A stretch of DNA of 64,000 nt from Homoserinimonas sp. OAct 916 (lineage in GTDB: Bacteria; Actinomycetota; Actinomycetes; Actinomycetales; Microbacteriaceae), in assembly GCF_003260275.1 (NCBI RefSeq), contig NZ_QJHB01000006.1, positions 124,001 to 188,000 of the forward strand, in the 5' to 3' direction. A model generated the notes under the pieces. The model ran no database searches, had not been told where the DNA came from, and saw nothing but the letters and a program-made list of their open reading frames with translations. Of the stretch, positions 1-64,000 are shown one piece after another. Made by a program: the position numbers and the translations under genes. The first letter of the stretch is position 1; each line of letters opens with the position of its first letter.

Positions 1-19
1 TCGCCTCTGCTCGCTGATC

Positions 20-116
20 GAGGGATTCTGAGGAACGAAGAATCGTCTCGAGATCAACGCCCCGCCAAGCCTCGGTCGTTCGTGAGGGCTTCGAGACGAT
101 CGCTGCGCGATCCCTC
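20..116. repeat. REP-like imperfect inverted repeat
   Basis: The arms are at 20-51 and 91-116. ATCGTCTCGA (42-51) is the exact reverse complement of TCGAGACGAT (91-100), and GAGGGAT (20-26) of ATCCCTC (110-116). The right arm, with its CTTCGAGACGATCGCTGCGC core, resembles the short palindromic intergenic repeats common in Microbacteriaceae genomes (recalled from general knowledge, not searched). It lies just beyond the 3' end of the ABC permease gene, so it may form a stem-loop that ends or protects that transcript. No gene was seen in bases 1-170. Confidence 0.55.
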
Positions 117-170
117 AGCCAACGGATAGTCCGCTGAGCGATGAGTCCGACACGGGAGGGTCGGCTCGGC

Positions 171-1034
171 TCAGGACAAGACGTCCTTCGTGGTGAACCG
201 CGAGTACGCCAACGCACCGAAGACGACGATGTAGCCCAGTTGCAGCACCGCGTTGCTCCCGAACGAGTCCCAGGCGATCGGCTGCCGCAGCAGGTCGGCG
301 AAGCCGAGCCAATAGTTCGTGAACAGCCACGGGTGCAGCCAGTCGAGTTGCGGCAGGGCACCCAGCACCTGGGCGGTGACGGCAAGCACGACGGTGGCCG
401 CCATGGCCCCGACCGGAACGTCGGTGAGCGTGGAGATGAACAGCCCGATGGCGCTCAGACCGAGCAATGAGACGGCGACGTAGGAGGCGACCAGCGCCAA
501 CCTGCCAATTGACTCGACCGGGCCGACCGTGTCACCGGAGAGCAATGTCACCGGCCCGACAGGGAACAGGATCGCACCGATGAGGATTCCGGCGAGTACG
601 ACGGAGCCAGCGGCACTCAGGCAGAAGACGGCGGCACCGACGAACTTGACCACGAGCAGGCGAACCCGACCGGCGGGCGCGGCCAACAGGTAGCGCAATG
701 TGCCGTGGCTCGCCTCCCCTGAGATCGTGTCGCCCGCGACCACACCGACAGTCAGCGGGAGGAACAGTGGCGTCGAGACCACCATGGCGGTCAGTGCGAC
801 GAACAAGCCGTTCTGGGTGATCTGATCCAGGAACGCAGGCCCGCGGCCCGAGGAACTGCCTGACGTGACCCGAACGGCGATGGCGATCAGCACGGGGATG
901 GCGGCCAACGCCCCCAACATCGCCCACGTGCGCCGACGGCGATAGAGCACGCTCAGTTCGGAGGCAAGTAGAGCCCACCCGACCCTCGTTCGGGTGGGCG
1001 TGACATCAGCCGGTGGATCACTGGACAACGTCAA
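171..1034 (-). CDS. ABC transporter permease (ABC-2 type)
   Basis: This 287-residue protein has about six hydrophobic segments, at roughly residues 38-56, 73-100, 125-155, 180-200, 206-225 and 255-275. That layout fits an ABC-2 family permease; the GDTISGEASHGTLRYLLAAP stretch after the second segment is typical of ABC-2 permeases of the NatB/YhaP kind. It is the last gene of a three-gene minus-strand cluster and its start overlaps the end of the ATPase gene by 17 bases, so the two are very likely coupled and form one transporter. The substrate cannot be read from the sequence. Export of an antimicrobial, ion or lipid is possible. Confidence 0.85.
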   Translation of the reverse strand: MTLSSDPPADVTPTRTRVGWALLASELSVLYRRRRTWAMLGALAAIPVLIAIAVRVTSGSSSGRGPAFLDQITQNGLFVALTAMVVSTPLFLPLTVGVVAGDTISGEASHGTLRYLLAAPAGRVRLLVVKFVGAAVFCLSAAGSVVLAGILIGAILFPVGPVTLLSGDTVGPVESIGRLALVASYVAVSLLGLSAIGLFISTLTDVPVGAMAATVVLAVTAQVLGALPQLDWLHPWLFTNYWLGFADLLRQPIAWDSFGSNAVLQLGYIVVFGALAYSRFTTKDVLS

Positions 1035-1995
1035 ACCCCTCCCCGGTCAATTCGACGAACCTCTCCTCGAGGGTGGACGAGACCAATTCGAAACCTCGCA
1101 CCCTCACCCCGGCGGTGACCAATGCGGCGACGACCTCCTCCGGGGCCACGGAATCTGTCAATCCCGCTGTCACGCCCGATTCCACGTCACCCGGCCGCAG
1201 GTCAGATTCCGAGAACGCCACGGGCTGCATCCCCAGTCCGCTCAATACCCGAGTCGCAGCCTCCGGGTCGGGGGTGACCACCCGCACTCGCCGGTCGGAG
1301 GTCGATCGCAACTCGTCGAGGGTGCCCTGGGAGACGAGGCGCCCGGCACTCATCACGCCGACATGAGTGCAAATCTGTTCGATCTCGCTGAGCAAGTGGC
1401 TGGAGACGAACACGGTGGCCCCGTCAGCCGCGAGGGAGCGCACCAGATGGCGCACCTCTCGTGTGCCCTGGGGATCAAGCCCGTTGGTGGGCTCGTCGAG
1501 CACCAGTAGTTCGCGTGGGCTGAGCAGCGCGTTCGCCAGCCCGAGGCGCTGCTTCATCCCCAGAGAGTATGCGTGCACCTTCTTGTGTTCGGCGTGGCCG
1601 AGGCCGACCCGGGCCAGTGCATCACGCACCCGAGTGTTTCGCGTGCTCCCGGGAGCGTACCTGTTGGCCGTGTCGAGCCGGTGCAGATTGGCCGCACCCG
1701 ACAGGAACGGATAGAACGCGGGCCCCTCCACCAGGGCCCCGACCTGCGGCAACACGGTGTTCAGCTCGTGCGGCATGTCACGGCCGAGCACCCGGATCTC
1801 GCCCGCAGTGGCCGACGCGAGGCCGAGCAACATGCGAATTGTTGTCGTCTTGCCCGAACCGTTCGGCCCCAGAAAACCGAAGACCGAACCCCGTGGCACG
1901 GCGAGATGCACGTCGTCAACGGCCGCGTGGGCACCGAATCGTTTGGTCAGCCCGCGAGTTTCAACAGCGAACGCGGCGGCCAGCGCGGCGGTCAC
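1018..1995 (-). CDS. ABC transporter ATP-binding protein
   Basis: This is a nucleotide-binding subunit of about 325 residues. It shows Walker A (GPNGSGKTTT, near residue 45), the ABC signature (YSLGMKQRLGLA, near residue 145) and Walker B with D-loop (LLVLDEPTNGLD). The reading frame stays open upstream, but that part only mirrors the LolA-like gene in another frame. The GTG at 1995 overlaps the upstream TGA in a GTGA junction and puts the conserved core at the usual distance from the N terminus. The roughly 100-residue C-terminal tail after the ATPase core is typical of CcmA/DrrA-type export ATPases. It should pair with the downstream permease. Confidence 0.88.
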   Translation of the reverse strand: MTAALAAAFAVETRGLTKRFGAHAAVDDVHLAVPRGSVFGFLGPNGSGKTTTIRMLLGLASATAGEIRVLGRDMPHELNTVLPQVGALVEGPAFYPFLSGAANLHRLDTANRYAPGSTRNTRVRDALARVGLGHAEHKKVHAYSLGMKQRLGLANALLSPRELLVLDEPTNGLDPQGTREVRHLVRSLAADGATVFVSSHLLSEIEQICTHVGVMSAGRLVSQGTLDELRSTSDRRVRVVTPDPEAATRVLSGLGMQPVAFSESDLRPGDVESGVTAGLTDSVAPEEVVAALVTAGVRVRGFELVSSTLEERFVELTGEGFDVVQ

Positions 1996-3089
1996 CGTCC
2001 GGTGGCCGCACTCTGCAACACCGACAGTGGTACGGCACCGGCGAAGACTCGCCCGTCCTGGCTGAGGTACACGTTCAGCAGCGAGGTTGACAGCAGCCGC
2101 CCTCCTGAAACGGAGGTCGTCACCTGGGCCAGCATCGGGGAATCGAGCATCGTGGACGTCCCCTGACCGGCGGGCAACGACACCACAGTGTCCCAGCCGG
2201 TTCCGGTGACCGTGGGTGGGGCGGCGGGCATGGTCGCATGACCGGTTGCAGAATTTGACTGGGGCAACGCCTGTTGCGTGACGGTGGCGCCTGCCGGAGG
2301 AGTGAAATCGAACAGGCCGGCAGATGGCGCAGTGAGCGTCACATCGCTGAAAGCGATGCGGAACGCTGGGCTCTGCTGACCACGCGCCCGCACCAGTACC
2401 TGCAGCGGGAGCCCGGTTTCGGAGTCGACGCCGATCGACACGGATCCCACGAGGGTGTCCGCCGATTTCGGGGTCAGCACCAGGTCGTACACGGGGCGTC
2501 CGGCCACTCGGGTGTTGTCGCCCACTGTCACGGTGGTGCTCGGTCCCACTGAAGCAAGGAGGCGGTCGGCCATTTCGGCTGGGGTCTGAATGGTGGTGCT
2601 GCCGTCGTTGGGCACGGTTGCATCGCCCTGTGGCAAAGTCACCCGGGTGGCGGCGTTCTTGGCCGAGTCGTACAACCACACGTTCGAGCCGTTGTGCACG
2701 AGGTCTCGCTCCGCAAGGGAGTCCATCACCTGAAGACGCGTCTTCGTCGGCCCGTCGACAAACACCCGGGCCGTGTGGGTGCCAGTCAGGAATTCGAGGG
2801 CGGCAGCGATGGAGGCAGTCTGGCCGGAGTCAGTTCCCGGCGCGTTCGAACCGGAGCCGGCGGTCTGCCCGATCTGCGGCAGTTCGGGCAAGCCGAGGTC
2901 AGCCGTCTGCACCACAGTGCCGGAGAACGCGTCGACCGAGGTCGTAGCGACCATTTCCAGAACCTGTTGCGGCGTTTTCGCGGGCAGGTCTACTGCAGCG
3001 TTGGCTGAAAGCGGCACTATCAGCACACCCGCAGCGATGACTGCGGGGACCGCGATGGCGGGTAACCAACGAATCCATCGGCGTGTCAC
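1992..3089 (-). CDS. LolA-like exported protein (DUF2092-type)
   Basis: The 365-residue product starts with a Sec signal peptide (positive MTRRWIRW, hydrophobic core, ANA-A cleavage site near residue 32). The body resembles the LolA/LppX-like half-barrel fold found in actinobacterial 'outer membrane lipoprotein-sorting' proteins; that assignment comes from overall pattern, not a search. No lipobox cysteine is present, so it is probably secreted or anchored by an uncleaved signal. It begins with GTG and is translationally coupled to the ABC ATPase gene by a 4-base overlap, so it may carry or present a lipid-like substrate to that transporter (inference). Confidence 0.6.
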   Translation of the reverse strand: MTRRWIRWLPAIAVPAVIAAGVLIVPLSANAAVDLPAKTPQQVLEMVATTSVDAFSGTVVQTADLGLPELPQIGQTAGSGSNAPGTDSGQTASIAAALEFLTGTHTARVFVDGPTKTRLQVMDSLAERDLVHNGSNVWLYDSAKNAATRVTLPQGDATVPNDGSTTIQTPAEMADRLLASVGPSTTVTVGDNTRVAGRPVYDLVLTPKSADTLVGSVSIGVDSETGLPLQVLVRARGQQSPAFRIAFSDVTLTAPSAGLFDFTPPAGATVTQQALPQSNSATGHATMPAAPPTVTGTGWDTVVSLPAGQGTSTMLDSPMLAQVTTSVSGGRLLSTSLLNVYLSQDGRVFAGAVPLSVLQSAATGR

Positions 3090-3113
3090 CGAGAACCATC
3101 CACACGAAATGTA

Positions 3114-3143
3114 GCCATACCCCGACCCTACGCGGATGTCGAA
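3114..3143 (-). promoter_or_regulatory. Candidate promoter of the LolA-ABC cluster
   Basis: On the minus strand, TTCGAC (3138-3143) and TATGGC (3114-3119) are separated by 18 bases and sit 25 bases upstream of the GTG start. A second -10-like TACATT lies just downstream. The match to consensus is only moderate. Confidence 0.3.
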
Positions 3144-3244
3144 GTGTCCGCACTCGCCCCCGCTTTGAGATCACTGTGAACCCCAGGTAATCCCAACGAA
3201 TCGACTTCGGGTGGTGGGCCGGCAGGGTCTGCGTCGGAAGGTGT

Positions 3245-4690
3245 TCAGTGCAGGCGGTACGCGGGCGCCACCTCGTTGCGCGCGTCCCCCATCGTGTGCA
3301 CACGGAGGTCATTGGTCGATCCACTGATCCCGGGCGGGGTGCCCGCGATCACAATCACCTTGTCCCCCACCTCAGCGCGGCCGAAGTTCAAGAGAATCTC
3401 ATCGACCTGCACGAACATCTTATCGGTGTGCGTCACTCGTTCCACCAGATACGATTCCACACCCCAGACCAGCGCCAGTCGCCGTTGGATAGCCGCAGAT
3501 GGTGTGAACGCGAGAATGGGGATCCGGTGGCGAAGGCGCGACATGCGGCGCACGGAGTCGCCGGTCTCGGAGAAGACACAGAGGAACTTGGCCCCGACGA
3601 ACTCGGCCACTTCGGCAGCGGCCAACGTGATCGCCCCACCCTGCGTCGCCGGTTTGGTACCGAGGCCCTCGATCCGCCCCAACCCGTGTTCCTCGGTCGA
3701 CTGAATGATGCGCGCCATGGTCTCCACCGTGATGACGGGAAACTCGCCGACACTGGTCTCGCCCGACAGCATCACCGCGTCGGTGCCGTCCAGAACCGCA
3801 TTGGCACAGTCGGACGCCTCTGCCCGAGTCGGCCGGGGGCTCGAGATCATCGATTCGAGCATCTGGGTGGCGACAATCACCGGCTTCGCCATTCGCCGGG
3901 CCATCTCGACCGCTTCCTTCTGTACGATCGGCACCTGCTCCAACGGGAGTTCCACACCGAGGTCACCGCGGGCGACCATGATTGCGTCGAAGGCGTCGAT
4001 GATCTCGGCCAGGTTCTCCACGGCCTGTGGTTTTTCGATCTTGGCGATGACGGGGATGCGACGACCCACCTCGTCCATGATCGTGTGCACGCGGTCGATG
4101 TCGGAGGCCTTGCGCACGAACGACAGGGCGATCATGTCGGCGCCGAGCATCAAACCCCACCGCAGATCCTCTTCGTCCTTCTCACTCAGCGCCGGGACGC
4201 TGACCTGAACGCCGGGCAGGTTGATGCCCTTGTTGTTCGAAACACTGCCGGGAACCTCGACCACGGTGCGTACCCGCACCCCGTCGGTCTCCACAACGCG
4301 TAACGTGACCTTCCCGTCGTCGATCAGCAGCGGGTCACCGGGCTCGACGTCTCCGGGCAGCCCGGCGTAGGTGGTGGAGCACTGGGTGCGGTCGCCAATG
4401 ATGTCTTCCGTGGTGATCGTGAACCGGTCACCCTCGTCGAGGGCAAAGGGCCCGCCCTCGAACTTGCCGAGACGGATCTTCGGCCCCTGCAGGTCGACCA
4501 TGACGCCGACCGATCGTTCCGCATCGTCGGCGGCCCGCCGCACATCCGCGAAAGAAGACTCGTGCATCTCATAGGTTCCGTGGCTCAGGTTCAATCGCAC
4601 CACGTCCACCCCGGCATCAATGATTGCCCTGATGCTCTCGTACCCGGCCGTGGCCGGTCCGAGTGTGGCGACGATTTTCGCGCGTCTCAT
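3245..4690 (-). CDS. pyk: Pyruvate kinase
   Basis: Converts phosphoenolpyruvate and ADP to pyruvate and ATP in the last step of glycolysis. The 481-residue length is standard. Visible landmarks are the N-terminal KIVATLGPAT and RLNLSHG motifs, the KIEKP motif with the catalytic lysine near residue 220, the metal/substrate segment MVARGDLGVELP, and MLESMISSPRPTRAE. The C-terminal regulatory domain is complete. The start codon overlaps the lgt stop in an ATGA junction, so pyk is co-translated at the distal end of the rpe-trp-lgt gene series. Confidence 0.97.
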   Translation of the reverse strand: MRRAKIVATLGPATAGYESIRAIIDAGVDVVRLNLSHGTYEMHESSFADVRRAADDAERSVGVMVDLQGPKIRLGKFEGGPFALDEGDRFTITTEDIIGDRTQCSTTYAGLPGDVEPGDPLLIDDGKVTLRVVETDGVRVRTVVEVPGSVSNNKGINLPGVQVSVPALSEKDEEDLRWGLMLGADMIALSFVRKASDIDRVHTIMDEVGRRIPVIAKIEKPQAVENLAEIIDAFDAIMVARGDLGVELPLEQVPIVQKEAVEMARRMAKPVIVATQMLESMISSPRPTRAEASDCANAVLDGTDAVMLSGETSVGEFPVITVETMARIIQSTEEHGLGRIEGLGTKPATQGGAITLAAAEVAEFVGAKFLCVFSETGDSVRRMSRLRHRIPILAFTPSAAIQRRLALVWGVESYLVERVTHTDKMFVQVDEILLNFGRAEVGDKVIVIAGTPPGISGSTNDLRVHTMGDARNEVAPAYRLH

Positions 4691-5703
4691 GCGTTGTGCT
4701 CCGTCGTGTCGTTCGCCCGTTCCCCCGCGTCTGATCCTTCTCCGGCTCCCACCTTCACAGCGTCGTTCCTCTCGGTCACCTGAACACGCCCGTGCTCGTC
4801 GTAGCGCTGCACAGCTTCGTCACCGTCTGGTGCGGCCGGGCGAACCCACTCGCGGCCCGTCCGGTAGGGGCTGGGTTCCAAACCGGTATGCCGTCGCGTC
4901 TGCACGATCAGAATCACCAAGCCGATGAGAATCGCCAACCAGGCCGCCCAGATGTTGGTGCGCACCCCGAAGAAGATCTCACTCGGGTCGATTCGGATGG
5001 CTTCCAGCCAGCTGCGCCCGAGGCCGTACCAGATCAGGTACAGGGCGAACGCCTTGCCCCATTGAAGCCGCACGACGCGCTCGAGGCCCAGAATGATGAC
5101 AACGCCGATCAGGTTCCAGATGATCTCGTAGAGAAACGTGGGATGAAAAAGGGTCCCTACGGGTAGACCTTCGGGGAACGCCGGGTTCGTCGGTTCGATC
5201 TGAAGTCCCCATGGCAACGTGGTCGGCAGTCCGAACAGCTCGTGGTTGAACCAGTTGCCGAGCCGCCCCAGGGCTTGGGCGATCAGCATTCCCGGCGCCA
5301 GGGCGTCGGCGAATGTCCAGAAGCGAATCCCGGTCAGTCGGCAGCCGATCCACGCCCCGACCGCGCCCCCGAGAAGAGAACCGAAGATGGCATTCCCGCC
5401 CTCCCAGATGAACAGCACCCGCCACAGGTCGGCACCGTCGTAGAAGTAGTCCCCGGGGTGGGTGAACACGTGGTAGAAACGGGCCCCGATGATCCCCAGA
5501 GGTACGGCGAACAAGATGATGTCGAGAACGACTCCCGGCTCAGCGCCGCGCTTCGTGAGTCGGTGAGAGGTGAGCATGGTGGCCGCGATGATCCCGGCCA
5601 GAATGCAGAGCGCGTAGGCGTGCACCCGAAATGGACCGAGGTCGAAATAGCTCCAGTCCGGGCTGGGAATGCTCTGCTGGAAAATTTCCATGGGGGCGAA
5701 CAC
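4687..5703 (-). CDS. lgt: Prolipoprotein diacylglyceryl transferase
   Basis: Membrane enzyme that moves a diacylglyceryl group from phosphatidylglycerol to the lipobox cysteine of prelipoproteins. The 338-residue protein has about seven membrane segments. The family signature is present as GRLGNWFNHELFG near residues 140-152, together with GARFYHV near residue 75 and HPTFLYE near residue 190. The C-terminal tail of about 60 charged residues is longer than in E. coli Lgt; such tails are common in Actinobacteria. The chosen start is the GTG at 5703, preceded by AAGG; an ATG at 5691 is possible but lacks a ribosome binding site. The lipoprotein encoded at 12.2 kb is a likely client. Confidence 0.95.
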   Translation of the reverse strand: MFAPMEIFQQSIPSPDWSYFDLGPFRVHAYALCILAGIIAATMLTSHRLTKRGAEPGVVLDIILFAVPLGIIGARFYHVFTHPGDYFYDGADLWRVLFIWEGGNAIFGSLLGGAVGAWIGCRLTGIRFWTFADALAPGMLIAQALGRLGNWFNHELFGLPTTLPWGLQIEPTNPAFPEGLPVGTLFHPTFLYEIIWNLIGVVIILGLERVVRLQWGKAFALYLIWYGLGRSWLEAIRIDPSEIFFGVRTNIWAAWLAILIGLVILIVQTRRHTGLEPSPYRTGREWVRPAAPDGDEAVQRYDEHGRVQVTERNDAVKVGAGEGSDAGERANDTTEHNA

Positions 5704-5732
5704 TTATCGGTAACCTTTCGATCTCTTACGAT

Positions 5733-5764
5733 CACGCCGGCGTGCTGAACCGCCCGTACGGGCG
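5733..5764 (-). terminator. Tandem palindromes between trpA and lgt
   Basis: Two perfect palindromes follow each other in the gap: CACGCCGGCGTG (5733-5744) and CGCCCGTACGGGCG (5751-5764). Read on the minus strand, the second lies 9 bases after the trpA stop. There is no U-run, so this may be an attenuating or RNA-stabilising element rather than a classical terminator. Confidence 0.4.
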
Positions 5765-5773
5765 CTGTTAACT

Positions 5774-6562
5774 CTAACGCTCGACTGCTGCGCCTCGCGC
5801 CAGCTCCCGCGCGAGCTCGGCGAGGGCCGGAACGCCACCATCGGTGAGAGCGTTCACCAGGGCGGAACCGACGATCGCGCCGTCGGCGTACGAGAGCACC
5901 TCGCGCACCTGGTCGGCGGTGGAGATTCCGAGGCCCACGCAGTTGAACGACTCGCCGGTGTCACGAAGCCTGGCCACCAGGGTGCGGGCGGCCTGGTCGA
6001 CATCGCCGCGAACTCCAGTGATTCCCATGGTGGAAACTGTGTAGACGAACCCGACGCTGGCAGTGACAACCTGCTGCAGACGGGCATCCGTACTCGATGG
6101 CGCGGCCAGGAACACCCGGTCCAGGCCAGTTCGCTCGGACGCCGCGATCCATTCGGCAGCCTCGTCGGGCACCAGATCGGGCGTGATCAACCCGGCACCA
6201 CCGGCAGACGCCAGCCGGTCGGCGAAACGGTCGACACCGTATTGCAGCACGGGGTTCCAGTAGGACATGACAAGGATCGGGGCATCCACTCGCGCGTTGA
6301 TCGCCTCGATGGCGTCGAACGTGTCTGCCAGACGAAAGCCCCCGGCCAAAGAGATCTCGGTCGCACGCTGAATCGTGGGCCCGTCCATGCCGGGGTCGGA
6401 GTACGGGATTCCGAGTTCGACAGCGTCGAAGCCATTCTCCACCAGAGCCACAGCGGCCTCGATGCTGGTCGACAGGTCGGGGTAGCCGACCGGGAGGTAG
6501 CCGATCAGCGCGCCGGATCCTTGGGCCTTGCGGGCGGCGAGGACATCTGCTGTGCGACTCAT
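5774..6562 (-). CDS. trpA: Tryptophan synthase alpha chain
   Basis: Cleaves indole-3-glycerol phosphate to indole and glyceraldehyde 3-phosphate; the indole is channelled to TrpB. The 262-residue TIM barrel shows [14 protein letters not shown] near residues 47-60, with the catalytic glutamate and aspartate, GYLPVGYPD near residue 25, and a C-terminal GLGIS phosphate-binding region. The segment GMDGP stands where enterobacteria have LADGP. Its ATG overlaps the trpB stop by 4 bases, which suggests equimolar translation of the alpha and beta chains. Confidence 0.97.
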
Positions 6563-7806
6563 CGGGCTTCTCCTGCGCTGTCTGCGGGCGTCGGGCCGGA
6601 TGCATCCGCGCCGGCGTCCAAGATGTCGAAGTACGCTCCAACGGAATCCATGTCCTTGTCCCCACGGCCGCTGAGGTTGACCAGGATCAGACCGTCAGGA
6701 CCGAGTTCACGCCCCAGATCGATCACGCCTGCCAGTGCGTGCGCCGATTCGATCGCAGGAATGATGCCCTCGGTGCGGCTCAGCAGCCGCAGGGCGTCCA
6801 TCGCCTGCGCATCGGTGATCGGCAGATAGGTCGCGCGCTTCAGATCCTTGAGCCAGGAGTGCTCGGGGCCGACGCCCGGGTAGTCGAGGCCGGCGGAGAT
6901 TGAGTGCGACTCGATGGTCTGGCCGTCTTCGTTCTGCAACAGGTAGCTGCGGGCGCCATGCAGCACCCCTGGCCGCCCCCGTGTCATGGTGGCCGCGTGC
7001 TTGGGGGTGTCCACTCCCTCACCAGCGGCCTCATAGCCGTACAGGGCAACGGATTCGTCGTCGAGGAAGGCGTCGAAGATTCCGATCGCGTTGGATCCCC
7101 CGCCGACACAGGCGGCGACCGCGTCGGGCAGCCTACCGGTCGCCTCGAGGATCTGGCTGCGGGCCTCATTCCCGATCACTGCTTGGAAGTCGCGCACCAT
7201 GGCGGGGAACGGGTGCGGGCCCGCGACGGTGCCGAAGATGTAGTTGGTGGTTTCGACGTTCGTCACCCAGTCACGCATGGCCTCGTTGATGGCATCCTTC
7301 AGGGTGCGCGATCCGGTCTTCACTGCGATCACTTCCGCCCCGAGCAACCGCATGCGGGCGACGTTGAGCGCCTGGCGTTCGGTGTCGACTTCGCCCATGT
7401 AGACGACGCAGTCAAGATCGAACAGCGCGGCCGCGGTAGCGGTGGCCACACCGTGCTGGCCGGCACCGGTCTCGGCGATGACGCGGGTCTTGCCGATTCT
7501 CTTGGTTAAAAGTGCCTGACCGAGAACGTTGTTGATCTTGTGCGAACCGGTGTGGTTGAGGTCTTCTCGTTTGAGGAAGATTCGTGCCCCGCCCGCGTGC
7601 TTGGCGAATCGCGGCACCTCGGTGATGAGCGAGGGCCGGCCTGTAAAACTGCGATGCAGTTCGTTCAGCTCCTCCTGAAACGTCGGATCCGTCTTCGCGA
7701 GCTCATACGCGTCAGAGAGTTCGTCGAGCGCGGCGATCAGCGACTCGGGAACGAACCGTCCGCCGTATTCGCCAAAATAGGGGCCAGGGGCTGCACGCAG
7801 GTTCAT
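6559..7806 (-). CDS. trpB: Tryptophan synthase beta chain
   Basis: PLP enzyme that joins indole and serine to give tryptophan. It is 415 residues long. [16 protein letters not shown] near residue 95 holds the PLP lysine; [10 protein letters not shown], the [10 protein letters not shown] phosphate-binding loop near residue 235 and the C-terminal [11 protein letters not shown] motif are intact. It lacks the features of TrpB2. It starts directly after trpC with no intervening base and overlaps trpA by 4 bases. Confidence 0.97.
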
Positions 7807-8592
7807 TCAAACCGCCAGGAATTGTTGTAGTTGGGACAGGGGGTCACCGGTGACGAGTGCTTCGCCGACAAGTACGACATCGGCACCGCTCGAGCGGTAG
7901 TGTGCGACATCCGCAGCGGACTTCACTGCAGACTCCGCGATCGTGATCACGTGGTCGGGAATGGTGCCGGCCAAGCGGGCGAACAGGTTTTTATCCAGTT
8001 CGAACGTGCTCAGGTTGCGCGCGTTCACACCAATCAGTTTCGCACCACAGTCGAGTGCGCGCTGCACTTCGTCGGCACTGTGCGTCTCGACCAGCGCCGC
8101 CATCCCGAGGGATTCGATCAACTCGTGCAATTCGACCAGCGTGGACTGGTCGAGGGCGGCGACGATCAGCAACACCATGTCGGCCCCGGCGGCGCGGGCC
8201 TCGAACACCTGGTACGTCTCGGTGATGAAGTCTTTCCGCAGCACGGGGATGGTCACCGCCTGGTGAACCGCGGTGAGATCAGCCAGGGTACCGTCGAAGC
8301 GCCGCCCCTCGGTGAGGACGCTGATCGCACTCGCGCCGCCCTGTTGATAGCTGAGTGCCAGTTCTACCGGGTCGGGGATCGATGCCAGGGGGCCCCGGGA
8401 GGGGCTTCGGCGTTTGATCTCTGCGATGATCCTCACAGTTGCCTGCGGGGCCAGCGCCGCCAGGGCGTCCCTGGCCGGTGGCAGGGCGAGGGCATCGCGC
8501 TCCACCTCGGCGAGAGGGCGGCTCAGTCGGCGCTCCGCACTGTCTTCGCGGGCGCCGCGAACGAGATCAGTCAGGTAGTCGTCCGTTCGCAC
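7807..8592 (-). CDS. trpC: Indole-3-glycerol phosphate synthase
   Basis: Closes the indole ring from carboxyphenylamino-deoxyribulose phosphate. The 261-residue single-domain barrel has IIAEIKRRSPSRG (catalytic lysine near residue 57), VLRKDFI and IGVNARNLSTFELD. There is no fused TrpF domain. In many Actinobacteria the TrpF reaction is carried out by the dual-function HisA/PriA isomerase encoded elsewhere; no trpF is present in this window. The gene lies immediately after the small HGxxPAAW gene. Confidence 0.96.
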   Translation of the reverse strand: MRTDDYLTDLVRGAREDSAERRLSRPLAEVERDALALPPARDALAALAPQATVRIIAEIKRRSPSRGPLASIPDPVELALSYQQGGASAISVLTEGRRFDGTLADLTAVHQAVTIPVLRKDFITETYQVFEARAAGADMVLLIVAALDQSTLVELHELIESLGMAALVETHSADEVQRALDCGAKLIGVNARNLSTFELDKNLFARLAGTIPDHVITIAESAVKSAADVAHYRSSGADVVLVGEALVTGDPLSQLQQFLAV

Positions 8593-8826
8593 CTAGGCGT
8601 GATCCTTGGCAACGACCTTGTCGCCGTCGACCCCGTAGCCGAGCTTCGTCATGACCAGCCCGGTCAACGCTCCCACGACCAGGAGTCCGGCAGATGCCCA
8701 GACAAGCCACTCCATCTCGAACCAGAATGCGATTGTTCCGATTATGAAGGCGACCAGCATGATGATGACAGCTGTCCAAGCGGCTGGCGAATTGCCGTGG
8801 CCGGGGTCTGCGGTCTCGTTCGTCAT
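8593..8826 (-). CDS. Small HGxxPAAW-family membrane protein
   Basis: A 77-residue protein with the motif HGNSPAAW at residues 10-17, followed by two membrane segments (about 19-36 and 41-60) and a short basic C-terminal tail. The family is known from the trp operons of Actinobacteria, but I know of no demonstrated function. It is directly followed by trpC, with start and stop adjacent. A role in the assembly or localisation of tryptophan enzymes would be pure inference. Confidence 0.85.
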   Translation of the reverse strand: MTNETADPGHGNSPAAWTAVIIMLVAFIIGTIAFWFEMEWLVWASAGLLVVGALTGLVMTKLGYGVDGDKVVAKDHA

Positions 8827-8905
8827 TTCTCTCCCTGAGCTTCACTACCAAAAATTGCATCAAAGATTCGGATGCCCCGTCAGTCTATCCGGTGCCTCAG
8901 CGTGT

Positions 8906-9721
8906 TCACCCACGTCGCTTCGGCTTGTCGGGTCGGTCGGTCGGGTCGGATCCTCGGGTGAGATCGTCCCAGGCGCTGACGGGATCGGTCGGATCCTCGC
9001 CGGACGCCTTCTCCGGATCGCCTTCACCCGCAGGATCAAACCCGAACTCGTCTGATTCTGCCGCGAAAACCGCGGTGGTGTCTTCCGAGACGTTGTCTCC
9101 CGTCGCCGTGGCCTCAGCGGCTGCTTCGTCACCAGCCACCTGCCGGTCGGCCGCCAGGCGAACGCTCTGGTACTTCTGTGAGGAGTCAGGCCACCGGCGC
9201 AGTGTCACGATCACAACAATGCCCGCAGCCAGCATCGCCACCCCGGCGATCAGCGTCACGATGGGCCACAGGGTGCTCGAAGCTGTGGAGACCAAGGCAT
9301 GCACCGAGTCAGTACCCGTGACGCCCGTCACCTGGGAGACCACCGGTGCCCCTGCGGTGACCGGATCGAGTTCGCTCAACACAACGGACAGAATGACGCT
9401 AGCCCCCAGAAGCGCCTCCAAGACACCGAAAACCGCGCGTAGAACAGGCCCCGCAATCGACAGGGCCCCGGCCAACGCGAGACCGGACAGTGCAAGGGCG
9501 CTCACCGCAGGGGCCGCGACCTGTCCGCTGACGGCGAGAGGGCCCGCGTGACCGGCAGAATCAATCAGGATCAACCCGTACCAGGTCTGCGTCCATCCGA
9601 GCAGCGCGAGCCCACTCCCCGCGGCGATGACAAGCATGATCGAGTACTTGAGGCGGCGCGCGCGACGTGTACGGCTCTGTCGCCCAAGATTTTCGCCGAG
9701 CCCGATATCTGCCCCTGTCAC
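8906..9721 (-). CDS. Trp biosynthesis-associated membrane protein
   Basis: A 271-residue protein with four predicted membrane segments, near residues 29-48, 63-88, 97-115 and 148-172, and a long acidic, disordered C-terminal tail of about 90 residues. Position and topology match the actinobacterial family annotated as 'tryptophan-associated transmembrane protein' (TIGR02234). Its ATG overlaps the trpE stop by 4 bases. Function is unknown. The downstream gap to the HGxxPAAW gene is 79 bases. Confidence 0.8.
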   Translation of the reverse strand: MTGADIGLGENLGRQSRTRRARRLKYSIMLVIAAGSGLALLGWTQTWYGLILIDSAGHAGPLAVSGQVAAPAVSALALSGLALAGALSIAGPVLRAVFGVLEALLGASVILSVVLSELDPVTAGAPVVSQVTGVTGTDSVHALVSTASSTLWPIVTLIAGVAMLAAGIVVIVTLRRWPDSSQKYQSVRLAADRQVAGDEAAAEATATGDNVSEDTTAVFAAESDEFGFDPAGEGDPEKASGEDPTDPVSAWDDLTRGSDPTDRPDKPKRRG

Positions 9722-11250
9722 ATGACCCTCCGCATGTCGTTGGCGACCGCGACTGCCCGAAGTGGCGCGGCAGCCTTGTTCTGCGACTCACGAAACTCGG
9801 ATTCTGGGTCGGAGTCGGCGACGATTCCGCCGCCGGCCTGCACGTACGCGACGTTGTCGATGATCGTCGCTGTGCGGATCGCGATCGCCAGGTCGGCATC
9901 GCCGGCGAAGCCGAAATAGCCGACCACGCCCCCGTAGACGCCGCGCTGCCAGGGTTCCAGGGCGTCGATGATCTCCAACGCACGCGGTTTGGGTGCGCCG
10001 GAGAGGGTGCCGGCCGGGAATGTTGCCCGGAAGACGTCGACCGCGTTCATCCCGGACAACAGGTTGCCTTCCACCGATGAGACCAGGTGCATGATATGGC
10101 TGAATTTCTCCACCCGCATGAACTCTGTCACCTCGACCGAACCGGGTTCGCAGACTTTGGAGAGGTCGTTGCGTGACAGATCGACGAGCATCAGGTGCTC
10201 GGATCGCTCCTTCTTGTCGCTGCGCAACCGGGTCTCGTAATCGGCGTCGTGTTCGGGCGTGGTGCCTCGGGGCATCGACCCGGCGATCGGGTGCGTGAAC
10301 ACACGGCTGCCGGTGACGCGGAACAGTGCTTCCGGCGAGGAGCCGACTATGGCGTAGGGGGTGCCGCCCGGTGTGACCAGGTTCACCAGGTACATGTATG
10401 GACTCGGGTTGAGACTGCGCAGCACGCGGTAGACGTCGATGGGCGGTGCGGGGCAGTCCAGGTCGAACCTCTGCGAGATGACGACCTGGAAGATCTCCCC
10501 CGCCTTGATCTGCTCCTGCGCCGTTTCGATGGACCTCAGATACGCCGTCGCCTCGGTGCCGGCACGCGCATCGGCGGGGGCCGCAAGGTCGATGTGTGCC
10601 AGCCAGGCCTCGGCCGGCTTCGAGAGGCCAGCCTGCATTCGGTCGAGGCGCGCCTGGGCATCCGCCCACAGTGTGTCGGCATCGTCGGTACCGTCGTTGA
10701 GAACGTTCGCTATGAGTTGCACGGTGCCGAACTTGTGGTCGAGCACCACCAGGTCGGAGGCGAAGCACAGTGACTGCGCGGGTACCTCATAGGCCGCGGG
10801 CGGCTTGTCCGGCAGGTTCTCCAGTTCACGAATCGCTTCCCAACCGATGAACCCGACCAGGCCGCCCGTCAACGGCGGGTGGCCGGGAACCCGCGGCGTC
10901 TGCCAGCGCTCGTAGAGCTGCTGCAGGGCCTCGAGCGGGCTGTCGTTCAACGGACCGCCGAACGCCCGCTCGGCGCTGAGCCCGTCATCGATCCACTGGG
11001 CGACGCCGTCAGCGTCGGTCAGCATGCCGAACGATGACACTCCGACGAACGAGAACCTGGACCAGATGCCGCCCTGTTCGGCCGACTCGAGCAGGAATGT
11101 GCCGGGCGCACCCTGACTGAGTTTGCGGTAGATGCCCACCGGGGTCTCCCCATCGGCGAAGAGTTCCCGCACCACGGGGATCACCCGGTCGGCGTGAGCC
11201 AGTCTGAGGAACTGGTCCCGCGTGGTCGAGGCGGTGGACTGCTCGGTCAT
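9718..11250 (-). CDS. trpE: Anthranilate synthase component I
   Basis: Makes anthranilate from chorismate with a glutamine amidotransferase partner (TrpG) not encoded here. The protein is 510 residues from the ATG at 11250, which has a TGGAG ribosome binding site; the frame is open further upstream but without homologous content. The chorismate-binding core shows IVGSSPEALFRV, PIAGSMPRGTTPEHD, LVDLSRNDLSKVC and FPAGTLSGAPKPRA. The N-terminal LLESAEQGG segment corresponds to the tryptophan feedback site (LLES motif). The 88-base gap to rpe contains no run of Trp codons, so a classical leader-peptide attenuator is not apparent. Confidence 0.95.
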   Translation of the reverse strand: MTEQSTASTTRDQFLRLAHADRVIPVVRELFADGETPVGIYRKLSQGAPGTFLLESAEQGGIWSRFSFVGVSSFGMLTDADGVAQWIDDGLSAERAFGGPLNDSPLEALQQLYERWQTPRVPGHPPLTGGLVGFIGWEAIRELENLPDKPPAAYEVPAQSLCFASDLVVLDHKFGTVQLIANVLNDGTDDADTLWADAQARLDRMQAGLSKPAEAWLAHIDLAAPADARAGTEATAYLRSIETAQEQIKAGEIFQVVISQRFDLDCPAPPIDVYRVLRSLNPSPYMYLVNLVTPGGTPYAIVGSSPEALFRVTGSRVFTHPIAGSMPRGTTPEHDADYETRLRSDKKERSEHLMLVDLSRNDLSKVCEPGSVEVTEFMRVEKFSHIMHLVSSVEGNLLSGMNAVDVFRATFPAGTLSGAPKPRALEIIDALEPWQRGVYGGVVGYFGFAGDADLAIAIRTATIIDNVAYVQAGGGIVADSDPESEFRESQNKAAAPLRAVAVANDMRRVM

Positions 11251-11338
11251 GTGAGTGCTCCAGGGGAATGCGTGGGCGAGAAGTGGTGCGAGGCCGGCGC
11301 TCCCGCATGGAAGTGGGATGGGCGCCGGATGCCGGCTT

Positions 11339-12007
11339 TCAGTGTACGTGCGGGGTCGCCGAGGCGATCTCGCGCAGCCCGGCGATCGCGGCATCCGGGT
11401 CTGCGGCGCCGAAGACGCTGGAGCCGGCCACGAACGTGTCCGCGCCCGCTGCTGCTGCGATCTCGATGGTGTCCAGTGTCACACCGCCGTCGACCTGCAG
11501 CCAGATATCCAGGCCGGATGCCCGCACCGCGGCGCGCGCCTTTGACAGTTTCGGCATGGTCTCCGGCATGAACGACTGGCCGCCGAACCCGGGTTCGACG
11601 GTCATCACTAACAGCTGGTCGAACTCTTCGAGGAGTTCGAGATACGGCTCGATCGGGGTGCCGGGTTTGACGGCGAGGCCGGCTCGGGCACCGATCTCGC
11701 GGAGGTGCCGGGCGACACCGACCGGATCGGCCGTCGCCTCGGCATGGAAGGTGACCGAGAATGCTCCGGCCTCGGCATAGCCCTGAGCCCAGCGTTCGGG
11801 GTTCTCGATCATCAGGTGCACATCCATGGGGAGCTCGGTGACCTGAAGAAGCCTCTCGACCATTGGCAGGCCGAACGTGAGATTGGGCACGAAGTGGTTG
11901 TCCATCACGTCGACGTGCACCAGGTCGGCACTGGTGATGCGACCGAGCTCAGTCTCGAAGTTGGCGAAGTCGGCGGCGAGAATACTCGGATTGATCCTGA
12001 CGGGCAT
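11339..12007 (-). CDS. rpe: Ribulose-phosphate 3-epimerase
   Basis: Interconverts ribulose 5-phosphate and xylulose 5-phosphate in the pentose phosphate pathway. The 222-residue TIM barrel has INPSILAADF, the metal-binding HVDVMDNHFVPNLTFG, MDVHLMIENPE, MTVEPGFGGQSF and LQVDGGV. It sits at the head of the rpe-trpE series on the minus strand, 88 bases from trpE, so it may be co-transcribed with the trp genes. Confidence 0.96.
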   Translation of the reverse strand: MPVRINPSILAADFANFETELGRITSADLVHVDVMDNHFVPNLTFGLPMVERLLQVTELPMDVHLMIENPERWAQGYAEAGAFSVTFHAEATADPVGVARHLREIGARAGLAVKPGTPIEPYLELLEEFDQLLVMTVEPGFGGQSFMPETMPKLSKARAAVRASGLDIWLQVDGGVTLDTIEIAAAAGADTFVAGSSVFGAADPDAAIAGLREIASATPHVH

Positions 12008-12218
12008 GATTCAACCTTAGGGCTTTGCGTTGTTCCCCTCCTGCGCACACCTTCTCGCCCCGAGCCCCGACGTCGCGGGGCCTGGTGAATTGTCACAGAA
12101 CCATGACGACAGAGCTGCCGGCGGCCCTGCCTGCACTGCTATCCCCGAGAGACAACGAAACCTTTTACTGCGACAGATGTTCTCTACCGCTGAGGTGTGG
12201 CCGGTTGACAGTATTCGA
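12008..12218 (-). other. Intergenic region upstream of rpe
   Basis: No gene was seen in these 211 bases. On the minus strand it holds a -10-like TAAGGT (12014-12019) six bases before the rpe ATG. That spacing would give a leaderless rpe mRNA, although the same bases contain AAGG that could serve as a ribosome binding site. A GC-rich hairpin core (CCCCG-CGACGT-CGGGG) lies about 60 bases upstream of the ATG, without a U-run. Confidence 0.4.
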
Positions 12219-12992
12219 TCAGACACAGCCACCGGTTGTGATCGGTTGCGGCGCACTGATCGACTTCACTGTGCCGTTCCCAGACTCACTCACGACAACG
12301 GCCACCGATGTCGGGTGTTCATCCACGACGAAATCCAGTACTTCGATAGCCGTACCGTCGCTGCAGACCCGCGAGCCGGGGTCAAATGCGGGATCGCCGG
12401 AGACCACCGTCCAGTCGTCACCGACCCGGTGGCCCTGCACCGTGACGAGCTCAATATCGCGCGCGAGCGCTTCGTCGGCGTCATCGGCGGTCACCCCGTC
12501 GAAATAGACGCTGAAGTGGGGCTGGACCAGGTAGGTGGGGTCGATAGTCCCCCAGAACTCTCCTTCATATTTGCGCTCGTTGAGCACGAAGTAGTCCCAC
12601 AGATGCTGCACGCCACCCGGGGAACGGTTGGTGCTGGAATATGGCTTCTGCTCAGGGGCCACGCCAAACACGGTCGTGAGCATCGCCACCGCCTCATCGG
12701 CCGGCCCCATGTAACCCAACTTCTCGACCAGCTGTCCGTCGGCGTCGCGCAGCTCCAACACGTCGGGGCGCACCACGAATCTGGTGACAGTCGTCAGAGG
12801 ATCGGCTGCCTCGGTCGGATCTGGGCTGGGTTCTGCAGTGGGCGTCACAGGCGGAGCGGTGGTGACTTCCGGCGGCGGTGACGCGGATCCGTTCGCACCG
12901 GGAGCCTGGGCGGGTGCGCATCCGACCAGGAGTCCAAGGGCGGCGACAAGGCTGAGGAGGCGAATACTATGCGTGAAACGAGAACCGGTCAT
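12219..12992 (-). CDS. Putative lipoprotein of unknown function
   Basis: The 257-residue product has a type II signal peptide: basic N terminus, hydrophobic stretch and lipobox LVGC with the cysteine at residue 25. A Pro/Ser/Thr/Ala-rich linker follows (about residues 30-65), then a globular C-terminal part with no motif I recognise. The ATG at 12992 is preferred because a strong ribosome binding site, GAAGGTGG, ends 5 bases before it; the GTG at 13001 lies inside that site. It is separated by 164 bases from rsmB and by 211 from rpe, so it may be transcribed alone. The signal implies processing by Lgt and LspA and anchoring on the outer face of the membrane. Confidence 0.75.
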   Translation of the reverse strand: MTGSRFTHSIRLLSLVAALGLLVGCAPAQAPGANGSASPPPEVTTAPPVTPTAEPSPDPTEAADPLTTVTRFVVRPDVLELRDADGQLVEKLGYMGPADEAVAMLTTVFGVAPEQKPYSSTNRSPGGVQHLWDYFVLNERKYEGEFWGTIDPTYLVQPHFSVYFDGVTADDADEALARDIELVTVQGHRVGDDWTVVSGDPAFDPGSRVCSDGTAIEVLDFVVDEHPTSVAVVVSESGNGTVKSISAPQPITTGGCV

Positions 12993-13156
12993 GAAAACCA
13001 CCTTCGAGACGTAAGCACGAAATATCAGGATGAGGAGCTTGTCGAACCGGTGATGCTCCCGGCGGGCGCCAACTCCTGAATTCTCGAAGCCGCGCCGCTG
13101 AAGATTCTTTGTGATCGTATTGCCGACCTTAGCGGGTCAGCGTGGTCGTGAACGGG

Positions 13157-14617
13157 TCAGGCGTGTTTCTCGAAGAGTTGGATGAACATGGCGTCGGTTC
13201 CGTGCCGATGCGGCCACAGCTGCACGCTCAGACCGTCACCGGCGAGGTCCAGAGGCGCCAGTGAGACTGCCTGTACGATATCGGCGGTCGGGAGTCGTCT
13301 GAGAATGGCCTCGTGCTTCTTCATCGCTCCGGCCACAACGGTGCGCGTCTCTCCGATGTGCGGGGAACAGGTCACGTAAGCCAGCACTCCGCCAGGAGCC
13401 AGCGCCGTGATGGCCGAGTCCAGTAGGGAACGCTGCAACGCGACCAGAGCGGCCACATCGGTGGGCTTCTTGCGCCAGCGTGCTTCCGGGCGCCGGCGCA
13501 ACGCCCCCAATCCGGTGCACGGCGCGTCGAGCAGGATGCGGTCGAACGCTCCAGCGTGTGTGTCACCCACGAGCGTGCCATCGTGCTCCCACACCTGGAC
13601 GGCTTCACCGAACGGGGTCAACGCTCGCCGCACCAGTTCGGCGCGGGCCGGGACCAACTCGTTTGCAACCAGGTCGGCTCCGCCGGCGACAGCCTCTGCA
13701 GCCAGAAGTGCCGCCTTTCCTCCCGGGCCAGCGCACAAATCGAGCCAGCGCTCCCCCCTGGCTATCGGCCGAGCCCGGCTGAGGGCCAGGGCCGCCAGCT
13801 GGGAGCCCTCATCCTGTACCCGAACAACCTTCTGCTTGACGCCGGGAATGTTGAATGGGTCGCCTCCGTCGCTGTAGAAGCCGACCGGCGAGTAGTGCGC
13901 CGGATGCGCATCGGCGGGGGGCTCGGTGCCGTCGGCGAATCCGGGCAGTGCAACGAGGTTGACCATCGGCGCGACATTGTTCGCGGCCAGGGCCTCATCC
14001 AATTCACCGCCCCTGTCCTCTGCCCCCAACGACTGCCGGAGCGCCCGGACAATCCAGACCGGGTGGGAGAACTCCGCCGAGAGCCGGTCGTCTGGATCGG
14101 TGGTTGCCTCCAGCACCCGCGTGTGCCACTCATCGGGGGTGGAGCGGGTGACGGTGCGCAGCACTGCGTTCGTGAAGCCGGTCGCAGAACGGCTGCCGAC
14201 AGTCTGGGCAAGAATGACTGATTCATTCACCGCTGCGTGCTCGGCAACACGCATGGACAGCAGCTGGTGCAGCCCGAGGCGCAACACGTCAAGGATCTCG
14301 GGGTCGATCGCGTCGACACCACGCCCGGCCGCAAGAACGATGACCCGATCGTAGTAACCCATCATTCTCAAGGTTCCGTAAGTGAGCTCGGTGGCAAGAC
14401 CTGCGTCGGCGGCGCTGAGTTTTGCACGCGAGAGCTTCACTGGCAACAACAGGTTGGCGTAGGCGTCGGACGAACGCACCGCACTGATCACCTCGTAGGC
14501 GATCCGGCGTGCGGGCTGCACATGGGTGCCGGTGGAGCCCCTGTCTTTCGGGCCTGTGCGCGGCGGACGTTTCTGGCCCGGTCTGGAATCCTTGGGCCGC
14601 GAGGACCGGCCGGTCAC
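13157..14617 (-). CDS. rsmB: 16S rRNA (cytosine-5) methyltransferase RsmB
   Basis: SAM-dependent enzyme that methylates cytosine 967 (E. coli numbering) of 16S rRNA. It has a NusB-like RNA-binding domain in the first third, and a Rossmann methyltransferase domain with DLCAGPGGKAALLAAEA (SAM site), LLDAPCTGLGALRRRPEARW and YVTCSPH, which carries the catalytic cysteine. Two GTG starts are possible. The one at 14617 gives a 4-base GTGA overlap with fmt and about 486 residues; the one at 14653 would add 12 residues. The basic, proline-rich N terminus is an actinobacterial extension. Confidence 0.93.
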   Translation of the reverse strand: MTGRSSRPKDSRPGQKRPPRTGPKDRGSTGTHVQPARRIAYEVISAVRSSDAYANLLLPVKLSRAKLSAADAGLATELTYGTLRMMGYYDRVIVLAAGRGVDAIDPEILDVLRLGLHQLLSMRVAEHAAVNESVILAQTVGSRSATGFTNAVLRTVTRSTPDEWHTRVLEATTDPDDRLSAEFSHPVWIVRALRQSLGAEDRGGELDEALAANNVAPMVNLVALPGFADGTEPPADAHPAHYSPVGFYSDGGDPFNIPGVKQKVVRVQDEGSQLAALALSRARPIARGERWLDLCAGPGGKAALLAAEAVAGGADLVANELVPARAELVRRALTPFGEAVQVWEHDGTLVGDTHAGAFDRILLDAPCTGLGALRRRPEARWRKKPTDVAALVALQRSLLDSAITALAPGGVLAYVTCSPHIGETRTVVAGAMKKHEAILRRLPTADIVQAVSLAPLDLAGDGLSVQLWPHRHGTDAMFIQLFEKHA

Positions 14618-15534
14618 GAGCTGCTCCGAACGGACGCTGGACGACCCCGCCACCAGTCGGCGGCAGGCATTGCCTTCTTGCCCGCGGGTTGAACGGTGAC
14701 GAGCTCCAGTGCCGTAGAGCCTGTGCCAATCAGCATCTGGCCGTCGTGAGCAAGGATCTCACCCGGTAGCAAGACCGGTGAGGTGGCGCCGGCCAACCGG
14801 GCGGCGTGCACCTTCACACGCTCTCCATCGAGGATCCAATAGGCGCCCGGCTCCGGGGTGACCCCGCGAATTCGGTTGTAGACCGCGGCTGCTTCGTCAT
14901 TCCAGTCGATCAGGCCGTCGTCTGGGCCGAGTTTGTGCGCGTATGAGGTCGGCCCCTCCTGCACTCGCGGCGTTACCCGTCCGCCAGCGAGACGGTCCAC
15001 GGTGGCAGCCAGCAGCTCTGCCCCGCTGACGGCGAGTTCACCGAGGGTTTCGCCGGCGGTTGCATCCGGATTCAGATGGTGCTCGAACGTCGCGAGGATG
15101 TCGCCCGCGTCGAGTTGCTCGACAAGCTGGAAGACGGTGCCACCAGAGACAGTGTCGCCCGCCATGATCGCCCGCTGCACCGGTGCTGCTCCCCGCCAGG
15201 CCGGGAGCAATGAGAAGTGCAGGTTCACCCAGCCGAGCCGGGGCACATCCAGTGTCGGTCGGCGCAACAGCGCGCCAAAGGCGACAATCACACCGAGGTC
15301 GGCGTCCAACGCGGCCAATTCGCTTGTCATCGCGTCGTCGATGCGATTCGCCTTGAGCACCGGCAGACCCAATGCTTCGGCCGCCCGGGCGACCGGAGAC
15401 GGGGTCAGCACCCGTTTGCGCCCCAGTGGCGCATCTTCCCGCGTCAGCACGCCGACGATGTCGTGCGCTGAAGCAAAGAGGCGGCGGAGACTCGGCACTG
15501 CCGCCTCGGGCGTTCCGGCAAAGATCAATCTCAC
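14614..15534 (-). CDS. fmt: Methionyl-tRNA formyltransferase
   Basis: Formylates initiator Met-tRNA using 10-formyltetrahydrofolate. The 306-residue protein opens with RLIFAGTPEAAVPSL and has the active-site region VNLHFSLLPAWRGAAPVQ near residues 105-122, with the catalytic Asn and His, followed by the aspartate-containing QLDAGDIL. The C-terminal OB-fold tRNA-binding domain is complete. It lies between priA (24-base gap) and rsmB (overlap). No def gene is seen nearby. Confidence 0.96.
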   Translation of the reverse strand: MRLIFAGTPEAAVPSLRRLFASAHDIVGVLTREDAPLGRKRVLTPSPVARAAEALGLPVLKANRIDDAMTSELAALDADLGVIVAFGALLRRPTLDVPRLGWVNLHFSLLPAWRGAAPVQRAIMAGDTVSGGTVFQLVEQLDAGDILATFEHHLNPDATAGETLGELAVSGAELLAATVDRLAGGRVTPRVQEGPTSYAHKLGPDDGLIDWNDEAAAVYNRIRGVTPEPGAYWILDGERVKVHAARLAGATSPVLLPGEILAHDGQMLIGTGSTALELVTVQPAGKKAMPAADWWRGRPASVRSSS

Positions 15535-15558
15535 AGCACTCGTTTCGAAGGGGTGGGC

Positions 15559-17631
15559 TCAGAGCAGGTCAGGGTCGTCGAATCGTACTCTCAGTGTATT
15601 CATCGGACGGTACGCGCCTTTGCCCGCTGGTCGCCTGCTTTTGGCATTGTGAATCACAGAAGCACGCAGGATGCGCGCCACATCAGCGGCTCGTCCGTAG
15701 TCTGTGCGCACGATGGCCCGCACGCCATCTGGATGGGTGACCGGCCCCAGGATGTCGGTGTGGCCCGCCGCCGCAAGCTGGTCGACGGCTTCGTTCACCT
15801 GCTCCTCCGCCCCTGTCACCGACGCGAGCCGAACGATCGGTGGAAACCGCAGTTCGGCCCTGTCTGCCAATTCGGCTCTCGCAAATGCAGGCTGCTGCCA
15901 GGTGGCGAGCGCATGGGCGACGGCGCCACCGACTCCGGCGAGGATGATGGGTGCCCGCGGCGCAGCGAAGGCTGCCGTGTTCGACCAGCTGCGCAAACAG
16001 TCTTCAGCCACTCGCAGATTCTCCCGCGCGAGCATGCGTGGACCGTCCAGCAGGATCACCGCCCGGTAGCCTCCGGCCGCGATCGGTTCTGCCCCGCGGG
16101 TGGCGATCACGAGCGCTGGGTTGGCTCCGACCCGCTGCATCGGATGGTCCCCATCGGAGACCACGACACGCACCCCAGGAAAGGCCCGGCCAAGTTCTTC
16201 GGCTGTGCGGGTGGTTCCGATCGAGACCAGACTGTACTCGGTCGACGAGCATTCCCGGCACCTCCAACCGGCGGCGAGGGCACCGCACCAGCCGCAGGAC
16301 GGTGCGGCAGTCGGGTGGGTCAGGCCCAGGGGGCCCGCGCAGGCGGTGCAGCGAGCTGGCTCTCGACAGGTGCGGCAGGCCAGAAGCGGGGCGTACCCCG
16401 GCCGCGCCACCTGCACGAGAACCGGCCCCAGCTTCAGCGCTTCCGTCGCCTCCCGCCAGGCGAGGGACGGGATGCGGGCGGCACCGGCCGGGCCGGACCG
16501 CTCGTCGAGTTCGCCTGTCGGAATCACCCGGGGTTGATAGGCGCGCTCCGGGGCGATCTGCGTGAACCAGCCCAGCTCCACCAACCGTTGGGTGTCGGTT
16601 GTACGAGTGTGCCCGGCAACGATCAACGCACAGCCGCGCTGCTCCTGGCGCACCAGCGCCACATCGCGTGCGTGGGCGTAGGGTGCCAGCGGTTCGGCAT
16701 GCAGCGAGGAGCCGTCGTCCCAAACAGCGATCAGTCCGAGCTGCGGGGCCGGCGCGTACACGGCCGATCTGTTTCCAATCACTACCACGGCATCATCGCC
16801 GAGGAGGCGCAGAAATCCGCGGTAGCGGTCGGCGTTCGCCTGACGCGCGTCGACCCTGACAATGCGTTCTTCAGGTATCAACGAGAGCAGGGCGGCGTGT
16901 ACCTGCTCCTGGTCGCGGTAGTCGGGCACCGCGATGATGGCGCTGTGCCCCAGGTGCAGGGTCTGCACGGCCGCTTCAGCCAGAGTGAGCGCCCAATGGC
17001 CGATCCACAGGCCCGCGTGCGGCCCGTCTGTCAGCTGATGCAGTAGCGGAATCACCCCCAATGCGATTCGTTGACCAGCGACGATGGCGCCCTCGACGAG
17101 ACCCGATTCATAGCCGGTCACCAGGGTGTCGCCGTGGGCGGGGCCGCTCGAGCGCTCAGCCGGTGGTACTGCGCTCTGTTCACCGGGGAGATGTTCACCA
17201 GGGAGATGTTCAGCAGGGAGATCACCGGCCTCTGCCACGGCGGCCCGTGCGAGATGGGCCTTCTCCACCCGCGCCTGCCGGGCAGGCACAGCCAGCCGGA
17301 TCACATCGCTCGCACCCCCGGCGGAACGGTCGGCGACACTCCGGGCCAACTGCCAGATCTCTTCAGTGAGCACCCGCGCCGGGGAGACCACCGATTCGAT
17401 GGGGCTCAGCTTTCCGGAGAAGTCTGCCTGATCCGTGCGTTCGATCAGGTATCCGGTTGCCACCCGACCGGCCGAACGAAATGGAACCTTGACACGAACC
17501 CCCGGCAGGGCGGTCTCGGCCCATTCGTCCGGGATCAGATAGTCGAACAGGTGGTCGAGCTGGGGCAACGGCGAATCCAACAGAACACGGGCAACACGTC
17601 CCTGTTGTTGTCGGATCTGCGAATCACCCAT
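15559..17631 (-). CDS. priA: Replication restart protein PriA, helicase-deficient type
   Basis: The 690-residue protein keeps the PriA N-terminal DNA-binding domain (3'-BD; LDSPLPQLDHLFDYLIP near residue 18) and a cysteine-rich zinc region near residues 410-460 (CRTCREPARCTAC and CGWCGALAAGWRCREC). No Walker A GxGKT and no DEEH box is visible; the expected places read ALTLAEAAVQT and AVWDDGSSLH. Loss of helicase motifs is known for actinobacterial PriA, so the protein probably works as a structural replication-restart factor. The ATG start lies 12 bases after the metK stop. Confidence 0.9.
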   Translation of the reverse strand: MGDSQIRQQQGRVARVLLDSPLPQLDHLFDYLIPDEWAETALPGVRVKVPFRSAGRVATGYLIERTDQADFSGKLSPIESVVSPARVLTEEIWQLARSVADRSAGGASDVIRLAVPARQARVEKAHLARAAVAEAGDLPAEHLPGEHLPGEQSAVPPAERSSGPAHGDTLVTGYESGLVEGAIVAGQRIALGVIPLLHQLTDGPHAGLWIGHWALTLAEAAVQTLHLGHSAIIAVPDYRDQEQVHAALLSLIPEERIVRVDARQANADRYRGFLRLLGDDAVVVIGNRSAVYAPAPQLGLIAVWDDGSSLHAEPLAPYAHARDVALVRQEQRGCALIVAGHTRTTDTQRLVELGWFTQIAPERAYQPRVIPTGELDERSGPAGAARIPSLAWREATEALKLGPVLVQVARPGYAPLLACRTCREPARCTACAGPLGLTHPTAAPSCGWCGALAAGWRCRECSSTEYSLVSIGTTRTAEELGRAFPGVRVVVSDGDHPMQRVGANPALVIATRGAEPIAAGGYRAVILLDGPRMLARENLRVAEDCLRSWSNTAAFAAPRAPIILAGVGGAVAHALATWQQPAFARAELADRAELRFPPIVRLASVTGAEEQVNEAVDQLAAAGHTDILGPVTHPDGVRAIVRTDYGRAADVARILRASVIHNAKSRRPAGKGAYRPMNTLRVRFDDPDLL

Positions 17632-17643
17632 CGAAGGTATTTT

Positions 17644-18837
17644 CTAGAGGCCGGCCGCGCTGCGCAGCTGCTCCACACGGTCGAGCTTCTCCCACGTGAA
17701 GTCTGGAAGTTCACGGCCGAAGTGCCCGTAGGCCGCCGTCTGCGCGTAGATCGGCCGTTTCAGGTCGAGCTCCGCGATAACAGCCGCCGGGCGCAGGTCG
17801 AAGACCTCTCGTATGGCCGAGATGATCTGCTCATCGGGCAGAATACCGGTGCCGAATGTCTCCACGTACAGCCCAACCGGGTGCGCCTTGCCGATGGCAT
17901 AGGCGACCTGCACCTCGAGGCGCTCGGCGAACCCAGCCGCCACGGCATTTTTCGCCACCCATCGCATCGCGTAGGCACCCGAGCGGTCGACCTTCGACGG
18001 GTCTTTGCCGCTGAAGGCCCCACCACCGTGGCGCGAGGCCCCACCGTACGTGTCGACAATGATCTTGCGGCCGGTCAGTCCGGCGTCTGCCTTCGGTCCG
18101 CCGTCGACGAACGGCCCGGCCGGGTTGACCAACACGCGGGTGCTCGACGAGTCGAGGTCGAGCGACTCAAGGGTGGGTCGGATCACCAGTTCACGCACGT
18201 CCGACTGCAACCGTGCCGGGTCGGTTCCCCGGGCGTGCTGTGTGGACAACACGATCGTCTCGACGGTGCGCGGGATGTGTTCCTCGTAGCCGATGGTGAC
18301 CTGGGTCTTGCCGTCCGGTCTGAGATAGTCGAGTTCGCCCGACTTCCGCACCGCAGCCAACCGCTCCGCCATCCGGTGCGCCAACCAGCTTGGAAGGGGC
18401 ATGAACTGGGGGGTCTCTGTGGTGGCGAAGCCGAACATCATCCCCTGGTCGCCCGCGCCCTGCTGGTCGAATTTGTCGATGCTGCCGGTTTCGCGCGACT
18501 CGAGGGCCTGGTCGACACCGCCGGCGATGTCGGCGGACTGTGCCCCGATCGACACCGAGACCCCGCAGGATGCTCCGTCGAAGCCCATTTCGGAGGAGTC
18601 GTACCCGATCTCCAGTACCTTCTTGCGAACGATGCCGGGGATGTCGGCGTATCCCGAGGTGGTGACCTCGCCGACCACATGAACGAGTCCGGTGGTGACG
18701 AGCGTCTCGACGGCGACCCGGCTCTCGGTGTCTTCGGTGAGCAGGGCGTCGAGGATACTGTCGGAGATCTGGTCGCAGATCTTGTCGGGGTGGCCCTCGG
18801 TCACTGATTCGGAGGTGAAATACCGCAGTTCGGTCAT
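17644..18837 (-). CDS. metK: S-adenosylmethionine synthase
   Basis: Makes SAM from methionine and ATP. The 397-residue protein from the ATG at 18837 has [21 protein letters not shown] at its start, the [15 protein letters not shown] motif near residue 120, and [19 protein letters not shown] near residue 275. The frame is open upstream to 18891, but that adds no conserved sequence. It is separated from coaBC by 150 bases, the largest gap in the pyrR-to-rsmB series, so it may have its own promoter. Confidence 0.97.
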
Positions 18838-18987
18838 GACGTGGCGCTCTTTCTGGTTGCGGGCAACGTGTACGGGCTCTGGCGCAGGCACTGCGCGTTC
18901 AGGGGCGTGTCGGGGTGGGCCGTGCGGGTCACGGCTGCTCGAGCGACGTGCCGGGTCATTCGTGCGATGCAGTGGATGCGATCAGGC
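18838..18987 (-). other. metK upstream region with a GC hairpin
   Basis: No gene was seen in these 150 bases. A perfect 6-bp, 3-base-loop hairpin (GCGCAG-TGC-CTGCGC on the minus strand) lies at 18882-18896, about 45 bases before the metK ATG. I could not fit the region to a SAM-I, SAM-II or SAM-IV riboswitch by eye, but a covariance search would be needed to exclude one. Confidence 0.35.
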
Positions 18988-20220
18988 TCACACCAGCACA
19001 TCAAGGATATTGTTCGCCACCGACATTTTCGAACCGGCGGCCTCGGCCACCACTGCGCCACCGGCCGCAAGAACGATGATCGTGTTCGAATCGCTGCCGA
19101 ATCCCTCGGTCCAACTCACCCGGTTCAGCACGAGATAGTCGCAGCCCTTGCGTGCCAGTTTCGTGCGGCCGATCTCGAGGCGGGCGGCATCGTCGCTTTC
19201 GGTCTCGGCAGCGAAGCCGACGATGACCTGGCCCTCACGGCGGTGCGCCGACAATCCGGCCAGAATGTCGGGATTCTCGACGAGTTCGAGAGTCAGGCGG
19301 TCCCCCGCGGACTCCTTCTTGATCTTGGCGTCGACGCTCACCGCCGGGCGGTAGTCTGCGACCGCTGCAGCCATGATGACCACGTCTGCGGACTGGGCGT
19401 GCTCGGTGGCCGCTTCAGAAAGTTCGAGGGCGCTTCCGACGTGCACCACCGTCACTCCTTGAGGCTCAGCCACCTCCAGATTGGCCGCGAGCAGCGTGAC
19501 TTCTGCTCCGCGTGCCAAGGCTGCAACGGCGAGAGCGACACCCTGTCGGCCGCTGGAGCGGTTGCCGAGGTAGCGCACCGGGTCCAGGGGTTCCCGGGTG
19601 CCGCCGGCGGTCACCAGCACGCGACGGCCGGCGAGGTCGCCAGATCGAGGCGCAGCGAAGCGATCAGCGGCACGCACTACGGCGTCGACAATCACGTCGG
19701 GCTCTTCCATGCGTCCGGGGCCGGAATCAGAGCCGGTGAGTTGACCGGATGCGGGGCCGACAATGACCACGCCTCGATCACGCAATGTGGCGATATTGGC
19801 GACGGTCGCCGGATTCAACCACATTTCAGTGTGCATGGCGGGAGCGATCACGAGCGGTGCGGTGCTGGCCAGAACAGTGTTGCCGAGCAGGTCGTCGGCG
19901 AGGCCGGCGCTCAGCTTGGCGATGGTGTTCGCGGTGGCCGGAGCGATCACGATCACGTCGGCAGACTGCCCGATCGCGACATGGCGCACCTCAGCGACCC
20001 CTTCGTACAGGTCGGTGTGCACTCGGTTGCGACTGATCGCCTCCAACGTGGGAAGCCCGACGAATCGAAGTGCGGACTCTGTGGCCACGACGTGAACGTC
20101 ATGTCCCTCAAGTACCAGACCTCGAATCACGTTGACGGCCTTATAGGCGGCAATTCCGCCGGTCATCCCGACCACGACGGTCAGCGCCGTCGACCGCTTC
20201 TCCGTGCCCACGGCGCTCAC
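18988..20220 (-). CDS. coaBC: Bifunctional CoaBC (PPC synthetase/decarboxylase)
   Basis: Forms 4'-phosphopantothenoylcysteine and decarboxylates it in coenzyme A synthesis. The 410-residue protein has an N-terminal flavoprotein (CoaC) domain with VGMTGGIAAYKAVNVIRGL, a catalytic histidine region VRHVAIGQSADV and APAMHTEMW (PAMH in place of the PAMN seen in E. coli). The C-terminal CoaB domain begins near residue 195 with VLVTAGGTREPLDPVRYLGN. The lysine pair of the CoaB active site appears as KIKKESAGDR. It starts 13 bases after rpoZ and is almost certainly co-transcribed with it. Confidence 0.95.
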   Translation of the reverse strand: MSAVGTEKRSTALTVVVGMTGGIAAYKAVNVIRGLVLEGHDVHVVATESALRFVGLPTLEAISRNRVHTDLYEGVAEVRHVAIGQSADVIVIAPATANTIAKLSAGLADDLLGNTVLASTAPLVIAPAMHTEMWLNPATVANIATLRDRGVVIVGPASGQLTGSDSGPGRMEEPDVIVDAVVRAADRFAAPRSGDLAGRRVLVTAGGTREPLDPVRYLGNRSSGRQGVALAVAALARGAEVTLLAANLEVAEPQGVTVVHVGSALELSEAATEHAQSADVVIMAAAVADYRPAVSVDAKIKKESAGDRLTLELVENPDILAGLSAHRREGQVIVGFAAETESDDAARLEIGRTKLARKGCDYLVLNRVSWTEGFGSDSNTIIVLAAGGAVVAEAAGSKMSVANNILDVLV

Positions 20221-20233
20221 CCCCCTGATACGA

Positions 20234-20491
20234 CTACTCGACGATGCTGGTCAGTTCGAGCTTGTCCTCGTTGATCTCACGCAGAGCGATCGACAACGGC
20301 TTGTCGTCAATGGTGGAATCCACCAGCGGACCGACGTTGTCGTAGAGGCTGCCCTCGTGCAGGTCGGCGTAGTAGTTGTTGATCTGCCTGGCGCGCTTGG
20401 AGGCGAAGATCACCAGCGCGTACTTCGAGTCGACCTTTGAGAGCAACTCGTCGATCGGCGGGTCAATGATTCCGGTCTGCTTGTCAGCCAT
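20234..20491 (-). CDS. rpoZ: RNA polymerase omega subunit
   Basis: An 85-residue omega subunit that helps assemble RNA polymerase. The start at 20491 gives [17 protein letters not shown], then the conserved [20 protein letters not shown] helix region. An AGGAG sequence lies about 11 bases upstream. The position between gmk and coaBC is the standard actinobacterial order. The 115-base gap to gmk is A/T-richer just before the start and may carry a promoter. Confidence 0.95.
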
Positions 20492-20606
20492 GTATTTCTT
20501 TTCTCCTCGTAGAAAGGCGGTGAATGAAAAATTGTGGGTGGACACACGGGGTATGCGCTCACCGGCCCGGCTCACGGTCGGTGCACGACTGGCATCGGAG
20601 CAACAC

Positions 20607-21539
20607 TCACGGGCCGGGAACGGCCGTGCGGGCATCCATCAAGTCTACGACTTCTTGGGCGGCCTCGGCCACATCAGTGTTGATCACCTTGAAGTCGAAC
20701 TCGTCCTGGGCTGCGAGTTCCGCTTTCGCCGTCTCGAGCCGGCGCTGCTGTTCCGCGTCGTCTTCGGTACCGCGGCCGATCAGGCGGCGGACCAGTTCGT
20801 CCCAACTTGGCGGGAGGAGAAAGATCAAGCGCGTGTCGGGCATGACCTGCCGCACACTCCGCGCGCCCTGGATGTCGATCTCCAACAGCACCTTGCGGCC
20901 TGCGGCCAGAGCAGAGTCGATCGGTGACCGTGGCGTGCCGTACCGGTAGGCGTTGTGCACCGTCGCCGACTCGAGAAGTTCGCCTTCGGTCACCATTCGA
21001 TCGAACTCGGCGTCGCTCACGAAGATGTAGTTGATCCCGTCTGTTTCCCCCGGCCGGGGCGCCCGGGTTGTGGCAGACACCGAGAGGAAGACATCGGGGT
21101 AGTTTTCCCGGATGTGGGTGGATACGGTCCCCTTGCCGACCGCCGTCGGCCCGGCGAGCACGAACAGGCGGTTGTGCCGGCGACCGCGAACGCCCGAATG
21201 GGACGCCCGCTCGCGCAGAACGTTCCGAAGGTTTTCCGTCTGATGACGTCCCAGACCCCCCAGGCGCTTGGACGGCGACATGTTCAGGTGATGCATCAAA
21301 CCGGTCATCTTCTTCTCACCAATGGCCGGGATGCTGAGCAGAAACTCGGTCACGCGCATGCGCGCCTCTACCGACTCACGATCCTGTCGGGCGGTATCAA
21401 GCACGTCCAGGGGTGTGCGCTGCCCGGTTGCGATCTGCTTCTTGACCGCCGCGCGAGCGCGCCGTGCCGCCACGGCCGCCCGGGAGGCGGCTGCTCTGTC
21501 CACGTCGGGTGGTTTCGGCCTCTTCTGGTCATCAACCAA
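20607..21539 (-). CDS. gmk: mIHF-guanylate kinase fusion protein
   Basis: One continuous frame of about 310 residues encodes two proteins that are separate in mycobacteria. Residues 1-110 match actinobacterial integration host factor (mIHF): an Arg/Ala-rich helix, [10 protein letters not shown], then [16 protein letters not shown] and [14 protein letters not shown], the helix-two-turn-helix DNA-binding part. Residues 120-310 are a full guanylate kinase (GMP to GDP) with P-loop [32 protein letters not shown] and the lid [11 protein letters not shown]. The start is uncertain. TTG at 21539 overlaps pyrF by 8 bases with GGCGG upstream; an in-frame ATG at 21563 has no ribosome binding site. Confidence 0.88.
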
Positions 21540-22478
21540 GGGCAACCGCCAATTCGTCTGCATGGATCTGTATCGTCTGGGCCAGCGAATCTGGCCCCGC
21601 TCCCAAAATACTCCGAGATTCGGTGACAATAACACCGGGTGTCATCACACCATAGACCCTGCCGACCGTCTGCACCCGAGCACCCTGGTGGCCGAAACCC
21701 GGCGCAAGCACTGGAGTGTGGCTCAATCGCGTATCGCTCGCGGTATCAATACCCATTGTTACCAGAGGCGCTGTGGCACCGAGCACCACCCCGACCGAAC
21801 CGAGGGCGGCGGGAAAGTGAGTCTCGTTGTAACCCGTCACATCATCGATGATGGCACGAGCGACCGACATCCGCTCCACCGGTGTGCGATCACCGGCGCT
21901 CTGGCCCGCGGCAGGGTGCTCTCTCTGGCGCACCTCGGCCGTCTGAACCACCAGGGCCTCGGGGTTTGAGGTGGCCGCCAGCACGAACAGCCCCTTGCCG
22001 TTCCTGGCCGCAATCTGGCACGCGTCGGCCAGCGAGCCGAAGCCCTGGTAGGCGCTGACGGTCATGGCGTCGGCTTCCAGGGGCGAGCCCGTCGACAACC
22101 AGGCGTCAGCATACGCGCTGACGCTCGAACCGACGTCGCCACGTTTCACATCGGCAATCACCAGAAGTCCGGCCTGGCGTGCGCGGGCCACAACCTGCTC
22201 CATCACCTGATACCCGGCGGAGCCGAATCGCTCGAAGAACGCGACCTGGGGTTTCACGATCCCGACCCGTCCATGGGCGGCTTCGACCACACGCAGGCTG
22301 AACTCACGGGCACCGGCGGCGGTATCGGGCAGCGACCAGTTCTCCAGCAACCAGGAATGCGGGTCGATGCCGACACACAACTGCCCCGTGTTCTGGAACA
22401 CGGCTTCCAGCCGGCTGCCGAACGCCTGGGGCGGGACCGCCTCGTTCGGCATCGCGTTCGCGCCTGCGCCTGCGGGCA

Positions 22479-22479
<1 letters not shown>
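21532..22479 (-). CDS. pyrF: Orotidine 5'-phosphate decarboxylase
   Basis: Last step of UMP synthesis. The 315-residue protein belongs to the longer (type 2) OMP decarboxylases: LCVGIDPHSWLLENW near residue 36, VKPQVAFFERFGSAG, the catalytic ADVKRGDVGSS with Asp-x-Lys-x-x-Asp near residue 107, and a C-terminal TPGVIVTESRSIL. Its ATG overlaps the carB stop by one base (TGATG). It is the distal pyr gene before gmk. Confidence 0.96.
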
Positions 22480-25768
<3,289 letters not shown>

Positions 25769-25769
<1 letters not shown>

Positions 25770-27007
25770 TACGCGTTCTCCTCGTTGTTGTCGTGGCTCG
25801 AATCAGTTTCTGCAGTGGGTTCGCCCGCGCCGGAGGAGAGTCCTCGGTCCACCGCGAAGCGGGTGAAGGTGTCGAACAAATGGTTCGTGTCGTGTGGGCC
25901 GGCGTTCGACTCGGGATGGAATTGGACCGAGAACGCGGGAATGTCCAGGCACCGCAGTCCCTGGACGACGTTGTCGTTGAGGCTGTAGTGGCTCACCTCG
26001 ACGCGGCCGTAACCGTTGGCCGACTCGACCACGCCCTCGATCGGCGCACGCACCGCAAAGCCGTGGTTCTGCGCGGTGATCTCCACCCGGCCAGTGGCCT
26101 TGTCCATGACCGGCTGGTTGATCCCCCGGTGACCGAATGGAAGTTTATAGGTGTCGAAACCGAGCGCCCGGCCGAGCAACTGGTTGCCGAAGCAGATGCC
26201 GAAGAACGGGATTCCGGCGTCGAGGACGGCACGCAACAGCTGCACATGCTGTTCGGACGCCTGGGGGTCGCCCGGCCCGTTCGAGAAGAAGACCGCCGAC
26301 GGGGCCAGGTCGAGCACGTCCTGCGCGGAAACCGTCTGTGGCAGAACGTTCACGTCGAAGCCGCGGACGGTGAGGTACTTGAGGGTCGACCGCTTCACCC
26401 CGAGGTCGAGCACCGCGACAGTGCCGACGTAGTCGCCTTCCGCCGGCAGGGAGTACCGGGTGGGGGTGGAGACGTCGGCGGACAGGTTGCGGCCGGTCAT
26501 CTGCGCCGACTCCGTGACCATCTCCAGTTGTTCGCCGGCGCTGCGTCGAAAGTCGGCGCCGGAGAAGATCCCGGCGCGCATCACTCCGGCGCTGCGCAGG
26601 ATTCGGGTGAGCATGCGGGTGTCGATACCGCTGATGCCGACGACCGCGCCGGCATCCAGTTCCTCATCGAGGCTGCGGGTGGCCCGAAAGTTGGAGACTC
26701 GTCTGGAGGGATCGCGCACCACGAATCCGGATACCCAGATGCGATCGGACTCCTTGTCCTCGTCGTTCACTCCGGTCACCCCGATATGCGGCGCGGTCAT
26801 GACCACGATCTGACCGGCATAGGACGGGTCGGTGAGGGTCTCCTGATAGCCGGTCATGCCGGTGGCGAAGACTGCCTCGCCCACCGTGCTTCCCAGCGCA
26901 CCGTAGGCGCGGCCTGGGAATCGTTGGCCGTCCTCCAGCACCAGAACGGCGTCGGCTTCGCCGAGCAGAGGTGGGGTCTTGGGCGTATTCTCCACGGGGG
27001 AACTCAT
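25769..27007 (-). CDS. carA: Carbamoyl-phosphate synthase small chain
   Basis: Glutaminase subunit that feeds ammonia to CarB. The 412-residue protein has the N-terminal CPSase domain ([20 protein letters not shown] near residues 45-65) and a class I amidotransferase domain with [10 protein letters not shown], the nucleophile in [13 protein letters not shown] and the His-Glu pair in VQFHPE near residue 375. Its ATG overlaps the stop of the PH-like gene by 4 bases. Confidence 0.97.
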
Positions 27008-27513
27008 TTCAATCGAGGGGATGGATTGTCCCCGGCGAGCCGGCGGACGGTGGTCAGGAATTCGTGGCGGTCGCTCTCGTCGAACAACCGGAAGTAGCTG
27101 TCAACGGCGTCTTCTCCGAGCATCCAGCGCAGGCGGAGCAGGCCGTCGGTCTCGACGACACGGTCGATGGTCAGGGTGGCCGCCTCGATGCCGACCAGGT
27201 TGTCGGCGGCAATGAACAATTCTGGTTCGCCGCGCAGCTTCAGGACGAGCCCCGCGGCGGACGCCGAGACAACGGCGTCGGCGCGAAAGCCGAGGCCGGG
27301 CACCACCAATCGGTCCAGGGCGCTGTCGGCGGGCGTTGTCGAGAGGTAGAGCGCTTTCACCGCCAGAGTGGTCCGAGGAAGATTCGCCGGCACGAGTGCC
27401 GGCCTCGCGTAGCCCGCCTGGCGCTTGGCCCTCGCCCGCCAGCCCCACCACATCAGTAGAAGCAGCAGGGCGATCAGGCCGAACACCAGTGCGGCCGGTC
27501 CGAGCCTATCCAT
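27004..27513 (-). CDS. PH-like membrane protein in the pyr operon
   Basis: This 169-residue protein has one N-terminal membrane helix (residues 7-24) followed by a cytoplasmic beta-rich domain that resembles bacterial PH-like domains. A gene of this kind lies between pyrC and carA in mycobacteria too (Rv1382), so the position is conserved across Actinobacteria. Its function is not known to me. It overlaps pyrC by 8 bases and carA by 4, so it is translated as a regular member of the operon. Confidence 0.75.
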
Positions 27514-28825
27514 TGGCGACCAGCCCCTCTTCCCTCAGGGCACCGTCGGCCAGGGTCGGCTGGCCGCGGTGGAAGGTGTAACGAACGCGTCCGGGCAACT
27601 GCATGTCGAGGTAGGGCGAGTTTCCGCTTCGACCTGCCAGGTCGGCCGCTGTGAATTCGTGGGGGTCGTTCGGATCATACAGGGTCAGTTCGGCGGGCGA
27701 GCCCGCAGTCAACTCGTGACCGAAGCCGGTCAGGCCGCCGATCGTGGCCGGGGCCGCGGAGAGTACCCGGGCGACATCCGCCCAGTCGAGGCCACCGGTA
27801 TCGACGACCGCTGCCTGCACGACGGCGAGGGCTGACTCCAGGCCCACCATTCCGTTCGCCGCGGCCGCCCATTCGCAGTCCTTGGCCTCCACCGGATGCG
27901 GCGCGTGGTCGGTGGCAACAATATCGATGGTTCCGTCGGCCAGCCCCCGTCGCAGGGCTTCGACGTCTTCGGCGCGGCGAAGCGGCGGGTTCACCTTGTA
28001 CTTCGGGTCGTAGCTGCGCACCAGTTCCTCGGTGAGCAGGAGATGGTGGGGGGTGACCTCCGCGGTGACGGCAATGCCCCGTGCTTTGGCCCAGCGGACA
28101 ACATCGACCGAGCCCGCGGTCGACAGGTGGCAGATGTGCACCCGTGATCCGACGTGCTCGGCCAGGAGCACATCGCGGGCGATGATCGACTCCTCGGCGA
28201 CAGCGGGCCAGCCGGCCAGGCCGAGGTCGCTGGATACCTGGCCCTCGTTCATCTGGGCCTCCACCGTCAGCCGCGAGTCCTGCGCGTGCTGGGCGATCAC
28301 GCCGCCGAAGGACTTCACATACTCGAGGGCGCGGCGCATCAGCAGCGGGTCCTCCACGCAGTGCCCGTCGTCGGAGAAGACGCGCACGCGGGCGCGGCTG
28401 GACGCCATTGCCCCGAGTTCAGCCAGATGTCTGCCCTCGAGGCCGACCGTGACCGCCCCGATCGGCTGAACATACGCGTAGCCGGCGTCCTGTCCGAGGC
28501 GATGCACCTGCTCGACCACGCCGGCGGTGTCGGCCACCGGGGAGGTGTTGGCCATGGCGAAGACGGCAGTGAAGCCTCCGGCCGCCGCCGCTCGGGTGCC
28601 GGTGAGCACCGTCTCGCTCGGTTCGAAGCCGGGCTCGCGCAGGTGGGTGTGCAGGTCGACCAATCCGGGCAGCGCGATCAGACCGTCGGCGTCGATACGG
28701 CGTGCGCCGGTCGAGCTGAGCCCGGTACCGGTCTCGGCGATCAGGCCGTCGGCCACGAGCAGGTCGGTGCGTCGGCCATCCGCCAGAGTGGCACCGGCGA
28801 TGAGAAAGGGGGTCTGGTCGTTCAC
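27506..28825 (-). CDS. pyrC: Dihydroorotase
   Basis: Cyclises carbamoyl-aspartate to dihydroorotate. The 439-residue class I amidohydrolase has [15 protein letters not shown] near residue 58 (metal-binding HxH), an IAQHAQD histidine, [15 protein letters not shown] and ATDHAPHP with the catalytic Asp near residue 307. The usual carboxylated lysine of type I enzymes is not obvious by eye. The GTG start overlaps the pyrB stop in a GTGA junction. Confidence 0.96.
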
Positions 28826-29808
28826 GTGGTTGCTCGCATCCGGCTCGTGGGTGTCGGTGGGGAAAGCCGTTCGCCGGCCAACAAGAGGTAGAGGGCGGCC
28901 ATGCGCACGGACACACCGTTGGTGACCTGCTCCCGAACGGTCGAGCGGGCGGAATCTGCGGCGGCAGCGGAGATCTCCAACCCTCGATTCATCGGCCCGG
29001 GGTGCATGACGATGGTGTCTTCTGGCAGGCGGCCGAGGCGCTCGTCGTCGAGGCCCCAGCGCCGGGAGTATTCGCGCGTGTTGGGGAAGAAGTCGCCTGA
29101 CATGCGTTCGGCCTGCACCCTCAGCATCATCAGAACCGACGGCGGTGTGCGCAGGAGCGAACGATCGAGGTCATACTCCACCTCCACCGGCCAGGCGGTC
29201 ATGTTCACTGGCATGAGAGTGGGAGGAGCAACCAGTGTGACCTGCGCGCCCAGCGTGGTCAGCAGCCAGACGTTGCTGCGGGCAACCCGAGAGTGCAGGA
29301 TGTCTCCGACGATCGTCACCGCCACCCCAGAGAGGTTGGTGCCGCGGGATGCGGCGCCGTGCATCCGCCGCCGGATGGTGAAGGCGTCGAGTAGTGCCTG
29401 AGTGGGGTGCTCGTGGGTGCCGTCGCCCGCGTTGATCACTCCCGCGTCGATCCAGCCGCTGTCTGCGAGCGACTGGGGTGCGCCGGAGGAGGGATGTCGC
29501 AATACCACTGCGTCTGCACCCATGGCGGCCAGAGTCTGCGCAGTGTCCTTGAGGCTCTCCCCCTTGGCGACGCTGGAGCCGGAGGCGCTGAAATTGATCA
29601 CATCGGCGGACAGTCGTTTCGCCGCCGCCTCGAACGAGATCCTGGTGCGGGTGGAGTTCTCGAAAAAGAGGTTGACAACGGTCTTTCCCCGCAGTGCCGG
29701 AAGCTTCTTGACCTCGCGAGTGGAGACGGTGGCCATGTCCTCGGCAACGTCGAGCAGGCGGATGGCGTCGGCCAGGTCTAGATCTCGGGTCGAGAGCAAG
29801 TGTCTCAT
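28822..29808 (-). CDS. pyrB: Aspartate carbamoyltransferase catalytic chain
   Basis: Joins carbamoyl phosphate and aspartate. The 328-residue protein has [13 protein letters not shown] (carbamoyl-phosphate loop near residue 50), [11 protein letters not shown] and [12 protein letters not shown] near residue 275. No pyrI regulatory chain gene is present, as in other Actinobacteria and Bacillus. The ATG overlaps the pyrR stop by 4 bases. Confidence 0.97.
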
Positions 29809-30377
29809 CGGCTGCCGTCCCCCGTGCCTGCCTCACCATGGGCTCGGCCTTCAATGCTCACGTATTCGTCGCCGTCGGCCTCGGTCAGGCGCACGTTGAT
29901 ACGCTCCTTCGAGGATGAGGGCAGGTTCTTGCCGACGAAATCGGCACGGATCGGGAACTCGCGGTGGCCCCGGTCGACCAGAACGGCCAGACGCACGGCG
30001 CGAGGCCGCCCGAGATCACTCAGCGCATCCAGGGCGGCACGGATGGTGCGTCCCGAATACAGCACATCGTCGACAAGCACCACGGTCATGCCGTCGATGC
30101 TCAGCGGCATATTCGTGGGGTGCGGCGTGCGCGTGGGATTGCTGCCGAGGTCGTCGCGGTACAGAGTGACATCCAGAGCACCGACCTGGGCCTTCGCGTC
30201 GGAACCTTCGATGCGGCGGATCTCGGCGTGCAATCGCTGGGCGAGTGGGACACCGCGCGTGGGGATGCCCAGAAGCAGCAGGTCGTCGCCTCCCCGGTTC
30301 GCCTCCACGATCTCGTGGGCGATCCGCGTCACAGCGCGCGTGATATCAGCAGCCTGCAACACGATTCGTGCGCTCAC
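29805..30377 (-). CDS. pyrR: PyrR regulator / uracil phosphoribosyltransferase
   Basis: PyrR binds pyr mRNA in the presence of UMP and represses the operon; many also have weak UPRTase activity. The 190-residue protein has the PRPP-binding motif [22 protein letters not shown] near residue 105, and EVNRGG-like substrate and [12 protein letters not shown] regions near the N terminus. The start is GTG with a strong GGAAGGAG ribosome binding site 5 bases upstream. It leads the operon, and its own leader carries a PyrR-site-like hairpin, so autoregulation is likely. Confidence 0.96.
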
Positions 30378-30382
30378 ACCGG

Positions 30383-30406
30383 CTCCTTCCCCGCCTCACA
30401 GGACGG
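30383..30406 (-). promoter_or_regulatory. PyrR-binding hairpin overlapping the pyrR RBS region
   Basis: On the mRNA strand, CCGTCCTGTGAGGCGG (30406-30391) forms a hairpin: CCG pairs with CGG, a U bulges, CC pairs with GG, and UGUGA is the loop. Its centre fits the Bacillus PyrR-site consensus UCCNGNGAGGY exactly. The ribosome binding site GGAAGGAG (30390-30383) follows with no spacer. PyrR-UMP binding would therefore block ribosome access, in line with the translational repression reported for mycobacterial pyr genes. There is no room for an antiterminator/terminator pair. Confidence 0.8.
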
Positions 30407-30449
30407 TCGGTTAAAGGATGGTTATCACTCAACCCTAACACCGGTCGCT

Positions 30450-30455
30450 TAGAGT
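30450..30455 (+). promoter_or_regulatory. -10 element placing the MBL gene leaderless
   Basis: TAGAGT fits TANNNT and lies 6 bases before the ATG at 30462, so transcription would start at the A of the start codon. No ribosome binding site is present upstream. The divergent pyrR promoter shares this 84-base gap; a candidate minus-strand -10 is TAGGGT at about 30433-30438. Confidence 0.5.
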
Positions 30456-30461
30456 ATTCGG

Positions 30462-31280
30462 ATGGCAACGCCGCGACGGTCCCTCGCTCGGGTCGCCCCG
30501 GGCGTGTTCGTGGCGACCAGCCGGCAGGATGCCACCACATCGACCGTGGTCATCAGCGACGCGCACCCTCCAGAGCCCTCGGACGCAGGCACTGCTGCCC
30601 TCCTGGTGGACCCAGCCTGGCTCCCCGGTGAACTGGACGGGCTCGCCGGCGAACTCGCGCACCGCGGCATCCGAGTGACAGCAGGGTTCAGCACGCATGC
30701 CCACCACGATCACCTCCTGTGGCATCACGGGTTCGGCGACGCGGCGCGGTGGGCATCCCCGGCGACCTGCGCGCTTGCCCGTCAGCACCGCGAAGCACTG
30801 CTCGCCGACCTGGGGAAGGACTGGCCAGACCGGCTGAAGCCGAACTTCGCGCGGGTGACCCCTCTGACCGGGAACATGATTCCGGAGCCGTTCGGCGCCG
30901 CAGGAGATGCTGAAGCCATCGAAGTCGTGATGCACGACGGCCATGCGCCCGGGCACAGCGCGCTGTGGCTCCCCGAACGACGCGTGCTGATTGCCGGCGA
31001 CATGCTGAGCGACCGGGAACTGCCGCTGCCGTTCTCGCCCGATGACCTCCCCGCGTACCTGCGCGCGCTGGAGACCCTCGCCCCCTATGTTCGTCAGGCC
31101 CAGATGCTCATCCCCGGCCATGGAACGCCCACAACCGACCCGACCTCCCGGCTCGATGCCGATCAGCGTTATCTCGACTCCATTCTCGCGGGCACGGAGG
31201 CCGATGATCCCCGCCGAAACAATCCAGGGATGACCGCGATCCACGCGCGCATTCTCGAGATGGTGCGCCGGTTGCTCTGA
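30462..31280 (+). CDS. Metallo-beta-lactamase-fold hydrolase
   Basis: A 272-residue hydrolase with the complete metal-binding set: THAHHDH (residues 72-77), DGHAPGHSALW near residue 163, IAGDMLSD near residue 184 and PGHGTPTTDP near residue 220. The family includes glyoxalase II-like, lactonase and RNase Z-like enzymes; the actual substrate is not evident. It is the first plus-strand gene after the long minus-strand series and is transcribed away from pyrR. No partner gene overlaps it. Confidence 0.88.
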   Translation: MATPRRSLARVAPGVFVATSRQDATTSTVVISDAHPPEPSDAGTAALLVDPAWLPGELDGLAGELAHRGIRVTAGFSTHAHHDHLLWHHGFGDAARWASPATCALARQHREALLADLGKDWPDRLKPNFARVTPLTGNMIPEPFGAAGDAEAIEVVMHDGHAPGHSALWLPERRVLIAGDMLSDRELPLPFSPDDLPAYLRALETLAPYVRQAQMLIPGHGTPTTDPTSRLDADQRYLDSILAGTEADDPRRNNPGMTAIHARILEMVRRLL

Positions 31281-31380
31281 CATCCCCGGGTGATCGGCCC
31301 CGAGAGTTGAGGGATTCTGACTCTCAGAACGCTCCGAAACTTTCCTACGAGTGCACCTGCCCCTGAATTCTGCTCAGGTC

Positions 31381-31401
31381 TAAAATCTGTGTGACAAGGA
31401 G
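31381..31401 (+). promoter_or_regulatory. Promoter -10 and RBS of the APC permease gene
   Basis: TAAAAT (31381-31386) is a good -10 element, and AAGGAG (31396-31401) lies 6 bases before the ATG at 31408. No convincing -35 was seen. The rest of the 127-base gap holds a 6-bp hairpin (GAGAGT...ACTCTC, about 31302-31325) just after the hydrolase gene. Confidence 0.5.
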
Positions 31402-31407
31402 CAGATC

Positions 31408-32898
31408 ATGGCATCAGGGCTCGACACACAATCACCGCACGAGCATCATCATGAACTGCAAGCGGATGGGGTGAGTGCGGCCGGCTCCATCGTCATGGCT
31501 GTCGCCGGAAGTGCCCCCGCTTACTCGATCGCGGCGACGACCGCGGTTCTCGTCGCCGCGGCCGGGCTTGCGAGCCCGGCCGCTCTCCTCTGGGCGGGGC
31601 TGCCGATGCTCGGTATCGCCTGGGCATTCGCGTACCTGGGGCGGGCGGAGGTGAACGCGGGCGCGGCATACTCCTGGGTGGGTCGCGCGTTGCATCCGAT
31701 TCTTGGGTTCTTCTCCGGGTGGGCGTTAGTGGTTTCCGCGACGATTTTCATGGTGGCTGGCGCGCTCCCAGCCGGAATCATGACGGTCTCTCTGTTCGCC
31801 CCCGATCTGGCGGACAACGTGCTCCTGGTGACAGTGGTCGGCGCCATCTGGTTCCTGGTGATGGCCGCGTGTGTGTTGTTCGGCGTGCGTGTCACGGCGC
31901 GCGCGCAGTGGATCATGTCGAGCATCGAGGTCGCGATTCTCGTGCTGTTCGCGGTCGCCGCGATCGTACAGTCGATGCTCGGCACGCACGCCGGCGCCGC
32001 CTTCAGCTGGGACTGGTTCGGGTTCTCCCATTTCACCGGCGTCGGCGGGTTCGTCGCAGCCGCGTTGATTGCGGCGTTCTACTACTGGGGCTGGGACGTC
32101 AGCTCCAACCTCAACGAAGAAACAAGAAACGGTCACAAGTCGGCGGGCACCGGCGGCATCATCGGCGTCGTCATCGTCTTCTTGCTGTTCGAGATCTTTA
32201 CCGTCGCTATCCAGGTGATGTTGCCCGACTCGGTCATTCAGTCCAACAGCGGTAACGTGTTGAGCGTGCTGGGCGAGGTCATCTGGCCCGGGCTCGGCGG
32301 CAAGATCCTGATCATCGCGGTCATGCTCTCCACCATTGCCACCCTCGAGACAACCTTGATCCAAGTCACTCGCTCGTTGTTCGCGATGGGTCGCGATCAC
32401 ACCATCCCCCAGGCGTTCGGCCACTCGCACCCCCGCTGGAAGACACCGGCATTCGCGACGATCGTCGTCACCTGTGTCTCTGTCGTATTGTTCATCGGCG
32501 CAAACTTCCTCGGCAGCGTCGGCCAGATCCTCAGCGACGCAATCAGCTCGATCGGGCTGCAGATCGCGTTCTACTACGGGTTGGCGGGTATCGCCGTCGT
32601 GGTGGCCTACCGAAAGATCATTTTCACGTCGGTGAAGAACTTCATCTTCATCGGCCTCTGGCCGGCGGTCGGGGCCATCTTCATGGTCTGGATCTTCATC
32701 GTGTCCATCCCGACCCTGGGCCTCGTCGTCGATCTGATCGGCCTCGGTGCGCTCGCACTCGGAATCATTCCGCTGATCCTCTTCTGGAAGAAGGGCAACG
32801 CCTACTTCCAGGACCGCCGTCCCTTGGCCCTGCCGGACGAGCTGACCGGCGCAATCACGATAGCGCCCCCGGCAAAGACGACACTGCCACACAATTAG
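31408..32898 (+). CDS. APC-family amino acid permease
   Basis: A 496-residue transporter with about 12 hydrophobic segments. The N-terminal GSIVMAVAGSAPAYSIAATT segment fits the substrate-binding first helix of the amino acid-polyamine-organocation superfamily, and WDVSSNLNEETRNGHKSAG near residue 230 is typical of actinobacterial APC permeases. The substrate is not predictable. It is convergent with the peroxiredoxin gene, with only 18 bases between the stop codons and no terminator visible. Confidence 0.9.
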   Translation: MASGLDTQSPHEHHHELQADGVSAAGSIVMAVAGSAPAYSIAATTAVLVAAAGLASPAALLWAGLPMLGIAWAFAYLGRAEVNAGAAYSWVGRALHPILGFFSGWALVVSATIFMVAGALPAGIMTVSLFAPDLADNVLLVTVVGAIWFLVMAACVLFGVRVTARAQWIMSSIEVAILVLFAVAAIVQSMLGTHAGAAFSWDWFGFSHFTGVGGFVAAALIAAFYYWGWDVSSNLNEETRNGHKSAGTGGIIGVVIVFLLFEIFTVAIQVMLPDSVIQSNSGNVLSVLGEVIWPGLGGKILIIAVMLSTIATLETTLIQVTRSLFAMGRDHTIPQAFGHSHPRWKTPAFATIVVTCVSVVLFIGANFLGSVGQILSDAISSIGLQIAFYYGLAGIAVVVAYRKIIFTSVKNFIFIGLWPAVGAIFMVWIFIVSIPTLGLVVDLIGLGALALGIIPLILFWKKGNAYFQDRRPLALPDELTGAITIAPPAKTTLPHN

Positions 32899-32916
32899 CG
32901 AACGGGCCGTTGTCGC

Positions 32917-33486
32917 TCACGGGTTCGTGCGCAACCAGTCCACAACCTGTTGGGCGTGCGTGTCGGGTGGGAACACGGGGTAGAACACGTGCTCAATCGT
33001 CCCGCCCCGCACGACCATCGTCAGTCGTGAGTACAGACGTTTTCCGCCGGCCACGAAGGTGGGCATCGAAAGAGCATCCGCAAGCTCATGGGCCCGGTCA
33101 GAGATCAGCGGGAACGGTAGGTGTAGCCGGTCGACTGCCTCACGCTGATAGTCGAGGTCCTGACTCGACACTCCGTACACCCGGGAGGCCCCGACTTCGC
33201 CCAGTTCACGAAAATGGTCGCGGAAGCCGCAGGACTCGGGCGTGCAGCCCCGGGCCCCGGGAATGGCATCCCAACCGGCGGGCAGGGCGACCCCCGGCCG
33301 ACCAGTCATCGGGTAGAAGTAGAGCACCGTGCGAGCCGGTGCGCCATCGTCGAGCCGGATCGTCGTGCCTGCCGTGGTGGAGAGCACCAACGGCGGCATT
33401 CGCAGGCCCGGCAGGTGGTCGGCCGCACCGTCGTCCTCGGGCGCAGGCAGGTCATCGGGCAGCCCGAGATAGTCAGCGCCCATCAT
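32917..33486 (-). CDS. PrxQ-like peroxiredoxin
   Basis: A 189-residue thioredoxin-fold peroxidase of the AhpC/TSA superfamily. The active site reads GCTPESCGFRDHF near residues 90-102, with peroxidatic and resolving cysteines spaced C-x4-C as in PrxQ/BCP enzymes. The peptide before it, FYPMTGRPG, is the family's entrance strand. About 45 extra residues lie at the N terminus compared with E. coli BCP. The stop lies 18 bases from the convergent permease stop and the gene starts 8 bases downstream of nusB, so it is likely read through from nusB. Confidence 0.85.
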   Translation of the reverse strand: MMGADYLGLPDDLPAPEDDGAADHLPGLRMPPLVLSTTAGTTIRLDDGAPARTVLYFYPMTGRPGVALPAGWDAIPGARGCTPESCGFRDHFRELGEVGASRVYGVSSQDLDYQREAVDRLHLPFPLISDRAHELADALSMPTFVAGGKRLYSRLTMVVRGGTIEHVFYPVFPPDTHAQQVVDWLRTNP

Positions 33487-33494
33487 GACCGGGT

Positions 33495-33908
33495 TCAGCC
33501 CTTCGTATTGGCGAAGGTGCCCAGCATGCCGTTGATGAACGCCGGGGAATCGTCGGTGCTGAGCTGTTTGGCGGCTTCAACGGCCTCGTCGATGGCGACG
33601 GCGTCGGGCACTTCGTCGTTGAACAATACCTCCCAGGCGCCGATCCGCAGGATGGCCCGGTCGATCGCTGGCATACGCTCCAGCGACCAGCCATGCGAGT
33701 AGGTCTGGATCATCTCGTCGATCTCGTCGCCATGCGCGACTACCCCGGTGACGATCTGCTGCGCGTACAACCAGGAAGCACGTCGATCGGATTCACCGGC
33801 GGCCCGGGCCTCGGCGTCCGCCAGCGCCTGGTTGATCGAGGTTCCTCGCATGTCCGAGGAGTACAGAATGTCGAGTGCCCGCTTGCGGGCCTTTGTGCGC
33901 GCGCTCAT
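33495..33908 (-). CDS. nusB: Transcription antitermination factor NusB
   Basis: A 137-residue all-helical RNA-binding protein that acts with NusE (S10) on boxA of rRNA transcripts. Conserved features are ARKRALDILYSSDMRG at the N terminus and IDRAILRIGAWEVLF and AIDEAVEAAKQLSTDDSPAFINGMLG at the C terminus. It starts 12 bases after efp, the usual efp-nusB pair. Confidence 0.95.
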   Translation of the reverse strand: MSARTKARKRALDILYSSDMRGTSINQALADAEARAAGESDRRASWLYAQQIVTGVVAHGDEIDEMIQTYSHGWSLERMPAIDRAILRIGAWEVLFNDEVPDAVAIDEAVEAAKQLSTDDSPAFINGMLGTFANTKG

Positions 33909-33920
33909 CGGTTGCGCGGG

Positions 33921-34484
33921 TCAGTCGTTGACGCGGCCGAGGTAGTCCCCGGTGCGAGTGTCGACCTTGACCTTGGTACCGGTCTCGAGAAAGAGCGGAA
34001 CCTGGATCTCGTACCCGGTCTCCACGGTGGCGGGCTTGGTGCCCCCGGTGGAGCGGTCACCCTGCAGGCCCGGTTCCGTGTAGGTGATCACCAGCACGAC
34101 CGAGGCGGGCAGCTCAACGTACAGCGGCTCCCCCTCGTGCAGGGCAACGGTCGCCATCTGCTGTTCGAGCAGGAAGTTGGCGGCGTCGCCCACGACGGCG
34201 GCGGTCAGGGTGAGCTGATCATAGTCGGAGGTGTCCATGAAGATGAAGTCGTCGCCATCCCGGTACAGGTACTGGAACTCGCGTCGGTCAACGTTGGCGG
34301 TTTCGATCTTCGTACCGGCGTTGTACGTGCGGTCGACGGTCTTGCCGCTGACCACATTCTTCAACTTGGTGCGAACAAACGCACCACCCTTGCCCGGCTT
34401 CACGTGTTGGAACTCGATGACCGTCCAGAGCTGTCCGTCGATCTTGAGGACAACTCCGTTCTTGATGTCGGCGGTGGAGGCCAT
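33921..34484 (-). CDS. efp: Elongation factor P
   Basis: Rescues ribosomes stalled at proline runs. The 187-residue protein has three beta-barrel domains. The loop that reaches the peptidyl-transferase centre reads [15 protein letters not shown] near residues 28-42, with a lysine at the tip (E. coli K34 position). The flanking PGKGG pattern resembles actinobacterial EF-P reported to work without lysine modification, and no epmA or epmB is seen in this window. No clear ribosome binding site precedes the ATG. It lies 73 bases from aroQ. Confidence 0.96.
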
Positions 34485-34557
34485 AGCTGGTGCACGTCCG
34501 TTCAGTGGGTGTAGCGGGGCCAGATGACCCGTGATCGATTGTAGTTGCCCGAACCGG

Positions 34558-35004
34558 CTACTCCAAAGCGGGCATCGGGCGCAGCAGCTGCACCAGGGCC
34601 AGGCGGTACGAGTCGAAGCCGAACCCCGCGATCACACCGGTGGCCACGGCCGAGATGACGCTCGTGTGCCGAAACGACTCACGGGAGTGCGGGTTGGAGA
34701 TGTGCACCTCGATCAGTGGAACACCGGCAGTTGTCACCAGGGCTGCGGCATCCCGCAGGGCGTAGGAATAGTGGGTGAACGCCGCTGGATTCAGAATGAC
34801 CGGCACACGTTGATCAACCGCCTCGTGAAGCCAACCGATGAGCTCAGACTCGTCGTCGCTCTGGCGCAGGTCGATTTCGGCGCTCGGGGCATCTGCGCAC
34901 AGGACCGCACGTAGATCAGCGAGGTCGGCGTGACCGTAGACCTCGGGTTCGCGGGAGCCCAGCCGCCCGAGGTTGGGCCCATTGAGGACGAGGATGTGTG
35001 TCAT
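34558..35004 (-). CDS. aroQ: 3-dehydroquinate dehydratase, type II
   Basis: Third step of the shikimate pathway. From the ATG at 35004 the protein is 148 residues, the normal size for the dodecameric type II enzyme. It has [18 protein letters not shown] at the start with the catalytic tyrosine, [15 protein letters not shown] near residue 77 and [17 protein letters not shown] with the catalytic histidine near residue 103. The upstream open frame adds only non-conserved sequence. A strong hairpin lies just upstream of the GGAAG ribosome binding site. Confidence 0.96.
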
Positions 35005-35015
35005 TTCTTCCAATC

Positions 35016-35046
35016 GGGGCAGGGCACCGTTACCGGTAGCTGCCCC
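35016..35046 (-). promoter_or_regulatory. Hairpin at the aroQ ribosome binding site
   Basis: GGGGCAG (35016-35022) is the exact reverse complement of CTGCCCC (35040-35046), and ACCG-TTAC-CGGT nests inside it. On the aroQ mRNA the stem ends about 11 bases before the ATG, directly next to GGAAG. On the plus strand the same stem is followed by TTTCT, so it could alternatively end antisense transcription. The rest of the 275-base gap between aroQ and the divergent gene shows nothing further. Confidence 0.45.
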
Positions 35047-35279
35047 TTTCTCCGTTCGGTGCTGCACGTCGATTCGGCGAACATGGTGAGCCCACCCGTG
35101 TGAGGTTGATTCCCCCATCTTCGCAGGAGTTCGGGGCACGGCACCACCGGCACCAGAGACTGAGGTGCAGCGGGCCGCACTTGCGACCGGAGGCATCTCG
35201 TCGGAGAATGAGAAGCACAGCACCTGTTGCCCCGGACCTCGGTAACGATTCTCACTCGAGTCACGCTCCGGAGGGCACC

Positions 35280-36041
35280 ATGTCAACAAATGTCTTCTCG
35301 GCCGACTTCCGGCCGAATCCCAGTCGCGATTCCGATCTTTCCCCCGCCGCATCGACGTCGACTTCGCCGACTGCCGCTTCCCCGCACACGAGCGACACTC
35401 TCCTGCGCCTTCCGGCTCTGACCGGCACCCGGGCTGTGCACCTGCAGGTCACCGACATGGGAGACGCAACGTGGGAGGTGAGCCACAAGGACGCGATCAT
35501 CGGCTTCATCCGGCAGGCCGGTCGTGTCTTCGTCAGCCTCCCCGGCGACCGCTTGGACCTCGCCGAGGAATCAGGGCAGTTCCAACGCTGGGACGGCGCT
35601 CTGACAGCGCTCATGAACGGCAGCGGGTATGCCGCTGCAAGGCGCACGCAACGGCCGGAACAACTCGGGACAAGTGGCCGGTCCGGCTGGCCGAACGCAC
35701 GGGGATCCACTGTCTCAACGATGCCGGAGAAGTCGACGGAATCGAAGGTCTCTCCGGCGGCCGAATCAGGCGACCTATTGATGTTCCATCCAAAAGACCG
35801 CACTCACTCCACGAAACCCGCCCGAGAGCCGATTGTGACCGAGATCAATGCCGCGGTCATCATGCACGGTGGGCGCGAGTTCCACACGACGAGGGCGCGG
35901 GCGGAGAGCTTCCTGATCTGGGCGCGTGCCGTGGTCGAGTCCGGGCAGGCCGCGCTGGTGCCGCTGTTGCACAACGACGGCGTTGATCTGCTCCTGATCA
36001 CTGAAAAAACGCCTGTGGAGTCCAGCAAGCATTGGCCCTGA
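35280..36041 (+). CDS. Hypothetical two-part protein of unknown function
   Basis: A 253-residue protein I do not recognise. The start at 35280 is set by GGAGG six bases upstream; the frame is open further but reads as non-coding. It has a Ser/Thr/Pro-rich disordered N terminus (residues 1-45), a compact segment around 46-110 (HLQVTDMGDATWEVSH, DAIIGFIRQAGRVFVSL), a second disordered linker (115-175) and a C-terminal alpha/beta segment (EINAAVIMHGGREFHTTRAR). No signal peptide or membrane helix is seen. It is divergent from aroQ and convergent with aroB, whose stop lies 34 bases away. Confidence 0.65.
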   Translation: MSTNVFSADFRPNPSRDSDLSPAASTSTSPTAASPHTSDTLLRLPALTGTRAVHLQVTDMGDATWEVSHKDAIIGFIRQAGRVFVSLPGDRLDLAEESGQFQRWDGALTALMNGSGYAAARRTQRPEQLGTSGRSGWPNARGSTVSTMPEKSTESKVSPAAESGDLLMFHPKDRTHSTKPAREPIVTEINAAVIMHGGREFHTTRARAESFLIWARAVVESGQAALVPLLHNDGVDLLLITEKTPVESSKHWP

Positions 36042-36075
36042 GCGCGCCCAACCGAGCACGTGAAGGCCACAATCT

Positions 36076-37155
36076 CTAGGAGCCGATCTCCTGGTACGCG
36101 GCAAACAACAGCGAGGCGTCCGGCCCCTCCAACACCGTCGGCTTGCCCACATCATCGAGCACGATGAAACGGAGCATGCCGCTGCGGGTCTTCTTGTCGC
36201 GTTGCATGGTGGCCAGCAGGCTCTGCCAGCGGCCGACCGGGTAGCTGGTCGGCAGAGTCAGCGATTCGAGAATCCGGCGGTGGCGGTCGACGACCTCGTC
36301 CGACAGCCGGCCCGTCAGTCGGGCCAGTTCCGCGGCGTACATCATGCCGACGGCGACAGCGGCGCCGTGCCGCCAGCCGTAGCGCTCGGCGTGCTCGACC
36401 GCATGACCCAGCGTGTGCCCGTAGTTCAGGATCTCCCGCAGCCCACGCTCAGTGAAGTCTTCGCCGACCACCGTGGCCTTCATCGCAATGGCCAGTTCCA
36501 CCACGCGCCTGAACTCCGGTGTGGCGGGGTCGGTGGCGACCTCGACGTCTCGTTCGATGATGTCGAGAATTTCCGGCACCTGGATGAAGCCGGCTTTCAC
36601 GATCTCGGCGAAGCCGGCGAGGATCTCGTTGCGCGGCAGGTCTGTGAGCGTGTCGAGATCGCAGAGCACCGCACGGGGTGCGTAGAAGGTTCCCACCAGG
36701 TTTTTGCCCTCGGCGGTGTTGACCCCGTTCTTGCCCCCAACGGCCGCGTCCACCATCCCCAGCACACTGGTCGGCAGAAGAAGCACCTGGACACCGCGCA
36801 ACCACGTCGCCGCGACAAACCCGGCCAGGTCGGTGACAGCGCCGCCACCGAAACCGATCACGGCGTCGGTGCGGGAGAAGTCGGCCTGGCCCATGATCTG
36901 CCAACAGAACGCCGCGACTTCGATGCGCTTGGCGGCTTCGGCGTCGGGAACCTCGGCGATCAGCACCTCGTAGTCGCCCAGAAGGGATTGCCGCAACGCG
37001 TTGGCCCGCGCCCCGACGGTGGCAGTGTGTACGATCAGCACCTTGCGGGTGGCGGGGGCGAGGTGCGCGGCCACGTCCTCGAGCAGGCCACGTCCCACGA
37101 CTACGTCGTAGTCGGTGGAACCCGTGACCGTGATGTGGGTGGCAGGCGTAGTCAT
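36076..37155 (-). CDS. aroB: 3-dehydroquinate synthase
   Basis: Makes 3-dehydroquinate from DAHP using NAD and a metal. The 359-residue protein from the ATG at 37155 (AAGGAG upstream) has the NAD-binding GFGGGAVTDLAGFVAATWLRG near residue 100, PTSVLGMVDAAVGGKNGVN and the metal-binding GHTLGHAVEHAERYGWRHG near residue 245. It follows aroK at a gap of 54 bases. Confidence 0.96.
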   Translation of the reverse strand: MTTPATHITVTGSTDYDVVVGRGLLEDVAAHLAPATRKVLIVHTATVGARANALRQSLLGDYEVLIAEVPDAEAAKRIEVAAFCWQIMGQADFSRTDAVIGFGGGAVTDLAGFVAATWLRGVQVLLLPTSVLGMVDAAVGGKNGVNTAEGKNLVGTFYAPRAVLCDLDTLTDLPRNEILAGFAEIVKAGFIQVPEILDIIERDVEVATDPATPEFRRVVELAIAMKATVVGEDFTERGLREILNYGHTLGHAVEHAERYGWRHGAAVAVGMMYAAELARLTGRLSDEVVDRHRRILESLTLPTSYPVGRWQSLLATMQRDKKTRSGMLRFIVLDDVGKPTVLEGPDASLLFAAYQEIGS

Positions 37156-37209
37156 GCGTTCTCCTTGGAGGGTCTGGGACGACACCGACGGTGCCATCCG
37201 CTGACGTGG

Positions 37210-37767
37210 TCAGCGGGTCAGTTGTTCGGTCGCCCAACGGGCCAGGTCATGACCGATCGAGCGGGTGTCACGGATGGAGGTGTCGAAGGTCACGTCGGCA
37301 ACCTCGCGGTACAGGGCCAGCCGATCGTGGAAGAGTGCTGTCCAGGCATCGATTCCGCCCCGAGCGAGCGGGCGAGTCGTATTCTGCATTCGATGGGCCG
37401 CGACGTCTGGCTGCACCGTCAGGAACACCACCGGAAGCTCCGCGAGGTCTGCACGGGTGTCTGCGTCAAGGATCGCTCCCCCACCGAGTGAAACGACACC
37501 GTGGAGCCGGAGCACGCGACCGACCGCAGCCCGTTCCAGCCTTCTGAAGTGGGTCTCGCCGAAGGTTTCGAACAGCTCGGGGATCGGTCCGTGTTCCCGC
37601 TCGATCTCGTGGTCGGAGTCGATGAACGGCAGGTCCATCAGGCGAGCCACGACACGGCCGAGCGTGGTCTTGCCCGAGGCCATCGGACCGATCAGAACGA
37701 GCGGCGGGCGTGCTGTGGCTGGATCGGCTTCCTGCTCGGTCGGGGCACCCCCTGGGGAATCAGTCAT
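37210..37767 (-). CDS. aroK: Shikimate kinase
   Basis: Phosphorylates shikimate at O3. The 185-residue protein has P-loop [12 protein letters not shown] near residue 28, [11 protein letters not shown] with the shikimate-binding aspartate, FRRLERAAV and SLGGGAI near residue 95, and RPLA in the lid. About 20 N-terminal residues precede the usual start. Its ATG overlaps the aroC stop by 4 bases. Confidence 0.95.
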
Positions 37768-38972
37768 TCCAGGGGTGCGGAATGGTCGGTGGTGTGCAGG
37801 GTGTCCGGGATCGCGGCCAGGTACGCTGCGAGGTTGCGGGCGGTCTCCGCGATGCTGTCTCCCCCGAACTTCTCCAGCATGCTGTTCGCGAGCACCAGGG
37901 CGACCATGGCCTCGGCGACCACGCCGGCTGCAGGCACGGCGCAGACATCTGAACGCTGGTGGTGTGCGTCGGCCGCTTGGCCGGTGGCCACGTCCACGGT
38001 GCGCAGAGCGTGCGGAATCGTGGAAATCGGTTTCATCCCCGCCCGCACCCGCAGCACCGTTCCGGTGGACATTCCGCCTTCGGTGCCTCCCGCCCGGTCG
38101 CTGGCTCGCGCGATTCCGTCGGCGGAGTGGAAGAGTTCGTCGTGCGCCTTCGAACCACGCCTGGTCGTGGTGAGAAAACCGTCGCCCACCTCGACCCCCT
38201 TTATCGCCTGGATGCCCATCAGTGCGGACGCCAACTGTGCGTCCAACCGGCGATCCCAGTGCACGTAGGAACCGAGCCCGGGTGGGAGACCGTACGCAAG
38301 CACCTCGACGATGCCGCCCAGTGTGTCGCCCTCTTTCTGAGCGACATCCACCTCAGCGACCATTCTGTCGGAGGTCTCCTTGTCGAAACAGCGCAACGGG
38401 TCGGCGTCGAGGGCTGCCACGTCGGCGGGCGTCGGCAACACAGCGCCTTCCGGGGAGCACACGGGCCCGATCGACAGCGTGTGGCTGACCAGGTGCACGC
38501 CGAGTTCGGCGAGAAACGACCGGGCGATGGCAGCAAGTGCCACCCGGGCCGCCGTCTCGCGGGCGCTGGCACGCTCCAGCACGTTGCGTGCCTCGGCGAA
38601 GCCGTACTTCTGCATGCCCACGAGGTCGGCGTGGCCGGGCCTGGGTCGGGTGAGCGGTGCGCCGCGCCCCTTGGGCAGGGTGGCCAGGTCTACCGGCTCA
38701 GCGCTCATCACGTCGACCCAACGCGGCCATTCGGTGTTGCCGATGCGCAGTGCGATGGGGCTTCCCATGCTCAGGCCATGGCGCACGCCACCCGAGAGGG
38801 TGAGCTCGTCCTCCTCGAACTTCATCCGGGCACCGCGACCGTACCCGAGCTTGCGCCTCGCCAGGTCCTCCCGGATCTGGGCGAGCGAAACCGGGACCCC
38901 GGCGGGCAGGCCCTCGAGAATGGCAATGAGTTCCGGGCCGTGAGACTCACCGGCGGTCAACCAACGAAGCAT
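37764..38972 (-). CDS. aroC: Chorismate synthase
   Basis: FMN-dependent enzyme that forms chorismate, the branch-point substrate for TrpE. From the ATG at 38972 it has 402 residues. The signatures are [12 protein letters not shown] at the N terminus, [16 protein letters not shown] near residue 103, [16 protein letters not shown] and the C-terminal [13 protein letters not shown]. It starts 2 bases from the aroE stop and overlaps aroK. Confidence 0.97.
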
Positions 38973-38974
38973 GC

Positions 38975-39898
38975 TTACGATTCTGGCACAGCCGAGGCGG
39001 CCTTCGAACCCACGGCCGCCCACATGGCCTCGAGTACCCCCTGCTCCTCGAGCAGTTCCCGATCGGGATCACCGCCGACGAAGATCCTCACCTGCACGAG
39101 CGCCTGGTGAACCAGCATCCCGATTCCGGAGGTCATGCGGCCGCCCGCCTGTTGCCAGCGCACGGCCAAGGCGCTCGGCCATGGGTCGTACGCGACGTCG
39201 AACAGAAGCGACTGTCGGCGAAGGCCCTCACTGAATTCCCACGGTGCATCGATTCCCCCGGGGAGTGTGCTGACCACGAGCTCTGGCGGAGGGCTACCTG
39301 CAGAGGTGGCCTCGTCGGGGTCACGGTGGACGCCGACGGTGACGCCGAGTTCGAGCCCCAACCGCACCAGCGGCGCAGCGCGCTCCGGGGAACGTGCGAT
39401 CACCTGGATGTTCTGCACCCCCATTTGGGCGAATGCGATCAGGGCGGAATGCCCGGTGGCACCGGAACCGAGGAGCCAGGCGTGTTTCACGTTGGCGAGG
39501 CCGGCGTCGGCCAGTGCACGCACGATTCCTGCGACGTCAGTGTTGAAAGCCGCGGTGCGGCGAACACGGCCGTCGAGACCCCCGAATACGACAGTGTTCG
39601 CGGCGGCCGCGCGCCTGGCAATCGGGTCGACCGACTGAACCAGGTCGATCACCCGCTCCTTCAGCGGCATCGTCAGGGACAGGCCGCGCCATTCTGGCCC
39701 ACAGGAGTCGAGGAAGAAAGCGAGTTCGTCCTCGGCCACCTCGATCCGTTCGTACCGCCACGGGAGACCCAACCGGGCATAGGCGGCCTGGTGCAGGACC
39801 GGTGACTGGGAGTGTGCGATCGGCAATCCCAGTACCGCGAGTCGCGCCTGGAGGCCCTGGAGGTCCGCGAGCTTCGCCCGGGCTTCACGATCAGCCAT
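38975..39898 (-). CDS. aroE: Shikimate dehydrogenase
   Basis: NADP(H)-dependent reduction of 3-dehydroshikimate. The 307-residue protein from the ATG at 39898 has [17 protein letters not shown] (shikimate-binding serines, near residue 24), [11 protein letters not shown] with the catalytic lysine, [11 protein letters not shown] and the [12 protein letters not shown] nucleotide loop near residue 150. The first 17 residues are extra relative to E. coli. The start overlaps the mltG stop by 8 bases. Confidence 0.93.
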
Positions 39899-41105
39899 AA
39901 CCGGGGTTCTCCGACATCCACTCACGCCACTTCGCAACAGCTGCGTCATGCTCTTCAATGGTGGTGGAGAAGATCGTTTCACCGGTTTTCAGATTCCAGG
40001 TCACGAAGAACATCCACGGACCATCGGCCGGGTGAAGCACCGCGTTGATCGCCACGTCGCCGGGGTTGGAGATCGGGCCGATCGGCAGGCCCTCATGGAC
40101 ATAGGTGTTATACGGGTTGCTCGCGTCGGCTCTCTCTGCGTCAGAGGTTTCGGTACGGTCGATGTCGGTGGTGCGGTAATACGTGACTGTGGCATCCGAC
40201 TGCAGCTTCCAACCCTCGTCCAACCGGTTCTGGAAGACCCGGGCGACTTTCGCAGCATCACCTGGGTCCCCTCCGGCCTCGCGCTGTACCAGTGACGCGA
40301 ATGTCACCACTCGGAAACGATCCTTTTTGGCGACTTTCGCCTCATCCAGAGCCTGATCCATACGATCCACGAGCACCTGAAGCACCTCGTGGGCGCTCAG
40401 ACCGGGTTCGAGGTTGTAGGTGGCGGGAAACAGGAAACCCTCCAGGTTGATCGCCTCTTCAGGCAGGCCGAAACCCTTGTAGTCCTCAGCGGCCGCCTGC
40501 AATTCTTCGAGGGGAATCTTCGTGCCGTCAGCGATCAGCTCAAGGGCGACCCGAACAACGGTGCCCTCCGGGATCACGAAAGTGTTCTCCATGCGGGTGT
40601 TCGGGTTCATGAGGGCGGTCAGCGCACCCTTCGCCGTCATCTGGGCCCGCATCTTGTAGGCCCCCGGTATGAACACGGGCTCCGGAGACTGTTGCAACAG
40701 GAGCTTGTAGAACACCTCGGACGAACCGATCACGTCGTCTTTCTGCAGGTTCGCGGCGATGTCACTGCCGAAGTCCCCATCGTGCACGGTGAAGACGACC
40801 TCACCGGTGCCGGGGCCGGGGTAATCCGTGGGCCCGGTCTGCTCTCCGGCAAGAAGGCCTTTGATGGGTTCGAGGTAGAGGTTCAACGCGATCGCAACGA
40901 GCGCACCGAACACCGCCAAGGCGATCAGCCCCCCGATCCAGCCACGATAGCTGCGCTTGGGCTTCGGGTTGTAGGCCGGTTTGCGACCACGCTTCGAGCT
41001 GTGGGCCCTTGTGGCCCGGCGGGACGCCTTGCGCGTTGTGGGGCCGTTCGCCTTGGTGGGCACGAGGTCGGCGAACGGGTCGTTCTCTGGGGACATCTGG
41101 GTCAC
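39891..41105 (-). CDS. mltG: Endolytic murein transglycosylase MltG
   Basis: Cleaves nascent peptidoglycan strands outside the membrane. The 404-residue protein has a basic cytoplasmic N terminus (about residues 15-50), one membrane helix (WIGGLIALAVFGALVAIAL, near 55-75) and the YceG domain: NLEGFLFPATY near residue 225, the catalytic ASLVQREAGG near residue 270, VFQNRLDEGWKLQSDATVTY, and a C-terminal NTYVHEGLPIGPISNPG. GTG at 41105 is taken; ATG at 41096 is equally possible. The ruvX-mltG-aroE order is typical of Actinobacteria. Confidence 0.94.
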   Translation of the reverse strand: MTQMSPENDPFADLVPTKANGPTTRKASRRATRAHSSKRGRKPAYNPKPKRSYRGWIGGLIALAVFGALVAIALNLYLEPIKGLLAGEQTGPTDYPGPGTGEVVFTVHDGDFGSDIAANLQKDDVIGSSEVFYKLLLQQSPEPVFIPGAYKMRAQMTAKGALTALMNPNTRMENTFVIPEGTVVRVALELIADGTKIPLEELQAAAEDYKGFGLPEEAINLEGFLFPATYNLEPGLSAHEVLQVLVDRMDQALDEAKVAKKDRFRVVTFASLVQREAGGDPGDAAKVARVFQNRLDEGWKLQSDATVTYYRTTDIDRTETSDAERADASNPYNTYVHEGLPIGPISNPGDVAINAVLHPADGPWMFFVTWNLKTGETIFSTTIEEHDAAVAKWREWMSENPGYG

Positions 41106-41106
41106 A

Positions 41107-41580
41107 TTACCGTTCTTCGCTGGATGGGACGAGGGAGCCCGGGGGGATGCCCGATGAACGCTCGGCGTCGAGCGCGTGCTGCAGGATTATGACGGCCGCG
41201 ACCTGGTCGATGATCGTTCTGGTGCCCTTCTGCTTCTTCCCGGCTGATCGAAGGGCGCTGTGCGCGGACACGGTCGAAAGTCGTTCGTCGACGAGCCGCA
41301 CCGGAACGGTGGGCAGTGATGCGGCGATGCGCTCGGCGAAGGCGACCGCGTCGGCCGTGGACGCCGTGTGGTGTCCGGCCAGTGCCAGGGGCAGGCCGAC
41401 CACGATCTCCAGCACGTCCCTCTCTGCGCACAGGTTTCCTATGCGGTCAACGTCGCCTGTACCGTCGACCTGGCGCTGGATCGTCTCGACAGGTGTGGCG
41501 AGCATGCCGTGTAAATCACTGGTCGCGACGCCTACCCGTACTTTGCCGACGTCGATACCCAAACGCACTCCCGGGCGCAC
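41107..41580 (-). CDS. ruvX: YqgF/RuvX-family resolvase
   Basis: The 157-residue protein has the RNase H-like start RLGIDVGKVRVGVATSD, VGLPLALAG and VRLVDERLSTV, all family landmarks. Bacterial YqgF is implicated in pre-16S rRNA 5' maturation and was also named a Holliday-junction resolvase. GTG follows the alaS TGA directly with no gap, and the next gene, mltG, begins one base after its stop. Confidence 0.93.
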   Translation of the reverse strand: MRPGVRLGIDVGKVRVGVATSDLHGMLATPVETIQRQVDGTGDVDRIGNLCAERDVLEIVVGLPLALAGHHTASTADAVAFAERIAASLPTVPVRLVDERLSTVSAHSALRSAGKKQKGTRTIIDQVAAVIILQHALDAERSSGIPPGSLVPSSEER

Positions 41581-44235
<2,655 letters not shown>

Positions 44236-44288
44236 GAGGTCCGTTGTTCGAGGGAAAAGGTACGGTGTCGTGAAATGTGGGCGGATGC

Positions 44289-44480
44289 CTACGCGTCGCC
44301 GATGGCGCGGCGCAATTCGGCCTCGCGCGTGCGATAGCCTTCACCGACCGCGTCGCTGAATTCCTTCGCCTGAGCGTCGATCCGTGCGAAGAGATCGCTC
44401 CCGACCCGCGTCTTGTTCAGCTGGTGCGCGGCGATGAATCCCACGCCCACACCGACGATCAGCCAGACAAAGTTCTTCAT
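44289..44480 (-). CDS. Small membrane-anchored hypothetical protein
   Basis: A 63-residue protein with one N-terminal membrane helix (MKNFVWLIVGVGVGFIAAHQ) and an amphipathic, charged C-terminal helix. It has an AAGGAG-type ribosome binding site (ctaAGGAGcaagtag before the ATG) and lies between the DUF948 gene and alaS. Similar short genes occur at this place in other Actinobacteria. Function unknown. Confidence 0.75.
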   Translation of the reverse strand: MKNFVWLIVGVGVGFIAAHQLNKTRVGSDLFARIDAQAKEFSDAVGEGYRTREAELRRAIGDA

Positions 44481-44557
44481 TCTACTTGCTCCTTAGAATC
44501 GGGTGACGGTTCGCGTCTGAATACAGCTTACGGGGGGTGGTGAGCGCCGGTCTCGGC

Positions 44558-44950
44558 TCACGCCTTCCGCGACCGGGCCCTACGCCGGGGGCGCTTCTCG
44601 CCCCCTCCAGCGTGACGGAAAGCGGCGCGCACGCCAGCGCTGAAGCCGGCGAGTTTGATCAGGGGCCCACCGACGGTGGCGGCGACCAGGGAGACCAGAG
44701 CTGAGACATTGCCGGTGGCATCCGCCACGTTGCCGGTGATCTGGTCGACCCGCTGCAACTGGGTGTTGGTCGATGAGATCGTGTCGGCGGCCTCATCCAA
44801 CAGCGGCGTGGTGTGGTCGGTGATCTCTCGGATTGATCGGCTGGTTTCATCGAGAACCTTGCCGAGTTTGATGAGGGGAATCGTCAGCAGCCCGACCAGC
44901 ACCGCGAAGATCCCGGCGGCGATCAGTCCGGCAATGTCGCCACCAGTCAT
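44558..44950 (-). CDS. DUF948-family membrane protein
   Basis: A 130-residue protein from the ATG at 44950 (GGGAG upstream). A single N-terminal membrane helix (residues 5-28) is followed by a long amphipathic helix rich in T/S/D/Q (about 35-85), the DUF948 pattern, then a very basic tail KRPRRRARSRKA. It may associate with the inner face of the membrane. It lies downstream of rpsD and its terminator and upstream of alaS; an rpsD-DUF948-alaS order is common in Actinobacteria. Confidence 0.8.
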   Translation of the reverse strand: MTGGDIAGLIAAGIFAVLVGLLTIPLIKLGKVLDETSRSIREITDHTTPLLDEAADTISSTNTQLQRVDQITGNVADATGNVSALVSLVAATVGGPLIKLAGFSAGVRAAFRHAGGGEKRPRRRARSRKA

Positions 44951-45003
44951 TCGTGCACTCCCGTTCGTTCGCGTCGGCACCTGAACCGGTGCCGGTTAAA
45001 GGC

Positions 45004-45040
45004 TGTAGGGGGTGGGCCGCCAGGCGACCCACCCCCTACA
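45004..45040 (-). terminator. Strong hairpin terminator after rpsD
   Basis: A perfect 13-bp stem, TGTAGGGGGTGGG (45004-45016) with CCCACCCCCTACA (45028-45040) and an 11-base loop, lies 17 bases past the rpsD stop. A U-rich tail is weak (GCCTTTA on the minus strand), as is common in high-GC genomes. It separates rpsD from the DUF948-alaS genes. Confidence 0.8.
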
Positions 45041-45056
45041 TTAGCTGCACTGGAGA

Positions 45057-45686
45057 CTAGCGCGCGGCGTAGTACTCCACCACGAGCTGCACTTCACAGG
45101 TCACGGGGACCTCGGCACGCTTCGGGCGACGCACGAGGCGTGCCTGCAGTTTGTCGATCTCCACCTCGAGGTAGGCGGGGAGCTTCGGCAGCACGTCGAC
45201 GTGGGCGCCGGCAGCGGCGACCTGGAACGGCTCCATGCTCTCTGACTTGGGGTGCACGTGCACCAGCTGGCCGGGCTTGACCCGGAACGACGGCCGGTCG
45301 ACGCGCTGGCCGTCCACCATGATGTGACGGTGAACGATCATCTGGCGGGCCTGGGCAGTGGTGCGGGCGATTCCGGCACGAACAACCAGGGCGTCCAAGC
45401 GCTGCTCGAGCAGCTCGACCAGGTTCTCACCGGTCAGGCCGGGAGCACGACGGGCTTCCTGAAAAACGATCTTGAGCTGCGCTTCGCGAATGCCGTACTG
45501 GGCACGCAGACGCTGCTTCTCGCGCAGACGCACGGCGTAGTCGGAATCGGTCTTGCGTTTGGTGCGGCCGTGCTCACCCGGAGCATAGGGGCGCTTCTCG
45601 AGGTACTTGGCTGCTTTTGGCGTGAGCGGGATGCCCAGGGCGCGCGACAGCCGGGTCTGGCTATGGGTACGTGACTTGGTAGACAC
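45057..45686 (-). CDS. rpsD: 30S ribosomal protein S4 (zinc-free form)
   Basis: The 209-residue primary 16S rRNA-binding protein, with YAPGEHGRTKRKTDSDYAVRLREKQRLRAQYG near residues 30-62 and the S4 RNA-binding domain RLDALVVRAGIARTTAQARQMIVHRHI near residues 95-122. The N terminus lacks the CxxC zinc cysteines, so this is the C-minus form. It starts with GTG and AAAGGA 3 bases upstream. Unlike in E. coli, it is not in the alpha operon; it has its own promoter, a 174-base leader and its own terminator. Confidence 0.97.
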   Translation of the reverse strand: MSTKSRTHSQTRLSRALGIPLTPKAAKYLEKRPYAPGEHGRTKRKTDSDYAVRLREKQRLRAQYGIREAQLKIVFQEARRAPGLTGENLVELLEQRLDALVVRAGIARTTAQARQMIVHRHIMVDGQRVDRPSFRVKPGQLVHVHPKSESMEPFQVAAAGAHVDVLPKLPAYLEVEIDKLQARLVRRPKRAEVPVTCEVQLVVEYYAAR

Positions 45687-45860
45687 GGGTTCCTTTCAAT
45701 TGATTGAACATCTGTCTTCAGACGCAAAACTCTCCGGGCACTCCGGGAGGCATGCAAGATTATGAGAAGAGGGATGTGCCACCGGGACCGTCCGGCTACA
45801 GGACACATCCCACCACGAGCGATGTTCGGCGCAGCCGCACTCGAACACCTAATGGAGGCG
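45687..45860 (-). promoter_or_regulatory. Structured rpsD leader with three hairpins
   Basis: The predicted rpsD 5' leader can form three stems. One has 8-bp perfect arms GGGATGTG (45771-45778) and CACATCCC (45804-45811) with a CCGG/CCGG inner pair. The second is CTCCGG/CCGGGAG (45732-45749, one bulge). The third is GTTCG/CGAAC (45824-45846) with an inner GGC-GCA-GCC. Such a leader is a candidate for S4 autoregulation, as known for rpsD in Bacillus. The fit to any known S4-binding leader was not tested. Confidence 0.55.
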
Positions 45861-45866
45861 GGATAA

Positions 45867-45896
45867 ATCCTAGCACGCCGGGGGCCAGCCGGTGAA
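45867..45896 (-). promoter_or_regulatory. rpsD promoter
   Basis: On the minus strand TTCACC (45891-45896) and TAGGAT (45867-45872) are 18 bases apart. TAGGAT is a frequent strong -10 in Actinobacteria. It would start transcription near 45860, giving a leader of about 174 bases. The promoter lies within 60 bases of the rarA stop. Confidence 0.6.
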
Positions 45897-45918
45897 CACA
45901 CCCGGCCTGGGAACTCGC

Positions 45919-47307
45919 TCAGCGCCCACGTATGATTCGGCGCAGTTTCTCCCAGCGCGAGGAGATCTCACGTTCGTTGCCGTGAACGGTCGGTCGATAG
46001 TAGCTCGCACCGGCCAACTCATCCGGCAAATACTGTTGCTGCAGCACGCCCAGCTCCGCGTCATGCGGGTACTTGTAGCCCGTGCCATGGCCGAGCCTCT
46101 TGGCGCCCGCATAGTGGGCATCGCGCAGGTGTTTGGGCACCCGACCGAAGTTTCCGGCCTTCACATCGGCGATCGCCTTGTTGATCCCGACGTACGCAGC
46201 GTTCGACTTCGGTGCGCACGCGAGGTACACCACCGCCTGTGCCAGCGGGATACGGCCTTCGGGCATCCCGATGAACTGCACCGCGTCGGCGCAGGCCACT
46301 GCGACCACCAGCGCCTGAGGGTCGGCGAGGCCGATGTCTTCTGAAGCAAGGATGATGATGCGCCGTGCGATGAACCGGGGGTCCTCCCCTGCCTCGATCA
46401 TGCGGGCCAGGTAGTGCAGCGACGCATCGGCATCAGAACCGCGCACCGACTTGATGAACGCACTGATCACGTCATAGTGCTCATCACCGTTGCGGTCATA
46501 ACGCAAGAGCGCCCGGTCGACGGACAGCGCCACCAATTCGGCGGTGATCTCAGGCAACGCGGTGTCACTGGTCTCGACGGCCTCAGCCGATCCTGGGGCC
46601 GATTGAGATTGCGAGGCGGCGTCGGCCTGGGCACGGGCGCTTCCGGCGGCCGCCTCCAATGCTGTCAATGCACGGCGGGCATCCCCCGATGCCAGCCGGA
46701 TGATCGTGGCACGTGCGTCGTCTGTGAGTACGTAGTGGCCGCCGAGACCTCGGGCGTCGGAAACGGCCCGGTCGATCACGGTCGCCAGATCCTCGTCGCT
46801 CAGTGGATGCAGGGTCAGCAGCAGAGACCGTGACAGCAGCGGCGAGATCACCGAGAATGATGGGTTCTCAGTGGTGGCCGCAACGAGGATGATCCAACCG
46901 TTCTCCACGCCGGGCAAGAGCGCATCTTGCTGTGCCTTGGAGAACCGGTGGATCTCGTCAAGGAAGAGGATCGTCGACAGGCCGTACATGTCACGGGAGG
47001 AAATGGCTTCCTCGAGTACCTGACGCACGTCGCGAACACCGGCGCTGACCGCCGACAGCTCAACGAACCGCCGCCCCGATGTGTGTGCAATCGCCTGGGC
47101 CAACGTGGTTTTGCCGGTTCCGGGTGGTCCCCAGAGGATCACCGAGATCGATCCGACCTTCGCGGTGGTATCGGTTGCGAGACCGACCAGAGGCGAACCC
47201 GGAGTGAGCAGGTGGCGTTGGCCGGCCACTTCGTCCAGGCTCGTCGGGCGCATCCGCACCGCCAGGGGCACCGGCGTGGAATGGAGCCCGGGTTGAGAAT
47301 CGACCAT
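45919..47307 (-). CDS. rarA: Replication-associated recombination protein RarA
   Basis: A clamp-loader-like AAA+ ATPase that acts at stalled forks. From the ATG at 47307 it has 462 residues: [17 protein letters not shown], Walker [12 protein letters not shown] near residue 65, Walker [23 protein letters not shown], sensor TTENPSF, and the C-terminal tetramerisation domain with [19 protein letters not shown] and GYKYPHD. About 30 low-complexity residues ([13 protein letters not shown]...) sit in the middle. The ATG at 47334 is possible but less likely, because a TAGTCT -10 lies only 7 bases before 47307. Confidence 0.94.
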
Positions 47308-47314
47308 GCCCACA

Positions 47315-47320
47315 AGACTA
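47315..47320 (-). promoter_or_regulatory. -10 element of a leaderless rarA
   Basis: TAGTCT (TANNNT) lies 7 bases upstream of the ATG at 47307, so the transcript would begin at the start codon. No ribosome binding site precedes this ATG. Confidence 0.45.
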
Positions 47321-47382
47321 TGGCGTGTCGACATCGAGAAATGTGCTGCTTCGAGGTTGCCCCCTGTCAGGCGCTTGGTTGC

Positions 47383-47388
47383 TAGAGT
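47383..47388 (+). promoter_or_regulatory. Candidate -10 for the cyclophilin gene
   Basis: TAGAGT on the plus strand, about 120 bases before the GTG start at 47510. A TTGCCC lies 20 bases further upstream, which is too far for a good -35. The match is therefore weak. Confidence 0.25.
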
Positions 47389-47447
47389 TCTTCTGGTCGA
47401 GATCCCTCACACCACCGTGTGCGAATAAGAGGGAGAGGGCCGGCCAA

Positions 47448-47460
47448 TGACCAGTGGTCA
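47448..47460. promoter_or_regulatory. 13-base palindrome upstream of the cyclophilin gene
   Basis: TGACCA-G-TGGTCA is a perfect odd palindrome of the size bound by dimeric regulators. A looser inverted pair (TGATC...GATCA) follows at about 47470-47490. It lies 50 bases before the PPIase start and 141 upstream of rarA, so either gene could be its target. No known consensus was recognised. Confidence 0.35.
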
Positions 47461-47509
47461 CCACAATGATTGATCACCGACCAGCGATCACAGGCAATGA
47501 GGGAGAACC

Positions 47510-48322
47510 GTGGCTGCGAAAAACCCCAGTCGACAGGCCAGAGAGGCGAAGGCGCGCCTGCGGGCATATCGGGCGAGGCAGGCCGTGCACGAGCGCAGCG
47601 TCAAGCGCCGCACTCGGGACAACATCGTTGCCGGGGTGGGGCTGCTGATTGCCGTGGTGCTGCTCGCCGCCCTGCAGATCTTCTATATCACCGGCCCCGG
47701 CGCCCCTACCCCCGCGCCGGCGCCCAGCCCGTCACCGTCGGCCAGCCTCCAACCGTCAGATGCCCCCTCACCCGGGGCTGAGGCCCCGACGGGCGCCGTT
47801 CCCTCGAAGACGATCGCCGAGGGCCGCACCTGGACCGGAACCCTCACGCTCAACGACGTCGCACTCGGCGTCGAACTCGACGGCGCTGCCGCACCCCAGG
47901 CGGTCTCGTCCACGATCAGTTTGGTTTCCAGCGGATTTTATGACGGACTGAGTTGCCATCGCATGACCGACGGCGGCTTCTACATCCTGCAGTGCGGCGA
48001 TCCGAACGGGGACGGAAGTGGTGGTCCCGGATACTCTTATGGCCCGATCGAGAACGCGCCGGCCAACGACGTGTACCCGGCGGGAACACTCGCCATGGCG
48101 CGCCAAGGGCTCAAATCGGACAGCATGGGCAGCCAGTTCTTCATCGTCTACGAAGAGACGAAGATCCCCTCCGACGCCGCCGGCGGGTACACGGTGATCG
48201 GTCACATCACCAGCGGCCTGGATCAGTTGCGCTCAAAGATCACGGACGCCGGGGTTCTTCCCGACGGTGACAGCACCAAACCCGCGGTGCCGACGACCAT
48301 CACGGGCTTCACACTCAAGTAG
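47510..48322 (+). CDS. Membrane-anchored peptidyl-prolyl isomerase (cyclophilin)
   Basis: A 270-residue protein with a basic N terminus, one membrane helix (about residues 45-63), a Pro/Ala/Ser-rich linker to about residue 95 and an extracytoplasmic cyclophilin domain. The domain keeps FYDGLSCHRMTDGGFYILQCGDPNGDGSGGPGY, GTLAMARQG and MGSQFFIVY, including catalytic Arg, Phe and Gln positions. GTG is the start, with GAGGGAG 4 bases upstream. It probably assists folding of exported proteins. Confidence 0.9.
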   Translation: MAAKNPSRQAREAKARLRAYRARQAVHERSVKRRTRDNIVAGVGLLIAVVLLAALQIFYITGPGAPTPAPAPSPSPSASLQPSDAPSPGAEAPTGAVPSKTIAEGRTWTGTLTLNDVALGVELDGAAAPQAVSSTISLVSSGFYDGLSCHRMTDGGFYILQCGDPNGDGSGGPGYSYGPIENAPANDVYPAGTLAMARQGLKSDSMGSQFFIVYEETKIPSDAAGGYTVIGHITSGLDQLRSKITDAGVLPDGDSTKPAVPTTITGFTLK

Positions 48323-48364
48323 GCTTGTCCGCGATATCAGATCAGCCGAACTGCAAGGATACCC

Positions 48365-49594
48365 GTGGAATCCACAAATCAGCTCCCCTGGGGCCGCGTC
48401 GACGAGACCGGCACAGTTTTTGTCCGTGATACCGACGGTGAACGTGCCGTTGGGCAGTTTCCGGACGGCAGCCCAGAAGAAGCCCTCGCCTATTTCGAGC
48501 GCAAGTTCGTTGAGCTCGCCGGACAGGTGACCCTCTTGGAACAACGAGCCAAGGGCGGTGCTCCAGCAACCGATATCGCACGAGCCGTCAAGACCTTGAC
48601 CGGCCAGCTCGCCGAGGCGAACGCGGTGGGCGACCTGGAGAACCTGCGCAAACGACTGGCCGCGTTGGACACCACGGTCGAAGAGCTCACGGCACAGCAG
48701 AGCGCCGAGCAGAAGGCGGCCACGGAACGGGCCGTCGCCGAGCGCGCCGAAATCGTGGCCGAGATCGAGGCGCTCGCCGCCGTCGATCCGACCAAGGTGC
48801 AGTGGAAGCAGGCGACCGTCGCCCTCGACGATCTCTTCACGCGCTGGCAGGCGCATCAACAGGGCAATCCCCGGTTGCCCAAGTCTGAGTCGAATGATCT
48901 CTGGAAGCGGTTCCGTGCCGCTCGCACGACCATTGAGACCAACCGCAAGGCCTTCTTCGCGCAGCTCGACGCGACGCATAAGGACGCACGCGGCCAGAAA
49001 CAGAAGCTGATCGAGCGGGCCGAGGCGCTCGCCCCCCAGGGCGCCCAGGGTATTCCTGCGTACCGCAATCTCCTGGACGAGTGGAAGGCCGCACCGCGCG
49101 CCGGCAAACGCCACGACGATGCACTCTGGGCAAAGTTCAAGGTGGCCGGCGACGTGCTCTTCGAGGCAAAGTCTGCGACCGACGCGATCGAGAACGAAGA
49201 ATTCACAGCCAACCTGGAATTGAAGCGGGCCCTGCTCGACGAAGCCGAACCGCTGCTGAAGGAGACCAACCGCGAGAAGGCGAAGAAGCGGCTCCTCGAG
49301 GTGCAGCGGCGCTGGGATGAGATCGGCAAGGTCCCTCGTGATCAGGTGAAGCCGATCGAGGAACGCCTGCGCACGATCGAGGCGGCCGTGCGCAAACTGG
49401 ACGAAGACTTCTGGAAGAAGAACAACCCCGAGACCAAGGCACGCTCCGAGGGTCTGGCCGGCCAGTTGCATGACGCCATTGCGAAGCTGGAGGCCGAACT
49501 GGCCGAAGCCGAAAAAAGCGGCGACAGCAAGAAGATCACCGAAGCGAAAGAGGCGCTCACCGCGCGGAAGGCCTGGTTGGCGGCGATCGGCTGA
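48365..49594 (+). CDS. DUF349-domain protein
   Basis: A 409-residue, highly charged helical protein. Repeated segments of about 70-80 residues with LWKRFRAARTTIETNR, LWAKFKVAGDVLFEAK and RRWDEIGKVPRDQVK patterns are DUF349 repeats. Coiled-coil content is high (Ala/Glu/Lys), and no signal peptide or membrane segment is present. The GTG start is 12 bases after AGGA. The gene is conserved near rel in Actinobacteria; its function is unknown to me. Confidence 0.85.
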   Translation: MESTNQLPWGRVDETGTVFVRDTDGERAVGQFPDGSPEEALAYFERKFVELAGQVTLLEQRAKGGAPATDIARAVKTLTGQLAEANAVGDLENLRKRLAALDTTVEELTAQQSAEQKAATERAVAERAEIVAEIEALAAVDPTKVQWKQATVALDDLFTRWQAHQQGNPRLPKSESNDLWKRFRAARTTIETNRKAFFAQLDATHKDARGQKQKLIERAEALAPQGAQGIPAYRNLLDEWKAAPRAGKRHDDALWAKFKVAGDVLFEAKSATDAIENEEFTANLELKRALLDEAEPLLKETNREKAKKRLLEVQRRWDEIGKVPRDQVKPIEERLRTIEAAVRKLDEDFWKKNNPETKARSEGLAGQLHDAIAKLEAELAEAEKSGDSKKITEAKEALTARKAWLAAIG

Positions 49595-49687
49595 ACTCTT
49601 CTCTCGGCGCAACCTCGCGAGCCAGATTTCTCCACAGTTGTAGGGCTGGCGGCGCGATGACCGAACGCGTCGAAGCATCATGGAACC

Positions 49688-50272
49688 ATGACCAGACTCG
49701 GCTGGATGTTGGACGACCAGGATCTGCCCGGGGCTGAGCTCTGCGCGGCCCGCCTCGACGGTGAGCTCTTCGCGCTGGACCGAGCCTATGTTCCGGTTGA
49801 CCTGCCGGAGTCTCCGATGCAACGGGCCGGCACTCTGCTCGGCGCCGCCGGCAGCCACCTGATCGCCGAGCGGATGAGTGCGGCGTGGATACATGGCGCG
49901 AGGACGTGGCCACCGGCCAGGCATCAGTTCTGTGTCGACCATCGCAGGCGGGTCTACCTGGCTGCTGCGGGAATCCTGGCCCGAGAGGTGGTGTTGGCGG
50001 GCGGAGACGTGGTGAACATCGCCGGACTGCAGGTCACTGCGCCGCTCCGCACCGTACTCGACCTCGCGCGCGTGTCCGAGCAGTTCGACGATCACACCCG
50101 GTCGGTCACGAGCGCCCTGATCATCGACCACCAGATCTCGTGGAATGACTGCGAGTCACGCCTGAACGCCAACCGGCGCCTGCCGCACAGGAACCGGGCC
50201 CTGGCGCGCATCGGCGCGATCATGGAGCACGCCGTGCCCGTGCCGGCGCATCAGCCGTCGGTCACACGGTAG
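49688..50272 (+). CDS. Orphan AbiEi-like protein
   Basis: A 194-residue protein with [27 protein letters not shown] near residue 40 and [21 protein letters not shown] near residue 115-135, the pattern of the C-terminal part of AbiEi-type antitoxin-domain proteins found in many copies in Actinobacteria. The N-terminal winged helix is short or missing. No nucleotidyltransferase toxin (AbiEii) gene is adjacent, so it is an orphan. The last 22 bases overlap the end of rel on the opposite strand. Confidence 0.55.
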
Positions 50273-52500
50273 ACATCGTAGACCGCGTCGATGCGCCGGA
50301 CTGCGGTCAACACCCGGTCCAGATGGGTGGCGTCACCCATCTCGAAGATGAATCGGCTGACCGCGAGCCGATTGCTGGAGGTGTTCACCGATGCGGAAAG
50401 AATGTTCACGTGATGTTCGCTCAAGACCCGCGTGACGTCGGTGAGCAGACCTGCGCGGTCCAGCGCCTCCACCTGGATCTGCACCAGGAACACGCTCTTC
50501 GAGTTCGGGGCCCACTCGACCTCGACCATGCGTTCCGGCTCGTTCAGCAGTGATTTCACGTTGTGGCATGTCGCCTGGTGAACGGAGATGCCCGAGCCGC
50601 GGGTGACGAAGCCGACGATCGAATCCCCCGGCACCGGCGTGCAGCACTTGGCGAGCTTCACCAGAATGTCGGGCGCGCCGCGCACCACGACACCCGAATC
50701 GCTGTAGCGAACCGAGGGTCCCAGGTCTTTGGGCGGTACCGAGAGCTCAGCCTGGTCGTTCTCGGCTGCGGTGTGCAGCGAGGCGAGTACTTTTTCGATC
50801 ACCGATTGGGTGGAGACGTGGCCCTCGCCGACCGCTGCATACAGTGCGGACACGTCGTCGTAGCGCAGCAATGCAGCGACCTCGGTGAACGAGTCCTGGT
50901 TCATCAGTTTCTGCAACGGCAGGTTCTGCTTGCGCATGGCACGAACGATGGCTTCCTTGCCCTGTTCGATCGCCTCATCACGGCGTTCCTTGGTGAACCA
51001 CTGGCGAATCTTGTTGCGTGCGCGGGTGCTTTTCACGAAGTTGAGCCAGTCACGGCTCGGTCCGGCATCCGGGTTCTTCGACGTGAAGACCTCGACCACG
51101 TCCCCGTTGACCAGAACACTTTCCAAGGGCACCAGGCGGCCGTTGACCTTCGCACCCATGGTGCGATGGCCAACCTCGGTGTGCACGGAGTAAGCAAAAT
51201 CCACCGGGGTGGCGCCGGACGGCAACCCGATCACTCGCCCCTTCGGGGTGAAGACGTAGACCTCCTTCGCACCGATTTCGAAACGGAGGGAGTCGAGGAA
51301 TTCACTCGGGTCGGCCGTCTCCGCCTGCCAGTCCGAGATATGGGCGAGCCACGCCATGTCGGTGTCGACCCCCGGCTTCGACGGTCCGGCTTTGCCGTTC
51401 AGCTGCTGCTTGTACTTCCAATGCGCCGCGACGCCGTACTCCGCGCGATTGTGCATGTCGTGGGTGCGGATCTGGATCTCGATCGCTCGCCCCTCGGGGC
51501 CGAGGACCGTGGTGTGCAACGACTGGTACAGGTTGAATTTCGGGGTGGCGATGTAGTCCTTGAACCGGCCGGGAATCGGATTCCAGCGGGCATGGATCGA
51601 CCCCAGTACGGCGTAGCAGTCGCGAATCGTATTGACGAGGACCCTGATACCGACAAGGTCGTAGATCTCGTCGAACTCACGGCCCCGCACGATCATCTTC
51701 TGGTAGATCGAATAGTACTGTTTGGGGCGACCAACCACCTTTCCGCGGATCTTGGCGGCCTTCAGATCATCGTTGACGGCTTCGATCACCTGGGCGACGA
51801 ACTTGTCGCGCTGCGGGCTGCGTTGCCGCACCAGGGATTCGATCTCCTGGTAGATCTTGGGATAGAGAACGGCGAAGGAGAGATCTTCGAGCTCCCACTT
51901 CAGCGCCTGAATGCCGAGCCGGTGTGCCAGCGGGGCGTAGATCTCCAGGGTCTCAGTCGCCTTCCGCGCTGACGACTCCCCCGAGACGAAACCCCAGGTG
52001 CGCGCATTGTGCAGTCGGTCGGCCAGTTTGATGATGAGCACACGGATGTCTTTCGACATCGCGACGATCATCTTTCGGACGGTCTCGGCCTGAGCACTCT
52101 CGCCATATTTGAGTTTGTCGAGCTTGGTCACGCCGTCGACGAGCATCGCGACCTCGTCGCCGAAATCGTTCTGCAGTTGTTCCAGGGTGTAATCGGTGTC
52201 TTCAACCGTGTCGTGCAGCAATGCGGCCACGATCGTCTTGGCCCCGATGCCCAGTTCTGCCAGAATCTGGGCGACCGCGACCGGATGAGTGATGTAGGGT
52301 TCGCCGCTCTGTCTGAACTGGCCGCTGTGTGCCTTCGCCGCGGTGCGGTAGGCACGCTCGATCTCGGCGATGTCCGCCCTCGGATGATGCGTGCGAACCG
52401 TCTTCAGAAGCGTGTCGAAGGCACCGACCGGTTGGGCGCGGGAAAAGATCCGTGGCACCAGACGGCGCAGGGAGGCAGAAGACGAGGTCGTTTCCGACAT
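50251..52500 (-). CDS. rel: Bifunctional (p)ppGpp synthetase/hydrolase Rel
   Basis: Makes and degrades (p)ppGpp in the stringent response. The 749-residue protein has the HD hydrolase domain ([26 protein letters not shown] near residue 95, RLHNARTWG), the synthetase domain ([33 protein letters not shown] near residue 330), TGS ([28 protein letters not shown]) and a C-terminal zinc-finger-like [11 protein letters not shown] and ACT domain. Both activities look intact. The ATG has an AAAGGAGGGG ribosome binding site. Its tail overlaps a convergent gene by 22 bases. Confidence 0.97.
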
Positions 52501-52524
52501 GCCCCTCCTTTGCTCACTGGCTCA

Positions 52525-52553
52525 ATTATCCCGTACCAGCGATCCGTCCAGAA
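52525..52553 (-). promoter_or_regulatory. Candidate rel promoter
   Basis: On the minus strand TTCTGG (52548-52553) and GATAAT (52525-52530) are 17 bases apart, 25 bases upstream of the rel ATG. The -10 is good, the -35 weak. This suggests rel is transcribed separately from secDF. Confidence 0.45.
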
Positions 52554-52601
52554 CCACACCGTTCCGAGCACCCGGCCCGGGAGCGTGCCGAGGCCCCCAA
52601 C

Positions 52602-53600
52602 TCAGGCGTTGATGACCGACTTGCTCCGCAGCGCGAGGATCTTCTTGTCCTGCTTCTTCAGTTCTTTCTCACCGGACCGCAGGTGCGCGTACATCGGGGC
52701 TGCGATGAAGATGGTCGAGTACGTACCCGCGATGATGCCGATCAACAATGCCAGGGAAATATCCCGCAGGGTGCCGGCGCCGAGAATGAACGCCCCGATG
52801 AAGAGGATGGATGCCACCGGGAGGGCGGCTACCACCGACGTGTTGATCGAGCGCACGAGAGTCTGATTCACGGCGAGGTTCACGAGTTCCCCGTAGGTGC
52901 TCGTGGAGTTGGGGCCGAAGTCGGCCGTGTTCTCCTTGATCTTGTCGAAGACCACCACGGTGTCGTACAGCGAGTATCCCAGGATGGTCAGGAAGCCGAT
53001 CACCGCCGCAGGAGTGACTTCGAAACCGGTGATTCCGTAGACACCGGCCACAATGATCAAGTCGTGTCCGAGGGCAGACATGGCCGCCAGGGACATCTTC
53101 CACGTTCGGAAATACAGCGCCATGACAATAGACGCCAGAATGATGAAGGTGATCAGCCCCCTCAATGCCTGACTCGTGATGTCCTGGCCCCAGGTGGCGC
53201 CGATGAACGAAGATGTCACTTGCTCGAGCGGCACGTTGTAGGCCTTCGCCAGCGACGCTCGCACATCCTGAGTCTCCTGCGAGGTCATCTGGTCGGTCTG
53301 CACCCGAAGGGCGTTGTCACCCAGGGTTGTGACCCGCGCCACCATGCCCGGCTTGACGCCAGCAACGGCGGCTGATGCTGTCGCCAGCTGGCCGCCGGGG
53401 TTGCTGATGTCGGAGACCACGAACTCAGATCCACCGGTGAACTCGATACCGAAGGTGAAGCCGCCCTTGAGTGCGGGAATGGCGATCGACAGGATGATCG
53501 CAGCCAGGGCGATCGTGTACCACAGCATTCGCTTGCCGACGAAGTCGTAGGATCTCTTGCCGGTGTGCAGGTCATTTCCGAATTGCGCGAAACTAGCCAT
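52602..53600 (-). CDS. secF: Protein translocase subunit SecF
   Basis: The 332-residue RND-like partner of SecD that uses proton flow to help Sec export. Six membrane segments are visible, with FTFGIEFTGGSEFVV in the first extracytoplasmic region and a GYSLYDTVVVFDKIKENT motif near residue 210. The start codon overlaps the secD stop by one base (TAATG). The last residues are basic (RSGEKELKKQDKK). Confidence 0.96.
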   Translation of the reverse strand: MASFAQFGNDLHTGKRSYDFVGKRMLWYTIALAAIILSIAIPALKGGFTFGIEFTGGSEFVVSDISNPGGQLATASAAVAGVKPGMVARVTTLGDNALRVQTDQMTSQETQDVRASLAKAYNVPLEQVTSSFIGATWGQDITSQALRGLITFIILASIVMALYFRTWKMSLAAMSALGHDLIIVAGVYGITGFEVTPAAVIGFLTILGYSLYDTVVVFDKIKENTADFGPNSTSTYGELVNLAVNQTLVRSINTSVVAALPVASILFIGAFILGAGTLRDISLALLIGIIAGTYSTIFIAAPMYAHLRSGEKELKKQDKKILALRSKSVINA

Positions 53601-55441
53601 TACGAATCCTTCCCGCTCTTCTTGGCACCTGAGCTCTTGGGCGACTTCTTTGTTCCGGCTTTCGGCGGCGATTTCTTACCCGTTGGGCTTCCCTGAGACG
53701 TATTGGATGACATGGAGGCTGAGCTCTTCTTCACCGTTTCGCTCCGAGGGGGTGATTCGAGTTCGGCCGCCTTGCGCTCGGCGATGGTTTGTCGCCTGGC
53801 TGCCTCGCGACCGCTGGAAGCCACCTTCGCGGCGGGCACCAGAACCGGAGCCCTGAACTGTGCTCGCCCGCGGTAGACCGCTCCGAGCGCCCGGGGGTCG
53901 AGCCCGCTGAAGCGGTGCCCCTCACCGAAGAATTTGGTTTGGGCGAGCAGCTGCAATATCGGGTGGGTGAACATGACCACGACGAAGACGTCGATGATGG
54001 TGGTCAGGCCGAGTGTGAGCGCAAAGCCCTTCACGTTGCCGACGGCGACGATGAACAACGTTGCCGCTGCGAGGAAGTTCACCGTGTCGGAAGCCAGAAT
54101 CGTGCGCACCGCTCGTTTCCAGCCGGCCTCCACCGCTGATTCCAAGCCCCGGCCATCGCGGAGTTCGTCACGAATTCGCTCGAAGTAGACGATGAATGAG
54201 TCGGCGGTGATACCGATCGCCACGATCAGACCGGCAACGCCGGCCAAGGACAGTCGATAGCCCTCTCGCCAGGAAAGTATGGTGACCACCAGATAGGCGA
54301 GCAGCGCAGCGATCGTCAACGATGCGACGGTCACCAGCCCAAGCATCCGATACTGAAGCAGCGAGTAGATCACGACGAGGATGAGCCCGATCAGACCGGC
54401 GAGCAGTCCGCCGGCGAGCTGATTGGTGCCCAGGGTGGCTGAAATCGTGTCTTGGCTCTGAACGGTGAAGGCGATCGGCAGTGCGCCGAACTTCAGCTGG
54501 TCGGCGAGGGTCTGGGCGGTCTCCTGGGTGAAGTTTCCGGAGATCTGGGCCTTGCCGTTCAGAATCGGCACATTGGCGGTTGGCGCGGAGATCACGTGGC
54601 CGTCGAGCACGATGGCGAATCGGTGCTGGTTGCCGGTCAGCCCGAACAGGCGCTGAGTGACGACACCGAATTCCTTTCCACCCACGTCGTTGAACGTGAG
54701 GTTGACGACCCAACGGCCCGTGCTCGCGCCGGTCTGCGTCTGCTCGATACCGCTGGTGGCGTCGGTGATGTCTTTTCCTTCGACCTCCACCGGCCCGAGG
54801 ATGAACTTCTCCTGGCCGAGTTCGTCGCAGGTCACCATCGGCTTGTCCGCCGGCGCCTGGTTGGCCAGTTTTGCTTCCTCGGAGTCGCATCGGAAGTTGA
54901 GGAACTCATCCTGCAGTGCCGGAGTGATCCAGTTCAGGTCGCTGGCGTCGGTGGGGCTGACCGACGGCGTGGACTCCAGGCTGGGTGACGGCGATGCCGC
55001 GTCGCTCGGAGTTGGTCCACCGCTCGGAACAGCGGCGGAATTGGCGGCGGCATCGGCGGCCAGCACTGCGCGGAAATCCAGCTTCGCGGATGCTTCGATC
55101 CGGTTGATGGTCTCCTGATCGGGGGTACCCGGGATCGAGACGACGATGTTGTTCGCACCCTGGGTGTTGATCTCGGTCTCCGAGACGCCACTCGCGTTCA
55201 CGCGCTGGCGGATGATCTCGACAGCCTGGTTCATCTGCTCCGAAGACACCGTCTGGCCGCCTTCGAGTTGCGCGGCCAGAATGATCTGGGTGCCGCCCTC
55301 GAGATCAAGGCCCAGCTTGGGGGCCCAGCTGCCACCGCCCGAGAGTACGCCGGCCGTGTTCAGGCCGATCAGTCCCAGGATGATCACTGCGAGCCAGATC
55401 AGGGATCGTCGGGCCTTCTTGACGGGTGTCAGCGTAGCCAC
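53600..55441 (-). CDS. secD: Protein translocase subunit SecD
   Basis: The 613-residue protein has a first membrane helix (about residues 12-30), LGLDLEGGTQIIL near residue 44, a large extracytoplasmic P1 domain, then five helices near residues 355-510 with LAGVAGLIVAIGITADSFIVYFERIRDEL. Two regions are unusual: a Ser/Pro/Ala-rich insertion in P1 near residues 140-170, and a Lys/Ser-rich cytoplasmic C-terminal tail of about 90 residues. Start is GTG at 55441, 67 bases after yajC. Confidence 0.95.
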   Translation of the reverse strand: MATLTPVKKARRSLIWLAVIILGLIGLNTAGVLSGGGSWAPKLGLDLEGGTQIILAAQLEGGQTVSSEQMNQAVEIIRQRVNASGVSETEINTQGANNIVVSIPGTPDQETINRIEASAKLDFRAVLAADAAANSAAVPSGGPTPSDAASPSPSLESTPSVSPTDASDLNWITPALQDEFLNFRCDSEEAKLANQAPADKPMVTCDELGQEKFILGPVEVEGKDITDATSGIEQTQTGASTGRWVVNLTFNDVGGKEFGVVTQRLFGLTGNQHRFAIVLDGHVISAPTANVPILNGKAQISGNFTQETAQTLADQLKFGALPIAFTVQSQDTISATLGTNQLAGGLLAGLIGLILVVIYSLLQYRMLGLVTVASLTIAALLAYLVVTILSWREGYRLSLAGVAGLIVAIGITADSFIVYFERIRDELRDGRGLESAVEAGWKRAVRTILASDTVNFLAAATLFIVAVGNVKGFALTLGLTTIIDVFVVVMFTHPILQLLAQTKFFGEGHRFSGLDPRALGAVYRGRAQFRAPVLVPAAKVASSGREAARRQTIAERKAAELESPPRSETVKKSSASMSSNTSQGSPTGKKSPPKAGTKKSPKSSGAKKSGKDS

Positions 55442-55508
55442 CTGTTTTACTCAGCTTTCTATCCGCGCGCCAGCCCGCGTTTCATGCAGGCGCGGTTGTT
55501 CGAAGGAT

Positions 55509-55886
55509 TCAGTCGTTGGACGACTTGGACGACGAAGAGCCGTCGTTGTCGTCGTGGTCCAACCGCTCGCCGAACTCTGGATTGTCGCCGATCTCGGACA
55601 TCTCGGATTCGTCAGAGTCGTGGGTCTCGGGCTCGACCACCCGCGCGACCGTCTGGCGGTGCAGGCGCAGGATAGTCCCGGGCGTCGTCTCGACAAGCAC
55701 CTGGTTGGCTTCCTCGTCGATCGACAAGAGGGTGCCATACACACCCGAGTTGGTCATGACTTCTGCACCGACCACCATTTTTTCCTGCAGGGAAGCGGCG
55801 TCTCGCTGGCGCTTGCGGCTGTTGCGAAACATAAAGAAGATCAGTACCGCCAGTACGGCGAGCATGAGGAGTGTGATCGGATCCAT
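55509..55886 (-). CDS. yajC: Preprotein translocase subunit YajC
   Basis: A 125-residue small protein with one N-terminal helix (ITLLMLAVLAVLIFFMF), then QEKMVVGAEVMTNSGVYGTLLSID, the YajC domain, and an acidic Ser/Asp-rich tail. It leads the yajC-secD-secF series. A -10-like TATCCT lies 8 bases upstream of its ATG; another (TAGACT) is further upstream in the 127-base gap to ruvB. Confidence 0.93.
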   Translation of the reverse strand: MDPITLLMLAVLAVLIFFMFRNSRKRQRDAASLQEKMVVGAEVMTNSGVYGTLLSIDEEANQVLVETTPGTILRLHRQTVARVVEPETHDSDESEMSEIGDNPEFGERLDHDDNDGSSSSKSSND

Positions 55887-56013
55887 GACTTACGAGGATA
55901 CCTTTCGAGTTCTTGGGGCCGGTGTTTTCAGAGGCCAATGTGGACAACCGCTTTAGTCTAGTCGCATCTTGCTGGAAGCCGACGGCGAATCCCCGGATGA
56001 ATCCGGATCGGGC

Positions 56014-57036
56014 TCACTCGGGTTCGGCGAGTCCGAAATGTTGCCAGGCCGAGCGCGTCGCGACACGTCCTCGCGGGGTGCGTGTGAGCAGGCCGATCCG
56101 CACCAGGAACGGTTCCACCACAGATTCGATCGTTTCTGCTTCTTCGCCCACCGACGCGGCCAACGTGTTGAGTCCGACCGGCCCGCCGTGGAACCGGGTG
56201 AGAATGATGTTCACCACGGCGCGGTCGATTCGATCCAGTCCGAGTTCGTCGACTTCGTACAGATCGAGTGCGCTGTGCACGGCGGCCAGGTCGGCCCGCC
56301 CCCCGTGCACCAGCGCGTAGTCACGCACGCGCCGCAGCAACCGGTTGGCGATCCGTGGGGTGCCCCGGCATCGCCCGGAGATCTCCCTCAGCGCTTCAGA
56401 ACTGATGTCAAGGTTCAGAAGGTCTGCGGCACGAATGAGCACCTGTTCCAGTTCGGCATCCGCATAGAACTCCAAATGGGCGGTGAAGCCGAACCGGTCA
56501 CGCAATGGATTGGGCAACAGCCCCGACCGCGTCGTCGCACCGACAAGGGTGAACGGGGCCAGCTCCAGCGGCACCGTCGTCGCCCCGGCGCCCTTGCCGA
56601 CCATGATGTCGATGCGGAAGTCCTCCATCGCCAGGTAGAGCATCTCCTCCGCCGACCGCGCCATGCGGTGGATCTCGTCGATGAACAGTACCTCGCCGGC
56701 CACCAGGGAGGAGAGAACCGCTGCCAGGTCTCCGGCGTGTTGGATGGCAGGGCCGCTCGACATTCGCAGCGGACGGCCGCTCTCGTGCGAGACGATCATC
56801 GCGAGCGTCGTCTTGCCGAGGCCGGGAGGACCCGCCAACAAGATGTGGTCCGGGGTGCGATTCTGGATACTTGCCGCCTGAAGCAGCAACTCGAGTTGAC
56901 CACGAACCTTCGTCTGGCCGACGAACTCCGCCAACGACGTCGGTCGAAGTGCGCCCTCGAACGCGAGTTCGGCCTCAGATTCGGGAACCGGGCTGGTGAC
57001 AGCGAGCCCCCCGTCTGCCCTCGCGTCCACGCTCAT
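56014..57036 (-). CDS. ruvB: Holliday-junction branch-migration ATPase RuvB
   Basis: Hexameric motor of the RuvAB complex. The 340-residue protein has Walker [15 protein letters not shown] near residue 75, Walker [10 protein letters not shown], sensor 1 GATTRSG and the winged-helix C terminus with [21 protein letters not shown] and RTPRGRVAT. Its ATG overlaps the ruvA stop by 4 bases. Confidence 0.97.
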
Positions 57037-57653
57037 CGAGTGCTGCTCGCGGGGGTGCGGCCGAGACCGGACAGGGTCAGCCGGAGCAGGGCCGAAACGG
57101 TGCTGCGCTCCGCCTCGGTCGCCATGCCCAACGCGTCGGTCACGGCGTCCTCGGCCTGCCGCTCAGACCACCCCAGCCCGACGAGTGCGGCCACGACGCT
57201 GTCACCGATGCCGAGCGGTGCGGCATTCGGCTGCGCTGCGGCTGCATAGTTTGAGGCGTGTAGTTTGCCGGTCAGGGAGACGACGATCAGTTTGGCCGTC
57301 TTCGGGCCGATCCCGGACACCTTCCGGAAGACGGAATCATCCTCGGAGGCGACTGCAGCAGCGATCTGTGACGGATCCAGCACGGCGAGCACTCCCATCG
57401 CGGACTTCGGTCCCACACCAGAAACAGTGCGGAGCAGATCGAACACATCCAGGTGGTCGGTGTCGGGAAACCCGAACAGGGTCATCGAATCTTCACGCAC
57501 CACCAGAGTGGTGACGATGAAAGCCTCGTGGCCCTCGGTGAGCGACTGGGCGTGGCCGGGCGCGACCGTGATCGAGTACCCGATTCCGCCGACGTCGATG
57601 ACAGCTGTCTGCCCGCGTGCAGACAGCACGACACCCCGTACTGATGAGATCAC
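57033..57653 (-). CDS. ruvA: Holliday-junction-binding protein RuvA
   Basis: The 206-residue junction-binding subunit with an N-terminal OB fold ([26 protein letters not shown]), two helix-hairpin-helix motifs ([13 protein letters not shown] and [13 protein letters not shown] near residues 78 and 113), and a C-terminal domain [17 protein letters not shown] that contacts RuvB. Linked to ruvC and ruvB by 4-base overlaps. Confidence 0.96.
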
Positions 57654-58246
57654 CGCGCCAGCTTACGTCGAGCCACCGACGATTGACTCGCCTTCTCAGC
57701 GGCGAGCCACGCTTTCTGAGCCGGAGTCGGCTCCGAGCCGCCGTGTGTCTGTGCTGCGGGCAGGGTTCCGGGGGCTGATCGGCGCCAGGCATGGCAAATC
57801 GCGATGGCGAGGGAGTCGGCCGCGTCGGCGGGCTTCGGCACCTCGGTCAGCCGCAGGATCCGGGCCACCATCACCCCGACCTGCTTCTTGTCTGCCGCCC
57901 CGTAGCCGGTGATCGCCGCCTTGATCTCGCTCGGGGTGTGCAGCTCCAGTGGAAGCCCGTGCCGGGCAGCCGCGAGCACTGCCACCCCACTGGCCTGGGC
58001 GGTGCCCATCACCGTTCGCACGTTCTGTTGCGCGAACACCCGCTCGACGGCAACGGCATCAGGCCGGTACAGGTCAATGAACCGGTCGATCCCTTCGGCG
58101 ATCCCCAGCAATCTCTGGTCAATGGACTGCTCCGGGCTGGTGCGAATCACCTCGACCGCGACAAAGGTCGCCGTTCGGTTTGCAGCGGCGTCGATCACGC
58201 CGACTCCGCACCGGGTGAGCCCGGGGTCTATGCCCAGGATGCGCAT
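57650..58246 (-). CDS. ruvC: Holliday-junction resolvase RuvC
   Basis: Endonuclease that cuts Holliday junctions after RuvAB. The 198-residue protein from the ATG at 58246 has the acidic catalytic residues in [36 protein letters not shown] and [20 protein letters not shown] lies 3 bases upstream of the ATG; a GTG at 58252 is inside this site. The last 30-40 residues are an extra basic tail. Confidence 0.95.
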
Positions 58247-58284
58247 GGGCACCTCGGTGCGCGGGCGAAAGGTGTCGCCACGTG

Positions 58285-59043
58285 TCAGTCGTCTTCCAGT
58301 TCGGCCATCACGTCTTCGGAAATGTCCATATTGCTGTAGATGTTCTGCACATCATCGGATTCCTCGAGTGCATCGATCAGACGAAGGACCTTGCGGGCCG
58401 TGTCGGCGTCGGCTTCCACCTTCACCGTGGGAACGAATTCCAGATCAGCAGAGTCGTAGTCGATGCCCGCGTCGGTCAACGCGGTTCGCGTGGCGACCAG
58501 GTCGGTCGGCTCGCAGATGATCTCGAACGCCGTCGGCCCATTCTCGACTTCTTCGGCACCGGCATCCAACACCGCCATCAGCACGTCGTCCTCGGTGAGA
58601 GAGTCGGCGTGGGCGACGCTGATCACGCCCTTGCGGTGGAAATTGTAAGCCACAGAGCCCGGGTCGGCCATAGTGCCCCCGTTGCGGGTCATCAGCGTGC
58701 GCACTTCGGCGGCGGCTCTGTTGCGGTTGTCCGTGAGGCACTCGATCATCAGCGCCACGCCGTTCGGGCCATAACCCTCATACATGATCGACAGGTATTC
58801 GACGCTGTCGCCGAGTTGCCCCGAGCCGCGTTTGACCGCACGGTCGATGTTGTCGTTGGGGACTGAGGTCTTCTTTGCCTTCTGGATGGCGTCGACCAGC
58901 GTCGGGTTGCCTGAAAGGTCGGCGCCTCCCATCTTGGCCGCCACCTCGATGTTCTTGATCAGCTTCGCGAACGCCTTTGCACGGCGGCTGTCGGTGATCG
59001 CCTTCTTGTGCTTGGTCGTCGCCCATTTGGAATGCCCGGCCAT
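58285..59043 (-). CDS. YebC/PmpR-family protein (TACO1 family)
   Basis: The 252-residue protein begins [25 protein letters not shown], the family signature, followed by the [21 protein letters not shown] segment near residue 85. The family contains transcription regulators (PmpR) and translation factors that relieve ribosome stalling. It precedes ruvC as in many bacteria. The fit to the family is certain; the role here is not. Confidence 0.93.
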
Positions 59044-59151
59044 TACGCTCCTGCTTCGGTGCCCATGGCGGCCTCTTCAACTGTCTGCCGCCTCGTTCGT
59101 CGCAGCCCGAAATCGCTCGGGCCACCTGCTACATTCTAAGCCGAGCCCCGG

Positions 59152-59769
59152 TCACTCACTGGCATGCGCGGCGGCGACGGTGTCGAGAAACCGCCGGTGG
59201 AACCGGGGTTCACCGTTCATCTCGGGGTGAAAGGACGTGCCCATGATCGGCCCCTGGGCCACCGCAACAATGCGTCCGTCTGCCAGGGCAGCCAGCACCT
59301 CGACGTCGGGCCCGACCCGTTCGACGATCGGCGCCCTGATGAACACTGCGACGACCGGCGCCCCGTCGAACGAAGGAACCTCCAGGGCGACTTCGAACGA
59401 TGCCTGTTGCGAGCCGAACGCGTTTCGGCGAACCGTGATGTCGAGCGCGCCCAGTGTCTGCTGGCCGGCGGCGGCATCCAGAATCTCGTCGGCGAGCATG
59501 ATGAGTCCGGCGCAGGTGCCGAAGACCGGCATGCCGGCACGGATCCGCGCCCGGATCGGTTCGGCCAATCCGAAGATGTGTCCGAGCTTGTCCATCACCG
59601 TGGACTCCCCGCCCGGAATCACGAGTCCTGAAACCGAATCCAGTTCTTCCGGGCGGCGCACCAACACCACGTCTGCGCCGATGGAGCGCAACAAAGCAGC
59701 GTGTTCGCGAAAGTCGCCCTGCAGGGCGAGCACGCCGACACGGGCCTTGGGAGTCTGGTTACCAGCCAC
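59152..59769 (-). CDS. pdxT: Pyridoxal 5'-phosphate synthase glutaminase subunit
   Basis: Supplies ammonia to PdxS. The start GTG at 59769 gives 205 residues and overlaps the pdxS stop by 11 bases; the longer upstream frame is only pdxS in another frame. The amidotransferase shows [26 protein letters not shown], the nucleophile in [12 protein letters not shown] and the SFHPEMN His-Glu pair. Complex of 12 PdxS and up to 12 PdxT. Confidence 0.95.
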
Positions 59770-60661
59770 GCTCGGAGAGGCGGTGTGGCGCGGCCAGATC
59801 ACTGACGTTGATGCCGACCATGGCCTCGCCGAGGCCGCGTGAGGCATCCGCGATCACTTTGGCGTCTTCGTAGAATGTGACAGCCTTGACGATCGCGGCG
59901 GCGCGCTGGGCGGGGTTGCCCGACTTGAAGATGCCCGAACCGACGAAGACGCCGTCAGCACCCAGTTGCATCATCATGGCAGCGTCGGCAGGGGTGGCCA
60001 CGCCACCCGCGGTGAAGAGCACCACCGGCAGCTTGCCGGTGGTGGCCACTTCGAGCACCAGCTCGTACGGGGCCTGCAGTTCCTTCGCGGCAACATACAG
60101 CTCATCGCGGCTCATCGCCGCGAGGGCGTTGATTTCGCCCTTGATCTGGCGGATGTGCTTGGTCGCCTCGGAGACGTCACCGGTGCCGGCCTCACCCTTG
60201 GACCGGATCATGGCCGCACCCTCGTTGATGCGGCGCAGGGCTTCGCCCAGGTTGGTGGCACCGCAGACGAACGGGATGGTGAACGCCCACTTGTCGATGT
60301 GGTTCACGTAGTCGGCGGGGCTGAGCACCTCGGACTCGTCGATGTAGTCGACGTCGAGCGCTTCCAGCACCTGCGCTTCGACGAAGTGCCCGATGCGGGC
60401 CTTCGCCATCACCGGGATCGACACGGTCTCGCGAATGCCATCGATCAGGTCGGGGTCGCTCATTCGTGCGACGCCCCCCTGTGCGCGGATGTCCGCGGGC
60501 ACTCGTTCAAGCGCCATCACGGCCACGGCGCCGGCATCTTCGGCGATCTTCGCCTGCTCGGCGTTCACGACGTCCATGATCACGCCGCCCTTGAGCATCT
60601 CAGCGAAACCGCGCTTCACACGCGTCGATCCGACCTGAGCGGCGGCAGTGTTCTCAGTCAT
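59759..60661 (-). CDS. pdxS: Pyridoxal 5'-phosphate synthase subunit PdxS
   Basis: Makes PLP directly from ribose 5-phosphate, glyceraldehyde 3-phosphate and glutamine-derived ammonia. From the ATG at 60661 (AAAGGAAA upstream) it has 300 residues: [68 protein letters not shown] and the phosphate loop [28 protein letters not shown]. The PLP product would serve TrpB among others. Confidence 0.97.
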
Positions 60662-60776
60662 GTACTTTCCTTTTCCTAACGGGTATTGATTCGGCAGCAC
60701 GATCGGGCCGGAGTGGCAGCCGCGTGCTGGAGGTCTGAGGCGCCGTGGCAGATTCCACGGGGCACCGCCTACTAGT
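60662..60776 (-). other. Intergenic hairpin between HIT gene and pdxS
   Basis: No gene was seen in these 115 bases. The 6-bp perfect stem CCGTGG-AATCTG-CCACGG (60743-60760) lies about 17 bases after the HIT stop and is GC-rich on both sides. It lacks a U-run, so it is at most a weak terminator. The ribosome binding site of pdxS lies at the other end. Confidence 0.35.
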
Positions 60777-61340
60777 CTAATTCGGCCACGCTTCAGATAA
60801 AGCCACTCGCACGTCGCCCAGCAGTTGTGGCAGGGCTTTCGTCTGCGCGATGATCGGGAAGAAGTTGGAGTCCTGCCCCCAGCGCGGAACGATGTGCTGG
60901 TGGAGGTGGCCTGCGATACCCGCCCCGGCCACCTGTCCCTGGTTCAATCCGATGTTGAAGCCGTGACACTTCGACACGTCCCGCAGAACCCGCATCCCCG
61001 TCTGGGTCAGACTGCCGATTTCAGCGATCTCCTCGATGGTCGCCTCGTCGTATCCGGCCACATGGCGGTACGGGCAGACCAGCAGGTGGCCGCTGTTATA
61101 AGGAAACAGGTTCAGCACAACGTAGGCGAGTGTTCCGCGGGCCACGATCAGCGCGCGCTCGTCGTCCATTCCGGGCGCGTGACAGAACGGGCATTCGTGT
61201 TCCTCGGGCTGGTGGCTGTCTTGCACGTACACCAGCCGGTGCGGAGTCCACAGCCTCTGGAAGGCGTCGGGCACGCCGACCAGATGGGCGGCGTCCTCGG
61301 TGTCGACGTGCTCGAACTCATCCGGGTCGTAATTGCCCAT
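60777..61340 (-). CDS. HIT-domain protein, Ap4A phosphorylase-like
   Basis: The 187-residue protein has CPFCHAPG near residue 51 (zinc-type CxxC), [18 protein letters not shown] near residue 85 and the histidine triad [11 protein letters not shown] near residue 148. It resembles mycobacterial Rv2613c, described as an Ap4A phosphorylase, both by motif and by position right after thrS. Its ATG lies 3 bases downstream of the thrS stop. Confidence 0.88.
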
Positions 61341-61343
61341 CGA

Positions 61344-63329
61344 TCAGGCCCCGGCCGCCTGGCCGGGTGCGGTGAGCACCTGCGCCCGAGATTCGATTGC
61401 CGAGGTGATCTGGCTGATGGCCTGATCGATCGGCACCCCGTTCTGCTGGCTGCCGTCTCGGTAACGGAAGCTGACGGTGCCGGCCGAACGGTCTTCCTCC
61501 CCGGCGATCAGCAGGAAGGGCACCCTCTGCTTGGTGTGGGTGCGAATCTTCTTCTGCATGCGCTCGGACGAGACGTCGAGCTCTGCCCGTACGCCTGAGG
61601 CACTCAGCTGGTCGATGATCGCACCAAGGTATTCGTTGTAGTCATCCGCGATCGGGATTCCGACCACCTGCACTGGTGCGAGCCAGACGGGGAAGGCGCC
61701 GGCGTAGTGCTCGGTGAGCACTCCGAAGAACCGCTCGATCGAACCGAACAGGGCCCGGTGGATCATCACCGGTCGCTGGCGTGAGCCATCTGCTGCGGTG
61801 TATTCCAACCCGAACCGCTCCGGCAGGTTGAAGTCGAGTTGCACGGTTGACATCTGCCAGGTACGACCGATGGCGTCGCGCGCCTGCACCGAGATCTTGG
61901 GGCCGTAGAAGGCGGCGCCCCCCGGGTCGGGAACAAGTTCCAGACCGGACGCCTCGGCCACTTCGGCCAGCGTCGCGGTGGCCTCCTCCCAGACGTCGTC
62001 GTCGCCGACGAACTTCTCTGGGTCTTTGGTCGACAGCTCCAGGTAGAAATCGGTCAGCCCGTAGTCACGCAACAGGTTGAGCACGAAGTTGAGCGTCTTG
62101 GTCAGCTCCGATTTCATCTGGTCGGTGGTGGTGAAGATGTGCGCATCATCCATGGTCAGTCCGCGCACGCGCGTGAGTCCGTGCACCACCCCCGACTTCT
62201 CGTTGCGGTAGACCGTGCCGAATTCGAACATGCGGAGCGGCAAGTCACGGTAGGAGCGTCCGCTGGAGCGATAGATCAGAATGTGGAACGGGCAGTTCAT
62301 CGGCTTCAGGTAGTAGTCAGCACCCTGCCGTGTGATCTCACCCTCCTCATTGCGTGCCTCATCGAGGTGCATCGGCGGGAACATCGCGTCGGAGTACCAA
62401 CCGAGGTGACCGGACTCCTCGAACAGGTTCGCCTTGGTGATGTGAGGCGTGTAGACGAAGTCGTACCCCTCCTCCTCATGTCGCCGGCGCGAGTAGTCCT
62501 CCATCTCGCGGCGGATGATGCCGCCCTTTGGGTGGAAGACGGCGAGTCCCGAACCGATCTCGTCGGGAAAAGAGAATAGGTCGAGTTCAGCGCCGAGTCT
62601 GCGATGGTCGCGCTTGGCAGCCTCCTCGAGCCGGGTCTGGTGGGCGCGAAGCTCGTCCTTGGTCGGCCAGGCCGTGCCGTACAGGCGCTGCAACTGTGGA
62701 TTCTTCTCCGAGCCACGCCAGTATGCCGCGGCGATGCGAGTGAGCGCGAAACCGTTGCCGATCATTCGCGTATTGGGCAGGTGCGGCCCCCGGCAGAGAT
62801 CTTTCCAGACGGTCTCCCCCGACTTGGGGTCGACGTTGTCATAGATGGTCAGCTCGGCGCCGCCGACCTCCACAGACTCGTTGTCGTCGCCGGTGTGACC
62901 ACCCTTGAGCCCGATCAGTTCGAGCTTGTAGGGCTCCCCCGCCAGTTCGGCGCGAGCCTCGTCCTCGCTGACCACACGGCGCACGAAGCGTTGGCCCTGG
63001 CGGATGATGCGCGCCATCGCCTTGTCGAAGGCCTTCATGTCCTCGGGGGTGAACGGCTCGGCCACGTCGAAGTCGTAGTAGAAGCCATCGGTGATCGGCG
63101 GGCCGATCCCGAGCTTGGCCTCAGGGTTGATCGATTGCACCGCCTGGGCCGCGACGTGGGCCGCGGAGTGCCTGAGGATGTCCAACCCATCCGGCGAGTC
63201 AATCGTCACCGGTTCGACCTGATCGGTGTCGGTCACAGTGGCCGCCAGATCCGCAAGCTGGCCGTTGACGCGCATGGCGACGATGTTGCGGTCGGCGAAG
63301 ATATCGAATCCGGTCCTATTGCTGCTCAT
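61344..63329 (-). CDS. thrS: Threonyl-tRNA synthetase
   Basis: Charges tRNA-Thr. The 661-residue class II enzyme has an N-terminal TGS-like region, the editing domain ([16 protein letters not shown] near residue 55), and the catalytic domain with [30 protein letters not shown], the zinc-type [10 protein letters not shown] near residue 345, [21 protein letters not shown] and a final anticodon domain with [13 protein letters not shown]. No T-box leader was seen. The ATG appears leaderless. Confidence 0.97.
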
Positions 63330-63336
63330 TCAATCA

Positions 63337-63342
63337 ACAATA
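63337..63342 (-). promoter_or_regulatory. -10 element of a leaderless thrS
   Basis: TATTGT fits TATAAT at 4 of 6 positions and lies 7 bases before the thrS ATG. No Shine-Dalgarno sequence is present, so the mRNA probably begins at the start codon. Confidence 0.5.
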
Positions 63343-63372
63343 GCGGCGCGGCATCCGCAGTTCAGGTTCGCT

Positions 63373-63428
63373 GCCACCGGCCGGTGGCGGATGTTCACGT
63401 CGCCACAGATATTCGTGCGGCGCGCCGC
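63373..63428. promoter_or_regulatory. Palindromes in the thrS upstream region
   Basis: GCCACCGGCCGGTGGC (63373-63388) is a perfect 16-base palindrome, and GCGGCGCGCCGC (63417-63428) a perfect 12-base one. They lie 44-100 bases upstream of thrS in the gap shared with the divergent cytochrome gene, so they are candidate operator sites for either gene. No regulator binding motif was recognised. Confidence 0.4.
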
Positions 63429-63469
63429 CGCAGAAAACTCATTCGGTCCCGGATTCGTGGCTCTGATCA

Positions 63470-63556
63470 GGTGACCGAGGCGTGACTACTACATTGTGTA
63501 GAAAAGATCTCTCCCGATCTGCTTGAATGGGAGCGCACCATCTTCATCCGGTCACC
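63470..63556 (+). promoter_or_regulatory. Possible structured leader of the cytochrome gene
   Basis: GGTGACCG (63470-63477) pairs exactly with CGGTCACC (63549-63556). Between them are two smaller hairpins, CTACA-TTG-TGTAG and CTCCC...GGGAG. A TACATT -10-like element lies at 63490-63495, which would place transcription inside this region, so the long pairing may be at DNA level only. Confidence 0.3.
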
Positions 63557-63577
63557 CCTCTACAGATACAGGCGAAC

Positions 63578-64000
63578 ATGGAAAACCTCGATTTCCCGTT
63601 ATGGTTGCGGGCGACGCACCTCATCAACTTCGTGCTCATCGGCATGCTTCTGCGCTCAGGCTGGGAGATGCTCTCGTCGCTGCCGCGCCTCTGGTGGCGG
63701 AACGACTGCGCTCCCGGCACAGAATGGTTGCGCTTCACCAGGCGCAAGCTGCCCAAGGAGGAGGGTGTCTATACCTCGCTCATGGACGAGCGATCACTTT
63801 CGCCGCTCATCGGGTTGCCCGGTCGCGAGAACATCGGGCTCGGGCGCCACTGGCACGGCCTGTCCGTCATGTTGTGGGTGCTCAATGGTTTTGTTTATGT
63901 GATCCTGCTCTTCGCCACCGGGTTGTGGCAACGCATCATCCCGACCTCGTGGGATGTGATCCCCAAGGCCTGGGACTCATTCGTCATCTATGCCGGGTTC
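63578..64000 (+). CDS. Cytochrome b/b6-like membrane protein, N-terminal part
   Basis: Partial gene, cut by the right window edge after 141 codons. It starts at an ATG with only a weak AGGCG upstream. The product has LWLRATHLINFVLIGMLLRSGWEM as first membrane helix, with a histidine typical of b-type haem ligation, a cytoplasmic loop, and a second helix starting at RHWHGLSVMLWVLNGFVYVILL. This is the pattern of the cytochrome b561/thiosulfate-reductase-type membrane subunit, often fused to a molybdopterin oxidoreductase domain in Actinobacteria. The fusion cannot be seen here. Confidence 0.75.
   Translation, partial: MENLDFPLWLRATHLINFVLIGMLLRSGWEMLSSLPRLWWRNDCAPGTEWLRFTRRKLPKEEGVYTSLMDERSLSPLIGLPGRENIGLGRHWHGLSVMLWVLNGFVYVILLFATGLWQRIIPTSWDVIPKAWDSFVIYAGF

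Follow-up and report, generated by a model that had tools for sequence, protein, structure and literature searches.

A conserved structured RNA upstream of rpsD in Microbacteriaceae and its probable role as an S4 autoregulatory leader

Comparative analysis indicates that the region upstream of rpsD in Homoserinimonas sp. OAct 916 encodes a real, conserved structured RNA. We interpret this RNA as an autoregulatory leader for ribosomal protein S4 of a new structural class, found here in Microbacteriaceae only, and give this reading a probability of roughly 0.75. The leader is most likely new in structure and in lineage and known in kind. An RNA that is tied to rpsD follows the pattern of ribosomal-protein leaders, such that feedback by S4 is the most economical reading. 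An earlier note on this DNA, made from the sequence alone, had already described a structured rpsD leader, and the comparative fold presented below confirms it.

The rpsD locus

The window, i.e. the whole 64,000 nt stretch of DNA that was analysed, carries rpsD on the minus strand (45057-45686). The open reading frame has a GTG start and encodes ribosomal protein S4 with 209 aa, the single S4 match in its own genome. Upstream on the same strand lies a gene at 45919-47334, which we take to be RarA-like and which is separated from rpsD by 232 nt. This spacer contains an extended -10 element TGCTAGGAT (TGnTAnnnT; 45867-45875, minus strand), of which the hexamer TAGGAT occupies 45872-45867. A weak -35-like TTCACC, assigned from sequence only, is found 18 nt ahead of it (45891-45896, minus strand). 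With a predicted start at about 45860 the leader comprises 174 nt (45860-45687, minus strand). For the two promoter hexamers, the start and the leader length the sequence is as the earlier note had described it. The ribosome-binding site GAAAGGA is located at 45691-45697 (minus strand).

The earlier claims of an own promoter and an own terminator held in part. The extended -10 element is kept in relatives, with a distance of 25-34 nt between the end of TGnTAnnnT and CGGCTG in 41 of 44 related leaders. From this conserved element the predicted start would fall at or beside the first conserved helix, i.e. at the 5' edge of the RNA. A consensus scan of positions 44500-46500, however, returned 0 promoters and 0 terminators, and for the former reason we consider the -35 element weak. 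A search of open-access PMC papers for start-site literature on Clavibacter provided nothing useful. Downstream of rpsD we found a strong hairpin (45004-45040, minus strand) with a z-score of -4.73, and 0 of 200 shuffled sequences were as stable. It lacks a T-run and was not returned by the scan; we regard it as a probable terminator without T-run. Judged by this 3' hairpin, the locus favours rpsD being a single-gene unit.

Relatives and alignments

Relatives were taken from 60 genomes, one per genus of Microbacteriaceae, and S4 was found in all 60. When the sequences upstream of the 60 genes were searched for the words CGGCTG and TAGCC, both occurred at suitable spacing in 44 (41 plus 3 more). 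Concerning these word placements, the first word of locus L027 was a false anchor, and L040 was missed though both words are visible in it. The remaining genera carry other leader types (see below). From the 44 word-placed leaders 39 were aligned with MAFFT, without fitting to a structure (alignment A1); five leaders with a missing P2, insertions or odd spacing were left out (L027, L029, L032, L049 and L050). A covariance model, R1, was built from the 39 relatives and used with a cut-off of E <= 0.1. Searching 99 chosen loci with it gave 97 matches, while L040 and L049 were unmatched at this cut-off though both words are visible in them. Because the resulting covariance-model alignment of the 97 matches (alignment A2) was fitted to the structure, it is biased in its favour.

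A conserved fold of the leader RNA

The predicted fold is composed, in order, of a closing helix P1, two hairpins P2 and P3 inside it, and a tail AUCCCUCU, all on the minus strand. P1 lies between the predicted start and the tail and pairs a 5' strand GCC (45857-45859) with GGC (45780-45778), as supported by comparison. Hairpin P2 (45821-45849), which is supported by the arm-swap test described below, has the stem GGUGUUCG/CGAACAUC, the closing pair G45840-C45831 and an 8-nt loop UGCGGCUG at 45839-45832. Hairpin P3 (45784-45811), also of comparative origin, consists of a lower helix GGGA/UCCC, a 4-bp upper stem GUCC/GGAC and a 7-nt loop UGUAGCC at 45800-45794. The tail lies at 45768-45775, and its CCC part is at least 90% conserved in A1. 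By complementarity we propose in addition a pairing between the two loops, GGCUG (45836-45832) with UAGCC (45798-45794), which spans 45794-45836. In the window, the spacer that follows has its best hairpin at 45724-45755 (minus strand). A third hairpin of this kind is usual, but its sequence and size vary widely in a thinned set of 83 spacers. Of the three stems in the earlier note P2 was recovered, and P3 in another pairing than that of the energy minimum, while the third belongs to the variable part. P1 and the loop complementarity are additions to that description.

The covariation score of A2 (94 distinct rows) was 0.342 compared to 0.136 ± 0.007 for shuffled alignments, and 0 of 500 shuffles reached it. 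Sliding the partners in A2 reduced the score to 0.15 or less. For A1 a similar score of 0.322 was obtained, compared to 0.150 ± 0.013 after shuffling. In A2 85.9% of the cells were paired, and 16 of 21 pairs had changed on both sides. P1 was paired in 96.7% of its cells with exchanges from GCC/GGC to GUC/GAC, and the upper stem of P3 in 98.4%. The lower share of P2 (66.5%) is due to bulges that shift the register.

As a second measure we exchanged the 3' arms between distant leaders and scored the cost in stability. Four rows without both words were skipped, and the sets were thinned to 59, 68 and 56 leaders for P1, P2 and P3, respectively. The swaps yielded z-scores of -5.9 for P1, -18.2 for P2 and -14.7 for P3. 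The own arm was better than the swapped one in 65% of the comparisons for P1 and in 90% for P2 and P3. Compensatory changes, the check that the earlier note had suggested, were found for P2 and P3, i.e. two of the three hairpins, and for the extra helix P1.

A tree-aware null in the manner of R-scape was applied with 60 simulations, for which 8 of the 97 rows were dropped and the remaining 89 thinned to 79. Two P3 pairs obtained E < 0.02. The best pair of P1, its middle one, reached E = 0.47 over all column pairs and E = 0.0014 over the proposed pairs alone, such that this null supports P1 weakly. No P2 pair was significant under it; register-shifted neighbours outranked the P2 pairs (columns 34-64 with E = 0.37 and columns 29-66 with E = 0.90), a ranking that bulges displacing P2 between the aligned rows would produce.

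The core of the leader (45860-45768, 93 nt) is more stable than its shuffled versions with a z-score of -3.73 and 0 of 200 shuffles as good. For the whole leader a z-score of -2.15 was obtained, with 8 of 200 as good. The minimum-energy second stem in the window, the point on which we correct the earlier note, pairs GGGAUGUG with CACAUCCC. This pairing breaks P3 and hides the conserved tail. In the window this alternative exceeds the conserved fold, taken without loop pairing, by about 8 kcal/mol in stability, and among the 97 aligned leaders P3 appears in the plain fold of 51. In 66 thinned leaders the lower helix GGGA/UCCC of P3 co-varies (z = -7.1), whereas no covariation was seen for the GGGAUGUG/CACAUCCC pairing (z = -0.6), which we therefore rejected as a stem of the family. 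By this comparison the alternative fold is not a family feature; it might represent an S4-free state in this species.

The proposed loop-loop contact

The two loop words, GGCUG and UAGCC, are almost invariant in A2, and they are complementary in 99.8% of the cells. Since loops that hardly vary provide no covariation, we infer their pairing from the complementarity. Four aligned members (L027, L121, L131 (genus g46) and L127 (genus g54)) are without P2 or its GGCUG loop, and all four keep UGUAGCC. The retention of UGUAGCC in members that lack GGCUG counts against a purely structural reason for the loop invariance. For the same reason we read P1, the tail and P3 including its loop as the core of the candidate protein site. 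We consider that the loop-loop contact is probably present in most members. As an observation in its own right, the genera g46 and g54 provide natural leaders without P2 that retain P1, the UGUAGCC hairpin and the tail.

Distribution and linkage to rpsD

R1 matches 217 of 299 Microbacteriaceae genomes, which represent 66 of 85 genera, with one match per genome except for four of the 217 that have two. No match was obtained in the other 82 of the 299 genomes, to which genus g85 contributes at least 12 listed members, and in these genomes rpsD manages without this RNA. Among 297 genomes that were sampled over the order, 13 had an R1 match, ten of them from the family and three marginal. The marginal matches outside the family (L100-L102; E = 0.04-0.10) were rejected, since their loci contain no S4 and rpsD is found elsewhere in the same genomes.

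All 97 aligned R1 matches sit 26-223 nt upstream of an rpsD open reading frame in the same direction. For 43 of them, which come from loci fetched by S4, the nearness to rpsD is given by construction, so that the 54 loci fetched by R1 are the informative ones. A further set of at least 120 named stretches was selected for containing the loop words together with the tail, and not by S4, and all of these were searched with R1. This gave 73 strong matches (E < 0.001) and one weak match (L199, E = 0.03), a deltaproteobacterial MAG that was rejected because its locus contains no S4. Among the matches listed 70 of the 73 strong ones precede S4, while the other three (L156, L229 and L243) end at the edge of their stretch. 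Going by title, and again among the matches listed, we take 72 of the 73 to be Microbacteriaceae and the remaining one to be an unclassified actinomycete MAG; Frondihabitans was confirmed as a member of the family. Among the 46 unmatched stretches (of the at least 120) L231, a Leucobacter, is presumably the single family member.

The S4 feedback proposed in the earlier note is in agreement with this tie to rpsD (97 of 97 aligned matches, and 70 of 73 among the matches listed). The third hairpin, which had been part of that proposal, does not belong to the conserved part.

Candidate function and alternatives

In the proposed mechanism S4 that is in excess over 16S rRNA would bind, as free protein, to the leader fold. 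The two loops would form a kissing pseudoknot as part of the S4 site, and the bound S4 would lower the expression of its own gene, rpsD, be it through a block of translation, entrapment of the 30S subunit or a stop in transcription. Pairing with the ribosome-binding site by the core, the tail or the spacer was unconvincing in 74 thinned leaders (z-scores of -2.2, -0.2 and 1.2, respectively). An attenuator with a U-run was rejected, as the scan gave 0 terminator sites; in the 83 thinned spacers T made up a fraction of 0.30 behind the best spacer hairpin and of 0.23 in the spacer as a whole. With neither a conserved pairing to the ribosome-binding site nor a U-run terminator found, neither direct switch is supported.

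The alternative that survives best, an unlikely one in our judgement, is that rpsD has a conserved cis-element with a ligand other than S4, be it a small molecule, an RNase or a different ribosomal protein. The sequence of the leader names no ligand, and invariant loops would suit a binding site for any of these. Against them speaks that the RNA precedes rpsD only, in what its 3' hairpin marks as a single-gene unit, and this favours the encoded protein as the ligand. Clearly less probable still is a ligand-free role, in which the leader would serve as a stabilising or translation-enhancing 5' structure of a highly expressed mRNA. Such a role would fit the position of the RNA at the very 5' end and the extra variable hairpin ahead of the ribosome-binding site, but stability needs neither the invariant words GGCUG and UAGCC nor the tail. 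That a GC-rich spacer folds by chance, with its conservation being that of promoter DNA, is scarcely credible: the z-score of the whole leader is modest with 8 of 200 shuffles as good, yet compensatory changes and arm swaps oppose this for P2 and P3 and more weakly for P1, and the conserved part lies downstream of the -10 element.

We retain feedback by S4 as the preferred reading. If it is right, a lineage and a new fold would be added to S4 autoregulation, documented by an alignment that covers dozens of genera. Why the position of rpsD is so scattered is, according to the available text of a review (PMC10931766), an open question, and family-specific leaders on a stand-alone rpsD would provide material on how one protein acquires different RNA targets.

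Other rpsD leaders in the family and the order

Within the family, a group of members that lack the motif, including genus g85, has a different rpsD leader (L026, L033, L038, L042, L048, L055, L255-L259 and L261). It consists of a short initial hairpin that is followed by a CAUCCC-like tail and a conserved GUACGUCCGUGAG-like hairpin. A variant leader was seen in six further loci (L037, L040, L043, L058, L129 and L132), which share a long GUCGCGUGCAUU hairpin and a word resembling GGUCGUU-CCCUCACCG. Both loop words are found in L040, L129 and L132, and neither of them in L037 and L043.

For the order we collected 60 leaders of eleven families from the non-family genomes with an S4 match; the families f5, f15, f16 and f19 were left out. 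In five families (f3, f9, f13, f14 and f20; L290-L302, L308-L313 and L318-L323) a hairpin CUGGGRYC...GRYCCC was present in 25 of 25 rpsD leaders, with UAGCC or a variant of it (UGGCC, CGGCC or CAGCC) after the 5' arm. Its arms show exchanges such as GGGGUC/GACCCC, GGGACC/GGUCCC and GGGAUC/GAUCCC. In 23 of the 25 leaders 6 of 6 positions pair; this count is preliminary, as the 3' arm is a degenerate pattern for which the best of several sites was taken. On a preliminary basis we regard this hairpin as a putative second kind of rpsD leader. Rfam at gathering score gave no match in 20 loci of these wider leaders.

Two other families have a GGCUG-type hairpin only. In all six f12 leaders (L314-L317, L336 and L337) a hairpin GAAUCC-GCGGCUGC...-GGAUUC immediately precedes the ribosome-binding site, and in f10 (L303-L307) GGUUGGCUGC lies within a hairpin in 5 of 5, both judged by eye. 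The leaders of f7 (L284-L289) are of another kind that shares the tail word, with AAUCCCUCUUU in four of the six (L286-L289) and CCUCUUUCCC in the other two. Conserved words specific to single families were further seen in the rpsD leaders of f6 (L278-L283; for example CUCUCC...GGAGGCCAG) and f8 (L324-L326; for example a CGUCGUUCGCUGGUCGUCCC-like word).

Likeness to helix 18 of 16S rRNA

In the available part of PMC7356742, nt 505-507 of 16S rRNA are described to pair with nt 524-526 in helix 18, which S4 contacts. The same text names S4 and S12 as the sole proteins that contact helix 18 directly, and it reports that a non-native S4 complex is stabilised by RNAs unable to form the helix-18 pseudoknot (PMC7356742). 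The 16S gene of the own genome was not found in the assembly, and the comparison was made with two 16S loci from relatives in the family. At helix 18 both read CACCGGCTAACTACGTGCCAGCAGCCGCGG, in which CGGCU precedes AGCCG as it does in the leader loops. The P2 loop together with its closing pair reads GCGGCUGC in some members and GUGCGGCUGC in 52 of 97. Most of the reverse complement of GCAGCCGC, a word in the 530 loop, can also be made out by eye in this loop with its closing pair. Such a spaced word pair arises in 35-44% of shuffled 4.5-kb loci, so that only its place in the S4 site is notable; L253 contains a second spaced match outside helix 18.

Helix 18 (the 530 loop) shares CGGCU...AGCCG with the leader loops, a likeness that may be due to chance. 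In the rRNA the pairing forms inside one helix and its loop, whereas in the leader it would form between two hairpin loops, and the flanks differ. One can nevertheless ask whether the leader copies the helix-18 pseudoknot, with CGGCU of the P2 loop and AGCCG of the P3 loop corresponding to the strands at nt 505-508 and 523-527, such that S4 would read the decoding-centre pseudoknot in its own mRNA. Other families of the order carry one half each, a UAGCC-type hairpin in five and a GGCUG hairpin in two. We consider this idea doubtful, though worth stating. If it were true, the rpsD leaders of the whole order could be understood as modular variations on a single S4 recognition theme, and a real likeness would connect the mRNA switch with a step in 16S folding by which S4 complexes are affected, going by the available text of PMC7356742.

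Comparison with known S4 leaders

Rfam 15 at gathering score matched neither the window nor any of 20 related loci, and at E up to 10 it gave just one match to an sRNA, which we rejected as chance. The absent match agrees with the earlier note, in which no likeness to the Bacillus or E. coli S4 leaders had been recognised. The E. coli leader, that of the alpha operon, is known as Alpha_RBS, and its pseudoknot overlaps the start site. An actinobacterial S4 leader was not found in our searches of open-access PMC papers, and the RNA reported here may have been described elsewhere. A 2024 survey of 50 bacterial genomes lists 30 ribosomal leader candidates, with rpsD absent from its main text as far as available (PMC11109978).

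According to the available text of PMC10931766, S4 represses its own gene in both E. coli and B. subtilis. The rpsD leader of B. subtilis and other Firmicutes is likewise the untranslated leader of a stand-alone rpsD, with S4 repressing its own translation (PMC10931766). In the available parts of two sources it is described without a pseudoknot (PMC10931766; PMC7247131), in contrast to the loop pairing proposed here. A GUAA that resembles rRNA is given there as common to the S4 leaders of Firmicutes and Fusobacteriales (PMC7247131). Neither A1 nor A2 contains a conserved GUAA; the conserved words are GGCUG, UGUAGCC and AUCCCUCU. The E. coli leader resembles ours in that a pseudoknot is part of it, and differs in that it acts by ribosome entrapment and in that its operon includes other genes, as set out in the review text at hand (PMC10931766).

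The S4 motifs of Bacteroidia, Clostridia, Flavobacteria and Fusobacteriales were, like the RNA reported here, predicted from comparative genomics (Eckert and Weinberg 2020, PMC7247131). In the available text of that paper they belong to other phyla, none being actinobacterial, they have other structures, and their genes are listed with rpoA and rplQ, whereas here rpsD stands alone. Autogenous control by a ribosomal protein is found in Actinobacteria too, in the mycobacterial rpsO leader, for which the available text names another protein, S15 (PMC8470358).
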